Source: Thiohalomonas denitrificans (GTDB lineage Bacteria; Pseudomonadota; Gammaproteobacteria; Thiohalomonadales; Thiohalomonadaceae). From it: 64,000 nucleotides of DNA. Under the pieces are notes generated by a model, which was given only the letters and a program-made list of their open reading frames with translations, had not been told where the DNA came from and searched no databases. The translations under genes and the position numbers were made by a program. Positions within the stretch are counted from its first letter, which is position 1. The number at the start of each line of letters is the position of its first letter. The stretch lies in assembly GCA_020725115.1 (NCBI GenBank), contig DYFR01000016.1:21471-85470 (forward strand), in the 5' to 3' direction. Positions 1-64,000 of the stretch are shown in pieces.

Positions 1-1809
<1,809 letters not shown>

Positions 1810-1836
1810 TCCGCAGCGCGGCCGTCACCACAACCA

Positions 1837-1865
1837 CCGCCGGGGCGCACGCCCCGGCGGTTTTT
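1837..1865 (+). terminator. Intrinsic terminator of katG
   Basis: CCGCCGGGGC-gcac-GCCCCGGCGG stem followed by TTTTT. Confidence 0.9.
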
Positions 1866-1909
1866 AGCCACAGACTGACCTCCAAATCCATGGTTCGCTT
1901 ATGGATGCC

Positions 1910-1963
1910 TTGCATTTATAAACGGAAAAGCGAATATTATACGTATTAGCGTATGATATACGC
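1910..1963 (+). promoter_or_regulatory. Candidate hipBA promoter/operator
   Basis: TTGCAT (1910-1915), TATTAT (1935-1940); three alternating half-sites ATACG(1939-1943)-tattag-CGTAT(1950-1954) and GCGTAT(1949-1954)-gat-ATACGC(1958-1963). Confidence 0.55.
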
Positions 1964-1982
1964 AAAGCCGGATAGAGATGCC

Positions 1983-2399
1983 ATGAACGACCCCAAGCAC
2001 CTCGGCACACAGATCGCCGAGCACCGAAAACGCAAGAATCTGACCCAGGCCAGTATCGGGCGCCAAGGCACCATTTCGGCCATTGAGAAGGGCGGTAACG
2101 TGAACCTGTATACCTGGCTCGACACGCTCGATGCCATCGGCCTGGAGGTTCAACTGGTTCCGCGCACAACGGCCAAGCCCAGTGCGGTCGCGTCGCAAGA
2201 GGCGGCCTACACATCGAATTCCAGCCGTCAAACTCTGCAGCCTCGTCGCTCCGGACTGAAACTGAAGAAGGCCGTAACGGCGACGGCAGTGCCAACCCAC
2301 GTATCACTTCAGGTGCTCGAGGGAAAAATTAAGCGTGCCCGCAAAAACAGCAGCGAGGAACCTTCGCGCCTCCTGGCGGCGCGTCAGATAAAGGATTAG
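1983..2399 (+). CDS. HipB-like XRE-family antitoxin (ORF extends to 1953; 1983 preferred because 1953 lies inside the palindrome)
   Basis: HTH: LGTQIAEHRKRKNLTQASIGRQGTISAIEKGGNVNLYTWLDTLDAIGLEVQL; immediately upstream of a HipA kinase. Confidence 0.85.
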   Translation: MNDPKHLGTQIAEHRKRKNLTQASIGRQGTISAIEKGGNVNLYTWLDTLDAIGLEVQLVPRTTAKPSAVASQEAAYTSNSSRQTLQPRRSGLKLKKAVTATAVPTHVSLQVLEGKIKRARKNSSEEPSRLLAARQIKD

Positions 2400-2403
2400 G
2401 CCG

Positions 2404-3714
2404 ATGTCGACCATGCAAGGACTGCGAATCCGCCTGAATGACACTGTGGTCGGCTATCTTGCCCACCAGTCGACTGGCGCCAACATATTCGTGTTCGCCG
2501 ACGAATACATTGCAGCCGGCCCAACCCGTCCCGTGCTCGGACAGATGTTCATCGACCCGAATGGGGATGAAGGGCGAACCATCGAAATGTTGCAGGAGGC
2601 CTACGTCAACCGCCAGATAGTTCCTCCTTTCTTCTCGAATCTGTTGCCGGAAGGAGTCCTGCGCGAACACGCCGCCAGGGAACTCAAGCTCAGCGAGGAC
2701 AATGAATTCGAAATCCTGGGGGCCTTCGGCAGCAAGCTACCCGGTGCCGTGGTAGCTGAACCTGTGATACTGGATGACATTCCCGATCGGCTGCGGAGTA
2801 ACCACAAGGGCAGGGAATTCATGCCGGGAGAGGCACCGGTTCCGTTTTCGCTCGGCGGTTCACAACTCAAGTTCTCCATGTTCCGCAGCAACGGGATGTT
2901 CACCCTCGATACAGGGGCGGCAGAGGCAGAATACATCGTGAAACCTCCGCATCCGCTGCACGCACACGTACCCGTCAATGAGTACGTGTCGATGCGGCTC
3001 GCCGCCGCCGCCGGTTTGAACGTTCCAGAGGTACTCCTGTTGCCCCTGAGCGCGGTGGATACCTCGCAAATCCCCCACCTCGGTTTCCCGAGGGAGGAAG
3101 GGTATGCATACGCCATTCGTCGCTTCGACCGGACATCGGACGGACGGCGGATCCATATTGAAGACTTCGCCCAAGTGTTCGGCGTTTATGCATCAGAGGA
3201 GTATTCCGCAACCAACTACGACACCATGATGCGGGCCATCTACGCCTTGCCCCACGGCAAGGATGACTTGATGGAATTCGTGGGCCGCCTGCTGGTCAAT
3301 GCGCTTCTGGCGAACGGCGATGCCCACTTGAAGAACCATTCGCTGATCTACTCCGATGGCATGACTCCCCGCCTGGCGCCGCTTTACGATGTGGTCAGCA
3401 CGCAACCTTACATCCGCCCGGACATGAACGAATCGGCAGCCTTGAACCTTGGCAAAACGAAGGACTTTGCGGACTACGACGCGGACAGGTTCGACTATGC
3501 GGCACGCCGCGGCGGCATTGATCGCGCCCTGGTCCGCTCCGCGGTGGCGCAGACCCTCGATCGCGCCATGTCCACCTGGCCGACACTGTTTCGCGAACTG
3601 GAGGTACCAACCTTCATGTGGGCGCGGCTGCAATCGCATTGGCGGCGACTGCGTCCCACCCTGGCGGCAGTAGGAAACGTAATCGGCAATGCGAAACAAC
3701 GAACGGAGTCCTGA
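2404..3714 (+). CDS. hipA: HipA-like serine/threonine kinase toxin
   Basis: HipA N-terminal subdomain-like start plus [30 protein letters not shown] catalytic motifs; 4 bp after the antitoxin stop. Confidence 0.9.
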
Positions 3715-3856
3715 CCATTCGGTAGATGAGTCCACCACTCGGCTTGCCCAGGCCCCTGCCCCCTCCTACAATGCGGACTCGCCATTCCCGAGGACGGCCA
3801 GCTTGCCTCTGTTAGAGCACCAGGTGCCAGTCCCACAATCGACAGCAGAGACCGCC

Positions 3857-5140
3857 ATGAAACACTCGCACGAACTCTTCACTGCCGCCCAGAAACACAT
3901 CCCCGGCGGCGTCAACTCCCCGGTGCGCGCCTTCAAGGGCGTGGGCGGCGAGCCGATCTTCTTCAAGCGTGGTGCAGGCGCCTATCTGTGGTCGGAGAGC
4001 GACAAGCAATACATCGACTACGTCGCCTCCTGGGGCCCGGCCATCGTCGGCCATGCCCATCCCAAGGTGATCAAGGCGGTACAGGACGCGGCAGTGAACG
4101 GCCTGTCCTTCGGTGCGCCGACGGTGACCGAAACCGTGATGGCCGATCGCCTGTGCGAGCTGGTGCCGTCCATGGACATGGTGCGCATGGTCTCCAGCGG
4201 CACCGAGGCGACCATGAGCGCCATCCGCCTGGCGCGCGGTTACACCAATCGCGACAAGATCGTGAAGTTCGAGGGCTGCTACCACGGCCACTCCGACTCC
4301 CTGCTGGTGAAGGCCGGCTCCGGCATGCTCACCCTGGGCGTGCCGAGCAGCCCCGGCGTGCCGGCATCGCTCGCCGAGCACACCATCACCCTGCCCTACA
4401 ACGACGCCGAGGCGGTCAAGGCCGCCTTCAAGACCGACGGCTTCCACATCGCCTGCATCATCGTCGAGCCGGTGGCCGGCAACATGAACTGCATCCCGCC
4501 GGTGCCCGGATTTCTGGAGACCCTGCGTGCGGTGTGCGACGAGTATGGCGCGGTACTGATCTTCGACGAGGTGATGACCGGCTTCCGTGTCTCCCTCGGC
4601 GGCGCCCAAGGCCACTACGGCATCAAGCCCGATCTCACCACCCTCGGCAAGGTCGTCGGCGGCGGCATGCCGGTGGGCGCCTTCGGCGGCAAGCGCGAGA
4701 TCATGGAAAAGATCGCCCCTCTCGGTCCGGTCTATCAGGCCGGCACGCTGTCGGGCAACCCGGTGGCCATGGCCGCCGGCCTCGCCAACCTCGATCTCAT
4801 CAGCCAGCCCGGCTTCTACGAAGACCTGGCCCAGAAGACCGAGTACCTGGTTCACGGCATCATGGCCGAGGCGAAAAAGGCCGGCATCCCCATGAGCGAA
4901 AACCACGTCGGCGGCATGTTCGGCCTGTTCTTCACCGAGGAAGCAAAGATCACCAGCTACGGCCAGGCGGTGCAGAAGTGCAACGTCGACCGTTTCAAGC
5001 TGTTCTTCCACGGCATGCTCACCGAGGGCGTGTACCTGGCGCCGTCCGCCTTCGAGGCGGGCTTCGTGTCGGCGGCGCACACCACAGCCGATCTGGATGC
5101 CACCATCGCGGCGGCAGGCAAGGTGTTGCGATCGTTGTAG
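3857..5140 (+). CDS. hemL: Glutamate-1-semialdehyde 2,1-aminomutase
   Basis: [45 protein letters not shown]...; longer ORF start at 3689 unlikely. Confidence 0.97.
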
Positions 5141-5152
5141 CAGACAAATCTA

Positions 5153-5221
5153 TCCGCCAATGAACGCAAATGGACGCGAATAAATGCACAACATTTGCGT
5201 TTATTGGCGTTCATTCGCGGA
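5153..5221. repeat. Intergenic imperfect inverted repeat
   Basis: tccgccaatgaacgcaaatggacgcgaataaat ... atttgcgtttattggcgttcattcgcgga; arms match with ~5 mismatches in 29. Confidence 0.75.
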
Positions 5222-5238
5222 CTGATTCTTTTGCCCTT

Positions 5239-5871
5239 ATGCGTTATCAAATCATTCCCGTCACGCCGTTCCAGCAGAACTGCTCCCTCGTGTGGGACGA
5301 GCAGAGCATGCAGGGCGCACTCATCGACCCGGGCGGTGACGAGGAGAAACTGCTCGCCGCCGTGCAGCAGGCCGGCGTGACGCTCACCAGGCTGCTGCTC
5401 ACCCACGGCCACCTGGATCACGTCGGTGCGGCGCGTACGCTGGCCGATCGGCTGGGCATTCCGGTGGAGGGGCCGCAGGAAGAAGATGCCTTCTGGCTGG
5501 CGAAGCTGCCGGAGCAGGCAATGATGTTCGGCTTTCCCGACACCCCCGCCTTCCTGCCCGAGCGCTGGCTCAGCGACGGCGACACGGTGCAGATCGGCTC
5601 GCTCACGCTGGACGTCATCCACTGTCCCGGCCACACGCCGGGCCACGTGGTGTTCCATCATGCGCCGTCGCAGACCGCCTTCGTCGGCGACGTGCTGTTC
5701 AAGGGATCCATCGGCCGCACCGATTTTCCGCGCGGCGACCACGACGCCCTGATCCGCTCGATCCGCGAGCGGCTGTTTCCCCTGGGGGACGCGGTGACCT
5801 TCGTGCCCGGCCACGGCCCCATATCCACCTTCGGCCGCGAACGTATCAGCAATCCCTTCGTGACCGACTGA
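5239..5871 (+). CDS. MBL-fold metallohydrolase (YcbL/glyoxalase II-like)
   Basis: MRYQIIPVTPFQQNCSLVWDEQ...LLTHGHLDHVGAARTL...GHTPGHVVF...FVPGHGP: metallo-beta-lactamase HXHXDH motif. Confidence 0.9.
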   Translation: MRYQIIPVTPFQQNCSLVWDEQSMQGALIDPGGDEEKLLAAVQQAGVTLTRLLLTHGHLDHVGAARTLADRLGIPVEGPQEEDAFWLAKLPEQAMMFGFPDTPAFLPERWLSDGDTVQIGSLTLDVIHCPGHTPGHVVFHHAPSQTAFVGDVLFKGSIGRTDFPRGDHDALIRSIRERLFPLGDAVTFVPGHGPISTFGRERISNPFVTD

Positions 5872-5942
5872 CAGCCGCCCATACCTGACGTAGAATAGGG
5901 CCTTTCCTCAAGGACGCCGCGGCCCCTGCCACCGACAATGGA

Positions 5943-8129
5943 ATGAACGCCTCCGCCACACCCCGCTATACGCCGCAGCCTGCTACGGTCGATGCCGCCC
6001 TGGTGGACATGTTCCACCGCCGCGCGCCTGTGCCGATCATTGCCCTGAACATCCTGTTTGCCGGCCTGTTGATCCTGCTGTGGCGGGAACATCTCGAACC
6101 GCTGCCGCTGCTGCTGTGGTTCGGCGCCATGACCCTGGTGGCACTGGCCAATATCCTGCGCCACCGCCGCTACGAAACCGCCTTGCGCGACGGCACCGTG
6201 GAACCTGCACACTGGCGGCGCTCCTTCATCCGCGGCACGCTGGCCAACGGCCTGATGTGGGGCGCCGGCGGCATCCTGCTCTATAGCCCCGCCCACCCGC
6301 TGCACAGCGCCGTGATCCTGCTGCTCATCTGCGGTATCGCCGCCGGTGTCGCCGCCTCGCAGGCCTCGATATGGCCGGCGGTGGTGGTGTTTGTATTCAC
6401 CGCCATCCTGCCGCCGGCAGCGGTCATACTCGCCATCGGCGAACCCATCCACATGGTGACCGCCGGCCTGCTGACGTTTTATCTGGCGTACATCCTCACC
6501 GTCGGCGAGATCAATCACCGCACCATGCTCGACGCCATCCGCCTGCAATTCGAAAACAGCCAGCTGCTGCATGATCTGCGGGAGCGGGAGCAGCACTTCC
6601 GCTCCCTGGTGGAAAACGCACCGGACATGCTGATGGCGGTCAGCGCGGGGGGGCAGCTGCTGTTTCACAGTCCTTCCATGGAAAACACGCTCGGCTATGA
6701 CGCCGAACAGCTCGCCGGACGCTCGGTATTCGACCTGATCCACCCGGAGGATCATGCGCTGGTACGCGACAAGATGCGGCAACTGCTGAACGGCAGCAGC
6801 GACAGCGACAGCGCGGAAACCCGCTGGCGCGGCGCCGATGGCGAGTGGCGCCTGCTGCAATGCGTGGCGCGACGCATCGGTGACAGCGAACCGGCGGCGC
6901 TGGTGGTCAACGCCCGCGACATCACCGAACGCCGCGCCATGGAGGATGAGTTGCGCCAGGCCCGGGATGCGGCGGAAAACGCCAGCCGCATCAAGAGCCA
7001 GTTCCTCGCCACCATGAGCCACGAAATCCGCACCCCCATGCACGCCATCCTGGGCATGGCGGAACTGTTGCAGCAAAGCAAGCTGAACGACGCGCAGCAG
7101 GGCTATGTGCGCACCTTCCAGGCCGCCGGCCGCCACCTGCTCAACCTCATCGACGATATTCTCGACTTCTCCCGCATCGAGGCCGGCGGCCTGCAGCTGG
7201 CCGATCGCCCCTTCGATCTGGGGCATCTGCTGGAGGAGGTCAGCGGATTGCTTGGTGCACAGGCACGGGAAAAAGGACTGCAGTTACGCCTTGAGGTCGA
7301 CCCCGCACTGCCGCTGTGGCGCCGGGGTGATGCCCAGCGCCTGCGTCAGGTCATGGTCAACCTGGTGGGAAACGCCATCAAGTTCACCGCGCAGGGCCAC
7401 ATTCTGCTGACCATGACAACAGATGAGAACAACAGCGACATACTGCGTTGCACCGTCAGTGACACCGGAATCGGCATCGCCCCGGATCAGCTTGCCGGCC
7501 TGTTCAGCCCATTCAGCCAGCTCGATGCCGGGCACACACGGCAGCAGAGCGGCACCGGACTCGGCCTGTCCATCTGCCGACGCCTGCTCAAGGCCATGGG
7601 CGGCGGAATCACGGTGGAGAGCGAGCCCGGTCAGGGCAGCCGCTTCAGTTTCACCGCCCACCTGCCGCAGGACAAGACCGTCGACACTGCCGCAAAAATA
7701 TTGCCGGCAACCGACGCCACACTGCCGCCGGCACATCTGCTGGTGGCCGACGACTCTGCCATGAACCGTCTGGTCATCAAGGAATTTCTCAGCGGCACCG
7801 CCTGCCGCATCGTTTTCGCCGAAAACGGCGCAGAGGCAGTGTCGTTGTTCATGCAGCAGGATTTCGACATGGTGCTGATGGACATCCACATGCCGCAACT
7901 GGACGGCTGGGCCGCCACACGGCACATCCGTACCTACGAGACCGACACGGCCCGCGCACCGGTACCCATCGTGGCACTCACCGCCAGCGCAATGGAAGAA
8001 GATCGCCGCACCTCTCTTGCTGCCGGTTGCACCACCTTCGCCGCCAAACCGCTGGATCGACGCCAGTTGCTGGGACTGTTGCACCAATATCTTGCAGCGG
8101 ACTCAACACCCCTCAGCCAGGATATCTAG
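5943..8129 (+). CDS. Hybrid sensor histidine kinase (membrane N-terminus, PAS, HisKA, HATPase, receiver)
   Basis: TM-rich N-terminus; PAS (ENAPDMLMAVSAGGQLLFHSPSMENTLGYD); FLATMSHEIRTPMHAILGMAELL; GTGLGLSICRRLLKAMGG; receiver HLLVADDSAMNRLVIKEFL...MVLMDIHMPQLDG. Confidence 0.93.
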   Translation: MNASATPRYTPQPATVDAALVDMFHRRAPVPIIALNILFAGLLILLWREHLEPLPLLLWFGAMTLVALANILRHRRYETALRDGTVEPAHWRRSFIRGTLANGLMWGAGGILLYSPAHPLHSAVILLLICGIAAGVAASQASIWPAVVVFVFTAILPPAAVILAIGEPIHMVTAGLLTFYLAYILTVGEINHRTMLDAIRLQFENSQLLHDLREREQHFRSLVENAPDMLMAVSAGGQLLFHSPSMENTLGYDAEQLAGRSVFDLIHPEDHALVRDKMRQLLNGSSDSDSAETRWRGADGEWRLLQCVARRIGDSEPAALVVNARDITERRAMEDELRQARDAAENASRIKSQFLATMSHEIRTPMHAILGMAELLQQSKLNDAQQGYVRTFQAAGRHLLNLIDDILDFSRIEAGGLQLADRPFDLGHLLEEVSGLLGAQAREKGLQLRLEVDPALPLWRRGDAQRLRQVMVNLVGNAIKFTAQGHILLTMTTDENNSDILRCTVSDTGIGIAPDQLAGLFSPFSQLDAGHTRQQSGTGLGLSICRRLLKAMGGGITVESEPGQGSRFSFTAHLPQDKTVDTAAKILPATDATLPPAHLLVADDSAMNRLVIKEFLSGTACRIVFAENGAEAVSLFMQQDFDMVLMDIHMPQLDGWAATRHIRTYETDTARAPVPIVALTASAMEEDRRTSLAAGCTTFAAKPLDRRQLLGLLHQYLAADSTPLSQDI

Positions 8130-8261
8130 CCACGCTGTACCACATGCGACAGCGCTGCAGAACTTTGTCATTGAACTTTCACCGTTTCGTAGCACAATAG
8201 CGGCAGTAGACTATATTCATTTACGCCCATCAGGCGACAGCATCAGGTCAGGGAGCACATC

Positions 8262-8594
8262 ATGGCAGAGCAGAAGAAATCGACCACCCCACGCAAGAGT
8301 TCCACCACCGGCAAGGAAGCGAAGCCCAAGGCTGCCGCCAAAGCTGCCGCCACCAGGAAGGTTGCCCCCAAAGCTGCTGCTACCGGGAAGGCCGCACCCA
8401 AAGCGGCGGCGTCCAAGAGCAGCACCCCACGCGCCAGAAAGAACTCCATCAACGAGGAAATGCGCCTGCGCATGGTGCGGGAGGCGGCTTATTACCGCGC
8501 CCTCAACCGTGGCTTTAACGGTGGCGCCGAACAGGAAGACTGGTTTGCCGCGGAGCATGAAATCGATGTGATGCTGGGGAAACTTACTTCGTAA
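8262..8594 (+). CDS. Lys/Ala/Pro-rich (histone H1-like) protein with DUF2934-like C-terminus
   Basis: AKAAAKAAATRKVAPKAAATGKAAPKAAASKSS repeats followed by INEEMRLRMVREAAYYRALNRGFNGGAEQEDWFAAEHEIDVMLG. Confidence 0.75.
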   Translation: MAEQKKSTTPRKSSTTGKEAKPKAAAKAAATRKVAPKAAATGKAAPKAAASKSSTPRARKNSINEEMRLRMVREAAYYRALNRGFNGGAEQEDWFAAEHEIDVMLGKLTS

Positions 8595-8597
8595 GAG

Positions 8598-8668
8598 TTT
8601 CGAATTTCGAGTTGCGAATTTCGGGTTTCGAACCCACCCCCGGAACTCGAAACCCGGAACTCGAAACT
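8598..8668. repeat. Inverted repeat built of TTTCGA/TTCGGG units
   Basis: gtttcgaatttcgagttgcgaatttcgggtttcgaac ... ggaactcgaaacccggaactcgaaac. Confidence 0.65.
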
Positions 8669-8669
8669 G

Positions 8670-8702
8670 AAAAACGCCGCGCCCACGCGCGGCGTTTTTT
8701 TA
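8670..8702. terminator. Bidirectional intrinsic terminator
   Basis: AAAACGCCGCGC-ccac-GCGCGGCGTTTTTT. Confidence 0.9.
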
Positions 8703-9977
8703 TTTGGCGGCGACCAGAGCCTGCGTGATATCGGCAATGATGTCGTCGACGTGCTCGATGCCGATGGACAGGCGCACCATATCTGCCGATACGCCGGCCG
8801 ATTTCAGCTCGGCATCGTTGAGCTGGCGGTGGGTGGTGGTGGCCGGGTGGCAGGCCAGCGACTTGGCATCGCCGATGTTCACCAGGCGCACGATGAGCTG
8901 CAGCGCGTCGATGAACTTCGCCCCCGCCTCGCGCCCGCCGTCGATGCCGAAGGACAGGATGCCGGAGCCGTTGCCGTCGCGCATGTACTTCTGCACCAGC
9001 GGGTAGTCGGGCGAGTCGGGCAGGCCGGGATAGTTGACCCAGCGCACCTGCGTGTGCCCTTTCAGATACTGCGCCACCTTGAGGGCGTTGGCGCCGTGGC
9101 GCTCCATGCGCAGGGCCAGGGTCTCGATGCCCTGCAATATCAGGAAGGCGTTGAACGGCGACAGCGCGGCGCCCATGTTGCGCAGCGGCACCACGCGACA
9201 GCGGCCGATGAAGGCAGCAGCACCGAAGGCTTCCGTATAGACCACGCCGTGATAGGACGGATCCGGCGTATTGAGCATGGGAAAACGCTGCGCGTTGGCC
9301 TTCCAGTCGAACTTGCCGGAATCGACGATGATGCCGGCGATGGAGGTGCCGTGACCGCCCATGTACTTGGTCAGGGCGTGCACCACGATGTCGGCACCGT
9401 GTTCGATGGGACGGCACAGATAGGGCGAGGGCACGGTGTTGTCCACCACCAGGGGCACGCCCCTGGCGTGCGCTGCCTCGGCCAGGCGGCCGAAGTCCAC
9501 CACGTTGGCCGACGGATTACCGATGGATTCGCAGAACACCAGCTTGGTCTTGTCGTCGATGAGCGCGGCCAGGGCGTCGATATCGTCGTGCGCCGCGAAG
9601 CGCACCTGGATGCCCATGCGCGGCAGGGTGTGGGCGAACAGGTTGTAGGTGCCGCCGTACAGGCGCGCCGTGGTGACGATGTTGTCGCCCACTTCGCACA
9701 GCGCCTGCACGGTATAGGTGATCGCCGCCATGCCCGAGGCCACCGCCAGGGCCGCCACACCGCCCTCCATCTCCGCCACGCGCTGTTCCAGCACGGCGTT
9801 GGTGGGATTCATGATGCGGGTGTAGATGTTGCCCGGCACCTTGAGGTCGAACAGGTCGGCGCCGTGCTGAGTGTCGTCGAAGGCGTAGGAGGTGGTCTGG
9901 TAAATGGGCACCGCCACCGCCTTGGTGGTGGGGTCGGGGGCATAGCCGCCATGGATGGCGATGGTTTCCAGTTTCAC
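8700..9977 (-). CDS. O-acetylhomoserine aminocarboxypropyltransferase (sulfhydrylase); GTG start
   Basis: (V/M)KLETIAIHGGYAPDPTTKAVAVPIYQTTSYAFDDTQHGADLFDLKVPGNIYTRIMNPTN...; GAGGAG ribosome-binding site before GTG at 9977. Confidence 0.93.
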   Translation of the reverse strand: MKLETIAIHGGYAPDPTTKAVAVPIYQTTSYAFDDTQHGADLFDLKVPGNIYTRIMNPTNAVLEQRVAEMEGGVAALAVASGMAAITYTVQALCEVGDNIVTTARLYGGTYNLFAHTLPRMGIQVRFAAHDDIDALAALIDDKTKLVFCESIGNPSANVVDFGRLAEAAHARGVPLVVDNTVPSPYLCRPIEHGADIVVHALTKYMGGHGTSIAGIIVDSGKFDWKANAQRFPMLNTPDPSYHGVVYTEAFGAAAFIGRCRVVPLRNMGAALSPFNAFLILQGIETLALRMERHGANALKVAQYLKGHTQVRWVNYPGLPDSPDYPLVQKYMRDGNGSGILSFGIDGGREAGAKFIDALQLIVRLVNIGDAKSLACHPATTTHRQLNDAELKSAGVSADMVRLSIGIEHVDDIIADITQALVAAK

Positions 9978-10013
9978 GTCGTGACTCCTCGTTATTAGTG
10001 ATAAGAGACAACA

Positions 10014-10199
10014 CGTCGCAGAGACGCAGAGGGCGCAGAGAACGCTCCCCGTATGTAACGGATGTGGTGCAGACTGTCCATATGCCGATGCAACAGCGCC
10101 GTTTATTGGGTGTCGGCGGGCAAATGCCCGTGCAACCACTCCGCCATGAATATGGTCGCCGATAGTGTCTTGACTCTGCGTCTCCGCGTCTCCGCGACA
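10014..10199. repeat. Family A inverted-arm element, copy 1
   Basis: Left arm CGTCGCAGAGACGCAGAGGGCGCAGAG (10014-10040); right arm CTCTGCGTCTCCGCGTCTCCGCGACA (10174-10199). Confidence 0.85.
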
Positions 10200-10220
10200 A
10201 ATAGGTTTTAGAATCAACCC

Positions 10221-12176
10221 ATGGACTTCGGCCTGCTGGATATCGTGCTCGACTGGCTGCGCGCCAACCCGGCCTGGGCCGGCGTGGCGGTGCTGCTCAT
10301 CGCCTTCGGCGAGTCGCTGGCCCTGGTGGGGCTGTTCCTGCCCGGCGCGGTGCTGATGTTCGGCGTCGGTGCGCTGGTGGGGGCGGGAGTATTGCCGCTG
10401 TGGCCCACCCTGGCCTGGGCGGCGGCGGGGGCCATCGCCGGCGACGGCGTCAGCTTCTGGCTGGGACGGCACTTCCACCAGCGCATCCGCGTCATGTGGC
10501 CGCTGCGCAGCCATCCGGAACTCATCGGACGCTCCGTCGACTTCTTCCACCGCCACGGCGGCAAGAGCGTGCTGCTCGGCCGCTTCATCGGGCCGATCCG
10601 CCCGGTGATCCCGGTGGTGGCCGGCATGCTGGAAATGCCGGTGCGCCGCTTCGTGGTGGTTAACGTGATTTCCGGCCTGCTGTGGGCGCCGGTCTACGTG
10701 CTGCCCGGTATGGTGTTCGCCGCCTCGCTGGGCCTCGCCGCCGAGGTGGCGACGCGGCTGGCGCTGCTGCTCGGCACGCTGTTGCTGCTGCTGTTCCTGG
10801 TGCTGTGGCTGACGCGCCGGCTGTTCGAGTTTTGGCACCGCCACGCCTACCACCTGCTGCGCAGCGGCCTGCTCTGGGCCGAGCGCCACCCCCACCTCGG
10901 CCACCTGCCCGCCGCGCTGCTCGACCCGGCCCACCCCGAGGCGCGCGGCCTGAGCCTGCTCGGCCTGCTGCTGTTACTGGCCGGCGCCACGCTGCTGTGG
11001 ACAGCGCAGGCACTGGGCGGCGGGCCGCTGCCGGATCTGGACGAGGCAGTGCGCCACGGCCTGGAGGCGCTGCGTACACCGTGGGCGGATCGGCTGCTGC
11101 TGCCCCTCGCGACCCTGGGCGCGCCGCTCACCCTGTTGCCGCTGTTCGGCGCCGTGTTGTGCTGGCTCCTGCTCCGCCGCCAGTGGCAGGCCGCCAGTCA
11201 CTGGCTCGCGGCAGCCTTGTTCGCACTCCTGTTCGCCCTGCTGCAGGGACTGACTCCCGCGGGCGTTGCTCCGGGCAAGACCGTGGTGGCCGCCGCCGCC
11301 ATCTACGGCTTTCTCGCCGTGCTGCTCACTCGCGGCAGCGGCGAGCGCTGGCACTGGCTGACCTATAGCGCCATGGCCCTGCTGCTGGCATTGATCGGCT
11401 TTGCCCACCTGTACCTGGATAGTCAGCCGCTGTCGGCGGTGCTGATCGGTCTGTCGCTGGGACTGCTTTGGGCCACCCTGCTCGGCATTGCCTGGCTGCG
11501 CCACCCGGCAGGTCGGCCCGCCGCACGCCCGCTGCTGACGGTGGCACTGCTGACGGTGCTCATGGCGGGGGGCTGGTATCGGACTCACCAGTTCGAGATC
11601 GATCGCGCGCAGCAGGCCGTCATCGCCATGGAGCACCCCATGGATGCCGCACACTGGCTGCAACAGGGCTGGGAAACCCTGCCTGCCGAACGCGACGACG
11701 TGCGCCACCGCCGCAGCCATCCGCTCACCGTGCAATACCCCGGCGAACTGGCGGCACTGCAACAGGTATTGGAGAAGCTGGGCTGGCGGAAACCCATCGC
11801 CCTCGATGCCCTGAGCTGGCTGCAATGGCTCAACCTCTCTGCCGGGCCGGCCGAATTGCCGGTACTGCCCCAGGTTCATGCCGGCCATCACCAGCAGCTG
11901 CTGCTGATCCGTCCCGCGCCGGACGGCCGCCGTCTGCAGACCCTGCGGCTGTGGTCCAGCGGACTGCGACTGCAACCGGGCGACACCCCGCTGTGGATCG
12001 GCAATAGCGCCTGGCTGGAGAGCGAGCGCCTGCTGGGCAGCTTTGCCATACCGCGCACACTGGAGGATTTCACCGCGCCGCTGCAGCAGCTGAGGGAGGA
12101 TCTGCTCGTCGCCGGCTGGAAGGTGACGGTGGTGCGGCGGGAGGATGGTCGGCAGGTGGTGTTGGTGCAGCCGTAA
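10221..12176 (+). CDS. DedA-family membrane protein fused to PAP2-like membrane region and LssY-like C-terminus
   Basis: DedA motif region (FGESLALVGLFLPGAVLMFGVGALVG...GRFIGPIRPVIPVVAGMLEMPVRRFVVVNVISGLLW), further TM helices, soluble C-terminus. Confidence 0.8.
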   Translation: MDFGLLDIVLDWLRANPAWAGVAVLLIAFGESLALVGLFLPGAVLMFGVGALVGAGVLPLWPTLAWAAAGAIAGDGVSFWLGRHFHQRIRVMWPLRSHPELIGRSVDFFHRHGGKSVLLGRFIGPIRPVIPVVAGMLEMPVRRFVVVNVISGLLWAPVYVLPGMVFAASLGLAAEVATRLALLLGTLLLLLFLVLWLTRRLFEFWHRHAYHLLRSGLLWAERHPHLGHLPAALLDPAHPEARGLSLLGLLLLLAGATLLWTAQALGGGPLPDLDEAVRHGLEALRTPWADRLLLPLATLGAPLTLLPLFGAVLCWLLLRRQWQAASHWLAAALFALLFALLQGLTPAGVAPGKTVVAAAAIYGFLAVLLTRGSGERWHWLTYSAMALLLALIGFAHLYLDSQPLSAVLIGLSLGLLWATLLGIAWLRHPAGRPAARPLLTVALLTVLMAGGWYRTHQFEIDRAQQAVIAMEHPMDAAHWLQQGWETLPAERDDVRHRRSHPLTVQYPGELAALQQVLEKLGWRKPIALDALSWLQWLNLSAGPAELPVLPQVHAGHHQQLLLIRPAPDGRRLQTLRLWSSGLRLQPGDTPLWIGNSAWLESERLLGSFAIPRTLEDFTAPLQQLREDLLVAGWKVTVVRREDGRQVVLVQP

Positions 12177-12206
12177 GGCGATGACGCAGGCGCGGGGAAC
12201 GCGTTC

Positions 12207-12794
12207 TCATACAAAATCCCCGCTCTCCATCACGGCGCGCAAACGCTCCAGCCGCGCCAGCGGTTCGTCCAGTTGCAACAGGTATTGCTTCAGTTCCAGT
12301 TTGAGCGGCAGGAGTTCGGTAAGGCGGGCACCGAGCCAGGCGGCATCATCGTACCGGCGCGGCAGTTTGGCGTAGGGAAAGTCGAGCTGATCCAGGATGC
12401 CCTGCAGCAGTTGGGCCAGATGCTGATAGTCCTCCGGCACCGCGCAGGACGGCTCCGGCATCAGCAACTCCACCTCGGCCCGGATCAGCTGGTTGGACTG
12501 CACCTGGCTGGAGAGGATACGGAAACGCTGCTCGCCGCTGACGTTGATGCCGAGCAGTCCGTCATCGCGGCGATCGAACCAGCTGATGCGTGCCAGCGTG
12601 CCGACCTCGTAGGTACTCGCCGCGGCACCGATCTCCTTGCCCTCGCGGATCAGGCAGATGCCAAAACCGCCGTCCTGCCGCAGGCAATCGCTCACCATGT
12701 CGAGATAGCGCGGCTCGAAGATGCGCAGCGGCAGGACGCCGCCGGGGAACAGGACGGTGTGCAGGGGAAACAGCGGAATGTTCTGCCTGCGCAT
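12207..12794 (-). CDS. LON peptidase substrate-binding domain protein
   Basis: MRRQNIPLFPLHTVLFPGGVLPLRIFEPRYLDMVSDCLRQDGGFGICLIREGKEIG. Confidence 0.92.
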   Translation of the reverse strand: MRRQNIPLFPLHTVLFPGGVLPLRIFEPRYLDMVSDCLRQDGGFGICLIREGKEIGAAASTYEVGTLARISWFDRRDDGLLGINVSGEQRFRILSSQVQSNQLIRAEVELLMPEPSCAVPEDYQHLAQLLQGILDQLDFPYAKLPRRYDDAAWLGARLTELLPLKLELKQYLLQLDEPLARLERLRAVMESGDFV

Positions 12795-12803
12795 GGTGCG
12801 TGC

Positions 12804-13418
12804 CTAATCGCCCCAGCGCGGGGCGAGCTGCTGATCCAGGCCGAGATGGTCGAGGATACGCGCCACCACGAAATCCACCAGGTCGGACACCTGCTGCGGC
12901 CGATGATAGAAGCCGGGCGCGGCCGGCATCACGGTGACGCCGAGGCGGGCCAGGGTGAGCATGTGTTCCAGATGGATGGCCGACAGCGGCATCTCGCGCG
13001 GCACGATGATCAACTGGCGTCGCTCCTTCAGCATCACGTCGGCGGCACGCTCGATGAGATTGTTGCTGGCCCCGGTGGCGATGGCCGACAGGGTGCCGGT
13101 GGAACAGGGACACACCACCATCGCCCGCGGCGCATTGGAACCGCTGGCCACCGGTGCCAGCCACTGATCCTTGCCGAACACCTGCAACTGCCCCGGTGCC
13201 GCCGCATACATGCCGCTGAAAAAGGCCTGCATCTCCTCCGGCCGCCCCGGTACCTTGAGATCGGTTTCCGTCGCCAGCACCACCTGCGCCGGACTCGACA
13301 CCATCAGATACACCGGCTGCCCCGCCTCGATCAGGCACTGCAACAGGCGCAGGCCATAGGGCGCGCCGGAGGCGCCGGTCATGGCCAGACTGATGGCGTC
13401 GCGGCTCATCGGATCCAA
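12804..13418 (-). CDS. ubiX: Flavin prenyltransferase UbiX
   Basis: [38 protein letters not shown]...[52 protein letters not shown]. Confidence 0.96.
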
Positions 13419-13426
13419 AACCCCAT

Positions 13427-13564
13427 GTCGCAGAGACGCAGAGACGCAGAGATAAACGATTCGCTCATACCCGTGGTCTCGAATGGCTGCGGGTTGACCG
13501 ACGGAACGCTCGCGCGATATTTAACCGTTATTAACATTCTCTGCGCCTCTGCGCCTCTGCGGCA
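13427..13564. repeat. Family A inverted-arm element, copy 2
   Basis: Left arm TGTCGCAGAGACGCAGAGACGCAGAG (13427-13452); right arm CTCTGCGCCTCTGCGCCTCTGCGGCA (13539-13564). Confidence 0.9.
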
Positions 13565-14922
13565 GGTGTTGATTGTTCTAAGGCTGCCAGCAGCTTGGCA
13601 TGGATGCCGCCGAAACCGCCGTTGCTCATCACCAGCACGTGGTCGCCGGGGCGGGCCGCGGCGCGCACGGCGGCGACGATGGCATCGATATCAGCGTAGA
13701 CGATACCCCGCTCTCCGAGAGATGCGGTTGCGGCGCCCAGATCCCAACCCAGGTCGCTGGGATGATAGAGGAACACCAGGTCGGCGGCGGCCAGGGACGG
13801 CCCCAGGGTGTCGCGGTGCACGCCGAGGCGCATGGTGTTGGAGCGCGGCTCCAGCACCGCCAGGATGCGCGCCGCGCCGACCCGCTTGCGCAGGCCGGCC
13901 AGGGTGGTTTCGATGGCGGTGGGGTGATGGGCAAAGTCGTCGTACACCGCCACCTCGCCGGCCACGCCGCGCAGTTCCAGCCGGCGCCGCACGTTCTTGA
14001 ACTCACCCAGCGCCGCGCAGGCCTGCGCCGCCGGCACCCCGGCATGGCGCGCCGCGCCGATGGCGGCGAGGGCATTGCTGACGTTGTGCCGGCCGAGCAG
14101 CTCCCACTGCACCTCGCCCTGCACCATACCGTTCCAGGCCACATCAAACCGGCTGCCGTCCTCGGTGCGCAGCTTTGCACTCCAGCCGTCGCCATCGCCG
14201 AATTTTTCCACCGGCGTCCAGCAGCCCATCTTCAGTACCCGTGCCAGCGCCGCATCTTCTGCCGGCGCCAGGATCAGCCCCTGCCCCGGCACGGTACGCA
14301 CCAGATGATGGAACTGCCGCTCGATGGCGGCGAGGTCGGGAAAGATATCGGCGTGGTCGTATTCCAGGTTGTTGAGGATCGCCGTGCGCGGCCGGTAGTG
14401 CACGAACTTGGAGCGCTTGTCGAAGAAGGCGGTGTCGTATTCGTCCGCCTCCACCACGAAAAATGGCGTGTCGCCGGCGCGGGCGGAGAGACCGAAGTTG
14501 TGCGGCACGCCGCCGATGAGAAAGCCCGGCGCCATGCCGGCGTACTCGAGAATCCAGGCCAGCATGGCGGCGGTGGTGGTCTTGCCGTGGGTCCCGGCGA
14601 CGGCCAGCACCCACTTGTCACGCAGCACGTGCTCGGCCAGCCACTGCGGCCCGGAGGTGTAGGGGATGTTGCGGTTCAGCACGTGCTCCACCGCCGCATT
14701 GCCGCGCGACAGGGCATTGCCGATCACCACCATGTCGGTGTGGGCGGGAATGCCCGCCGGCGCATAGCCTTCAGTGAGGTCGATACCCGCCGCGGCGAGC
14801 TGTTCGCTCATGGGCGGGTAGACACCGGCGTCCTGGCCCGACACCGTATGGCCGGCGGCGCGCGCCAAAAGCGCAATGCCGCCCATGAAGGTGCCGCAGA
14901 TGCCGAGGATATGTATGTGCAT
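13531..14922 (-). CDS. mpl: UDP-N-acetylmuramate:L-alanyl-gamma-D-glutamyl-meso-diaminopimelate ligase
   Basis: MHIHILGICGTFMGGIALLARAAGHTVSGQDAGVYPPMSEQL...AVAGTHGKTTTAAMLAWILE. C-terminus ...EAQRRREC is encoded by the family A repeat arm. Confidence 0.96.
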   Translation of the reverse strand: MHIHILGICGTFMGGIALLARAAGHTVSGQDAGVYPPMSEQLAAAGIDLTEGYAPAGIPAHTDMVVIGNALSRGNAAVEHVLNRNIPYTSGPQWLAEHVLRDKWVLAVAGTHGKTTTAAMLAWILEYAGMAPGFLIGGVPHNFGLSARAGDTPFFVVEADEYDTAFFDKRSKFVHYRPRTAILNNLEYDHADIFPDLAAIERQFHHLVRTVPGQGLILAPAEDAALARVLKMGCWTPVEKFGDGDGWSAKLRTEDGSRFDVAWNGMVQGEVQWELLGRHNVSNALAAIGAARHAGVPAAQACAALGEFKNVRRRLELRGVAGEVAVYDDFAHHPTAIETTLAGLRKRVGAARILAVLEPRSNTMRLGVHRDTLGPSLAAADLVFLYHPSDLGWDLGAATASLGERGIVYADIDAIVAAVRAAARPGDHVLVMSNGGFGGIHAKLLAALEQSTPAAEAQRRREC

Positions 14923-14943
14923 GGAACTCCGCCTTGCTTTAAT

Positions 14944-15043
14944 CAGATACAAGAGGAAAGAGGAAAGATACAAGGGAATTCAAAACGGCACGAGCGCAGC
15001 GAGTTCATCCCCTTGTATCTTGTCACTTGTATCTTGTATCTCG
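14944..15043. repeat. Family B (TACAAG-unit) element, copy 1
   Basis: agatacaagaggaaagaggaaagatacaagggaattcaaaacggcacgagcgcagcgagttcatccccttgtatcttgtcacttgtatcttgtatct. Confidence 0.8.
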
Positions 15044-15046
15044 GTG

Positions 15047-15547
15047 TCAGACCACCAGCCCCATCATGCTGTAGGCGAGAAAGGTGTAGCCGAGGGCGAA
15101 CAGCAAAGCGATACCCTGATTGACCTCCAGGGCGTGGCGCAGGATATGTACCGTCACCACCACGCTCCACACGATCACCACCAGCGACAGCAACGAAGGC
15201 ACGGCGCGCGCGCTGTCGCCCTCCGCGGCATAGAACCAGGCCGTGAGCGGCAGGGCCAGCAGACCCAGCACGATCTCGCAGCCGGCCAGTGCGGTGGCCG
15301 TCTGTTGCAGGCGCTGCGGCTTGCGGTGCACCAGCAACAGGCCCTGCACCACGCCCAGCAGCAACACGGTGCCGAGCACCGCCGCCAGCAGGGATTGCGC
15401 CAGGGGCAGGGTGAACAGGGCAAACACCAGCCCCAGCAGCGCATGCGTCAGCAGCGTGAGCAGGAGCAGGAAGCGTGATGCAGGCAGTTGCTGCGGCCCG
15501 GCGCGCAGCCGGCAGATGTCCATGAATATCTTGAGCAATTGTTCCAT
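15047..15547 (-). CDS. Hypothetical integral membrane protein (about four TM helices)
   Basis: MEQLLKIFMDICRLRAGPQQLPASRFLLLLTLLTHALLGLVFALFTLPLAQSLLAAVLGTVLLLGVV...; hydrophobic segments. Confidence 0.7.
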   Translation of the reverse strand: MEQLLKIFMDICRLRAGPQQLPASRFLLLLTLLTHALLGLVFALFTLPLAQSLLAAVLGTVLLLGVVQGLLLVHRKPQRLQQTATALAGCEIVLGLLALPLTAWFYAAEGDSARAVPSLLSLVVIVWSVVVTVHILRHALEVNQGIALLFALGYTFLAYSMMGLVV

Positions 15548-15665
15548 CGTGCGGGGTTCCAGCACCGTAGCGGCGAGGCCCATGATACCTTTCGTCTCGC
15601 TGCGGCAGCAATGCACGGCCGGGCACCGTATACTTGGCGCACTTTCCGCGAACCACGAGCCGCCC

Positions 15666-16820
15666 ATGTCCGTACCGTATATCGACAATCCCACCGATCT
15701 CGCCACCTACTGTCGTGAACTGCGCACGCATGACTGGTTCGCCATCGACACCGAATTCATGCGCGAGAAGAGCTATTACCCGCAACTGTGCCTGATCCAG
15801 ATCGCCACCCCGGATGGTGCCGTGTGCATCGACCCCTTCGGCATCGACGACCTCGGCCCGCTGCTGGAACTGCTGTACGACCCGGCCATCCTCAAGGTAT
15901 TTCATGCGGCGCGGCAGGACCTGGAGATATTCCACGTCATGCGCGGCACGCCGCCCGCGCCGGTGTTCGACACCCAGCTTGCCGCCACCCTGCTCGGCCA
16001 CGGCGATCAAGTAGGCTACGGCGCGCTGGTGAAGGAGACCCTGGGCGTGGAACTGGAAAAGGCCCACAGCCGGGCCGACTGGAGCCTGCGCCCGCTCACC
16101 CCGGAACAACTGGAATACGCCGCCGACGATGTGCGCTATCTGGTGCAGGTGTATGAAAAGCAGCGCGCCGCGCTGGAGCAGAACGGCCGCCTGCCCTGGC
16201 TGGCGGAGGACTTCGCCGCACTGTCCGACCCGCGCACCTATGAAAATCCGCCGCAGGAGGCCTGGCGCCGCATCAAGGGCGTCAATTTCCTCAAGGGCGT
16301 ACAGCTCGCCGTGCTGCAACAGGTCGCCGCCTGGCGCGAACAGGTGGCCCAGGACTCCGATCGGCCGCGGCGCTGGGTGCTGAAGGACGAGGTGATGTTC
16401 GACATGGCCAAGCTGATGCCGGACAGCCTGGACAAGCTCGGCCGCATTCGTGGCCTGGAAAAGGGCACCGTGGAACGCAACGGCAAACGCCTGCTGGAGC
16501 TGATCCAGCAGGGCCGCAAGATGCCGAAGGAAGACTGGCCGCAACTGGAGACCACCGTACGCCTGGCGCCGGAACAGGAGGCGCTGGTCGACGCCATGAT
16601 GGCACTGGTGCGGCTGCGCGCCCAGCAACATCAGGTCAGCGTCCCCACCCTGGCGCCGCGGCGCGAGGTAGAGCGTTTACTTGGTGACGATCCCGAGGCC
16701 GCACTGCGCCACGGCTGGCGCGCGCAACTGGCGGGCCACGATCTGGAGCGGCTGCTGCGCGGCGAGCTGTTCCTGCACATACGACAGGGCCGCCTCGAAG
16801 CGGAAGAAAGCGGCATATGA
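15666..16820 (+). CDS. rnd: Ribonuclease D
   Basis: MSVPYIDNPTDLATYCRELRTHDWFAIDTEFMREKSYYPQLCLIQIATPDGAVCIDPFGIDDLGPLLELL...: DEDD exonuclease plus HRDC-like C-terminus. Confidence 0.95.
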   Translation: MSVPYIDNPTDLATYCRELRTHDWFAIDTEFMREKSYYPQLCLIQIATPDGAVCIDPFGIDDLGPLLELLYDPAILKVFHAARQDLEIFHVMRGTPPAPVFDTQLAATLLGHGDQVGYGALVKETLGVELEKAHSRADWSLRPLTPEQLEYAADDVRYLVQVYEKQRAALEQNGRLPWLAEDFAALSDPRTYENPPQEAWRRIKGVNFLKGVQLAVLQQVAAWREQVAQDSDRPRRWVLKDEVMFDMAKLMPDSLDKLGRIRGLEKGTVERNGKRLLELIQQGRKMPKEDWPQLETTVRLAPEQEALVDAMMALVRLRAQQHQVSVPTLAPRREVERLLGDDPEAALRHGWRAQLAGHDLERLLRGELFLHIRQGRLEAEESGI

Positions 16821-16834
16821 ACGACGCAAACATC

Positions 16835-16900
16835 TGCCGCGGAGGCGCAGAGGCGCAGAGTTCCACTCATTTCATACTCTGCGTCTCCGCGTCTCTGCGC
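16835..16900. repeat. Family A inverted-arm element, copy 3
   Basis: TGCCGCGGAGGCGCAGAGGCGCAGAG (16835-16860), 16-nt spacer, CTCTGCGTCTCCGCGTCTCTGCGC (16877-16900). Confidence 0.9.
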
Positions 16901-16933
16901 TGGTTTGTGATCTTTGCCCTCAGATAACCCACC

Positions 16934-18094
16934 ATGCAGGCGCCCCTCCCGCTCAACCGCAAACGTTTCCCCTGGCGCAGCGGCAACCGCTTCGAGCTGC
17001 TGGTGGATGGCGGTCATTTCTTTCCCGCCATGCTCACCGCCATCAAGGCGGCGCAGCATTACGTACTGCTGGAGATGTACCTGTTCGAGTCAGGCACCAT
17101 CGCCAACGAATTCATCGACGCTCTGGCGGCCGCCACCGCACGCGGTGCGCGCATATACGTGCTGCTGGATGACTTCGGCGCACGCGAGTTGCACCACGCC
17201 GATCGCCAGCGCCTGAGCAAGACCGGCGCGCATCTCGCCTTCTACAATCCACTGCGCTACGGCAAGCTGCGCCGCAATCTGTGGCGCGACCACCGCAAGC
17301 TGCTGCTGGTGGACGGCAGCGTGGCATTTACCGGCGGCGCCGGCATCACCGATGAATTTGCCCCGGCCGACCCGCAGCACTGGCATGACGTGATGCTCGC
17401 CGTACGCGGCCCCTGCGTGGCCGACTGGCACGCGGCCTTCGCCCAGGTATGGCACCTGGTACACAACAACCGGGGCGATATGCCGGCCCTGCCCTTGCCG
17501 CCGAATGGCGGCAACACGGCCCCCGGCCACAGCGCCGGCCGCGTCACGCTCAACGAGCCGCTGCGCATGGAGATCAAGCGTTCGCTGCTCAAACATCTGC
17601 GCAATGCCGAGCGCCGCATCTGGATTGCCAGTGCCTATTTCATCCCATCGTGGAAGATCCGCCGCGCCCTTTACCAGGCCGCACGCCAGGGTTGCGATGT
17701 GCGCCTGCTGCTGCCCGGCCCCCACACCGATCATCCCGGCGTACGCCATGCCGGCCGGCGCTATTACAGCAGGCTGCTGGCCGCCGGCGTACGCATCTTC
17801 GAATATCAGCCGCGCTTCCTGCACGCCAAGATACTGCTGTGCGACACCTGGGTATCCATCGGCTCCAGCAATATCGACCGCTGGAACTTCAGCTGGAATC
17901 TGGAGGCCAATCAGGAGGTCGAGGACCACGGTCTGGCCGAGCAGGTTGCCGCCCTGTTCGAGGCCGACTTCACCCACAGCCGGGAAATCCTCGCCGGCGA
18001 ATGGCGGCAGCGTGCCTGGCACCGGCGCGCCCTGGAGCGGTTCTGGGGCATCATCGAACTGTGGCTGGAGCGGCTGAGCCAGCGCCGCCCGTAG
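16934..18094 (+). CDS. Phospholipase D-family cardiolipin synthase-like protein
   Basis: Two HKD-type motifs: NLWRDHRKLLLVDGSVAFTGGAGI and RFLHAKILLCDTWVSIGSSNIDRWNFSWNLEANQEV. Confidence 0.92.
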   Translation: MQAPLPLNRKRFPWRSGNRFELLVDGGHFFPAMLTAIKAAQHYVLLEMYLFESGTIANEFIDALAAATARGARIYVLLDDFGARELHHADRQRLSKTGAHLAFYNPLRYGKLRRNLWRDHRKLLLVDGSVAFTGGAGITDEFAPADPQHWHDVMLAVRGPCVADWHAAFAQVWHLVHNNRGDMPALPLPPNGGNTAPGHSAGRVTLNEPLRMEIKRSLLKHLRNAERRIWIASAYFIPSWKIRRALYQAARQGCDVRLLLPGPHTDHPGVRHAGRRYYSRLLAAGVRIFEYQPRFLHAKILLCDTWVSIGSSNIDRWNFSWNLEANQEVEDHGLAEQVAALFEADFTHSREILAGEWRQRAWHRRALERFWGIIELWLERLSQRRP

Positions 18095-18101
18095 GCGCGC
18101 C

Positions 18102-18209
18102 AGTTACAAGTGGCAAGTTCCAATATCCACTGCGGACGGCCCGAGACACTTTTTTGTATCAACGACGTTTTTTCACTTGAAACTTGTCACTTGCAACTTG
18201 TAACTTGCC
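18102..18209. repeat. Family B-related inverted element, copy 2 (divergent)
   Basis: agttacaagtggcaagtt ... aacttgtcacttgcaacttgtaacttgcc. Confidence 0.7.
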
Positions 18210-18212
18210 ATT

Positions 18213-18749
18213 ATGAAAATCTGTCTAGTTTCCGATAGTCACGACAACCGTCCCCTGCTCGCTGCCGCAGTGGGTGAGGCCAAGGATCTGGGTGCCCAGG
18301 CAGTATTGCATTGCGGCGATGTGGTGGCGCCCACCGCACTGCGGCCACTGCAACAACTCGGCCTGCCGGTGCATGTCATCCACGGCAACAACATGGGCGA
18401 CACCTACGCCATGTTCATGCTGGCACAGGAACCCAACAGCGTCATCTTCTATCATGGCCAGGATGCCGGCCTGGAGCTGGGCGGGCGGCGCATCTTCCTG
18501 GTTCACTATCCGCATTACGCCCATGCCCTCGCTGTCACCGGCGACTGGGACATCGTCTGCTGCGGTCATGATCATCGTCCGGCGATCAAATCGATCGCCA
18601 CCGTCAAGGGCGGCAGCAGCCTGCTGCTCAACCCCGGCACCGTGGCCGGCGTCGGCCCGCGCGCCAGCTACATCTTCGGCGACCTGGAAACCATGGAATT
18701 CGAAATCCGCGACGTTCCGGGGGGGAAGACAGATACAAGATGCAAGTGA
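18213..18749 (+). CDS. YfcE/MJ0936-family phosphodiesterase
   Basis: MKICLVSDSHDNRPLLAAAVGEAKDLGAQAVLHCGDVVAP...CCGHDHRPAIKS...LLLNPGTV. Tail ...TDTRCK lies in a family B repeat. Confidence 0.9.
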   Translation: MKICLVSDSHDNRPLLAAAVGEAKDLGAQAVLHCGDVVAPTALRPLQQLGLPVHVIHGNNMGDTYAMFMLAQEPNSVIFYHGQDAGLELGGRRIFLVHYPHYAHALAVTGDWDIVCCGHDHRPAIKSIATVKGGSSLLLNPGTVAGVGPRASYIFGDLETMEFEIRDVPGGKTDTRCK

Positions 18750-18852
18750 CAAGATACAAGTTAGTGAACTCGCTGCGCTCGTACTGTTTCTGAATTCAAA
18801 CAATCGTGCGCGCAGCGCACTCCTCTACTTGTATCTTGCAACTTGTATCTGT
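18730..18852. repeat. Family B element, copy 3
   Basis: agatacaagatgcaagtgacaagatacaagttagtgaactcgctgcgctcgtactgtttctgaattcaaacaatcgtgcgcgcagcgcactcctctacttgtatcttgcaacttgtatct. Confidence 0.85.
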
Positions 18853-18854
18853 GT

Positions 18855-19250
18855 TTATAGAGTTGGCTTGCCTTCTTCGGCGTACATTTTTTCGTGCTGT
18901 TCCTGGTGTTCGATGCAGCGCCGTGCGGACGGGTAGGCCTGCAGGCGGGCGTAGGGAATATCGATGCCACAGTCCTCACACAGGCCGTAACCACCGGTAG
19001 CGATACGCTCCAGTGCGGCCTCCGCCTCGCGCAGTTCGATGATCAGGCGGCCCATCACTGCCACGTTCACATCGCTGAGCAGATCGGCCACTGACTCTTC
19101 GCCGGCATCATGCACCTGTCCGGCCAGATCACCATACTGCTCCCCATCCGTCACCAGCAGATGCTCACGAATCTCACCGCGCAGGCGTGCACGCTCGGCA
19201 GACAGCAGTTGCTTGAGGTTATTCAGTTGCTCATCGCTCAGGTGCGTCAT
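18855..19250 (-). CDS. TraR/DksA C4-type zinc-finger family protein
   Basis: MTHLSDEQLNNLKQLLSAERARLRGEIREH...IATGGYGLCEDCGIDIPYARLQAYPSARRCIEHQEQHEK. Confidence 0.92.
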   Translation of the reverse strand: MTHLSDEQLNNLKQLLSAERARLRGEIREHLLVTDGEQYGDLAGQVHDAGEESVADLLSDVNVAVMGRLIIELREAEAALERIATGGYGLCEDCGIDIPYARLQAYPSARRCIEHQEQHEKMYAEEGKPTL

Positions 19251-19265
19251 GGTATTTCCTTGCAG

Positions 19266-19283
19266 GTCGGACTTCAGTCCGAC
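19266..19283. repeat. Short perfect hairpin
   Basis: GTCGGACT-tc-AGTCCGAC in the leader of the DksA-like gene. Confidence 0.6.
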
Positions 19284-19305
19284 AAGAGAGCGTATCCGGC
19301 GGCAT

Positions 19306-19746
19306 TCAATAACCGGCGGTATTCTTTTCCACCCAACGATGCCCCGAGGGCAGCTGCTCCTTTTTCCAGAATGGAGCGTTGGACTTGAGATCTTCCATGA
19401 TGTAACGGCAAGCTTCGAAGGCATCCTTGCGGTGCGCCGACCAGGCCGCCACCAGTACGATGGGATCGGCGGGGCGCAGTTCGCCGACGCGATGGATGAT
19501 CAGGGTATCAAGCAGGCTCCAGCGCTGGGCGGCAGCCGCACAAATCTTCTCCAGATGCTTCTCGGTCATCCCCGGATAATGTTCCAGAGTCATGGCGCTG
19601 ACCGCATCACCCTCATTCAACTCGCGCATGGTGCCAACAAACACCGCCGCCGCACCGGCCATGCCATGCAGCGTGGTTTGAGCCTGCTCGTAGTCCGCCA
19701 CCTCGTGCCAGGGATTCAGCGGGGCAACACGCACCTCGATCTTCAC
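19306..19746 (-). CDS. moaE: Molybdopterin synthase catalytic subunit
   Basis: [69 protein letters not shown]...[48 protein letters not shown]. Confidence 0.96.
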
Positions 19747-19747
19747 T

Positions 19748-19981
19748 TCAGCCCCCGGTCACCGGAGGAAAGAAGGCCACTTCGTCACCATCGTGCACGG
19801 TGGCATTCTGATCCGAATACTCCATGTTGATGGCCACCAGCACATTGCCCGGCATGGCCTTGCCGCCGGAGGCCTGCAGCCATACGTCGGCTGCCGTCGC
19901 CATCTCGCCGATCTCCACAGAGGCGCCGTCACACCCCAATTGTTCCTTCAGGCTGGCAAAGAATTTTACCGCGACAGTCAT
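19748..19981 (-). CDS. moaD: Molybdopterin synthase sulfur carrier subunit
   Basis: [25 protein letters not shown]...[29 protein letters not shown] (C-terminal GG). Confidence 0.95.
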
Positions 19982-20062
19982 GTTCTTTGTCCCCGCTCAT
20001 TTGCGCCGCTATCCATCGAAAGCCTATCATGGTTGCCCGCAGCGAACCACTTAGACACGACC

Positions 20063-20551
20063 ATGAGCGAACTGACCCATTTCAACACTGCCGGTGCGGC
20101 CCATATGGTGGACGTCGGCGCCAAGGCCGTCACCGCCCGTACCGCTGTCGCCGCCGGGCGCATCACCATGCTGCCGGCCACCCTGGCCCTGGTGAAACAG
20201 GGCAACGCCAAGAAGGGCGACGTGCTCGGCATAGCGCGCATCGCCGGCATCATGGGCGCCAAAAAGACCGCCGAACTGATCCCGCTGTGCCACCCCATCG
20301 CCCTCACCCACGTCGACATCGAGTTCGAACTGGACGAGGCGAACAGCGCCGTATACTGCCGTGCCACCTGCGAGACCGCCGGTCAGACCGGTGTCGAAAT
20401 GGAGGCCCTCACCGCAGTGCAGGTCGCCCTGCTCACCGTGTACGACATGTGCAAGGCCGTCGACCGCGGCATGACCATCGACCACGTGCGTCTGCTGGAA
20501 AAGAAGGGCGGCAAGTCCGGCCACTGGCACCGCGATGAATCCTCCAACTGA
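20063..20551 (+). CDS. moaC: Cyclic pyranopterin monophosphate synthase
   Basis: [36 protein letters not shown]...[22 protein letters not shown]...[28 protein letters not shown]. Confidence 0.97.
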
Positions 20552-20563
20552 GTAATGTCTTGA

Positions 20564-20743
20564 ATGAACGACAAAGAATTTGGCACCAATTTCTGGCTCG
20601 GCAACGCCATCCTCGGTCTCGCCCTCTTCATGCTGCTGTTCATGGGTTCGCTGTGGGAGACTTTCGGCCCGCTGGCCATGGCGCTATGGGCCGCCGTGGC
20701 CGCCCTCGGCGTCTATCTGGTGATGAGCAAACCACCGAAATAG
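20564..20743 (+). CDS. Small two-TM membrane protein (59 aa, absent from ORF list)
   Basis: MNDKEFGTNFWLGNAILGLALFMLLFMGSLWETFGPLAMALWAAVAALGVYLVMSKPPK; ATG shortly after moaC. Confidence 0.6.
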   Translation: MNDKEFGTNFWLGNAILGLALFMLLFMGSLWETFGPLAMALWAAVAALGVYLVMSKPPK

Positions 20744-20844
20744 CCCCCCAAGGCGGCGATCACATAGCCGCTGCGCCGTTTCTGTACTAGACCCTTCCCT
20801 TATCCGGCCCGCACTGTGCGGGTCGTTGCAAGGGGAGGTGTGCC

Positions 20845-21456
20845 ATGAAGATCCTTATCGTCTACTACTCCATGTACGGGCATATCCAGCGTCTGGCCGA
20901 GGCGGTAGCGGAAGGTGCACGCGAGGTGGCAGGCGCCGAGGCCGTGCTGCGCCGCGTACCGGAGACCCTGCCGGCGGAAGTGCTGGCAAAAATGGGCGCT
21001 ACCGCGGCACAGCAGGCGCAGACCAACATTCCCCTCTGCACGGTAGAGGAACTGGGACAGGCGGACGCCGTCATCTTCGGCACACCGACGCGCTTCGGCA
21101 ACATGTGCGGCCAGATGCGGCAGTTCCTCGATGCCACCGGACAGCTCTGGGTCAGCGGCGCGCTCATCGGCAAGGCCGGCAGTGTGTTCACCAGCAGTGC
21201 CACCCAGCACGGCGGCCAGGAGTCCACCATCCTCAGCTTTCACACCACGCTGCTGCATCAGGGCATGGTGATCATCGGCCTGCCCTACAGTTTTCAGGGG
21301 CAAATGGGCGTGAATGAAATCACCGGCTGTTCGCCCTACGGCGCCTCCACCATCGCCGGCGGCCAGGGTGAGCGCATGCCGAGCGCCAACGAGCTGGCCG
21401 GCGCCCGCTTCCAGGGACGCCACGTCGCCACCATTGCCGCCAAACTCTGCAGCTGA
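20845..21456 (+). CDS. wrbA: NAD(P)H:quinone oxidoreductase, WrbA type
   Basis: [28 protein letters not shown]...[27 protein letters not shown]...[30 protein letters not shown]. Confidence 0.95.
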
Positions 21457-21526
21457 CGATGCGCTCCGTGGCGCGCGAGGAACAGGATGCGAGGGACGAG
21501 ACTTCAGTCTGCCCGTGCCGTATCCC

Positions 21527-22117
21527 TCATTCGATCCGGCAGGCCTCCTCGAAGGCGAGACGCGGGCCGCGCGGATACAACTTCTCGCGCACGCCGTAGC
21601 CCAGGGCGCAGATGAACAGCGACTTCACCTTGCCGTCGGGGAAAAACTCCGCATCCAGTTTGGCGTTGTCGAAGCCGGACATCGGGCCGCAGTCCAGCCC
21701 GAGGCTGCGTGCGGCGAGGATGAAATAGCCGCCCTGCAAGGCCGCGTTCAGGGTCGCGCTGGCGGCGATCTTGTCCGCCTTGCCTGCATACCAGGAGCGG
21801 GCATCGGTATGCGGAAACAGGCGCGGCAGCTTTTCGTAGAACTCCAGATCCATGCCGATGATCGCCACCACGGGTGCGGACATGGACTTGTCCACATTCC
21901 CCTCCGCCAGACAGGGCCTGAGACGCGCCTTGGCCGCGGCACTCTGCACGAATGCGATGCGTGCCGGGCAGCTGTTGGCAGCGGTCGGACCCCATTTCAT
22001 CAGATCATAGAGTTGCTGCAGCTGTGCCGCGCTGACCGGACGCTCCTGCCAGTGGCTGAAACTGCGCGCCTCGCGGAACAAGGTATCCAGGGCGGTGTCA
22101 TTCAGGGGTTCGTTCAT
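21527..22117 (-). CDS. Nitroreductase family protein, RutE-like
   Basis: MNEPLNDTALDTLFREARSFSHWQERPVSAAQLQQLYDLMKWGPTAANSCPARIAFVQ...SGFDNAKLDAEFF...ALGYG. Confidence 0.9.
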   Translation of the reverse strand: MNEPLNDTALDTLFREARSFSHWQERPVSAAQLQQLYDLMKWGPTAANSCPARIAFVQSAAAKARLRPCLAEGNVDKSMSAPVVAIIGMDLEFYEKLPRLFPHTDARSWYAGKADKIAASATLNAALQGGYFILAARSLGLDCGPMSGFDNAKLDAEFFPDGKVKSLFICALGYGVREKLYPRGPRLAFEEACRIE

Positions 22118-22205
22118 CGTGGCTTCCTTTGGTTGATGCGGGTATTGCCAGTGTAGCGACAGCGCCGGCTCGACACGAACGGCGTGGCTGCGCATACTCG
22201 CGCGC

Positions 22206-22883
22206 ATGCCTCACATTACGCCTCCCCGCGACGAAACCGAACTGCTGGCCCGCGCGCGACGGCTCGCCGGCCGCACTCTGGGCGAACTCGCTGCCGAACT
22301 GGGCGCAGCGGTACCGGCCGATCTGCGCCGCCACAAGGGCTGGGTGGGACAGCTCGTCGAACAGGCCCTCGGCGCCACCGCCAGCTCCCTTGCTGCCCCT
22401 GACTTTGAGGCCATCGGTGTGGAACTCAAGACCCTGCCGGTAGATGGGCGCGGCCTGCCGCGCGAATCCACCTATGTCTGTACCGTGCCGCTGGAGGCGG
22501 CGGGCGAGGATTGGGAACACAGCTGGCTGCGGCGCAAGCTGGCGCGGGTATTGTGGCTCCCGGTGCAGGCCGAGAAAGGCCTCGCACTGGCAGAGCGACG
22601 CATCGGCAGCGCCCTGTTGTGGAGTCCATCGCCGGAAGAGGAGGTGCTGCTGCGCCGCGACTGGGAGGAACTGACCGAACGCATCCTGCTCGGCGAGCTG
22701 GAGCACATCAGTGCGCGTCATGGCGAGGTGCTGCAGATCCGCCCCAAGGCTGCCGACAGCCGTGCCCTGCGCCATGCCATAGGCCTGGACGGCGAGCGCG
22801 TGCTCACCAACCCGCGCGGCTTCTATTTGCGTGCGGCATTTACCGCCGCCATCCTGCGCCGCCACTTCGTGCTGCCGGGCTGA
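22206..22883 (+). CDS. mutH: DNA mismatch repair endonuclease MutH
   Basis: DETELLARARRLAGRTLGELAAELGAAVPADLRRHKGWVGQLVEQALGA...PDFEAIGVELKTLPVDGRGLPRESTYVC. Confidence 0.95.
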   Translation: MPHITPPRDETELLARARRLAGRTLGELAAELGAAVPADLRRHKGWVGQLVEQALGATASSLAAPDFEAIGVELKTLPVDGRGLPRESTYVCTVPLEAAGEDWEHSWLRRKLARVLWLPVQAEKGLALAERRIGSALLWSPSPEEEVLLRRDWEELTERILLGELEHISARHGEVLQIRPKAADSRALRHAIGLDGERVLTNPRGFYLRAAFTAAILRRHFVLPG

Positions 22884-22937
22884 AAGAGGGGCTGCGTTGC
22901 AAGGAAAGAAGCGCCAAGGGGGCAGAAAACAAAACAT

Positions 22938-23006
22938 CCAACGCAGAGACGCGGAGGCGCGGAGGCCACAGAGGGAACAGCTCAAAATCTCTGCGCCTCT
23001 GCGTTG
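22938..23006. repeat. Family A inverted-arm element, copy 4
   Basis: CCAACGCAGAGACGCGGAGGCGCGGAGGCCACAGAG (22938-22973); CTCTGCGCCTCTGCGTTG (22989-23006). Confidence 0.85.
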
Positions 23007-23033
23007 AGGGTTTTGAATCCTGCGGTTCGGGAC

Positions 23034-23066
23034 GTAGGGGGATAAGCGCAGCGCATCCACCCTACG
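23034..23066. repeat. Hairpin repeat GTAGGG(T)GGATAAGCGCAGCGCATCCACCCTAC (family F)
   Basis: gtagggggataagcgcagcgcatccaccctac; a related hairpin occurs at 42459-42491. Confidence 0.75.
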
Positions 23067-23127
23067 ATCTACTTCGTGCTGCCGGGGTAAATACTCCGCA
23101 ATCCTGTCGCGACGCAACAGCTGGAGT

Positions 23128-23499
23128 TCAGCCCACGCCGAGGTGCTGACCGTAGCGGGAGTAGAGTCGAGCATCCAGGTGACGGTTGTAAATGGAACGG
23201 CCGTCACCCTCAAAGTCGATAAACTCGGCACCAATGCGGAAACAGTGCTCACTGCCGTCATACACCGTATGCGCCACACGCACACGGGCAAATACCCTTA
23301 CATACTCATCGGTTTCGACATCAAGGATATTGAGGAATATGCGCAGCATATCGCCGGTATCGGCATTGTATTCACTGAGTAACTGCAAGCCGCCCAGTGA
23401 TATGTCATAGGTCCAGACATAATGCACGCTCTCATCTGAAAGCATGACTCCGACCTTGTGGCGAATTTTGATACGGGGGCTGGCGCGTCGTTCCTGCAT
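23128..23499 (-). CDS. PilZ-domain protein
   Basis: MQERRASPRIKIRHKVGVMLSDESVHYVWTYDISLGGLQLLSEYNADTGDMLRIFLNI: RxxxR and D/NxSxxG motifs. Confidence 0.85.
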   Translation of the reverse strand: MQERRASPRIKIRHKVGVMLSDESVHYVWTYDISLGGLQLLSEYNADTGDMLRIFLNILDVETDEYVRVFARVRVAHTVYDGSEHCFRIGAEFIDFEGDGRSIYNRHLDARLYSRYGQHLGVG

Positions 23500-23559
23500 G
23501 GTCTCAATTATTCTTCATGACGCCGGGGATGATGCCTCGGCGGGAGGTGCTGCACTATC

Positions 23560-24213
23560 TCACACCGGTGCAACACGCTGCAAAAAGTCCTGCACCAATC
23601 CCCAGCATTGATTGGCATAGGCCTCGTTGTAGCGCTCGCTGCCAGGGTTGACGAAGCCATGCCCGGCATCGAAGGCGTGTGTCTCCACGGTCTTGCCGGC
23701 GGCGGCCATTGCCTGATTGAAGCGCTCCATCTTGTCCGGCCAGGTGCGTTCCTGCTGGGCATAGATGACCAGCACCGGGCCACCCAGCTCCGCCAGGGCC
23801 TCGCTATCGGTCACCATGCGACAGTAAAACAGAACGGCGGAACTGACCACCTCCGGATCGAGCAACGCTGCCAGCAGCGCCTGCCTCCCCCCCAGCGACC
23901 AGCCCAGCGTGGTGACCTTGCGGCCGCCCTGTTTGAGGTGTTCCAGCGCGGCCAGGAGCTTGTTGTCGGCAATATCCTGATCCAGATTCCGCATCAGTTC
24001 ACCCGCCTGCTCGGCATTGGTCGCCTTCTCGCCGTCGTACAGGTCAATGACCATCGCCTTGTAACCCAGCGCCGCCAGACGATCCGCCCACTGCTGGTTG
24101 TACTTGAGCACACCCCACCAGTCATGAATGAGCAGGATGGCATGGCTGGCCGTGTCGGGACCGACCACATAGGCCTCGGCCTCATTCCCATCGCGCGTTT
24201 TCAGAATCGTCAT
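23560..24213 (-). CDS. Dienelactone hydrolase family protein
   Basis: HAILLIHDWWGVLKYNQQWADRLAALGYKAMVIDLYDG...VTTLGWSLGGRQALLAALLD...HAFDAGHGFVNPGSERYNE. Confidence 0.92.
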   Translation of the reverse strand: MTILKTRDGNEAEAYVVGPDTASHAILLIHDWWGVLKYNQQWADRLAALGYKAMVIDLYDGEKATNAEQAGELMRNLDQDIADNKLLAALEHLKQGGRKVTTLGWSLGGRQALLAALLDPEVVSSAVLFYCRMVTDSEALAELGGPVLVIYAQQERTWPDKMERFNQAMAAAGKTVETHAFDAGHGFVNPGSERYNEAYANQCWGLVQDFLQRVAPV

Positions 24214-24423
24214 CGCCATAACAGACACCAATAGAATTCGCTACGCACATCCCTGCAGCATGAACAGACCATCCGATCATCCCGTACCGCTGGCGGCGCC
24301 TATTGTAGCCGCGCCACTGCATGAGTCCATCCCCTTGTGTGGCGCAGGGCCTGCGGCCATGAAACCCATATCCTTGCCCGTAACAGCACGACTCCCCCTG
24401 CCGTCGATACCGCAGCCGCCGGC

Positions 24424-25245
24424 TCACTCTTCGTGGCTGGTGCTCCGCACGATATACCCACCCGACTTTTCATCCAGTTCCATCTGCAGCAATTGTCGCG
24501 CCGCCATTTCTTCCAGCAGCTTGCTGAAGGAACGGAAACCATAATAGGACTCGTTGAAGCCCGGCTTGCGCCGCTTCAGCGCCTGTTTGACCATCGAACC
24601 CCAGATCTTTTCCTCCTCACCGCGCTCGGCAAACAGGGCATCCACTGTCTCCGTCACCAGTTCAAAGGCCTCCTGCGCCTTGTCATCTTCCTCACGCACC
24701 ACCCCCTTGGTCTCGGCCGACTTCTTGCCGGCGGCCTTCTTGCGACTGCGGGTTTTTTTCTTCTCCTGCTCGCGCACCAGATCGTCGTAGAAGATGAATT
24801 CGTCGCAATTGGCAATGAGCAGATCGGAGGTGGACTTCTTCACCCCGACACCGATCACCATCTTGTTGTTCTCGCGCAGCTTGGACACCAGCGGCGAGAA
24901 ATCAGAGTCGCCGCTGATGATGACGAAGGTGTCGACATGGGACTTGGTGTAACACAGATCGAGGGCATCGACCACCATGCGAATATCGGCCGAATTCTTG
25001 CCGGACTGGCGCACGTGGGGGATTTCAATCAGTTCAAACGAGGCTTCGTGCATGGGCGCCTTGAACTCCTTGTACCGCTCCCAGTCACAGTAGGCCTTTT
25101 TCACCACGATGCTGCCCTTGAGCAACAGCTTCTCCAGTACCTTGCCGATATCGAACTTGTCATACTTCGCATCACGCACGCCCAAAGCGACGTTCTCGAA
25201 GTCGCAAAACAGGGCCATGCTCTGTGTCGTGTTCATTACGCTCAT
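24424..25245 (-). CDS. NYN-domain (LabA/PIN-like) protein with C-terminal OST-HTH/LOTUS-like domain
   Basis: MSVMNTTQSMALFCDFENVALGVRDAKYDKFDIGKVLEKLL...SADIRMVVDALDLCYTKSHVDTFVIISGDSDFSPLVSKLRENNKMVIGVG; C-terminal GSMVKQALKRRKPGFNESYYGFRSFSKLLEEMAARQLL. Confidence 0.88.
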   Translation of the reverse strand: MSVMNTTQSMALFCDFENVALGVRDAKYDKFDIGKVLEKLLLKGSIVVKKAYCDWERYKEFKAPMHEASFELIEIPHVRQSGKNSADIRMVVDALDLCYTKSHVDTFVIISGDSDFSPLVSKLRENNKMVIGVGVKKSTSDLLIANCDEFIFYDDLVREQEKKKTRSRKKAAGKKSAETKGVVREEDDKAQEAFELVTETVDALFAERGEEEKIWGSMVKQALKRRKPGFNESYYGFRSFSKLLEEMAARQLLQMELDEKSGGYIVRSTSHEE

Positions 25246-25261
25246 ATCGGTGCTCCTGAAT

Positions 25262-25588
25262 TCAATCCAGATAATGCAGCGCCAGCCATACCGTGGGCTG
25301 CTGCGCGGTGGTCCACTCCACACGGTGACGGGTACCTGCCGGGATGTTGAGATAGTCGCCCGGACGCAGGACCACCGTATCGCCTTCGTCCTCAAAGCGC
25401 AAACCCGCGCTGCCGCTCAGCAGCACCACCCATTCGTGTTCTAACTGCTGGTACCAGAAATCCGACGGCGAAGCCTGACCATGGGAAACAATGCGCTCGA
25501 GGCGCACCATCCGCCCCTGCAGCAGAGTGTCGAACACCTCCGCCGGCAAAGGTGTCGAAATGTTGGAAAACAGATTCTGGATCTTCAT
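25262..25588 (-). CDS. Cupin-domain protein
   Basis: MKIQNLFSNISTPLPAEVFDTLLQGRMVRLERIVSHGQASPSDFWYQQLEHEWVVLLSGSAGLRFEDEGDTVVLRPGDYLNIPAGTRHRVEW. Confidence 0.9.
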   Translation of the reverse strand: MKIQNLFSNISTPLPAEVFDTLLQGRMVRLERIVSHGQASPSDFWYQQLEHEWVVLLSGSAGLRFEDEGDTVVLRPGDYLNIPAGTRHRVEWTTAQQPTVWLALHYLD

Positions 25589-25642
25589 CGCATGCACCAG
25601 GTGCTTACGCCGCATCGTCGCCCTCAGTGTAGCCGGAAAAAG

Positions 25643-25670
25643 AAAAAGCCGGCCTCGCGGCCGGCTTTTT
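25643..25670. terminator. Bidirectional intrinsic terminator
   Basis: AAAAAGCCGGCC-tcgc-GGCCGGCTTTTT, perfect 12-bp stem. Confidence 0.92.
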
Positions 25671-25689
25671 CAACACCATGGACTGAGCC

Positions 25690-25911
25690 TTACTTGCTTT
25701 CGGCTGCAGCCGGAGCCTGATCAGCAGCAGGAGCCTGCTCGGTCGACGCGGCGGCGGCCGGAGTCTGCTCGGCAGGCGTTGCTGCCTGGGCTGCCTGTTC
25801 AACGACCGAAGCGGCCGGGGCCTGGGCAGCCTCTTCTTTCTTACCGCAACCATACACGGTCAGGGCCAGGAGTACGGCCAACGCAATGGCAACGTTACGC
25901 ATGTTTTTCAC
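25690..25911 (-). CDS. Small Ala/Pro-rich putative lipoprotein (73 aa)
   Basis: MKNMRNVAIALAVLLALTVYGCGKKEEAAQAPAAS...: signal peptide with lipobox-like VYGC, then low-complexity A/P/Q/E tail; terminator directly downstream. Confidence 0.65.
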   Translation of the reverse strand: MKNMRNVAIALAVLLALTVYGCGKKEEAAQAPAASVVEQAAQAATPAEQTPAAAASTEQAPAADQAPAAAESK

Positions 25912-25968
25912 TACCTCAATACGGAAAAGTTAGGGTTGCAATCATTAGGGAACATTACCCGCAGTCAA

Positions 25969-26037
25969 AACCCATCTCATAAATGCTGCCGCCTGTCCGC
26001 CAGCCTGAGGGCATATCCGGGATCTATGAGATGAGTT
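25969..26037. repeat. 69-bp element with inverted termini
   Basis: AACCCATCTCATAAATGC ... GGGATCTATGAGATGAGTT. Confidence 0.65.
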
Positions 26038-26238
26038 CTGAGATGCGGGCGGGGCATATTCTGAGAGAATGCCACGGGCGCGGCTACGGCTTTTGGGTAG
26101 AAACCCGGAAATATATTTTTTCGCCATCCGTTCAAGGAGATAGCAAAAAGGCCTCTTACCAAAGGAATCAACTGGTGCTAGCATCGCCCGCTTTTTTTTG
26201 CCACGCGGGTACCTCCGCGCTCTGCCTTTTCGTACCTG

Positions 26239-27795
26239 TCAAGCCTGCTCCAGGTGGAAGAAATGCCGTATCTTGCGCAGCATTTCCGATTCGCGCTGCG
26301 CAGTCTTCGGGGCCTGCGCTTGTGTGTCCAGCGCCTGCCGTGCGCTGTCCAGGCCGCCGCGGCGCCCGGCCATGACGTGGGAGATTTCCTCAGCCAGTGC
26401 CGGGCGCGACTGGATGATGCTTTCGAACGAGGCCTTGTCCAGGCGATAACATTCCACATCGCTGCGGGCAATAACCGTTGCCGTTCGCGGCTCGCCGGTC
26501 ATCAGCCCCATTTCACCGAAGAATCCCGGCCCCTGCGCCGCATCGATCACGCCCAGCGGACGCTGCCCCCCGCCCGCCTCCAGTACCACTTCGGCCTCGC
26601 CCTCGGTGACGATGTACAGCCAGTGTGCCACCGCGCCCTGCTGCGTCATCACATCACCACGCACGAATGGCGTGTACTTGAGGCGGTCCGCCACCAGATG
26701 CAACTCATCCTCGGTCAGCGGCCGGAACAGCTCCACCCGACGCAGGAACTCCAGACGCTGCTGAATTTCCCTGCTGCGGCGCAGCTCATCATGCTTGACC
26801 CCTTCTTTTTCCACATGCACATACTGCTCCGGTATGCACGGCACGATCCCGGCCCGCTGCAACGCCGCATAGATATGCAGTCGAACCGCCGAATCTGCAG
26901 GATCGTCTACTGCCAGATCGGTAAGCCAGTAACGTGCCGCATAACGTGCCGAACTATCGGCAAAATCCATCATCACACAGTTGGGCGCCGGCTTGCGTGC
27001 CACATGGGGGATATCTGTCTTGCTCAATGCCCGCTCCACCACGTCAATAACGCGTGATGGCGGCACACTGTAGGAAATATTGAACCAGATCCAGCGGCGC
27101 CATTGCTCCGGCTGCCCCTGGCGCCGCCCCAGCACCGCGAACTTGCCCTTCATCAACTGGCTGTTGGGTATGACCACCGTCTCCCAGTTGCGGGTTTCCA
27201 CCGAAGTGGAACGCCAGCGGATATCGACCACGCGCCCCGTGACATCGTCCACCTTGATCCAGTCGCCCACCTGCAACGAATCATCCAGTTGCAGCGCAAT
27301 GCCGCCGAGAATATTGCCCAGGGTATCCTGCATGGAGAAGGCGATCACCGCAGTGATCACCGCCGAGGTTGCAACGATGCCGGACAGATCCACGCCCGCA
27401 TAGCGCAGGCGTACCATGCCCCACACCACATAGGCGGCGATCACGGCCATGTCTTCCAGGATGCGTGGCGGCGCCAGCCGTAACAGCGGCAACAGCCAGC
27501 GGAACAGCAGCAGGCCGGCCAGCCGGATTACCGCCATGCCCTCGACCAGCAGGAACAGCTCGCGCAGGGAGGAGGCAGCCGCATTGAATCCACCGGCGAA
27601 CAGCAGGGCGCTGAACAACAGGCCCGCCAGGCTTGCGGAGAACAGCAGCAGGGTATTGATCAGGGAGTGCCGAGCCTCCGGTACCGCACGCAACAAGACC
27701 AGTGCCATCAGTACCATCACCGGCAACAACCAGCCGATACCCTGATGCCCGGCATACTGCACCATCACGCTCCAGTCCCACTCCGCGCCCGACAT
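26239..27795 (-). CDS. MscS-family mechanosensitive channel with C-terminal cyclic-nucleotide-binding domain
   Basis: TM region; MscS core (MQDTLGNILGGIALQLDDSLQVGDWIKVDDVTGRVVDIRWRSTSVETRNWETVVIPNSQLM); CNBD (RGDVMTQQGAVAHWLYIVTEGEAEVVLE...GFFGEMGLMTGEPRTATVIARSDVECYRLDKASFE). Confidence 0.93.
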   Translation of the reverse strand: MSGAEWDWSVMVQYAGHQGIGWLLPVMVLMALVLLRAVPEARHSLINTLLLFSASLAGLLFSALLFAGGFNAAASSLRELFLLVEGMAVIRLAGLLLFRWLLPLLRLAPPRILEDMAVIAAYVVWGMVRLRYAGVDLSGIVATSAVITAVIAFSMQDTLGNILGGIALQLDDSLQVGDWIKVDDVTGRVVDIRWRSTSVETRNWETVVIPNSQLMKGKFAVLGRRQGQPEQWRRWIWFNISYSVPPSRVIDVVERALSKTDIPHVARKPAPNCVMMDFADSSARYAARYWLTDLAVDDPADSAVRLHIYAALQRAGIVPCIPEQYVHVEKEGVKHDELRRSREIQQRLEFLRRVELFRPLTEDELHLVADRLKYTPFVRGDVMTQQGAVAHWLYIVTEGEAEVVLEAGGGQRPLGVIDAAQGPGFFGEMGLMTGEPRTATVIARSDVECYRLDKASFESIIQSRPALAEEISHVMAGRRGGLDSARQALDTQAQAPKTAQRESEMLRKIRHFFHLEQA

Positions 27796-28042
27796 GCCGC
27801 CTCCTCCCGTCTTGACCTGACACTGTTATAACCCAGCCGACGGCTGCTAGGATAGGCGGCGCGATACGTGGCCCAGCGCAGCATGACGACGATGAGTGAA
27901 TTACAGACCGTAACAGCCCCGGCGGCCGGCCCCCCATCCAGACGTGCTGGAGGGCGGTTCCCGCCATACGAAGTCCGCGAGACGCTGCACGGACCAGGAA
28001 AAACCCGCAGCGATTGATTCGTTACTACAACCCGGAGTACCC

Positions 28043-28300
28043 ATGGCACGCATCAAGATTTACAGTACCGGCACCTGCCCCATCTGCGACAAGACCAAGA
28101 CCCTGCTCAACAAGTGGGGCATCGCCTACGAAGAGGCACGCATCGACCTCGATCGCAGCCTGCTGCAGGAATTTTCCCGTATCACCAGCGGTGCCCGCAC
28201 CGTGCCGCAAATCACCCTCGACGAACGCTGGATCGGCGGTTTCAACGAACTGACCGAGATGCACATGGAGGGTGAACTGGACGAACTGATGGAGGAGTAA
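28043..28300 (+). CDS. Glutaredoxin
   Basis: MARIKIYSTGTCPICDKTKTLLNKWGIAYEEARIDLDRSLLQEFSRITSGARTVPQITLDERWIGGFNEL: CPIC active site, TVPQ. Confidence 0.93.
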   Translation: MARIKIYSTGTCPICDKTKTLLNKWGIAYEEARIDLDRSLLQEFSRITSGARTVPQITLDERWIGGFNELTEMHMEGELDELMEE

Positions 28301-28318
28301 CCCTGCCCTTGTGCTGCG

Positions 28319-28498
28319 CTATGTCTTGTCCATCACCCGCGGCTTGCCCCGCCGCGCACCCTGCGGCCGGTTCTTCTCCTCCTTGCTGAAGGAAAATCGT
28401 CCGAACAGGACACAACCTTTCATGCCGGGGTCACACGCAGATCCCGGCACCTTGAGACAGGCACCGTTGTTGTCGTGTGGGCAAGCCCATCCGCCCAT
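28319..28498 (-). CDS. Small four-cysteine protein (59 aa, absent from ORF list)
   Basis: MGGWACPHDNNGACLKVPGSACDPGMKGCVLFGRFSFSKEEKNRPQGARRGKPRVMDKT*; begins 6 nt after the stop of the PilB/GspE-like gene, same strand. Confidence 0.7.
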   Translation of the reverse strand: MGGWACPHDNNGACLKVPGSACDPGMKGCVLFGRFSFSKEEKNRPQGARRGKPRVMDKT

Positions 28499-28504
28499 GC
28501 GCCA

Positions 28505-30286
28505 TCAACCTTCCAGCACTTCCGGCGGCGCCACCTTGAGCACCTCCTCAATGGTGGTCTGGCCGTTGGCCACTTTCTGCGCACCGTTCAATCGCAACGG
28601 GCGCATCCCCTCATGGATGGCCTGGCGCCGCAACCGGCCGATGTCGCAATCGGCAGTGATCAGTTTCTTCAGTGCCGGCGTCACCTCCAGCATTTCATAC
28701 ACACCGACCCGGCCACGGTAACCGGTCTGGCGGCATTCCAGACAGCCCACCGGGCGATTGATGCTGGCCGGCGTATTCACCTTCCACGGCGTGACCAGCG
28801 ACTGCCACATATCTTCATCCAGCGGCACCGGCTCCTTGCAGTGGGGGCAAAGGGTACGCAGCAGGCGCTGCCCCAGCACACCGAGTACGGTGGCCTTGAT
28901 GAGATAGGGCGGCACGCCGATTTCGAGCAGGCGGGTGATGGCGGCGGGGGCATCGTTGGTATGCAGGGTAGAAAACACCAGATGACCGGTGAGCGCTGCC
29001 TGTACCGCCATCTCTGCGGTTTCATGATCACGGATCTCGCCCACCATGATGATGTCCGGATCCTGGCGCAGCAGGGTGCGCACGCCGCTGGCGAAGTCGA
29101 GACCGATATTGTGTTGCACCTGCATCTGGTTGAAGCTCGGCTCCACCAGTTCGATGGGGTCTTCGATGGTGCAGATATTCACATCCGGTGTCGCCAGCTC
29201 CTTCAGCGTGGTGTAAAGGGTGGTGGTCTTGCCCGAACCGGTGGGGCCGGTGACCAGGATGATCCCGGTCGGCTCATTGATCATCCGCTGCCACAGGCTG
29301 GTTTCGCCGCTGCTGAAACCGAGCGCGGCATAATCCTTCACCAGCACCTCCGGGTCGAAGATGCGCATCACCAGCTTCTCACCGAAGGCCGTAGGCATGG
29401 TGGAAAGGCGCAGCTCCACTTCATTGCCCTGCGCGCTGCGCGTTTTCAGACGGCCGTCCTGCGGGCGGCGCTTCTCCGACACATCCATGCGTCCCAGTAT
29501 CTTGATGCGCGAGGTGACCGCTGCCGCCACCGAGGCAGGTATCTGGTAGACCATATGCATCACGCCATCGATGCGGAAGCGGATGTTGGTCTGCTCACGG
29601 CGCGGTTCGATATGGATGTCGCTGGCGCGCTGGGCATAGGCATATTGCAGCAGCCAGTCGACAATACTGACGATGTGCTGATCATCCGCCTCCAGCTTGC
29701 CGGCGCGGCCCAGCTCCATCATCTGCTCCAGATTCTGTACGCCGGAGCGCTCGCCCTGGCGGCTGTCGTCGCTGGCGGCGCGCACCGAATGGGACAGGGC
29801 GTAGAACTCGATCAGATAACGGCTGATCTCCTCCGGATTGGCCAGCACCCGCACGATGCGTTTACCCAGGATGCGCGTCAGCTCGCGCTCCCACTCGCGC
29901 ACCTCCGGTTCGGCGGTGGCGATCACCACCTCGTCCGGCCGCACCTCCAGCGCCAGGATGTTGAAGCGGCGCGCGTAGGCATAGGACATCACGGCAGTGG
30001 TCGTCGGCACATCGACCTTGAGTGGATCGATGCGCAGGTAATCCATGCCCGAACGGCTCGCCAGCCACTCGGTCAGCGCGGGCAGATCGAGCATTTTCTG
30101 CGGCACGCGGGCATTGGCCCATTTGTGCTGGGCAATGGTAATGAGCGGATGCTGTTTGCGCGTCATGGCCGGCGCCACGGCCTTGAGGGTGCTGCCCCGC
30201 TCCTCGTCCAGCAGGCCGTCGGCCATCAACATGTCCAGGACACGCCCCAGTTCCAGGGCTTGATCGTGCGGTGTGGTTTTGGCCAT
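28505..30286 (-). CDS. GspE/PilB-family type II/IV secretion ATPase (no neighbouring pilus/secretion genes)
   Basis: ASDIHIEPRREQTNIRFRIDGVMH...GIILVTGPTGSGKTTTLYTTLKEL (Walker A)...TIEDPIELVEPSFNQMQVQHNIGLDFASGVRTLLRQDPDIIMVGEIRDHETAEMAVQAALTGHLVFSTLHTNDA; C-terminal CPHCKEP..CLECRQTGYRGR. Confidence 0.95.
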   Translation of the reverse strand: MAKTTPHDQALELGRVLDMLMADGLLDEERGSTLKAVAPAMTRKQHPLITIAQHKWANARVPQKMLDLPALTEWLASRSGMDYLRIDPLKVDVPTTTAVMSYAYARRFNILALEVRPDEVVIATAEPEVREWERELTRILGKRIVRVLANPEEISRYLIEFYALSHSVRAASDDSRQGERSGVQNLEQMMELGRAGKLEADDQHIVSIVDWLLQYAYAQRASDIHIEPRREQTNIRFRIDGVMHMVYQIPASVAAAVTSRIKILGRMDVSEKRRPQDGRLKTRSAQGNEVELRLSTMPTAFGEKLVMRIFDPEVLVKDYAALGFSSGETSLWQRMINEPTGIILVTGPTGSGKTTTLYTTLKELATPDVNICTIEDPIELVEPSFNQMQVQHNIGLDFASGVRTLLRQDPDIIMVGEIRDHETAEMAVQAALTGHLVFSTLHTNDAPAAITRLLEIGVPPYLIKATVLGVLGQRLLRTLCPHCKEPVPLDEDMWQSLVTPWKVNTPASINRPVGCLECRQTGYRGRVGVYEMLEVTPALKKLITADCDIGRLRRQAIHEGMRPLRLNGAQKVANGQTTIEEVLKVAPPEVLEG

Positions 30287-30292
30287 GGGGAC

Positions 30293-30979
30293 TCAGTGTT
30301 TGGTAAAGGTAAGAAAATAATTGGTGCGCAGGAAGGCGGGCCTGTCGCTCAGGGTAAAGCCCGCCACGCTGACTTCGTCGATCACCTGCGTCTCGCCGGC
30401 ACGCACATGCGTCATCACCCAGGAGGAACTGAAACCGGCCTCGCGGCGGAAGTCGATGATGATCAGGCGGCCACCGGGGCGCAGCGCCTGGTGAATCGAC
30501 GCCAGCATGGCCTGCGGATACTCGAAGTGATGATAGGTATCACACACAAAGGCCAGATCGATGGAATTGGGTGCCAGAAAGGTCGAGCGCTGCTCGCTCA
30601 CCACCGGCACCACATTGCTGAAACCCTCCGCCTGCGCCCGCACCTGGATGCCGGCAACAAACTCCGGCGCGATATCCACCGCGTACACCCGCCCGCGCTC
30701 GCCCACCTCGCGCGCGAACAGCAGGGTGAACAGGCCGCTGCCGGCGCCGATGTCGGCCACTGCCATGCCGGGTTGCACCGCGCTGGCGGCCAGTATCTCC
30801 AGGCGCCGGGCATACACTTCGCGCCCCGGCTGCTCGAAGGTATCGCGCCATTGCGTGAAATCAGGACTCTCATAGTGGCGGTTGATGCCGGGGGCGACAC
30901 TCTGCTCGGCATGAACCGCCGTCGCGGCCACCGCCAGCAAGCACAACCACAAAACCAGATGACGGGACAGGCGCTGCAT
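30293..30979 (-). CDS. Class I SAM-dependent methyltransferase with N-terminal signal peptide
   Basis: MQRLSRHLVLWLCLLAVAATAVHAEQ (Sec-like signal, AxA); VADIGAGSGLFTLLFAREVGERGRVYAVDIAPEF. Confidence 0.85.
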   Translation of the reverse strand: MQRLSRHLVLWLCLLAVAATAVHAEQSVAPGINRHYESPDFTQWRDTFEQPGREVYARRLEILAASAVQPGMAVADIGAGSGLFTLLFAREVGERGRVYAVDIAPEFVAGIQVRAQAEGFSNVVPVVSEQRSTFLAPNSIDLAFVCDTYHHFEYPQAMLASIHQALRPGGRLIIIDFRREAGFSSSWVMTHVRAGETQVIDEVSVAGFTLSDRPAFLRTNYFLTFTKH

Positions 30980-30988
30980 GCTCCTACC

Positions 30989-31273
30989 TCAGGCGAACTC
31001 ACCCAGTGGACGATAGCAGAACACATAGGCACCGTGTGCGATGTCCACCCGCAGTGTGCCGCCGCGATTCTCGGCATAGGCCACGAAGCCCGGTGTCGCG
31101 CAGTGGCGGTGGCACTCGTTCACCCCCGCGGGCGACTCCAGATCACGCCCGCGGTCATACCACGACAACAGCAACGGCTCCTCCACCCGCTCCGCCGCCA
31201 CGCCGTCGGCCAGGCGCTTGGCCTGATTGAAATCCAGCGGCTCCACGCCACCCTCGATGTCTACCTGTTCCAT
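30989..31273 (-). CDS. AF1514/DUF5619-like small protein
   Basis: MEQVDIEGGVEPLDFNQAKRLADGVAAERVEEPLLLSWYDRGRDLESPAGVNECHRHCATPGFVAYAENRGGTLRVDIAHGAYVFCYRPLGEFA; aligns with the divergent neighbour. Confidence 0.65.
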   Translation of the reverse strand: MEQVDIEGGVEPLDFNQAKRLADGVAAERVEEPLLLSWYDRGRDLESPAGVNECHRHCATPGFVAYAENRGGTLRVDIAHGAYVFCYRPLGEFA

Positions 31274-31382
31274 TGCCCCACCTGATCCGCCTTTGACAGG
31301 CGCCCATTCCCGACTATGCTTCCTGATATCCGAGTGAATCACTCAACATTATCCCACCCGCCCTCTGTACTGGAGGCATACC

Positions 31383-31805
31383 ATGAAACACATCGAACTT
31401 ACCCTCCGCGGCCTGCCCATCGACTACCAGATGGCCAACGCCATCGCCCGCACCGTCGCGCAGCAGCTGGAGTCCGAACCCACCCTGGTAGCCTGGCACG
31501 ACGCCCCGGAAGGGCGCATGTCGCCGGTCATCGAAGGCGCCGACGTGCATAGCCGCTGGCAGGACTACGGCGAAACCCACGGCGGCGACTTCGCCGTCAG
31601 CGTCAACGGCGACTACGACTTCATCTTCGCCGACAGTTCGCGCTACGAAACCCTGGAGCACAGCCCCTACATCGCACTGCGCGACAGCCAGGGCCACGAG
31701 TTCCTCTGCCTGGCCGAACACCTGCGCGATCCCAAGAACCCGCGCAACGAGGCCTGCTTCCCACTGGAAAGCAATGAAGGCTACGGCGGACTGCACGAAG
31801 GCTGA
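31383..31805 (+). CDS. AF1514/DUF5619-like protein, divergent paralogue
   Basis: MKHIELTLRGLPIDYQMANAIARTVAQQLESEPTLVAWHDAPEGRMSPVIEGADVHSRWQDYGETHGGDFAVSVNGDYDFIFAD... Confidence 0.65.
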   Translation: MKHIELTLRGLPIDYQMANAIARTVAQQLESEPTLVAWHDAPEGRMSPVIEGADVHSRWQDYGETHGGDFAVSVNGDYDFIFADSSRYETLEHSPYIALRDSQGHEFLCLAEHLRDPKNPRNEACFPLESNEGYGGLHEG

Positions 31806-31807
31806 GG

Positions 31808-31920
31808 CAGATAAAAGCTACAAGAGGAAAGATACAAGGGAGTGAACTCGCTGCGCGAGTGCTGTTTGAAATTCAAACAACCGTGCGCGCAGCGCACTCA
31901 TTCCCTTGTATCTTGTATCT

Positions 31921-31935
<15 letters not shown>
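31808..31935. repeat. Family B element, copy 4 (most complete)
   Basis: agataaaagctacaagaggaaagatacaagggagtgaactcgctgcgcgagtgctgtttgaaattcaaacaaccgtgcgcgcagcgcactcattcccttgtatcttgtatctttactcttgtatct. Confidence 0.85.
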
Positions 31936-34047
<2,112 letters not shown>

Positions 34048-34158
34048 GGCCACGCCTCTCACAGGGTTACGGACGGATAAACACAGAGCGGGCGAATGTT
34101 ACCACCAGAGGATGGACTCGCGCCGCTCCCGGCCATCCATGGCCTCCACGGCATAAAC

Positions 34159-34187
34159 AAAAAAAAAGCCCAGGTGGCCCTGGGCTT
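34159..34187 (-). terminator. Intrinsic terminator (minus strand) of candidate sRNA
   Basis: Minus-strand AAGCCCAGG-gcca-CCTGGGCTTTTTTTTT: perfect 9-bp stem plus U tract. Confidence 0.9.
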
Positions 34188-34259
34188 GGAAAGAGGGGAT
34201 GACAAAACTTAAAACCACAGGAGGTCCCACCACACGCCTGTCATCCCCCGGAGGAGTCA
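34159..34259 (-). ncRNA. Candidate orphan small RNA (~100 nt)
   Basis: Minus-strand -35 TTGGTA (34292-34287), 16 nt, -10 TATCAT (34270-34265); GGGGATGACA...TGTCATCCCC perfect inverted repeat; two CTCC-rich motifs; intrinsic terminator; no convincing ORF. Confidence 0.6.
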
Positions 34260-34445
34260 TTACGATGATAGTTATTGCACACACCGTACCAACTTCGCCC
34301 AGGAGCAGACATCTGGCGTTAACATATTGCTTTACAATGAAAAACACATGCTGACCACGATCATTTCGGCAGGGCGCACTAGGCGCGGAACTGCCAGATT
34401 CGGCACCACACCCCTGACACACCGCCAAAAATGACGCACCAATAA

Positions 34446-35342
34446 CTATTTGAGACTGTTGCCGCCCTCTTCCCCACCGCCACCAGCCCGGACATGTACC
34501 GTCGGCAGGGGCAACCGCCACAACCAGCCGATACCACGCAGCAGCCCCCACAGGAACAGCAGCGGCAGCACGACCGTTTGCACCAGGAACACCACGATGA
34601 GGTTGATCACCTGCTCGCTCACATCCGTCGCCGCCCGTTCGTACTTGCGCAGATAGCTGCCGACATCCACCGCCGCCGCCGCCGACTGATAGGCGCGCCG
34701 TACCCGATCCACCAGCGATGGGTCATCCACCACCGGGATATCCTGCTCGGCCCCCTGGTTGATCTCCTGGATATTCGAGGTCACCTGCTCGATACGCGCC
34801 GAGGAACTGTCATAGCGTTCCTGCAGAAACGCGCCGTAGAACAATTCACCGGTCATGGCCAGCAGCGGCACGGCGAAGCGCAGCACCAGCAGCATGATGC
34901 CGAGGCGCAGCAGCCAGACCCGCATCTGCGGCGCCACCCGCGGCAGCCACAGCAATACCAGGGCGCCCAGCCACACCGCTGCCAGTGCCCAGGTAAAGGC
35001 GGGCACGGTAAACAGTTCCAGCAACAGCCGTTGCAGGCCCAGGGCGGTGGCGCTGGCCAGCATCACCCAGGAAAACTGCTCCACCAGATCGTTGACGGGG
35101 TCGAGCACCTGGCCCGGGGTGAAGTTGACGCCCACTCCGGCCGGCTCCACCGCGATCGACGTCCCCTGCGCCACCGAGATCACCGCGTTCAGGCCGCGCG
35201 CCACGGCGAAGGTCACCAGTGCCCGCTTGAAGCTGCGCTCGGTATACTCGAAGCCCGCGCGGTCGAGCACGCCGCTGGCGGCCAGCCCCAACAGGGCGAT
35301 GGCCATCAGCGTGAGCCCGAGTTTGACTGCTATTTTTTCCAT
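34446..35342 (-). CDS. Hypothetical multi-pass membrane protein
   Basis: MEKIAVKLGLTLMAIALLGLAASGVLDRAGFEYTERSFKRALVTFAVARGLNAVISVAQGTSIAVEPAGVGVNFTPGQVLDPVNDLVEQFSWVMLAS...; several hydrophobic segments. Confidence 0.8.
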   Translation of the reverse strand: MEKIAVKLGLTLMAIALLGLAASGVLDRAGFEYTERSFKRALVTFAVARGLNAVISVAQGTSIAVEPAGVGVNFTPGQVLDPVNDLVEQFSWVMLASATALGLQRLLLELFTVPAFTWALAAVWLGALVLLWLPRVAPQMRVWLLRLGIMLLVLRFAVPLLAMTGELFYGAFLQERYDSSSARIEQVTSNIQEINQGAEQDIPVVDDPSLVDRVRRAYQSAAAAVDVGSYLRKYERAATDVSEQVINLIVVFLVQTVVLPLLFLWGLLRGIGWLWRLPLPTVHVRAGGGGEEGGNSLK

Positions 35343-35392
35343 GCCGGTGTCCTCCTTGCCGGTCAGCATAACCGCAGGTTGCGCACAACACG

Positions 35393-35773
35393 ATGGAAAC
35401 CAGATTTCACCAGCTCCGCCCCGGCCAGCATTTTCAATGGCAGGGCGAGACCTACGAAAAGATCAACCCGCTGCTGGCGCGCAGCGTGGACAGCGGTGCA
35501 CAGCGCCTGATCCCGCGCTCCACCCAGGTGATGCCGCTGACGGGGGCACCCCCGCCGGCGGCAGAACCACCCCCGGCAGACCTCCAGGCCGTACGCCACG
35601 CCATTGAGGACTACCATCGCAACAGCCTGCACTGGCTGGATCAACAGAATGGTTCGGAAGAGAAACTGAACCAGGCCCGGGAGGCCCTGGCACAGGCGCG
35701 GCAACGGGTGTTGTCTGCCCTGGGAGAGGAGGGAAAAACGGCATCGGCGTTTCCGGACGGAAACGCCGACTGA
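35393..35773 (+). CDS. Hypothetical protein
   Basis: METRFHQLRPGQHFQWQGETYEKINPLLARSVDSGAQRLIPRSTQVMPL...; divergent from the membrane protein gene. Confidence 0.65.
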   Translation: METRFHQLRPGQHFQWQGETYEKINPLLARSVDSGAQRLIPRSTQVMPLTGAPPPAAEPPPADLQAVRHAIEDYHRNSLHWLDQQNGSEEKLNQAREALAQARQRVLSALGEEGKTASAFPDGNAD

Positions 35774-35780
35774 GACTGAA

Positions 35781-36047
35781 CTAGCGGCGGCCGCCGCGGC
35801 CCTTGGTCTTGGGCTGCTCCTCGGTCACCTTGAGCGCCTTGCCCTTGTACTGGGTACCGTTGAGGCCGGCAATGGCGGCGCGGGTTTCGTGACCTTCCAT
35901 GTCCACCAGGGCGAAACCGCGGCAATTGCCGCTGAACACATCCATCGAAATCTTCACACCGCGCACCGTGCCGAACTGGGAAAACAGCTCGCGCACATCG
36001 TCTTCACGGGTCTCCGGGGCCAGGTTGCCGACAAACATCGTTTTCAT
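35781..36047 (-). CDS. RRM-type RNA-binding protein
   Basis: MKTMFVGNLAPETREDDVRELFSQFGTVRGVKISMDVFSGNCRGFALVDMEGHETRAAIAGLNGTQYKGKALKVTEEQPKTKGRGGRR: RNP2 and RNP1-like motifs with basic tail. Confidence 0.93.
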   Translation of the reverse strand: MKTMFVGNLAPETREDDVRELFSQFGTVRGVKISMDVFSGNCRGFALVDMEGHETRAAIAGLNGTQYKGKALKVTEEQPKTKGRGGRR

Positions 36048-36323
36048 GAAAGCCTCCAGGTTGATAGTGGTGCGCACAACCGTACCGACAACGGCTGCGC
36101 CAAATCCGGACAGGGGAATGTCACGGCGGGAGCGTTCCGGGCTAACTATCCGGCGTCCCTGAATTTTTAAGTGGTTACTGACGGAACCCGTCATGTCAGC
36201 CGGGGCCGGCACACCAGGTTTTTGACGGCCACACGGGCACCGAGAACATAAGGTGCCACGCAAACGGTGGCGACAGGCTAACACATAACCCTCCGGATTC
36301 CCCAAAGTAGCCTCAAGAATTTC

Positions 36324-36353
36324 TTGGCGTTCACGGAAGGAAGGAGGTATAGT
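36324..36353 (+). promoter_or_regulatory. Candidate sigma70 promoter of the cold-shock gene
   Basis: TTGGCG (36324-36329), 18-nt spacer, TATAGT (36348-36353); predicts a ~118-nt 5' leader. Confidence 0.5.
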
Positions 36354-36477
36354 GCTTCGCAGCTGCAGACTGTGGCAGCGGTAGTTTAGGTCGTTCTCCT
36401 CCGTGATACCTCCCGAACACCCGCACTTCATGACCTGCACGCACCACCCTAATTAATTGTTTTTGAGGTAAAGAGTA

Positions 36478-36681
36478 ATGGCTACCGGCACTGTGAAATG
36501 GTTCAACGAGTCCAAGGGTTTCGGCTTCATCACCCAGGATAACGGCGGCGCGGACGTATTCGTCCACTTCTCCGCCATCACTGGCTCCGGCTTCAAGACC
36601 CTGGCCGAAGGCCAGAAGGTCTCCTTCGACCTGCAGAACGGCCCCAAGGGTCCGCAGGCGAGCAACGTCGTCGCCCAGTAA
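36478..36681 (+). CDS. Cold-shock protein (CspA family)
   Basis: [67 protein letters not shown]. Confidence 0.98.
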
Positions 36682-36710
36682 GCCAGAACCGTTTCACGTT
36701 CTGACCGAAG

Positions 36711-36735
36711 AACCCCGCCCCTGGCGGGGTTTTTC
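36711..36735 (+). terminator. Intrinsic terminator of csp
   Basis: AACCCCGCCcctGGCGGGGTTTTTCG. Confidence 0.9.
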
Positions 36736-36771
36736 GTTTTCGGGCCCAGAAATTATCAATTTTCCAACACT

Positions 36772-36815
36772 CAACGCAGAGAAAACACCGTCATCAGCTC
36801 TGCGTCTCTGCGTTA
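36772..36815. repeat. Family A inverted-arm element, copy 5 (short)
   Basis: CAACGCAGAG (36772-36781) and CTCTGCGTCTCTGCGTTA (36798-36815). Confidence 0.75.
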
Positions 36816-36837
36816 GGTGTTGGGTTGAATCCCGGGT

Positions 36838-37860
36838 TCAGGGCATCAGCTGCGTCACGCGGAAACGGCCGTCGTCGGCCAGCGTGGTGATGCGGGCGTA
36901 ATGCCGCCGCGCCACCTTCTCGATCGGAAGAAACGCATTGGTGACGAACAGCGCCTGGCCACCTTGGGCTGTCAGGCGGCGCGCGGCGGCGACGAAACGT
37001 TCGGTGAGGTCGTACTCGACACCGAAGCCCTGATGGAAGGGCGGATTGCACAGCACCAGGTCAAACACCCCCTCGATGCCCGTGCCGCAGTCGGCGGCGC
37101 ACACCTCCCCCGCGACACCGTGGGCGGCAAAGTTGGCGCAGCAGGCCAGTACCGCGGCGGCATTGTTGTCGCTGGCCACCACCTGCTGCGGCTGCAGCTT
37201 CAGCCAGGCCTGCACCGACAGATAGCCATAACCGCAGCCGAGGTCGCACACCCGTTGCGGCGCACAATCCGGCAGATGCGCCACCAGCAATGCACTGCCC
37301 GCATCCACCTTGTCCCAGCCGTACAGCCCCGGCTTGGTGAGATAGCGCAGCGTGCCGTCCTCGATGACCGGGCGCAGCCGCGGGTAGTCGCGATCATCCA
37401 GTGCCGCGCCGACGGCAGCGCCGCGCTGCACCACCGCCAGATACTGATGGCCCATCTTCCTGAATTCGAGCGCACCGCCCAGCCGCTCCGCCGCATGCTT
37501 TGCATAGGTCTTGATGCCCTGCTGCTTGGCGCCGGACAGCAGCAGCCGGCCGCCGGGGGCGAGCCGCTCGGCGGCGGCGTTGATGACGTGGTGCACCACC
37601 GGCTTTTCCTTGGCGACGCGAAAGAAGATCGCCTCCAGGCTGCCGGCCGGCCAGGGCGCGAAATCGAAGTCGGAAAACTGCGCCGCCCAGCCGGCGGCGC
37701 GCATCTCATCGCTCACGTCGACGCGGTTGGACAGCACCGCCACCGCCGCATTGGGCGCCGGCATGCCGGCGCCGCCGTGCTCACCCAGCACCCACAGGGC
37801 GGGCGCCCGCTGGGCGTGGATCAGGGGCAGCAACAGCGCGAGGGCTCCGTCCTGATTCAT
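36838..37860 (-). CDS. RsmC/RlmG-type rRNA guanine-N2 methyltransferase
   Basis: VCDLGCGYGYLSVQAWLKLQPQQVVASDNNAAAVLACCANFAAHG...DLVLCNPPFHQGFGVEYDLTERFVAAARRLTAQGGQALFVTNAFLPIEKV. Confidence 0.9.
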   Translation of the reverse strand: MNQDGALALLLPLIHAQRAPALWVLGEHGGAGMPAPNAAVAVLSNRVDVSDEMRAAGWAAQFSDFDFAPWPAGSLEAIFFRVAKEKPVVHHVINAAAERLAPGGRLLLSGAKQQGIKTYAKHAAERLGGALEFRKMGHQYLAVVQRGAAVGAALDDRDYPRLRPVIEDGTLRYLTKPGLYGWDKVDAGSALLVAHLPDCAPQRVCDLGCGYGYLSVQAWLKLQPQQVVASDNNAAAVLACCANFAAHGVAGEVCAADCGTGIEGVFDLVLCNPPFHQGFGVEYDLTERFVAAARRLTAQGGQALFVTNAFLPIEKVARRHYARITTLADDGRFRVTQLMP

Positions 37861-38549
37861 CGCAGCGCCTCCACTTCATCCGCGCGCAAGGCACGATATT
37901 CCCCCGGCGCCAGCGCCGGATCAAGGACGACACCGCCGATGGCCTCGCGGTGCAGCGCGATCACGCGATTGCCCAGGGCGGCAAACATGCGCTTGACCTG
38001 GTGATAGCGCCCCTCGTGCAGGGTCACGCGCGCCTCGGTCGGCGCCAGGATCTCCAGCCGCGCCGGCAGCGTCGGCCGATCCTCGCCGTTGAGCATCAGA
38101 CCGGCGGCGAAGCGCGCCACCGCCTCCGGCGCCAGCGGCTCGGCCAGGGTGGCGCGGTAGACCTTGTCGCGGTGGCGGCGCGGCGCGGTGATGCCATGGG
38201 ACCAGGCGCCGTCGTCGGTGAGCAGCACCAGGCCGGTGGTATCGCGGTCGAGGCGCCCCACCGGATGCAGCAGTTCACGGCGCGGCTCCTCCAGCAGACC
38301 GAGCACCGTGACATGGCCGCCGTCGCTGGTGGAGCACACCACGTCCAGGGGCTTGTGGAGCATGAAATAGCGCGGCCCGGGCAGGGCCAGCGGCCGCCCC
38401 TCCAGCTCGACGCGGCTGCCGGCCGGCACATGCAGGTCGGCCGCCTTGACCACCCTGCCGTCGATCGACACGGCGCCGCGCCGCAGCAGCGTACGTACCG
38501 CCGCCCGCGATACGCCGGCCGCCTGGCTCACGTAGCGGTCCAGCCGCAT
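37857..38549 (-). CDS. rsuA: RsuA/RluB/E/F-family pseudouridine synthase
   Basis: MRLDRYVSQAAGVSRAAVRTLLRRGAVSIDGRVV...ALPGPRYFMLHKPLDVVCSTSDGGHVTVLGLL...LHPVGRLDRDTTGLVLLTDDGAWSHGITAPR. Confidence 0.92.
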   Translation of the reverse strand: MRLDRYVSQAAGVSRAAVRTLLRRGAVSIDGRVVKAADLHVPAGSRVELEGRPLALPGPRYFMLHKPLDVVCSTSDGGHVTVLGLLEEPRRELLHPVGRLDRDTTGLVLLTDDGAWSHGITAPRRHRDKVYRATLAEPLAPEAVARFAAGLMLNGEDRPTLPARLEILAPTEARVTLHEGRYHQVKRMFAALGNRVIALHREAIGGVVLDPALAPGEYRALRADEVEALR

Positions 38550-38698
38550 GTTGCCTTCCGTTTTCAAGCAGATTTCCCGCACTGTCCAAAAAATCGCGGC
38601 ATTCTAGCACCCTTAAAACTTGATTATCCGACTCAACATTTCTATAGCTTTAGTAGCCTTACCCCACCCTGAGGCGCGCAACGCGCCGGGAGGTCGTC

Positions 38699-39208
38699 AT
38701 GAACCGCCGTCTCTACTTCCTGTTTCCCAATCCGCTGCATGCCCGCCACGCGGTGGACACCCTGCTCGACGGCGCCGGCGTCGACGCCCGCCACATCCAC
38801 GCCATCGCCCGCAACGAGGTACGCATCGACCGCCTGCCCCATTCCACCCGACAGCAGAAAAACGATCTCGCGGCGCGGCTGGAATGGCTGCTGTGGAGCG
38901 GCAACCTGCTGCTGTTCGGCATCGCCCTGCTGGTGTTCATCGCCGCCCTGGTGGAAGGCACCACCGGCTGGGCCGTGGCGGCGGTGCTGGTGATGGCGCT
39001 GACCTTTCTCGGTGGCTTCCTGTTCACCACCTACGTGCCCCACGTCCACCTGAGCGAGTTCCGCGAGGCCCTGGCCCACGGCGAGATCCTGCTGATGATC
39101 GACGTGCCAACCGACAAGGTGAAGGCGGTGGAGGACTATGTTCATCGCCACTACCCTGAGGCGGTACCCGGCGGAGCCAGCTGGAACGTGGGGGCCTTCG
39201 GGCTCTAG
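38699..39208 (+). CDS. Hypothetical protein with two central TM helices
   Basis: MNRRLYFLFPNPLHARHAVDTLLDGAGVDARHIHAIARNEVRIDRLP...LLLFGIALLVFIAALVEGTTGWAVAAVLVMALTFLGGFLFTTYVPHVHLSEFREALAHGEILLMIDVP. Confidence 0.8.
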   Translation: MNRRLYFLFPNPLHARHAVDTLLDGAGVDARHIHAIARNEVRIDRLPHSTRQQKNDLAARLEWLLWSGNLLLFGIALLVFIAALVEGTTGWAVAAVLVMALTFLGGFLFTTYVPHVHLSEFREALAHGEILLMIDVPTDKVKAVEDYVHRHYPEAVPGGASWNVGAFGL

Positions 39209-39217
39209 GAGACAGCC

Positions 39218-39883
39218 ATGGACTACAAGATTGAACTGCTGCTCAACGAATTCGTCACCCACGACGTCAGGCGACTCGTCCTCAGCCGCCCCAGGGGCTT
39301 CGACTTCGTGCCCGGCCAGGGCGTGGAACTGGCCATCGACACGCCGGAGTGGCGCGAGCAGGGCCGCCCCTTCACCCCGACCTCGCTGCCCGGTGACGGC
39401 GTACTGGAGTTCACCATCAAGGGCTATCCGGAACACCACGGCGTCACCGAACAGCTGCACCTGCTGCGCCCCGGCAGCAAACTGCTGATGAGCAAACCCT
39501 TCGGTGCCATCCGCTATCAGGGCCCCGGCACCTTCATCGCCGCCGGTGCCGGCATCACGCCGTTCATGGCCATCCTGCGTATGCTCGCCGCCGAGGGCCG
39601 CCTGGATGGGCACCGCCTGATCTTCAGCAACAAGACCCCGGCCGACATCATCTGCGGCCAGGAACTGCACGGCTATCTGGGCGAGCGCAGCCAGCTGCTG
39701 TGCAGCCGCGCCACCGACTGCAACTGCCGCGGCGGCCGTCTGGACTTCGACTTCCTGCGCAGCAACATCGACGACTTCAGCCAGCGCTTCTACGTCTGCG
39801 GCCCGCCGCCCTTCGTCAACTCCATCAACGCCGCCCTCATCGAACTGGGCGCCGTGCCCGACGGACTGGTATTCGAGAAGTAA
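39218..39883 (+). CDS. FAD/NAD(P)-binding ferredoxin reductase-type protein
   Basis: GRPFTPTSLPGDGVLEFTIKGYPEHHGVTEQL...GTFIAAGAGITPFMAILRML...FYVCGPPPFVNSINAALIELG. Confidence 0.9.
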   Translation: MDYKIELLLNEFVTHDVRRLVLSRPRGFDFVPGQGVELAIDTPEWREQGRPFTPTSLPGDGVLEFTIKGYPEHHGVTEQLHLLRPGSKLLMSKPFGAIRYQGPGTFIAAGAGITPFMAILRMLAAEGRLDGHRLIFSNKTPADIICGQELHGYLGERSQLLCSRATDCNCRGGRLDFDFLRSNIDDFSQRFYVCGPPPFVNSINAALIELGAVPDGLVFEK

Positions 39884-40004
39884 CCGTACTTGAGTCCATC
39901 CCCATACCAGCGGGAAGGCCGGGAGGGGGCGCCTTGAGCTGGATCAGTCAGAAGGCGCGAGGGCCGTGCTATGGTGGCGGCACCCAATACGATCCGCCGC
40001 CATC

Positions 40005-41162
40005 ATGCCCCTGGCCCCCATCGCCCTCTGCCTCTACCTGCTGATGCTGCCGGTCACCGGCATGGTGCCGGTACTGCGTGAACTCACCGGCGGCCGCTAT
40101 CCGCACCTGTCCGACTTCGAGCAGCACCTGTTCATGTCCGCCAACATGGTGGGCGCGCTGCTGTTCGTGCCGCTGGCGGGGCTGCTGTCGGATCTGTGGC
40201 GGCGGCGCAAGGTGATCATCGTCGCCGCCCTGGCGGTGAATGCCTTTTCCCTGCTGATGCTCATGCAGGACTGGAGCTACGGCGTGTACCTGCTGTGGCG
40301 TTTCATCGAGGGCTGCGCCCACATCACCGCCCTCAGCCTGCTCATGGCGCTGGCGGCGGATCAGGTGCGCGAGCGCGGCAGCGGCGCGGTGATGGGCCTG
40401 GTGGGTGCCGCCATCAGCCTGGGCGTCGCCAGCGGCGCGCCGCTGGGCGGGCTCATCGGCCGCCACGGCGGCGGCGAGGCGGTGCTCACCTGGGGTTTCG
40501 TCCTGCTCGCCCTGCTCACTCCCTTCGCCGCCCTCGCCCTGCGCGAACGTGCGGCGCAGCACGATCACGGCGGCCTCCACGCCCTGCTGCGCGCCCTGCC
40601 GCAAAACCGCGGCCTGCTGCTGCCCTATGCCTTCGCCTTCGTCGATCGCCTCACCGTGGGCTTCATCGTCTCCACCCTGTCGCTGTACCTGGCCACGGTG
40701 ATCGGCCTGGACGCCGGCCGCATCGGCCTGGTGATGGCCCTGTTCCTGCTCCCCTTCTCCCTGCTCACCTGGCCCGCCGGCCTGCTGTCGCGGCGCTGGA
40801 ATCCGCTGTGGATGATGCTGGCCGGCAGCGCCGCCTACGGTCTCACCCTCGCCGCCATCGGCTACGCCGACGCTGCCCACATCCCCTGGCTGATGTTCCT
40901 CGGCGGCATCACGGCCTCGCTGATGTACGCCCCCTCCCTGGTGCTGGTGGCCGAACGCTCGCGTCCCGAGCACAAGGCCCTGGCCATGAGCGGCTTCAAC
41001 TTCGCCGGCTCCCTCGGCTTCGTCCTCGGCCCCTTGAGCGGCGGCGCCCTGGTGGCCCTGTTCGGTGCCTACCCGCCCGCCTTCCTCATCGTCGGCGGGC
41101 TGGAAATCCTCTGCGTCCTGCTGTTCCTCCCCCTGGCCCTGCGGCAACGGCCGAAAAAATGA
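40005..41162 (+). CDS. MFS transporter
   Basis: About 12 hydrophobic segments, GLLSDLWRRRKVIIVAALAVNAF motif (GxLaDrxGRrk-like). Confidence 0.9.
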   Translation: MPLAPIALCLYLLMLPVTGMVPVLRELTGGRYPHLSDFEQHLFMSANMVGALLFVPLAGLLSDLWRRRKVIIVAALAVNAFSLLMLMQDWSYGVYLLWRFIEGCAHITALSLLMALAADQVRERGSGAVMGLVGAAISLGVASGAPLGGLIGRHGGGEAVLTWGFVLLALLTPFAALALRERAAQHDHGGLHALLRALPQNRGLLLPYAFAFVDRLTVGFIVSTLSLYLATVIGLDAGRIGLVMALFLLPFSLLTWPAGLLSRRWNPLWMMLAGSAAYGLTLAAIGYADAAHIPWLMFLGGITASLMYAPSLVLVAERSRPEHKALAMSGFNFAGSLGFVLGPLSGGALVALFGAYPPAFLIVGGLEILCVLLFLPLALRQRPKK

Positions 41163-41172
41163 GCTGACCGGC

Positions 41173-41238
41173 CCGCATTTCTCACCATCACGCGAAGCTC
41201 AAAGTGCCGAGGTGCCACTGTGATGGCAAGAAATGCGG
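41173..41238. repeat. 66-bp element with 19-bp terminal inverted repeats
   Basis: CCGCATTTCTCACCATCAC (41173-41191) and GTGATGGCAAGAAATGCGG (41220-41238): 17/19 complementary. Confidence 0.8.
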
Positions 41239-41314
41239 ACTCACCTATTGACAGCGCCACCGCTTTGCCGAAAATGCGCGACATTACAATCCCGATCCCA
41301 AACCGAGAGAGAAA

Positions 41315-41713
41315 ATGTCCGACAACACCCTGTGGTACGGCTACCTCGATGCCGGCGAACGCAGCTCCGCCGTGGCCATGGACAACCGCCTCAGCACCGG
41401 CGACCCCACCACCGTCTATCTGTTCAACCTGCAGCGCAATGAAATCATCGAATACAAGCGCGCCATCGTCGAGCCGAAGCTGCGCGAACTGAAGGGCAAG
41501 GAACAGGAACTGGAAACCGAGCTGAAGAGTGCCTACCGCAAGGCCCGCAACGGCTTCACCCCGCGCGGCGCCAAGATCGCCAGCATCCCGGAGAAGGGCC
41601 GGGCCGCCGCCCCGGCCAAGGCTGCCGCCGTCACCACCGATTTCGGCGCTGACGATTACGATGAAGAGGCCTTCGTCGACGAGGCCGGCGACGACGAAGA
41701 CGACAGCGAATAA
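41315..41713 (+). CDS. Hypothetical protein with acidic C-terminal tail
   Basis: MSDNTLWYGYLDAGERSSAVAMDNRLSTGDPTTVYLFNLQRNEIIEYKRAIVEPKLRELKGKEQELETELK...DYDEEAFVDEAGDDEDDSE. Confidence 0.75.
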   Translation: MSDNTLWYGYLDAGERSSAVAMDNRLSTGDPTTVYLFNLQRNEIIEYKRAIVEPKLRELKGKEQELETELKSAYRKARNGFTPRGAKIASIPEKGRAAAPAKAAAVTTDFGADDYDEEAFVDEAGDDEDDSE

Positions 41714-41774
41714 GGCACACCGTGCGCCTGCATTGGCACACGCGCACACCCCCACACCTCGGCAAGACTCGCGC

Positions 41775-41801
41775 GGAGCAGGTCAAACCACGACCTGCTC
41801 C
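41775..41801. terminator. Strong hairpin, possible terminator without clear U tract
   Basis: GGAGCAGGTC-aaaccac-GACCTGCTCC. Confidence 0.45.
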
Positions 41802-41959
41802 CTCACCGCAGCGCACATCAACCCGCACTATTGATCCAGCGCCCCTTTTGCGCGTTAATCAAACCCGCACAACGCCGGATTTTCCTCACTGATGGTGACA
41901 GGCCGAATCGGTTTGTTGCCGATATGGTCGATTAAACAGAACCCGAAAAGGACTTCCCC

Positions 41960-42316
41960 ATGCCCCACTACACCGCCTCCTGCCACTGCGGCAAAACAAG
42001 GTTCTCCTTCGACTGCCCGCCCATTACCAAAGGCCTGCGCTGCAACTGCTCCATCTGCGCGCGCAAGGGCGCGATGATGTCGCCCGAGCCGATTCCGCCG
42101 GAGTTGTTCCGCATCGATGCAGAGGATGCTGCGCTGGGGCTATACCAGTTCGGCGCCGGGACGGCGAAACATTACTTCTGCAAACACTGCGGCATCTATA
42201 CCTTCCACGAAACCGCGCGCAAGATCGGCCACTTCCGTGCCAACCTCGGCTGTGTCGACGGCGTGGATACCTTCGCGCTGGAGGCAGAGGTGTTCGACGG
42301 CAAGCACTTGCTCTAA
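41960..42316 (+). CDS. GFA-family (glutathione-dependent formaldehyde-activating-like) zinc protein
   Basis: MPHYTASCHCGKTRFSFDCPPITKGLRCNCSICARKGAMM...YFCKHCGIYTFHETARK: CXCG, CXCSXC, CXXCG. Stop codon lies in a repeat TIR. Confidence 0.92.
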   Translation: MPHYTASCHCGKTRFSFDCPPITKGLRCNCSICARKGAMMSPEPIPPELFRIDAEDAALGLYQFGAGTAKHYFCKHCGIYTFHETARKIGHFRANLGCVDGVDTFALEAEVFDGKHLL

Positions 42317-42438
42317 ATAGGTGTTCCGAATTTGTAACCAGGCATAGGGCGCCCCATGGGCGCCGTGCTGCGGCGGGCACGGCCCGCCCTATGACACACC
42401 GAAGACAAGGTGGATACCAATTCGGAACACTTATTTAG
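42313..42438. mobile_element. MITE-like element, copy 1 (126 bp)
   Basis: TIRs CTAAATAgGTGTTCCGAATTtGTA / rc CTAAATAaGTGTTCCGAATTgGTA; nested CATAGGGCG...CGCCCTATG; second copy at 58621-58746. Confidence 0.85.
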
Positions 42439-42458
42439 CGGGCAGGGGGATAAGTTCA

Positions 42459-42491
42459 GCAGGGTGGATGCGTTGCGCTTATCCACCCTGC
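42459..42491. repeat. Hairpin repeat, family F
   Basis: GCAGGGTGGAT-gcgttgcgctt-ATCCACCCTGC, perfect 11-bp stem. Confidence 0.8.
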
Positions 42492-42523
42492 GACAGATGG
42501 GTATGTATTGCCCCGAAAGTCCG

Positions 42524-42549
42524 GTTGGGTTAGCGCAGCGTAACCCAAC
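42524..42549. repeat. Hairpin repeat
   Basis: GTTGGGTTA-gcgcagcg-TAACCCAAC, perfect 9-bp stem. Confidence 0.75.
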
Positions 42550-42579
42550 ACGGTCATCAACGGAGCTGCTGCCGTCGGG

Positions 42580-44566
<1,987 letters not shown>

Positions 44567-44693
44567 GGCAAACATATCGGATCGGTGCCCCAGTTGCAAG
44601 GTAAGTCTTTGCCTTGCTTGAAATATTCGCCATAAAACGTGATGTTACTTTGCACTGCGCGGCTTGTTCGCCACCAGGGAAAGGCGTAACCTT

Positions 44694-44715
44694 CGGCTGA
44701 CCAATCGGTCAGCCG
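44694..44715. promoter_or_regulatory. Perfect palindrome upstream of pcm; possible TetR-type operator
   Basis: CGGCTGACC-aatc-GGTCAGCCG. Confidence 0.4.
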
Positions 44716-44748
44716 TTTCTCCCACAAGAAAAATCTAGAGGAATCACC

Positions 44749-45411
44749 ATGGTCGACATGAATCTGGAACAGGCCCGCCACAACATGATTGTGCAACAGA
44801 TCCGCCCGTGGGAGGTGATGGACGACCAGGTGCTCGACCTGATGATGCGCACGCCGCGCGAGGATTTCGTGCCGCCGCAATACCGCAACCTGGCCTTTAC
44901 CGACATGGCCCTCCCCCTGGGCCACGGCCAGGCAATGATGCCGCCACGGCTGGAAGCGCGCATGCTGCAGGTGCTTGCGGTACAGCCGGACGAGATCGTG
45001 CTGGAGATCGGTACCGGCAGCGGCTATGTCACCGTCCTGCTGGCACAGCTGGCACGCCATGTGTACAGCGTGGAGATCGTGCCGGAGCTGAAACAGGCGA
45101 CGGAACACCGCCTGGCGGCACGCGGTCTGACCAACGTCACCCTGGATGAGGGCGATGCCGCCGCTGGCTGGCCACGCCACGGCAACTATGATGTTATTGT
45201 TGTCACCGGTTCAGTGCCGCGACTGGCGCCGGAGTTGCAACAGGGACTGAATGTGGGTGGTCGCCTGTTCGTGGTGGCAGGCGAGGCCCCGGCAATGGAG
45301 GCACTGCTGATTACCCGCCTGGGTGAAAACGAATGGTCACGCGAGAGCCTGTTCGAAACCGAGCTGCCCCCGCTGCAAAACGCCCCGCAGGTACGGCATT
45401 TCGTACTCTGA
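44749..45411 (+). CDS. pcm: Protein-L-isoaspartate O-methyltransferase family protein
   Basis: NMIVQQIRPWEVMDDQVLDLMMRTPREDFVPPQYRNLAFTDMALPLGHGQAMMPPRLEARMLQVLAVQPDEIVLEIGTGSGYVTVLLAQLARHVYSVEIVPEL. Confidence 0.92.
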   Translation: MVDMNLEQARHNMIVQQIRPWEVMDDQVLDLMMRTPREDFVPPQYRNLAFTDMALPLGHGQAMMPPRLEARMLQVLAVQPDEIVLEIGTGSGYVTVLLAQLARHVYSVEIVPELKQATEHRLAARGLTNVTLDEGDAAAGWPRHGNYDVIVVTGSVPRLAPELQQGLNVGGRLFVVAGEAPAMEALLITRLGENEWSRESLFETELPPLQNAPQVRHFVL

Positions 45412-45477
45412 CTTGATTCGGCAGCGCCGCAACCGCATTATTAGCGCTTTCTAATATACCCCGTCGTGAGGGAAACC

Positions 45478-46791
45478 ATGTCCAACTCTGTAGCTCGAAT
45501 TCTCGCCCTGGCGCTGACACTCGGTGCCGCCACTGCCCAGGGTGAAGACCTGCGCGATGTCTATCGCCTGGCCCAGGAAAGTGACCCGCAGCTGCGCGCC
45601 GCCGAGGCCGGTCACCGTGCCGCCCTGGAGGCTCGCCCGCAAAGCCGCGCTGCCCTGCTGCCCAGCGTGAACTTTACCGCGCAGACGCAGTGGAACCAGG
45701 TCGAGATCAAGAAACCCACCGCTGCCGACAACGACTACAACTCCTCCAACTATTCCCTGAGCCTGCGTCAGGCGGTCTACCACCACGATTATTATGTGCA
45801 GCTGCGCCAGGCCGATGCCGGCATTGCCCAGGCCGATGCCCAGTACGGCAGCGCCCAGCAGGCCCTCATCGTCCGCGTCGCCGAGGCCTATTTCAACCTG
45901 CTCGCCGCCGGGGACAACCTGCGCTTCGCCCAGGCGGAGAAGACCGCCATCGGCCAGCAGCTGCGCCAGACCCAGCAGCGCTTCGAGGTGGGCCTGTCCG
46001 CCATCACCGATGTGCATGAAGCACAGGCCGGCTACGACGCTGCGGTGGCACAGGAGATCGTGGCGCAGAACCAGCTGGAGAACACCCGCGAGGTGCTGCG
46101 CGAAATCACCGGTCGCGAGCATACTACCCTGACGCCGCTGGCCGGCGAGATCCCGCTGCAAAGCCCGGACCCGGTCAGCATCGACCAGTGGGTGGAAACC
46201 GCCTTGCAGCAGAACCTGCAACTGCTGGCCGCCGAAGCCGCCACCCATATTGCACGTGAGGAGATGAACCGCCGCCAGGCCGGTCACTATCCGACCGTCG
46301 ACATCGTCGCCAGCCACAACTGGTCCGATACCACCAAGTCGAATACCGTCTCGGCCAACGAAAGCAACAGCAACATCATCGGCCTGCAACTCAACGTTCC
46401 GCTCTACGCCGGCGGTGCGGTGAGCGCCGGTACCCGACAGGCAACCCACCTCTACAGCCAGGCACAGGAAAGGCTGGAGCAGACCCGCCGCGCCACGGTG
46501 CGTCAGACCCGCGACGCCTATCTCGGCGTAACCGCCGGCATCAGCACGGTACAGGCGCGCCGTCAGGCCCTGTCCTCCGCCCGCACGGCATTGCAGGCCA
46601 CCCAGGCCGGTTTCGATGTCGGCACCCGCACCGCGGTGGAAGTGCTCAACTCGCAACGTGAACTGTTCCGCGTTCAGCGCGACTATGCCCGTGCCCGCTA
46701 CGACTACGCCCTCTCCACCCTGCGCCTGAAGCAGGGCGCCGGCATCCTGAGCGAGTCCGATCTGGAGCACGTCAACAGCTGGTTGCAGTGA
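45478..46791 (+). CDS. tolC: TolC family outer-membrane efflux protein
   Basis: Signal peptide; EDLRDVYRLAQESDPQLRAAEAGHRAALEARPQSRAALLPSVNFTAQTQWNQ...GTRTAVEVLNSQRELFRVQRDYARARYDYALSTLRLKQGAGIL. Confidence 0.94.
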   Translation: MSNSVARILALALTLGAATAQGEDLRDVYRLAQESDPQLRAAEAGHRAALEARPQSRAALLPSVNFTAQTQWNQVEIKKPTAADNDYNSSNYSLSLRQAVYHHDYYVQLRQADAGIAQADAQYGSAQQALIVRVAEAYFNLLAAGDNLRFAQAEKTAIGQQLRQTQQRFEVGLSAITDVHEAQAGYDAAVAQEIVAQNQLENTREVLREITGREHTTLTPLAGEIPLQSPDPVSIDQWVETALQQNLQLLAAEAATHIAREEMNRRQAGHYPTVDIVASHNWSDTTKSNTVSANESNSNIIGLQLNVPLYAGGAVSAGTRQATHLYSQAQERLEQTRRATVRQTRDAYLGVTAGISTVQARRQALSSARTALQATQAGFDVGTRTAVEVLNSQRELFRVQRDYARARYDYALSTLRLKQGAGILSESDLEHVNSWLQ

Positions 46792-47363
46792 TGACCACCG
46801 TGCCTGCACTGCTCTGTGCCGCTGAAACCAGCCAGCTGGTGGTCATCGACGTGCAGGCGCGGCTGGCGGCGGTGATGCCGCCGGCAGCGCGTGAACAGGT
46901 AATAAAAAATACCGGTATCCTGCTGCAGGCCGCACGCCTGTTGCAGCTGCCGGTGATTGCCACCGAACAGTATCCCAAGGGTCTCGGCAATACCGAGGCC
47001 ACCCTCGCACAGCATTTCCCCGAGGGACTCGACGTGGTATGCAAGACCTGCTTCGCCTCCAGCGGCGCCCCCGGATTCAATGCCAGTCTCGATGCCCACC
47101 AGGGCCGCCACCAGGTGATCCTCGCCGGCATGGAGGCCCATGTCTGCGTGCTGCAGACGGCCATGGAGCTCATCGGCCGCGGCTATCAGGTGTTCATCGT
47201 GGAGGATGCGGTCAGTTCGCGCGCCGAGGCCAACCGGCACAACGCCATCGCCCGTCTGCGCCAGGCCGGTGCCGTCATTACCAGCACCGAGTCGGTGCTG
47301 TTCGAGTGGCTGCGCGATGCCGGTCATCCGCAGTTCAAGGCCGTGTCGGCGTTGATCAAATAA
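46791..47363 (+). CDS. Isochorismatase-family hydrolase
   Basis: TSQLVVIDVQARLAAVMPPAAREQVIKNTGILLQAARLLQLPVIATEQYPKGLGNTEATL...GRHQVILAGMEAHVCVLQTAMELIGRGYQVFIVEDAVSSR; start overlaps tolC stop. Confidence 0.92.
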   Translation: MTTVPALLCAAETSQLVVIDVQARLAAVMPPAAREQVIKNTGILLQAARLLQLPVIATEQYPKGLGNTEATLAQHFPEGLDVVCKTCFASSGAPGFNASLDAHQGRHQVILAGMEAHVCVLQTAMELIGRGYQVFIVEDAVSSRAEANRHNAIARLRQAGAVITSTESVLFEWLRDAGHPQFKAVSALIK

Positions 47364-47376
47364 GCAGAGAATCATT

Positions 47377-47487
47377 CACCGCAGAGAACGCAGAGAAAGG
47401 CACAGAACGTAATGCGTGCAGGGTGTGACGGGCAACGACGTTTGAGCAACAATCCTTATTCTGCGACCTCTGCGCCTCTGCGGTTAA
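47377..47487. repeat. Family A inverted-arm element, copy 6
   Basis: CACCGCAGAGAACGCAGAGAAAGGCACAGA (47377-47406); TTCTGCGACCTCTGCGCCTCTGCGGTTAA (47459-47487). Confidence 0.85.
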
Positions 47488-47501
47488 CACAGACACATCG
47501 C

Positions 47502-47520
47502 TCCCACGCGGAGCGTGGGA
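47502..47520. repeat. Hairpin repeat TCCCACGC-gga-GCGTGGGA
   Basis: Perfect 8-bp stem in repeat island. Confidence 0.75.
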
Positions 47521-47533
47521 ACGATAAGATGTG

Positions 47534-47604
47534 GTGGGAGTCCGATTCATCGGGCGAAAGCGGCGCCGGAACGGCCGCCATCGCCCGGTAAACCGGGCTC
47601 CCAC
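47534..47604. repeat. REPIN-like inverted pair of GTGGGAG...CGGGCGA units
   Basis: GTGGGAGTCCGATTCATCGGGCGA ... TCGCCCGGTAAACCGGGCTCCCAC. Confidence 0.75.
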
Positions 47605-47624
47605 AACGGGGCGAGTAGTTACGG

Positions 47625-47735
47625 GGAAAGATACAAGAGGAGGTGTGCGTTGTGCGCACGGTTGTTTGAATTCAAAAAATCACGAGCGTAGCGAGTTCAT
47701 TCCCTTGTATCTTGTCACTTGCATCTTGTATCTCT
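47625..47735. repeat. Family B element, copy 5 (core inverted relative to copy 4)
   Basis: aaagatacaagaggaggtgtgcgttgtgcgcacggttgtttgaattcaaaaaatcacgagcgtagcgagttcattcccttgtatcttgtcacttgcatcttgtatct. Confidence 0.8.
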
Positions 47736-47778
47736 GTTCTACATCCCGGCCTCCCTGCGTTAAGATTCACAACCATCT

Positions 47779-48309
47779 ATGAACCCATCCCCCTTCCCCG
47801 ACGCCGCCCCCGATTTCAGCGACCCGCTCGGCCTGCTGCGCGCCTGCCATGAGCGCATCCTGCAGCACTGCGCCACGCTGGAGCGCCTGGTCGAGCACCT
47901 GCGCGCCCACGGCGTCGACGCCGAGGCGCGTACTGCCGCCGGCAAGATCCATCACTACTTCAGCACCGCCGGCCAGCACCATCACCAGGACGAGGAGCAG
48001 GATCTGTTTCCGCGACTGGCGCGCCAGTCGCTCAAACTCGCCGATCTGGTGCACCGCCTGCGCCAGGACCACGCACGCATGGATGCACTGTGGCAGCAAC
48101 TCGGCCCGCTGCTCGCAGCGCCCGCCCGTATCGACGATCTTGATGCCTTCGCGGCACTGGTGGCGGACTTCGCTGCCCTCTACCGCAGCCATATCGCGCG
48201 CGAAAATGCAGATCTGCTGGAAATGGCGCGCCACATTCTGAGCAGCGACGAGGTAAAAAAACTGGGCAAGCAGATGGCAGAGCGTCGCGGGCGTAGCGCC
48301 CCGTTCTGA
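47779..48309 (+). CDS. Hemerythrin-domain protein
   Basis: DPLGLLRACHERILQHCATLERLVEHL...GKIHHYFSTAGQHHHQDEEQDLFPRL...LYRSHIARENADLLEMARHIL. Confidence 0.9.
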   Translation: MNPSPFPDAAPDFSDPLGLLRACHERILQHCATLERLVEHLRAHGVDAEARTAAGKIHHYFSTAGQHHHQDEEQDLFPRLARQSLKLADLVHRLRQDHARMDALWQQLGPLLAAPARIDDLDAFAALVADFAALYRSHIARENADLLEMARHILSSDEVKKLGKQMAERRGRSAPF

Positions 48310-48336
48310 CGGCAGCCATAATGCCGGCACAGCGCC

Positions 48337-49269
48337 ATGAATGACGACATCCCTCCTCTCCGCCGTTTTCTTGCCCCACGCCACTGGCCCATGTGGGCCG
48401 GGCTGGGCTTTCTGCGCCTGTGCGCCCTGCTGCCCTATCCGCTGCTGCTCCTGCTCGGCAACGGCCTCGGCCTGCTGATGTATGCCCTGGTGCCATCGCG
48501 CCGCCGTGTGGCCCGCATCAACCTGCGGCTGTGTTTTCCCGAACTGGACCAGGCCGCACGCGAACGCCTGGTACGCGCCACTTTCCGCTCCGCCGGCATT
48601 TCGGTATTCGAGAACGGCTTATCGTGGTGGGGCAGCAAGCGCCGCCTGCAAAGGCTGTACCGCATCGAGGGCCTCGAACATTACCAGGCGGCCAATGCCC
48701 AGGGCCGTGGCGTGATCCTGCTTGGCGGCCACTACACCACCCTGGAGATCAGCGGCCGTTTCCTCGCCTTTCATGTCGACGGCCTGCAACCCATTTACAA
48801 GCGCGCCCACAACCCGCTGTACGAGGCAGTGATGGTGCGCATGCGCAGGCAACTGTTCGACGACCTGCTGCAAAGTACCGACCTGCGCACCATCGTGCGC
48901 AACGTGAAGGCGGGCAAGACGGTGTGGTATGCGCCGGATCAGGACTTCGGCCGCGAGCGCTCGGTGTTTGCGCCCTTCTTCGGCGTGCCCACCGCCACCC
49001 TCACCACCACCGCACGGCTGGCCAGGCTCACCGGCGCACCGGTGTTGCCCTTCGCCTCGGAACGGCTGCCGGGCACACAGGGCTACCGCATTGTCCTGCG
49101 GCCGGCGCTGGAGGGTTTCCCGAGCGGCGATGATCTCAAAGACGCCACACAGGCCAACACCGCACTGGAACACGAGGTACGTGCCATACCTGCACAGTAC
49201 CTGTGGATCCACCGCCGCTTCAAAACGCGGCCGGAAGGTGAGCCCGATCTGTATCGACGCCAGCCATGA
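48337..49269 (+). CDS. lpxL: Lipid A biosynthesis acyltransferase (LpxL/HtrB family)
   Basis: LPYPLLLLLGNGLGLLMYALVPSRRRVARINLRLCFPELD...GRGVILLGGHYTTLEISGRFLA...KTVWYAPDQDFGRERSVFAPFFGVPTATLTTTARLA. Confidence 0.94.
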   Translation: MNDDIPPLRRFLAPRHWPMWAGLGFLRLCALLPYPLLLLLGNGLGLLMYALVPSRRRVARINLRLCFPELDQAARERLVRATFRSAGISVFENGLSWWGSKRRLQRLYRIEGLEHYQAANAQGRGVILLGGHYTTLEISGRFLAFHVDGLQPIYKRAHNPLYEAVMVRMRRQLFDDLLQSTDLRTIVRNVKAGKTVWYAPDQDFGRERSVFAPFFGVPTATLTTTARLARLTGAPVLPFASERLPGTQGYRIVLRPALEGFPSGDDLKDATQANTALEHEVRAIPAQYLWIHRRFKTRPEGEPDLYRRQP

Positions 49270-50570
49270 TCGACACTGCCCTCGCCCGCTACCGCCTGCT
49301 GTTCGCACTGCTCACGCCACTGTGGCTCGGCTATACGCTGTGGCAGGCGTTGCGCGAAAAATCATGGCGCTATCTGCGTGAGCGCTGCGGCTTTTATCGC
49401 GGCGAGGCTCCGCAGGAGTCCATCTGGCTGCACGCTGCCTCGGTGGGTGAACTCAACGCCGCCCTGCCACTCATCAACGCCCTGCGCACCCGGCGGCCGC
49501 AGCAACCATTGCTGGTCACCACCGCCACGGTGAGCAGCGCCCGCCTCGCTGCCCGACAGCTGCCCGCCGACGTGCCGCATGTATTTCTGCCGCTGGACTG
49601 GAGCGGCGCAGTGCGCCGTTTTCTCGATCAACACCAGCCGCGCTGCGCCCTGATCATGGAGACGGAGCTGTGGCCCAACCTGTTTGCCGCCTGTGAGCAG
49701 CGTGCCATCCCGCTGATCATCGTCAACGGCCGCCTGTCGGTGCGCACACGCAACGCCCCACGCTGGCTGTGTCGCCAGTACCGCTGCGCCCTCCAGCGCA
49801 CCACTGCCGTACTGGCCCGCTCCGAGGCAGATCGCGCCGGCTTCATCGCCCTGGGGGCGCCGGCGGAACGGGTACAGGTAGTGGGCAACATCAAGTTCAG
49901 CACCGATGTCCAGGCCGCCAAGGCGGTCGTTTCCCTGCCGCGCCCCTACCTGCTGGCCGCCTCCACCCGCGACGGCGAAGAGGCGCTGCTGCTGCGCGCC
50001 TGGCAGCACAGTGATCGCGGCGAACGCCTGCTGGTCATCGTGCCGCGTCATCCCCGGCGCCTGCCCGACATCCTGCGCGACCTGGCGCTGCCGCCGGAGC
50101 AGGTCGCCGTGCGCAGCCGCGGTGAGGAGGTCGGGGCACACACCCGCGTCTACCTCGCCGACACCTTCGGCGAACTCACCGGCTTCATGGCCGGCGCGGA
50201 ACTGGTATTCATGGGCGGCTCCCTGGTGCCGAAAGGCGGGCAGAATGTGCTGGAGGCCGCCCACCTGGGCAAGGCGCTGGTATTCGGCCCGCACATGGAC
50301 AATTTTGCCGACGAGGCGCGGCTGCTGCTGGAGAACGGTGCGGCACTGCAGGTGCAGGACACCGAGGCACTGGGGCAGGTCATCACGGAACTGCTGGCGC
50401 AGCCGGAACGCCTCGCCGCCCTGGGCAAGGCCGCACAGCAGCTGGTGGAACGGCGCCGCGACATGGCCACGCGCTACGCGGTGGCGCTGGAAGAGTGGTG
50501 CCCTCAGGGCGGGAGTGCGGCTACAAACATCGACACCCGGCGCAGAGACGCAGAGACGCAGAGCAGATAA
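49266..50570 (+). CDS. waaA: 3-deoxy-D-manno-octulosonic acid transferase
   Basis: YLRERCGFYRGEAPQESIWLHAASVGELNAALPLINALRTRRPQQPLLVTTATVSSARLAARQLP...IMETELWPNLFAACEQRAIPLIIVNGRLS...FMGGSLVPKGGQNVLEAAHLGKALVFGPHMDNFADEARLLL. Tail RRRDAETQSR is repeat-encoded. Confidence 0.96.
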   Translation: MIDTALARYRLLFALLTPLWLGYTLWQALREKSWRYLRERCGFYRGEAPQESIWLHAASVGELNAALPLINALRTRRPQQPLLVTTATVSSARLAARQLPADVPHVFLPLDWSGAVRRFLDQHQPRCALIMETELWPNLFAACEQRAIPLIIVNGRLSVRTRNAPRWLCRQYRCALQRTTAVLARSEADRAGFIALGAPAERVQVVGNIKFSTDVQAAKAVVSLPRPYLLAASTRDGEEALLLRAWQHSDRGERLLVIVPRHPRRLPDILRDLALPPEQVAVRSRGEEVGAHTRVYLADTFGELTGFMAGAELVFMGGSLVPKGGQNVLEAAHLGKALVFGPHMDNFADEARLLLENGAALQVQDTEALGQVITELLAQPERLAALGKAAQQLVERRRDMATRYAVALEEWCPQGGSAATNIDTRRRDAETQSR

Positions 50571-50604
50571 TGGATTTTCTCTGCGCCTCTGCGTCTCTGC
50601 GTCG
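50541..50604. repeat. Family A inverted-arm element, copy 7
   Basis: CGCAGAGACGCAGAGACGCAGAG (50541-50563); CTCTGCGCCTCTGCGTCTCTGCGTCG (50579-50604). Confidence 0.9.
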
Positions 50605-50624
50605 AGGATTGGACGTTCCTTGCC

Positions 50625-51344
50625 TCATTGGCTTTTGCCGTCACCGTACCCCGCCAGCAAGACCTGCCAGTCGGCATCGCTGAAGGCAATGTCCAGGCTT
50701 TCGTTGTAGAGCTTGCGCAGCGAGCGCAGCAACCGCGCCAGATTGCCGCGTTGCCAGTGCCCGGCCATGCGCAGGCGGCCCCGGTCGAAATCGATCAGGT
50801 ACACACCGGCGTCGGTGAGCAGTATGTTGTGGGCGTTGAGGTCGGCGTGATCGACACCCGCATCGTGGAAGCGGCGGATACACACACCGATGGCCCGCCA
50901 GCGCTCCACCGGCAGAGCGGCCTCCGCCAGCGCCTGCGCCAGGGAGCGGGCGGCAGGTATGCGCAGGGTGACGAGATCGGCGCGGTAAAACAGGCCATCG
51001 TGCTCCACCCGCGCCGCCACCGGACGCGGCACCGGCAGGCCACGCTGATACAACTCCGCCATCAGCCGCCACTCGCGCCAGGCACGGGTATTTTCCAGCC
51101 CGATCCACAGATAGCTGTCGCGCACCAGCCGCCCGGGCAGGCCGCCGCGCCGGTAATGACGCAAAACATATTCGTGGATGCCGTCGCCGACGAAGGCCGT
51201 CTCGCCGCGACCCTGCGCACTGCCCAGCAACTGGCCGCGCCGGCGCCAGGCAGCCGGCTCGAACAGTGCCGGCTCCGCGTGGATCGGCAGGTCCGCATCA
51301 TATAGGATGTGGCTCTTTCCGCTTTGGATTTGAATGGGTTGCAT
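50625..51344 (-). CDS. kdkA: 3-deoxy-D-manno-octulosonic acid kinase
   Basis: VLRHYRRGGLPGRLVRDSYLWIGLENTRAWREWRLMAELYQRGLPVPRPVAARVEHDGLFYRADLVTLRI...DAGVDHADLNAHNILLTDAGVYLIDFDRGRLR. Confidence 0.94.
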   Translation of the reverse strand: MQPIQIQSGKSHILYDADLPIHAEPALFEPAAWRRRGQLLGSAQGRGETAFVGDGIHEYVLRHYRRGGLPGRLVRDSYLWIGLENTRAWREWRLMAELYQRGLPVPRPVAARVEHDGLFYRADLVTLRIPAARSLAQALAEAALPVERWRAIGVCIRRFHDAGVDHADLNAHNILLTDAGVYLIDFDRGRLRMAGHWQRGNLARLLRSLRKLYNESLDIAFSDADWQVLLAGYGDGKSQ

Positions 51345-52413
51345 GCCTTCTCTACCGCTTACATCGCCGCCGGCAAGTCTGTGTATCCTGCGCCTGTCCG
51401 CCATCGGCGACATCAGCCACACCCTGCCGGTAGTGCGCACGCTGCAGGCCCGCTGGCCCGACACGCGCCTCACCTGGATCATCGGCAAGACCGAGCACAC
51501 CCTGGTGGGCGACCTTCCGGGCATCGACTTTATCATCTTTGACAAAAGCCGGGGGTGGCGCGCCTACCTGGACGTGCGCCGCCAGTTGCGCGGCCGCCGC
51601 TTCGACGTGCTGCTGCACATGCAGATGGCCCTGCGTGCCAGCCTCATCAGCCTGCTGGTGGACGCCCCCGTCAAGCTTGGCTTCGACCGTGCCCGCGCCA
51701 AGGATGCCCAGTGGCTGTTCACCAACACCCAGATTGCACCAAGGCAGCGTGAGCACGTACTGGACAGCCTGTTCGGCTTCAGCGACGCCCTGGGCGCAAC
51801 GGAGCGCCTGCTGCGCTGGGACATCCCCATTCCCGAGGCAGCACGGCGCTACGCCGAAGACGTCCTGCCCGGCGACCAGCCGACCCTGATCATCAGCCCC
51901 TGCTCCAGCCAGGATTATCGCAACTGGACCGCGGAAGGCTATGCGGCGGTGGCCGACTACGCAGTGGAAAAACACGGCATGCGCGTCCTCCTCACCGGCG
52001 GCAAACGCGCCGTCGAGCGGCGCTACGGCGATGACATCACACGCCTGATGCACCATCCGGTCATCGACTGCATCGGCCGCTCCGACCTCAAACAACTGCT
52101 GGCCCTGCTGCAGCGCGGCACCGTCCTGCTCTCCCCCGATGCCGGCCCGGCCCACCTCGCCACCGCCGTCGGGACGCCGGTGATCGGCCTGTATGCCTGC
52201 ACCAACCCGTCGCGGGCGCGGCCCTATCTGAGTACACAGTGGATCGTGGACCGCTATGCCGACGCCGTACGGCAGCTTCGTGGGGCCGTACCGGAACAAC
52301 TCCCCTTCGGCAGCCGCGTGCGCGATGCGCGCGCCATGGCATTGATCAGCGCCGCCGAGGTTCAGCAACGCCTGGACGACACCATGGCCACCGCCAGCAA
52401 AGGACGTATATGA
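51343..52413 (+). CDS. ADP-heptose:LPS heptosyltransferase I-like (GT9)
   Basis: LCILRLSAIGDISHTLPVVRTLQARWPDTRLTWIIGKTEHTLV...ISPCSSQDYRNWTAEGYAAVADYAVEKHGMRVLLTGG...LSPDAGPAHLATAVGTPVIGLYACTNPSRARPY. Confidence 0.93.
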   Translation: MPSLPLTSPPASLCILRLSAIGDISHTLPVVRTLQARWPDTRLTWIIGKTEHTLVGDLPGIDFIIFDKSRGWRAYLDVRRQLRGRRFDVLLHMQMALRASLISLLVDAPVKLGFDRARAKDAQWLFTNTQIAPRQREHVLDSLFGFSDALGATERLLRWDIPIPEAARRYAEDVLPGDQPTLIISPCSSQDYRNWTAEGYAAVADYAVEKHGMRVLLTGGKRAVERRYGDDITRLMHHPVIDCIGRSDLKQLLALLQRGTVLLSPDAGPAHLATAVGTPVIGLYACTNPSRARPYLSTQWIVDRYADAVRQLRGAVPEQLPFGSRVRDARAMALISAAEVQQRLDDTMATASKGRI

Positions 52414-54326
52414 AACTGCTCCACCTGCGCCTGTTCCTGCACGCCCTGCTGTTCCTGCTCGCCGTCACCTTTCTCGGCAAGACGGCCTTCGCCCTCTACC
52501 ACCGCGAATTATTCAGCAACCTTTCTCTGCCCCAGCAGGTCCATGCGCTGCTCTGGGGGTTGCGCTTCGATCTGGCGCTGGCCGCCGCCTGCGCACTGCT
52601 CGCCTTCCTCGCCGCCCATCTCGTATTCCGTCTGGCGCGCCAGCCGCTGCAGCGCCCGCTACGCTGGTTTACCCTCATCGCCGCGCTGTTCCTCATCGGC
52701 CTGCACGGCGGCGATACCCTTTACTACAGCGAGGCGGGCCGGCATTTGGGTTATGAGCTGAAGGAGGGAATGAATTCCGCCGGGGAACTGGCGCGCATGG
52801 CGCTGTTCAGCTACACCGTCACCCTCATCGCCTATCTCGGTGCCATGGCCTTCGCCGTCTATGCCGGCCTGCGCCTGTTGACCAGTGATGCCACGCCGGT
52901 GCGCCCCGCACGCTGGTGGCAGCACCTGGCACCGGAAGGGCAACTGTTTGCCGTGCTGCTGCTCGCCGCCCTCGCCGTGCGCGGCGGCTGGCAGGCCGTC
53001 CCCATGGAGCCGCTGCACGCCCAGCAGATCGGCAACGGCCAGCAAGCCACCCTGGCCCTGAACGGAGCCTACAACGCCCTGTTCTCGTCAGTGACTCCCT
53101 ACGCGATCCGCCCGGTCATCACCGCCGCACCGACGCCGGAGCAGCTCGCCATCGTGCGCGCGATGTATGCCGACTACCACCCGCAGCCGCTGCCCAAGCC
53201 GGAGGCGCCGAACAACGTCGTCATTATGTTCCTGGAAAGCTGGTCCGCCGCCTGGATGGCCCCCTACGGCCACGACCAGGTGACCACCCCCTTCTTCGAT
53301 GAACTGCGCAGCCAGTCGCTCACCACCCACGGCATGCTGGCCGGCGGCCACCGCACCACCGAAGGCATGTTCGCCACCCTCTGCTCGGCGCAGAATCCCC
53401 TCGGCCAGACCGTGGCGCAAAGCCAGTTGCAGAACTATTCCTACCGCTGCCTGCCGCACATCCTGCGCGACGAGGGCTACTCCAGCGCCTTCTTCCAGGG
53501 CTCGCGCAAAAACACCAGCGGCACCGGCGCCTTCGCCCAGCTGCTCGGCTTTTCCGAAAGCTACGGCTGGGAAGACCTGCGCGGGCGCCCGCTGCGCCAC
53601 CCGGAAAACAGCTGGGGCATGCACGATCCCGACATCTACGACTTCGCCCTGGAAAAGATGCGCGCCCTGCCGCAACCCTTCCTCATCGGCATCAACACCA
53701 ACACCACCCACGACAGCCAGATCCCGGCCGGCGTCACCCCCGCCTTCGGCTCTGACACCGCCATCAACCGCTATCTCAGCAACCTGCGCTTCGCCGACGC
53801 CGCCCTGCGCGACTTCCACCAGGCAGTCAACGCCGAATTCGGCCCCACGCTGTTCGTGATCCTCGCCGACCACGCCGGCCTGCCGTCGCCGCGCGCCTTC
53901 ACCAACCATCTGATACCTTTCGCCATCCACGGTCCGGGCGTTCCGCCCCGTGCATCACCGTACTATCACTCGCAACGGGATATCGCCCCAACGGCCCTGG
54001 ACCTGCTTGGCCTGCCGGCAGCACCGGGACATACCGGCATGTCATTGTTAAGCGAAGGTGTGACCTCGTATGCCGATTATTACGAGAGCGGCACCGTGGG
54101 CTGGATTGAAGGAAACCGCCTTGTCAGCCGTGACATATCCTCGACTGCCTGCACGGCCTGCACACTGGCGAATCATGTCTGCCAGGCCCCAACTCCCTGC
54201 ACCGCCGGGGATATGCCCCAGTCAGATCGTGCCATAGCTATCACAACCCTCATGCAATCCCTGCTCTTTGACGGCAAATTGGGCGAGTTTCGGCACCGCA
54301 GCCACCTGGTGGAGAGCAGGCCGTGA
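52410..54326 (+). CDS. LTA synthase/phosphoglycerol (phosphoethanolamine) transferase-like sulfatase-fold membrane protein
   Basis: Five N-terminal TM segments then NNVVIMFLESWSAAWMAPYGHDQVTTPFFDELRSQSLTTHGMLAGGHRTTEGMFATLCS...GINTNTTHDSQIP...ILADHAGLPSPRAFTNHLIPFAIHGPG. Confidence 0.9.
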   Translation: MKLLHLRLFLHALLFLLAVTFLGKTAFALYHRELFSNLSLPQQVHALLWGLRFDLALAAACALLAFLAAHLVFRLARQPLQRPLRWFTLIAALFLIGLHGGDTLYYSEAGRHLGYELKEGMNSAGELARMALFSYTVTLIAYLGAMAFAVYAGLRLLTSDATPVRPARWWQHLAPEGQLFAVLLLAALAVRGGWQAVPMEPLHAQQIGNGQQATLALNGAYNALFSSVTPYAIRPVITAAPTPEQLAIVRAMYADYHPQPLPKPEAPNNVVIMFLESWSAAWMAPYGHDQVTTPFFDELRSQSLTTHGMLAGGHRTTEGMFATLCSAQNPLGQTVAQSQLQNYSYRCLPHILRDEGYSSAFFQGSRKNTSGTGAFAQLLGFSESYGWEDLRGRPLRHPENSWGMHDPDIYDFALEKMRALPQPFLIGINTNTTHDSQIPAGVTPAFGSDTAINRYLSNLRFADAALRDFHQAVNAEFGPTLFVILADHAGLPSPRAFTNHLIPFAIHGPGVPPRASPYYHSQRDIAPTALDLLGLPAAPGHTGMSLLSEGVTSYADYYESGTVGWIEGNRLVSRDISSTACTACTLANHVCQAPTPCTAGDMPQSDRAIAITTLMQSLLFDGKLGEFRHRSHLVESRP

Positions 54327-54427
54327 TCAGTGCGTGAGTTTTCCTTGCCGCCCGTTGGCACCTGCGGGCTCAGGTACTTATCGCGCAGCCGATCATGTAA
54401 AATTGGCCACCTTTGCCTTACGGGAAT

Positions 54428-55789
54428 ATGTCAGTCATGGAAATTGCAGTCGTTGGAACCGGTTATGTCGGTCTCGTCACCGGCACCTGCTTCGCTGAAA
54501 TGGGCCACACCGTCACCTGCGTCGATATCGACGCGCGCAAGATCGAAGGGCTGAAGAACGGCATCCTGCCCATCTACGAGCCGGGGCTGGAAGAGATGGT
54601 GGCGGAGAACTTCCGCGAAGGCCGCCTGCGCTTCACCACCTCGCTACAGGAGGCTGCGCAGGGCGCCAATGTGTTCTTCATCGCCGTCGGCACGCCGCCG
54701 GGGGAAGACGGTTCCGCCGACCTGCAATACGTACTGGCGGTGGCGCGCGAGCTGGGCCAGTACATGACGGCCGGGTACAACGTCGTGGTGGACAAGTCCA
54801 CCGTTCCGGTCGGCACCGCCGACAAGGTGCGCGCCACGGTACAGCAGGCGCTGAACCAGCGCGGTGCCCAACTCGCCTTCGACGTAGTGAGCAACCCGGA
54901 ATTCCTCAAGGAAGGCGCCGCCATCGATGACTTCATGCGCCCGGATCGCGTGGTCATCGGCACCGACACCGAACAGGCTGCCAAGGTGATGCATGACCTC
55001 TATGCCCCCTTCATGCGCAACCATGAGGTGATCATCACCATGGGGGTGCGCGAGGCGGAGATGACCAAATACACCGCCAACGCCATGCTGGCCACCAAGA
55101 TTTCCTTCATGAACGAAGTCGCCGCCCTGTGCGAACGTCTGAACGTGGACGTGGAGCAGGTGCGCCTCGGCATCGGCTCGGATCAGCGCATCGGCTACCA
55201 CTTCATCTATCCCGGCTGCGGCTACGGCGGCTCCTGCTTCCCCAAGGACGTCAAGGCACTGCTGCGCATGGCGCAGGAAAACGGCCTCGATGCCTGGGTG
55301 CTGGATGCCGTGGAACGACGCAACGACCGCCAGAAATACCGCCTGGCAGAAAAGGTCTTCGCCCGCTTCGGCAAGGATCTCAGCGGCAAGACTTTCGCCC
55401 TGTGGGGGCTGGCCTTCAAGCCCGGTACCGACGACATGCGCGAGGCACCGTCCCTGGTACTCATCGAACAGCTTATCGCCGCCGGCGCCAATATCCGCGC
55501 TCACGACCCGGTGGCCATCGAGACCGCCACCCGCGAAATGAAGCAGGGCTGGCTCGACGACGGCCGTGTGCGCTTCTTCGAGCACCAGTACGACGTGCTG
55601 GACGGTGCCGATGCCATGGTGCTGGTCACCGAATGGAAGCCGTTCCGCAACCCGGACTTCAAGCGCATCCAGCAGTCGCTCAAGCAGCCCGTAATCGTCG
55701 ACGGCCGCAACCAGTACGACCCGGCGCAAATGTTGGAACTCGGCATCGAATACTTCGGCATCGGCCGTGGTCAGGTAGAAGCCAAATGA
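54428..55789 (+). CDS. ugd: UDP-glucose 6-dehydrogenase
   Basis: [55 protein letters not shown]...[24 protein letters not shown]. Confidence 0.97.
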
Positions 55790-56742
55790 TGTACTCGCTG
55801 CGCAAACGTATCCTGGTCACCGGCGGCGCCGGTTTCCTCGGCTCCCACCTGTGTGAACGGCTGCTCAACGACGGCCACGACGTCATTTGCCTGGACAACT
55901 TCTTCACCGGTACCCGCGATAACATCCAGCACCTGCTGGGCAACCCGCGTTTCGAGGTCTTGCGTCACGATGTGACACAGCCGTTATATGTTGAGGTGGA
56001 CGAGATTTACAACCTTGCCTGCCCCGCCTCACCACCGCACTACCAGCATGATCCGATCCACACCATGAAGACCAGTGTGCTCGGCGCACTCAATATGCTG
56101 GGGCTGGCCAAGCGCACCGGTGCCAAGATATTCCAGGCCTCCACCTCTGAAGTCTACGGCGACCCGGAGGTGCACCCGCAACCCGAGTCTTACTGGGGCC
56201 ACGTCAACCCCAATGGCATTCGCTCCTGCTACGACGAAGGCAAGCGCTGTGCGGAAACCCTGTTCTTCGACTATCAGCGCGCGCACGGCGTGAAGATCAA
56301 GGTGGCACGCATCTTCAACACCTACGGCCCCCGCATGCACCCCAATGATGGCCGCGTCGTTTCCAATTTCATCATCCAGGCGCTCAAGGGCGAAGACATC
56401 ACGGTCTACGGCGAGGGTCGACAGACCCGCTCCTTCTGTTACGTGGACGACCTCATTGAGGTCTTCGTGCGCCTGATGAACTCCCCTGACGAAATCACCG
56501 GCCCCATCAACACCGGCAATCCTGGCGAGTTCACCATCCTCGAACTGGCGGAAAAGGTGATTGCCCTCACCGGATCACGCTCCAAACTCATCCACCTCCC
56601 GCTGCCGCAGGATGACCCAAGGCAGCGCAAGCCGGATATCACCCTTGCCAAGAAACATCTTGCCTGGGAGCCGGGCATCAAGCTGGAAGAAGGACTGAGG
56701 CCCACCATCGCCTACTTCGACCAGTTAGTGTCGAGCAAGTGA
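55786..56742 (+). CDS. UDP-glucuronate decarboxylase (UDP-xylose synthase)
   Basis: [103 protein letters not shown]...[17 protein letters not shown]. Confidence 0.96.
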
Positions 56743-56754
56743 CGGAGTAGGCCT

Positions 56755-57579
56755 GTGGCAGAGTACCGGGCGACGCTGGTTATCTCCGTCTACAAGGATA
56801 TCGCCAAGCTGCACTCCATCCTGGAGACACTGGCCCGACAAAGCTGCAGCGATTTCGAAATCCTGATCTCGGAAGACGGCGCTGCCGCCGAGGTGGCGGA
56901 GTTTCTGGTGCCCTACCGCGAGAGGCTGCCCAACCTGGCGCACCTGACCCAGGAGGATACCGGTTTCCGCAAGAACCGCGCCCTGAATCGAGCCATACGC
57001 GCCGCACGCAGTGATTATTTCATCTTCATCGACGGCGACTGTGTGCCCCACAGCAACTTTGTGGACGCCCACATCCACCAGGCCGAACCCCAGGCGATAT
57101 GCGCCGGTCGACGTGTTGAACTGGGACCGCGCTACTCACAACGGCTCATCGAGCAACCGGACTTCCTGCACCAGATGGAAAATCCCTGGCGCTATCTGAC
57201 ACTATCCCGCTCCCTGCATGACGATGGCATCAAGAACTACGAATTCGGTTTTGTCTCGCCGCTACTGCATCGACTGACACACAAACGGCCCATCCACATC
57301 GTCGGCAGCAACTTCTCCTGCTCGCGTGCCGCACTGGAAGCGGTAAATGGCTTCAATGAAGAGTTCGAGAGTCCCGGTATCGGCGAGGACTCCGATATGG
57401 AATGGCGCCTGAATGCTGCGGGCTACCACATCAAGAACATCAAGTTTCTGGCCACCGTTTATCATTTGCACCATCCACGGAGCTATGTGGTCAGCGAGCG
57501 CAATCGCCAGATCATGACGGAAACCCAGGCCGACAACCTGTGGCGCTGTCGACGCGGACTTGATCAGGCCATACCGTGA
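56755..57579 (+). CDS. Family 2 glycosyltransferase (GTG start)
   Basis: ATLVISVYKDIAKLHSILETLARQSCSDFEILISEDGA...FIFIDGDCVPHSNFVDAHI...VGSNFSCSRAALEAVNGFNEEFESPGIGEDSDMEWRLNAAG. Confidence 0.9.
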   Translation: MAEYRATLVISVYKDIAKLHSILETLARQSCSDFEILISEDGAAAEVAEFLVPYRERLPNLAHLTQEDTGFRKNRALNRAIRAARSDYFIFIDGDCVPHSNFVDAHIHQAEPQAICAGRRVELGPRYSQRLIEQPDFLHQMENPWRYLTLSRSLHDDGIKNYEFGFVSPLLHRLTHKRPIHIVGSNFSCSRAALEAVNGFNEEFESPGIGEDSDMEWRLNAAGYHIKNIKFLATVYHLHHPRSYVVSERNRQIMTETQADNLWRCRRGLDQAIP

Positions 57580-58592
57580 AACTCCTCGTTGTCCGCAATG
57601 ACAAGCTGGGTGATTTCATGCTCACCTGGCCGGCGCTGGCCCTACTCAGAGCCAGTCTGCCGCAGGCAGAACTACACCTGCTGGTACGCGAATACACCCG
57701 GCCGATGGCCGAGTTGTGCCCGTGGGTTGATGACATCGTGCTGATGCCGGAAGAGGACAGCAGATTTGGCAACTGGCGCGCACTGGTGCAATGCCTGCGT
57801 CCGCGCGGCTACGACGCCGTCATCACGCTGTTCTCCACCGGCACTGTAGCCACCGCCTGCCTGGCGGCCAACATCCCCTACCGCCTCGCCCCGGCGACCA
57901 AGGCGGCACAGGTGTTTTACAACAGGCGCCTGAAACAACGCCGTTCACGCTCGGAAAAACCGGAGTGGGAATACAACGTCGATCTGGTGGGGAAATTTTT
58001 GGCTGATCATGGCATCACTGCTGCGGCACTGCCGAAAACACCCTACCTGCAATTTCCCCACGCTGTAACTACTGCGTTGCGCCAACAGTTCTGTCATGAC
58101 CATGGCATCGATCAGCAGGCGCAGCTGGTGCTGATCCACCCCGGCAGCGGCGGCTCCGCCAGCAATCTGTCACTGGAACAATACGCCTCACTCGCCGCGG
58201 CACTGCACAGCGCCCGCCCGCTGCACTTCGTCATCGGTTGTGGCCCGGGTGAGGACTTCAAGGCCGAGACGCTGGCCGCACTGCTCGAAACGCGGCCTCA
58301 CACCATCCTGCGCGCAGGCGGCATCGCCGACTATGCACGCCACATCGCCTGCATGGATCTGTTCATCAGCGGCTCCACCGGGCCGCTGCATGTGGCCGGC
58401 GCCCTCGATGTACCAACGGCGGCCTTCTATCCGCGTCGCCGCTCCGCCACGCCGCTGCGCTGGCAGACGCTCAATTCACCGCAACGTCGTCTGACGTTCA
58501 CTCCTGAGATTACTGCGGGGGAATCGGATATGAGTGGGGTAAAGCTTGAAGCTGCGGCACAGGCCATCAGCGAGCAATTCCTGGGCCGATAA
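57576..58592 (+). CDS. Family 9 (heptosyltransferase-like) glycosyltransferase (GTG start)
   Basis: KLLVVRNDKLGDFMLTWPALALLRASLPQAELHLLVREYTRPMAELCPWVDDIV...LVLIHPGSGGSASNLSLEQYASLAAAL...LFISGSTGPLHVAGALDVPTAAFYP. Confidence 0.92.
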   Translation: MKLLVVRNDKLGDFMLTWPALALLRASLPQAELHLLVREYTRPMAELCPWVDDIVLMPEEDSRFGNWRALVQCLRPRGYDAVITLFSTGTVATACLAANIPYRLAPATKAAQVFYNRRLKQRRSRSEKPEWEYNVDLVGKFLADHGITAAALPKTPYLQFPHAVTTALRQQFCHDHGIDQQAQLVLIHPGSGGSASNLSLEQYASLAAALHSARPLHFVIGCGPGEDFKAETLAALLETRPHTILRAGGIADYARHIACMDLFISGSTGPLHVAGALDVPTAAFYPRRRSATPLRWQTLNSPQRRLTFTPEITAGESDMSGVKLEAAAQAISEQFLGR

Positions 58593-58620
58593 CTCTCGCG
58601 GCAAACTTTCGCCGAGGGGA

Positions 58621-58746
58621 CTAAATAGCTGTTCCGAATTCATAACCAGGCATAGGGCGTCCCATGGGCGCCGTGCTGCGGCGGGCACGGCCCGCCCTAT
58701 GACACACCGAAGATAAGGTGGATACCAATTCGGAACGCTTATTTAG
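58621..58746. mobile_element. MITE-like element, copy 2 (126 bp)
   Basis: About six mismatches to copy 1 at 42313-42438 over 126 bp, same boundaries CTAAATAG...TTATTTAG. Confidence 0.85.
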
Positions 58747-58765
58747 GCCCCTAACCGCAGCAGAA

Positions 58766-59878
58766 TCAGTCCGGCATCGCGCTTCCCAGCAATACCGCCG
58801 CCAGGCGCTTGTAGTGCCTTTCTTCCGCAAACAGATCGTCGGCGCGCGCCTTGCCGGCAGCAGCCAATTGCCGGCGCAACGTGTCGTTACGGGCGAGATG
58901 TTCCAGTTGGCGCGCCAGATGGGCGACATCCTCCGGTGCAAACAGCAGGCCGGTGGCGCCGTCCTCGATAATCTCCGGTACACCACCGGCGTTGGTGCCG
59001 ATCACCGCCACACCGCAACGCATCGCCTCGGCCAGCACCAGACCGAAGGTTTCCATGCGCGTGGCAAGCACGACGGCATCGAAAGCAGGCATCACCTCCA
59101 TGGGCGACTTGTGCGGACCATGAAGTACCACGACCTCGCGCAAATCCCGCTCTTCAATTTCGCGCCGTAGGCGCTGTTCATAGGCGGCGTCCATGGCAGG
59201 ACCGATGAGGGTCGCATGGGCCGGGATGCCGGCGGCACGCAGGCGCTGCACCGCCTCAATGAGCAGATGCTGTCCCTTCTGTTCCTCCATGCGTCCGATG
59301 AGACCGATGGCGAATACACGCTCCGGGATGTGCAGCGAATGCCGCAGCACACGCCGATCAGCGTCGCTCAGCGGCTCCGGAGCGGGCACACCGTAGTAGA
59401 GCCGCTGTACCCGCTCATCCGACAGCGGCAGTAACTGCCGTGCCTGGCGTAGCAGCTTGTCGGTGATGGTGAGATACAGATCGATCTGCCGATAGAGAAA
59501 ACGATGGTAGGCATCGGCCTTGGCACGGCTAAGGGCCATCTGCCGGGTGTATACCAGGCGTACCGGGCGGCTGGCCCAGCGTTTGGCGAGAGCGGCCAGC
59601 AGAAGATCATGCCCCCAGTGCATATGCACCACATCGACGCCGGCCTGATCGATGAGCCGCGCCAGGCGCCACGCCGCCAGCAACGGCAATGCACGGCTGC
59701 GCCGTGCCAGCGTCACATGGGCCAGCCCCTGCTCGTGCAGCCGCCGTTGCAACATGGTGCCCGGCCTTACCACGGCCATCACTTCATGCCCCTGGCGCTG
59801 CAGGGCCTGTGTGGTGCGCAAGGCATACAGTTCCAGTCCGCCGACGCCGTCGGAAGTACACAGCTCAAGTATTTTCAC
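58766..59878 (-). CDS. Family 4 (GT-B) glycosyltransferase
   Basis: MKILELCTSDGVGGLELYALRTTQALQRQGHEVMAVVRPGTMLQRRL...AIGLIGRMEEQKGQHLLIEAVQRLRAAGIPAHATLIG...RMETFGLVLAEAMRCGVAVIGTNAGGVPEIIEDGATGLLF. Confidence 0.94.
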   Translation of the reverse strand: MKILELCTSDGVGGLELYALRTTQALQRQGHEVMAVVRPGTMLQRRLHEQGLAHVTLARRSRALPLLAAWRLARLIDQAGVDVVHMHWGHDLLLAALAKRWASRPVRLVYTRQMALSRAKADAYHRFLYRQIDLYLTITDKLLRQARQLLPLSDERVQRLYYGVPAPEPLSDADRRVLRHSLHIPERVFAIGLIGRMEEQKGQHLLIEAVQRLRAAGIPAHATLIGPAMDAAYEQRLRREIEERDLREVVVLHGPHKSPMEVMPAFDAVVLATRMETFGLVLAEAMRCGVAVIGTNAGGVPEIIEDGATGLLFAPEDVAHLARQLEHLARNDTLRRQLAAAGKARADDLFAEERHYKRLAAVLLGSAMPD

Positions 59879-60645
59879 AGCCGGCTCCGCCCCGGTTGAC
59901 GCTGGTGCAACAGCACCTTGGAGTATTTGACGAAGGCATGCATGAAGGACAGCGTGGCAACAATGAAACCTGCCAGGCCGTCAAGGAATCCGCGCTTGAA
60001 AAAATACAGACGAATAAAGGTCCACAGGCCATGGGTCAGCGGCGACAACACTGACACTTTTTTGCCCTTGGCGATGATCTCGCGCGCACCGATCTCGGTG
60101 AAGTTGTCGATGGTGCGCAGATGCTCGGAAATGCTGCTGAACGAATAGTGCAGGATATCACCGCCAAGGTCGGTTACCTGCACCCCCTCATCCATCACCA
60201 CCCGGTCATGGGGGTTGGTGCCGCCCCATCGTGCATAATGCTTGTTGAACAGACGCACCTTGCGATCTGGATACCAGCAGTGGTTGAGCCAGCGGTAGAC
60301 ATAGAAGGTCTTGCGCGCCATGCGGTAGGCACGGTGTTCATCCAGTCCCTCTTTCAGCGCAAGGATCGAGTCGCGCAGTTGCGGCGACAGGCGCTCGTCG
60401 CAGTCGAGACTCAGGATCCAGTCGTGGCTGGCGTGGCTCACCGCCAGATTCTTCTGCTCCACATGGCCGAGAAATTTCTGGTGGAAGATTTTGTCGGTAT
60501 AACGGCCGACGATCTCCACGGTGCGGTCGGTACTCAGTGAATCGACGACGATGATCTCGTCGACGATGCCGGCGAGACTTTGCAGGCAGCCCTCGATCTT
60601 CTGCTCTTCGTTGAAGGAGATGATGCAGGCCGAGATCTTAGGCAT
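59875..60645 (-). CDS. Family 2 glycosyltransferase (WaaE/KdtX-like)
   Basis: MPKISACIISFNEEQKIEGCLQSLAGIVDEIIVVDSLSTDRTVEIVGRYTDKIFHQKFLGHVEQKNLAVSHASHDWILSLDCDERLSPQL. Confidence 0.93.
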   Translation of the reverse strand: MPKISACIISFNEEQKIEGCLQSLAGIVDEIIVVDSLSTDRTVEIVGRYTDKIFHQKFLGHVEQKNLAVSHASHDWILSLDCDERLSPQLRDSILALKEGLDEHRAYRMARKTFYVYRWLNHCWYPDRKVRLFNKHYARWGGTNPHDRVVMDEGVQVTDLGGDILHYSFSSISEHLRTIDNFTEIGAREIIAKGKKVSVLSPLTHGLWTFIRLYFFKRGFLDGLAGFIVATLSFMHAFVKYSKVLLHQRQPGRSRL

Positions 60646-61663
60646 GAGATTCCTGCTCCCAGAGAGTATGCAACGCCGCCATCACCTGCTCCGGCCCGAT
60701 GTCTGTCAGGCAGGGCGTATCCCCCAGGGGACACACGCGTTTGAAGCAGGGGCTGCACGACAGGGCACGATACAGCACGCGCGCCTGTGCCGACAGCGGC
60801 GGTGTGTAGGCCGGCGAGGACGAGCCGTACAGCGCGACCAGCGGTATGCCGGTGGCGGCGGCCACATGCATCAGCCCGGAATCATTGCTCACCGCGGCGC
60901 TGGCCAGTGACAACAGATCTACCGCATCCTCCAGCCGCGTCTGCCCGCACAGATTGAGCACACCCGGCGCCGCAGCGGCAATGACATCTCCGTCGGCCTG
61001 CTCCTTGGTCGAGCCGATAATCCACACCTGTCGCCCGCTGGCGACCAACTCCCGCGCAAGTGCGGCGTAATGTGCCAGAGGCCAGCGCTTGGCCGGGCCA
61101 TATTCGGCACCGGGCATGAAGGCTACTGTCGGGCGCTGGATATCGAGGCCTAGCTGCTGCACTACGCGATCACGATTTTCCGTATCGATGGAGAGACGCG
61201 GCAACGGAATGTTCTCGGGCGGCAAAGGCGTGTCAGCAGGGAGCCCCGATGCCACATAGCGATCAATGACACGTGGCAGTAGCGATTTGTTAAGCACACG
61301 CATGTCATTTATAAGGACGTAGCGCATCTCACCGCGGTAACCTGTACGGTGTGGAATGCCAGCGAAGAAGGGAATCAGCGCCGCCTTGAACGAGCGCGGC
61401 AACACAATGGCCTGATCATAGTGCTCGGCGCGCAGGGCGCGGCCGATACGCCAGCGCTCCGCCAGCCCCAGGCTCCCGTGGTTCACCGGCAGGGCGACAG
61501 CGCGGCACACCTCGGGCATGCGCGCCAGCAGGGGCAACGACCACTCCGGCGCCACCACGTCTACCTTCGCGCCCCGTGCCACCAGCGTCATGAACAGGCT
61601 TTGCGCCATGACCATGTCGCCCACCCAGGCCGGGCCAACCACCAATACACGTATCGGTGTCAT
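60638..61663 (-). CDS. waaF: ADP-heptose:LPS heptosyltransferase II
   Basis: MTPIRVLVVGPAWVGDMVMAQSLFMTLVARGAKVDVVAPEWSLPLLARMPEVCRAVALPVNHGSLGLAERWRIGRALRAEHYDQAIVLPRSFKAALIPFFAGIPHRTGYRGEMRY. Confidence 0.96.
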   Translation of the reverse strand: MTPIRVLVVGPAWVGDMVMAQSLFMTLVARGAKVDVVAPEWSLPLLARMPEVCRAVALPVNHGSLGLAERWRIGRALRAEHYDQAIVLPRSFKAALIPFFAGIPHRTGYRGEMRYVLINDMRVLNKSLLPRVIDRYVASGLPADTPLPPENIPLPRLSIDTENRDRVVQQLGLDIQRPTVAFMPGAEYGPAKRWPLAHYAALARELVASGRQVWIIGSTKEQADGDVIAAAAPGVLNLCGQTRLEDAVDLLSLASAAVSNDSGLMHVAAATGIPLVALYGSSSPAYTPPLSAQARVLYRALSCSPCFKRVCPLGDTPCLTDIGPEQVMAALHTLWEQESHA

Positions 61664-61706
61664 GCCATCCAATCAGACATTACGCATAAGCCTTTGCAAC
61701 TAATGA

Positions 61707-63017
61707 TCATTTGACAGTGTCCGGGCCATGCCTTGAAACTGATTCCACAGGGATTTGTTTGCCAGCGAGGCCTACCACCATGATCAACAGGCACATCAGG
61801 TATGTCCTGACCATCGGGTTGCGTGAAAACCAGGCCTCAGTCAATCCAAACACCATAAATCCCACCACGGTCAGAATCACTCCTGTGGCATAGAAACTTT
61901 GCCATGGCGTCATTGCTGCACGCCATGCAACCCAGCCAATACGAAACGGGCGCCAAAAGGCAAACCACAATATTGCTGCCAACCCCATCGCTCCTGTCGT
62001 TGCCAGAGCATCAAAGTAGATATTATGGGCATGCCCAAACACGACTGTTGAACCGCTGCGTCCCTCAGCAATCAGACGCTTCGTCTCGCGCTCAAAATCA
62101 CCTAGCCCAACCCCGAAAACCGGGGCCTCGCGCCACATCGTCAGACTATCTCGCCACATATCAATGCGGGCCCCAACACTGAAGTCTCCGCCAGAGTCAG
62201 CATCAACCAGATGTGCAATGGCAGTATTTACGCGTGCAGAAACCACATTATCTGGTATGAGTGTCACCATACCCACAAGTGCCAACAGTACTGTACCAAA
62301 CACAATTCCATGGCTCCGGCTCACATATCGATGCAGCAATCCAAAAACAAGCATCATGCCAATCGGAATAAATAACAAACCGTTACGGCTGGCTGCTGCC
62401 AACACTACCAATAATCCCAACAACACAAATACCATGCCGCCAAGCAGTAAACTCCAGCGCTTGGCAAAAGTAATCACACCCACCAGCAGCAGCAAGGTCA
62501 TCAAACCAGTAATATTCCCAAGGATGATGGTTGCATAGAATCCATCCAATCGCTCCTGCAACGTCAGCGTGGCAAAAGCACGGGAGAAGTCCCAGTCAAG
62601 CCCGAACGCCAATGCACCAAACGGACTCAGAACCAATCCTGCCAGGAAAGGCCGTCCCGGCTCACACACATAACGACGAACAGCCAGATAGGCGGGAACG
62701 ACAAAACCAAACGTAGCAAACTTCTCCAGCCGCCGTGCTCCTTCGCGCATTTCATCGCCCAACAAGAACGATACCAACACCACGACGAACAACACACCAA
62801 ACCCGGCGAACAAACGTCGCTCCCACACCAGCAACTTCGGCCAGAATCCCCAGCCGTAGATCAGCCCGATCAATACCAACCAGGCAAAGGGATAACTTGC
62901 CCCCCCTTTTGCGCCTGCGGCAAATATTGGGAACAACAGTATGACGAGCCATATGCTCCAAGCCTGCCAATGCCGGAACGAAAAAACCGGCATTCCGGCA
63001 AATAAACCATTCAGCAT
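61707..63017 (-). CDS. waaL: O-antigen ligase-like membrane protein (TTG at 63026 also possible)
   Basis: Multi-pass membrane protein with DMWRDSLTMWREAPVFGVGLGDFERETKRLIAEGRSGSTVVFGHAHNIYFDALATTGAMGLAAIL (Wzy_C/O-antigen ligase motif H...N.). Confidence 0.88.
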   Translation of the reverse strand: MLNGLFAGMPVFSFRHWQAWSIWLVILLFPIFAAGAKGGASYPFAWLVLIGLIYGWGFWPKLLVWERRLFAGFGVLFVVVLVSFLLGDEMREGARRLEKFATFGFVVPAYLAVRRYVCEPGRPFLAGLVLSPFGALAFGLDWDFSRAFATLTLQERLDGFYATIILGNITGLMTLLLLVGVITFAKRWSLLLGGMVFVLLGLLVVLAAASRNGLLFIPIGMMLVFGLLHRYVSRSHGIVFGTVLLALVGMVTLIPDNVVSARVNTAIAHLVDADSGGDFSVGARIDMWRDSLTMWREAPVFGVGLGDFERETKRLIAEGRSGSTVVFGHAHNIYFDALATTGAMGLAAILWFAFWRPFRIGWVAWRAAMTPWQSFYATGVILTVVGFMVFGLTEAWFSRNPMVRTYLMCLLIMVVGLAGKQIPVESVSRHGPDTVK

Positions 63018-63046
63018 CCCAACCAAAATATGAGCCTCACATTTGA

Positions 63047-63832
63047 TTAGCCAGCACCAATCCGGCGCACAATCGATACATTATCACGCAGATGCAATGG
63101 GTTGATGGTACCGACGATCATGCTACTCACGCCGGGATGGCTGAACACGAAACGCATGGCCCCCTCTACCCCTTCACCACCCGCAGCGGTATCGGCATGA
63201 CCGGACAATAAACCTTTCTTCACCACCACGCCCTTATTCAACTCATGGGCACGAGCGATCACCGGTAAGTCATGGGTGTCGCGCGGGTTGCAGGTAGCCA
63301 TCACCACGTCGCAGTGCTCCACCACCCACAGCCCACCCTCGGCGGTCTTGGTGGACATGCCGTAGGCGCGCAGCTTGCCTTCCTGCTTCATGCGTTCCAG
63401 TTCGCCCAGCGCACCTTCGTTATTGATGATGTGCATATCGTTGCCGTCGGAATGCACCAGCACGATGTCCATGCACTCACGCCCCAGTCGTTTGAGTGAA
63501 CGCTCCACACTCATGCGGGTATGGGCTGCGGAAAAGTCGAAGGACGATTGCCCATTTTCAAAAATTTCACCGACCTTGGTGACAATCTTCCAGTCCTGAT
63601 CGCTTCGCAACAACTGACCGAGACGCTCCTCGCTGTTACCATAGGCTGGGGCGGTATCAATGAGGTTGATGCCGAGTTCCCAGGCAAGGTCGAACAAGGC
63701 GCGCACGGCGGCATCGTCGGGAATGGTGAAGCCGGTCGGATACTTCACCTGCTGATCGCGGCCAATCTTCACCGTACCGAGTCCCAGCGGACTCACCTGG
63801 AGACCGGTCGAACCCAATGCCCTCAACTCCAT
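63047..63832 (-). CDS. Aldo/keto reductase
   Basis: MELRALGSTGLQVSPLGLGTVKIGRDQQVKYPTGFTIPDDAAVRALFDLAWELGINLIDTAPAYGNSEERLGQLL...IVLVHSDG. Confidence 0.93.
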   Translation of the reverse strand: MELRALGSTGLQVSPLGLGTVKIGRDQQVKYPTGFTIPDDAAVRALFDLAWELGINLIDTAPAYGNSEERLGQLLRSDQDWKIVTKVGEIFENGQSSFDFSAAHTRMSVERSLKRLGRECMDIVLVHSDGNDMHIINNEGALGELERMKQEGKLRAYGMSTKTAEGGLWVVEHCDVVMATCNPRDTHDLPVIARAHELNKGVVVKKGLLSGHADTAAGGEGVEGAMRFVFSHPGVSSMIVGTINPLHLRDNVSIVRRIGAG

Positions 63833-64000
63833 CGTTCGTCCTCCTGCCACGGCAGTAGCGCATAGCCGGGAAATGGCCACGCGGGAGGCGTACCTGCATC
63901 GCTGGTTTGGGCGACACTCGCCATCTTCAGCATGTCATTGATACACGCCGCCAGGCGCGGCGCAAAGGCCAGCTTGGTGGGCCAGGCAGTGATCACGCCG
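63823..64000 (-). CDS. 3' end of an unidentified CDS running off the window
   Basis: Open frame ...GVITAWPTKLAFAPRLAACINDMLKMASVAQTSDAGTPPAWPFPGYALLPWQEDERWS*, stop overlapping the aldo/keto reductase start. Confidence 0.55.
   Translation of the reverse strand, partial: GVITAWPTKLAFAPRLAACINDMLKMASVAQTSDAGTPPAWPFPGYALLPWQEDERWS

Follow-up and report, generated by a model that had tools for sequence, protein, structure and literature searches.

The window analyzed here is a stretch of 64,000 nucleotides from Thiohalomonas denitrificans, in which a predicted sRNA gene lies on the minus strand between recQ and an upstream gene (34446-35342, also minus strand) that codes for a 298-aa protein with hydrophobic stretches and no match to any Pfam or NCBIfam family. 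The original prediction had described here a closing stem, two CU-rich motifs, and a terminator of nine pairs followed by a run of U, and all of these were found on the minus strand where it had put them (Table 1). The start of the RNA was derived from the position of the −12 element, and the tract of 8 or 9 U downstream of the terminator stem reaches about 34158.

Table 1. Predicted features of the sRNA locus, in window coordinates
Feature	Position	Strand	Remarks
sRNA	34158..34265	−	Predicted start near 34265 to end of U tract, ~106 nt; conserved, with fold and terminator
5' anti-SD segment ACUCCUCC	34250..34257	−	Probability of being unpaired, 0.96; invariant in four genomes
Outer stem, 5' arm GGGGAUGACA	34239..34248	−	From folding
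Inner anti-SD segment ACCUCCU	34219..34225	−	UCCU in apical loop, ACC paired
Outer stem, 3' arm UGUCAUCCCC	34195..34204	−	From folding
Intrinsic terminator stem-loop	34166..34187	−	9 pairs, loop of 4; stem invariant in four genomes
Sigma54 −24/−12 promoter TGGTACGGTGTGTGCA	34276..34291	−	Invariant in four genomes; GG and GC at sigma54 spacing
Putative upstream activator site 1 CGTCATTTTTGGCG	34423..34436	−	144 nt upstream of −24 box; same position in four genomes
Putative upstream activator site 2 TGCCGAATCTGGCA	34392..34405	−	113 nt upstream of −24 box; same position in four genomes
Putative IHF-type core CAATATGTTA (CAANNNNTTR)	34320..34329	−	CAA and TT columns invariant in four genomes

In the predicted fold, the outer stem comprises 13 pairs, namely, those between GGGGAUGACA and UGUCAUCCCC, one G-U or A-U pair outside them, and two G-U pairs inside. 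It encloses an inner hairpin of seven pairs with the loop UCCUGU, and the terminator folds apart from both. The minimum free energy of the minus strand (−43 kcal/mol) compares with −32.7 ± 3.5 for shuffled sequences (z = −2.95), none of 200 of which folded as well, while the plus strand folds less well (z = −1.81). Both CU-rich motifs had been proposed as anti-Shine-Dalgarno (anti-SD) loops; this stands for the leader segment, predicted to be unpaired, and for the UCCUGU of the second motif, but the ACC preceding the latter is paired. With respect to coding potential, a long overlapping open reading frame (34099-34551) was discarded, as it is interrupted by stops in other genomes. A conserved, Trp-rich frame of 11 codons, MTGVWWDLLWF (34214-34244, minus strand; stop TAA or TAG), lies within the sRNA. 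It is probably not translated, having no SD sequence and its AUG inside a stem, and a reading as a Trp leader was ruled out on the same two grounds.

A homologue search in 56 relatives retrieved the sRNA from the genome of the window and from three others of the same genus, identical to the query at 93 to 98% of positions (the window's own copy at 100%). Among these four genomes, identity was 88 to 100% over window positions 34290 to 34166, compared to 16 to 72% in the upstream flank (34515 to 34291, 225 bases) and 44 to 72% in the downstream flank (34165 to 34066). Such a conserved island within diverged flanks indicates that selection keeps the promoter, the RNA, and the terminator rather than their surroundings. 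The original prediction had been made to hinge on whether relatives keep stem, promoter, and terminator, and all three are present in each of the four genomes with assembled DNA upstream of recQ; the remaining relative in the genus (G003) is uninformative, since its contig begins inside recQ. Neither a covariance model, run on the other ten genera of the family (all of the order that this search covered), nor the DNA upstream of recQ in those genera gave any further copy. By these searches, the sRNA is confined to one genus. Covariation was uninformative because the RNAs counted are nearly identical. A scan for the sigma54 element (see below) plus GACTCCTCC gave 25 stretches, most of them in unrelated groups. 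Judged from sequence, the existence of a conserved, non-coding gene for an anti-SD sRNA is well supported.

The sequence GTTGGTACGGTGTGTGCAAT is unchanged across the four genomes and fits the −24/−12 element of sigma54 promoters: it reads TGGTACG-N4-GTGCA, compared to a consensus of TGGCACG-N4-TTGCW, with the correct distance between GG and GC. In these genomes, the sigma54 pattern also retrieved the promoters of glnA, nifH, nifE-like, pilin, and flagellar genes (assigned by translation of the downstream frames), which are classical sigma54 targets. The pattern had 23, 29, and 29 matches versus 15, 9, and 16 for backward-pattern controls, so that a match by itself is no proof.

Farther upstream, each of the four genomes has two palindromes of the form TGYCA-N4-TGRCA, always exactly 144 and 113 nt ahead of the −24 box, with a spacing of 31 bp (about three helical turns) and within DNA that is nearly saturated with changes. 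When a matrix built from three genomes was scanned on the fourth, these two positions ranked first and second every time. An IHF-type core located between the palindromes and the promoter is also kept, although its neighborhood varies. This arrangement of palindromes, IHF core, and −24/−12 element is typical of sigma54 promoters that depend on an activator. Several sigma54-dependent sRNAs have dedicated activators, i.e., GlmY (GlrR), Qrr (LuxO), and CrcZ (CbrB). The locus described here resembles them in its −24/−12 promoter, with GG and GC at the fixed spacing, and in its distant activator sites (the two palindromes in four genomes), but it differs in the activator, in the site recognized, and in the RNA, which is unrelated.

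Searched in eight genomes at a spacing of 31, the palindrome pair was found at two sRNA loci, in G003 between the gene of a sigma54 activator and a divergent sigma54 promoter, and in two more places (G012 and G002) that look unrelated. A scan of 20 genomes at a spacing of 32 gave ten places, among them the activator locus or the adjoining operon in G010, G011, and G016. A matrix derived from the sRNA promoters only scored 12.7 to 19.6 bits immediately 5' of the activator orthologues in genera g2, g3, g5, g8, and g11, values that were equaled in none of 400 shuffles; within the genus of the window, scores ranged from 16.2 bits (0/400 shuffles) down to 11.3 bits (21/400, in G001). The match was absent upstream of the activator gene in G013 and was not shown by L133 and L134, relatives that are more distant. 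The activator, which is encoded in the genome of the window (G000:C32, L118 2362-3687), has the domains PAS_4, Sigma54_activat, and HTH_8 (PAS-AAA+-Fis). We consider it probable that this protein is the regulator of the sRNA. Its PAS stretch FCYEVSHH...C...CPL is shared by the genus and two relatives farther away; this might point to a redox or metal sensor. PrsR (TIGR02915) was considered as the identity of the activator and dropped, as no protein in 20 genomes reached the cut-off.

In some relatives, the activator gene adjoins cytochrome bd genes with a sigma54 promoter of their own. The divergent genes in G001, G003, G004, and G019 encode a short protein and a cydA-like frame, which in G001 matches cytochrome bd subunit I; in G005, cydA follows the activator and has a sigma54 element plus two sites of this kind at a comparable distance. 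No cydA was found in the genome of the window (91% complete) or in G002 (93% complete), and the cytochrome bd link is therefore a property of the relatives. Among the papers searched, we found none on an activator-cydAB pair and no study of this enhancer-binding protein, on which the sRNA now gives a handle. In genomes without a detected cydA, tiny frames (MPLDNFTLWG... at about 2290-2420 of L131 and MIIDNLTIFG... at about 2330-2460 of L130, both oriented with the activator on the minus strand) are located behind sigma54-like elements by the activator gene and could code for small membrane proteins.

The DNA divergent from the activator in G011, a genome in which no cydA was detected, contains a sigma54-like element (TGGCAAGCCACTTGCT) followed by ~230 nt without a long frame, which carry AGACUCCUCC and end in a terminator. 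This stretch is unrelated to the sRNA of the window's genus, yet it also carries GACUCCUCC, with its CU segment partly hidden by the fold. An anti-SD RNA under this activator might not be peculiar to one genus, which we take as a lead and not as proof. This G011 locus corresponds to about 2284 to 2540 of L129 (activator on the minus strand) and comprises the sigma54-like element, two activator-type sites, and the non-coding stretch with AGACTCCTCC and its terminator. A match to Rfam family RF02278 (see below) beside the activator in G016 (L131 2454-2506) was rejected, as it consists mostly of a terminator behind a small open reading frame and lacks the anti-SD stretch.

Among known RNAs, the Rfam scan of the window gave two gathering-level matches, neither of them at the sRNA, for which an Rfam search had been proposed and no family reached that level. 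The nearest family, RF02278 (Betaproteobacteria toxic sRNA, or double-hairpin RNAs), scored 25.7 bits against a gathering threshold of 50, mostly from the terminator. Its RNAs (ncS03, ncS05, ncS27, and ncS62 of Burkholderia cenocepacia) share with the sRNA a 5' CUCCUCC leader, a CCUCCU hairpin loop region, a terminator, and predicted SD binding; the counterparts here are ACUCCUCC and, in the first hairpin, ACCUCCU, the latter partly accessible. The family has two short hairpins only, whereas in the sRNA an additional outer stem of 10 bp encloses the inner hairpin, and its length is 106 nt versus about 57 to 92. The Burkholderia RNAs are expressed, overexpression of ncS27 slows growth, and binding to ribosome-binding sites has been predicted (PMC5688073). 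The term "orphan" used in the original prediction does not fit, given a probable dedicated regulator and an anatomical cousin in the same genome, an RF02278-like RNA of 45.8 bits (below the threshold of 50) at G000:C9:20888-20949 (L011). Both RNAs have UGACUCCUCC followed by a CCUCCU hairpin, although the cousin has a conserved TTGAC/TATATTAG promoter that is apparently sigma70-like. Of 39 relatives, 20 have such RF02278-like RNAs (L011 and L012 to L020) at 29 to 46 bits. Many of these carry a conserved TTGAC/TATATTAG promoter, and the family seems to extend past what the Rfam threshold admits. The NmsRs of Neisseria repress enzymes of the TCA cycle via CU-rich anti-SD segments covering the SD (PMC5362039). 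The sRNA has CU-rich anti-SD segments as well, but the NmsRs come as tandem siblings with a link to RelA, and a scan with one of the two segments of the sRNA gave no TCA target set.

With regard to targets, GGAGGAGU is found before the AUG, in at least three of the four genomes, in genes that include those for a pentapeptide-repeat secreted protein, a DsrE-like lipoprotein, an HbpS-like protein, and a multiheme cytochrome (names given by eye from the translations). For this segment, one of the two, conserved matches before an AUG belonged mostly to secreted or redox proteins, and no TCA set stood out; some other conserved matches are internal to coding sequences and due to chance. The best lead is the DsrE-like lipoprotein, with (U)GGAGGAGUCA at its SD. 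Duplex energies of the candidate targets were not clearly better than those of shuffles.

Conservation, fold, architecture of promoter and sites, and the motif match upstream of the activator gene come from computation; transcription, protein binding, Hfq use, targets, and signal are inferred. The reading that we favor, with a probability of roughly 0.68, is a stand-alone, sigma54-dependent sRNA that blocks SD sites when the PAS-AAA+-Fis activator fires. The enhancer-binding protein, whose gene lies at another locus of the genome, would bind the two palindromes, IHF would bend the DNA between them and the promoter, and the activator would open the −24/−12 complex, so that sigma54 RNA polymerase transcribes the ~106-nt gene. 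The RNA would fold into the outer stem with its inner hairpin, plus the terminator, and its two accessible CU-rich segments would pair with SD sequences, possibly with the use of Hfq, and block the translation of a set of mRNAs. This action is the most likely one because ACUCCUCC and UCCU are predicted to be accessible and RF02278 and the NmsRs provide precedents. Since the activator gene is beside cydAB with a sigma54 promoter in some relatives, the sRNA probably serves a respiratory or redox response as its translational arm.

The original prediction had the same kind of trans-acting anti-SD sRNA driven by sigma70. Its TTGGTA-N16-TATCAT does exist and matches 9 of 12 consensus positions, with 0.1 such matches expected in shuffles, but sigma70 control is improbable: the −10 hexamer differs among the four genomes (TATCAT, TAACAT, TAACAC, and TAACAT), in contrast to the unchanged sigma54 element, and an ordinary sigma70 promoter has no use for sites so far upstream. 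The sigma70 match overlays the invariant sigma54 element, a case in which promoter class is best judged by conservation. Sigma54 transcription could also enter recQ once the terminator is overcome, making the RNA a leader or attenuator. The shared strand, a terminator ~100 nt 5' of the recQ start in three genomes, and the conserved Trp-rich frame speak for it. We give this little credence, as the terminator is strong, with its 8 or 9 U, no alternative antiterminator pairing is evident in the predicted ensemble, G004 has ~100 additional bases ahead of recQ, and the short frame has neither an SD sequence nor a free AUG.

The unspecific target predictions could instead be explained by a sigma54-controlled RNA sponge or a protein-binding decoy that does not block SD sites. 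We regard this as just as improbable, since the unpaired CUCCUCC and the looped UCCU match the SD-blocking arrangement of the NmsRs (PMC5362039).

As an SD-blocking sRNA under sigma54 control, this RNA joins two known kinds, the anti-SD metabolic sRNAs and the sigma54-activated sRNAs, and adds one without an Rfam entry, whose proposed regulator and promoter logic are specific and can be tested. A broader and more doubtful proposal is a recurrent circuit in which the activator couples an alternative terminal oxidase (or, where this was lost, other genes) to an RNA mimicking the anti-SD sequence of the ribosome, has gained control of unrelated GACUCCUCC RNAs in at least two genera, and dampens translation as respiration switches.

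Of the two gathering-level Rfam matches elsewhere in the window, one is a cspA thermoregulator (RF01766; 36358-36737, plus strand), which precedes a cold-shock gene, and the other is a TPP riboswitch (RF00059; 44476-44566, minus strand).
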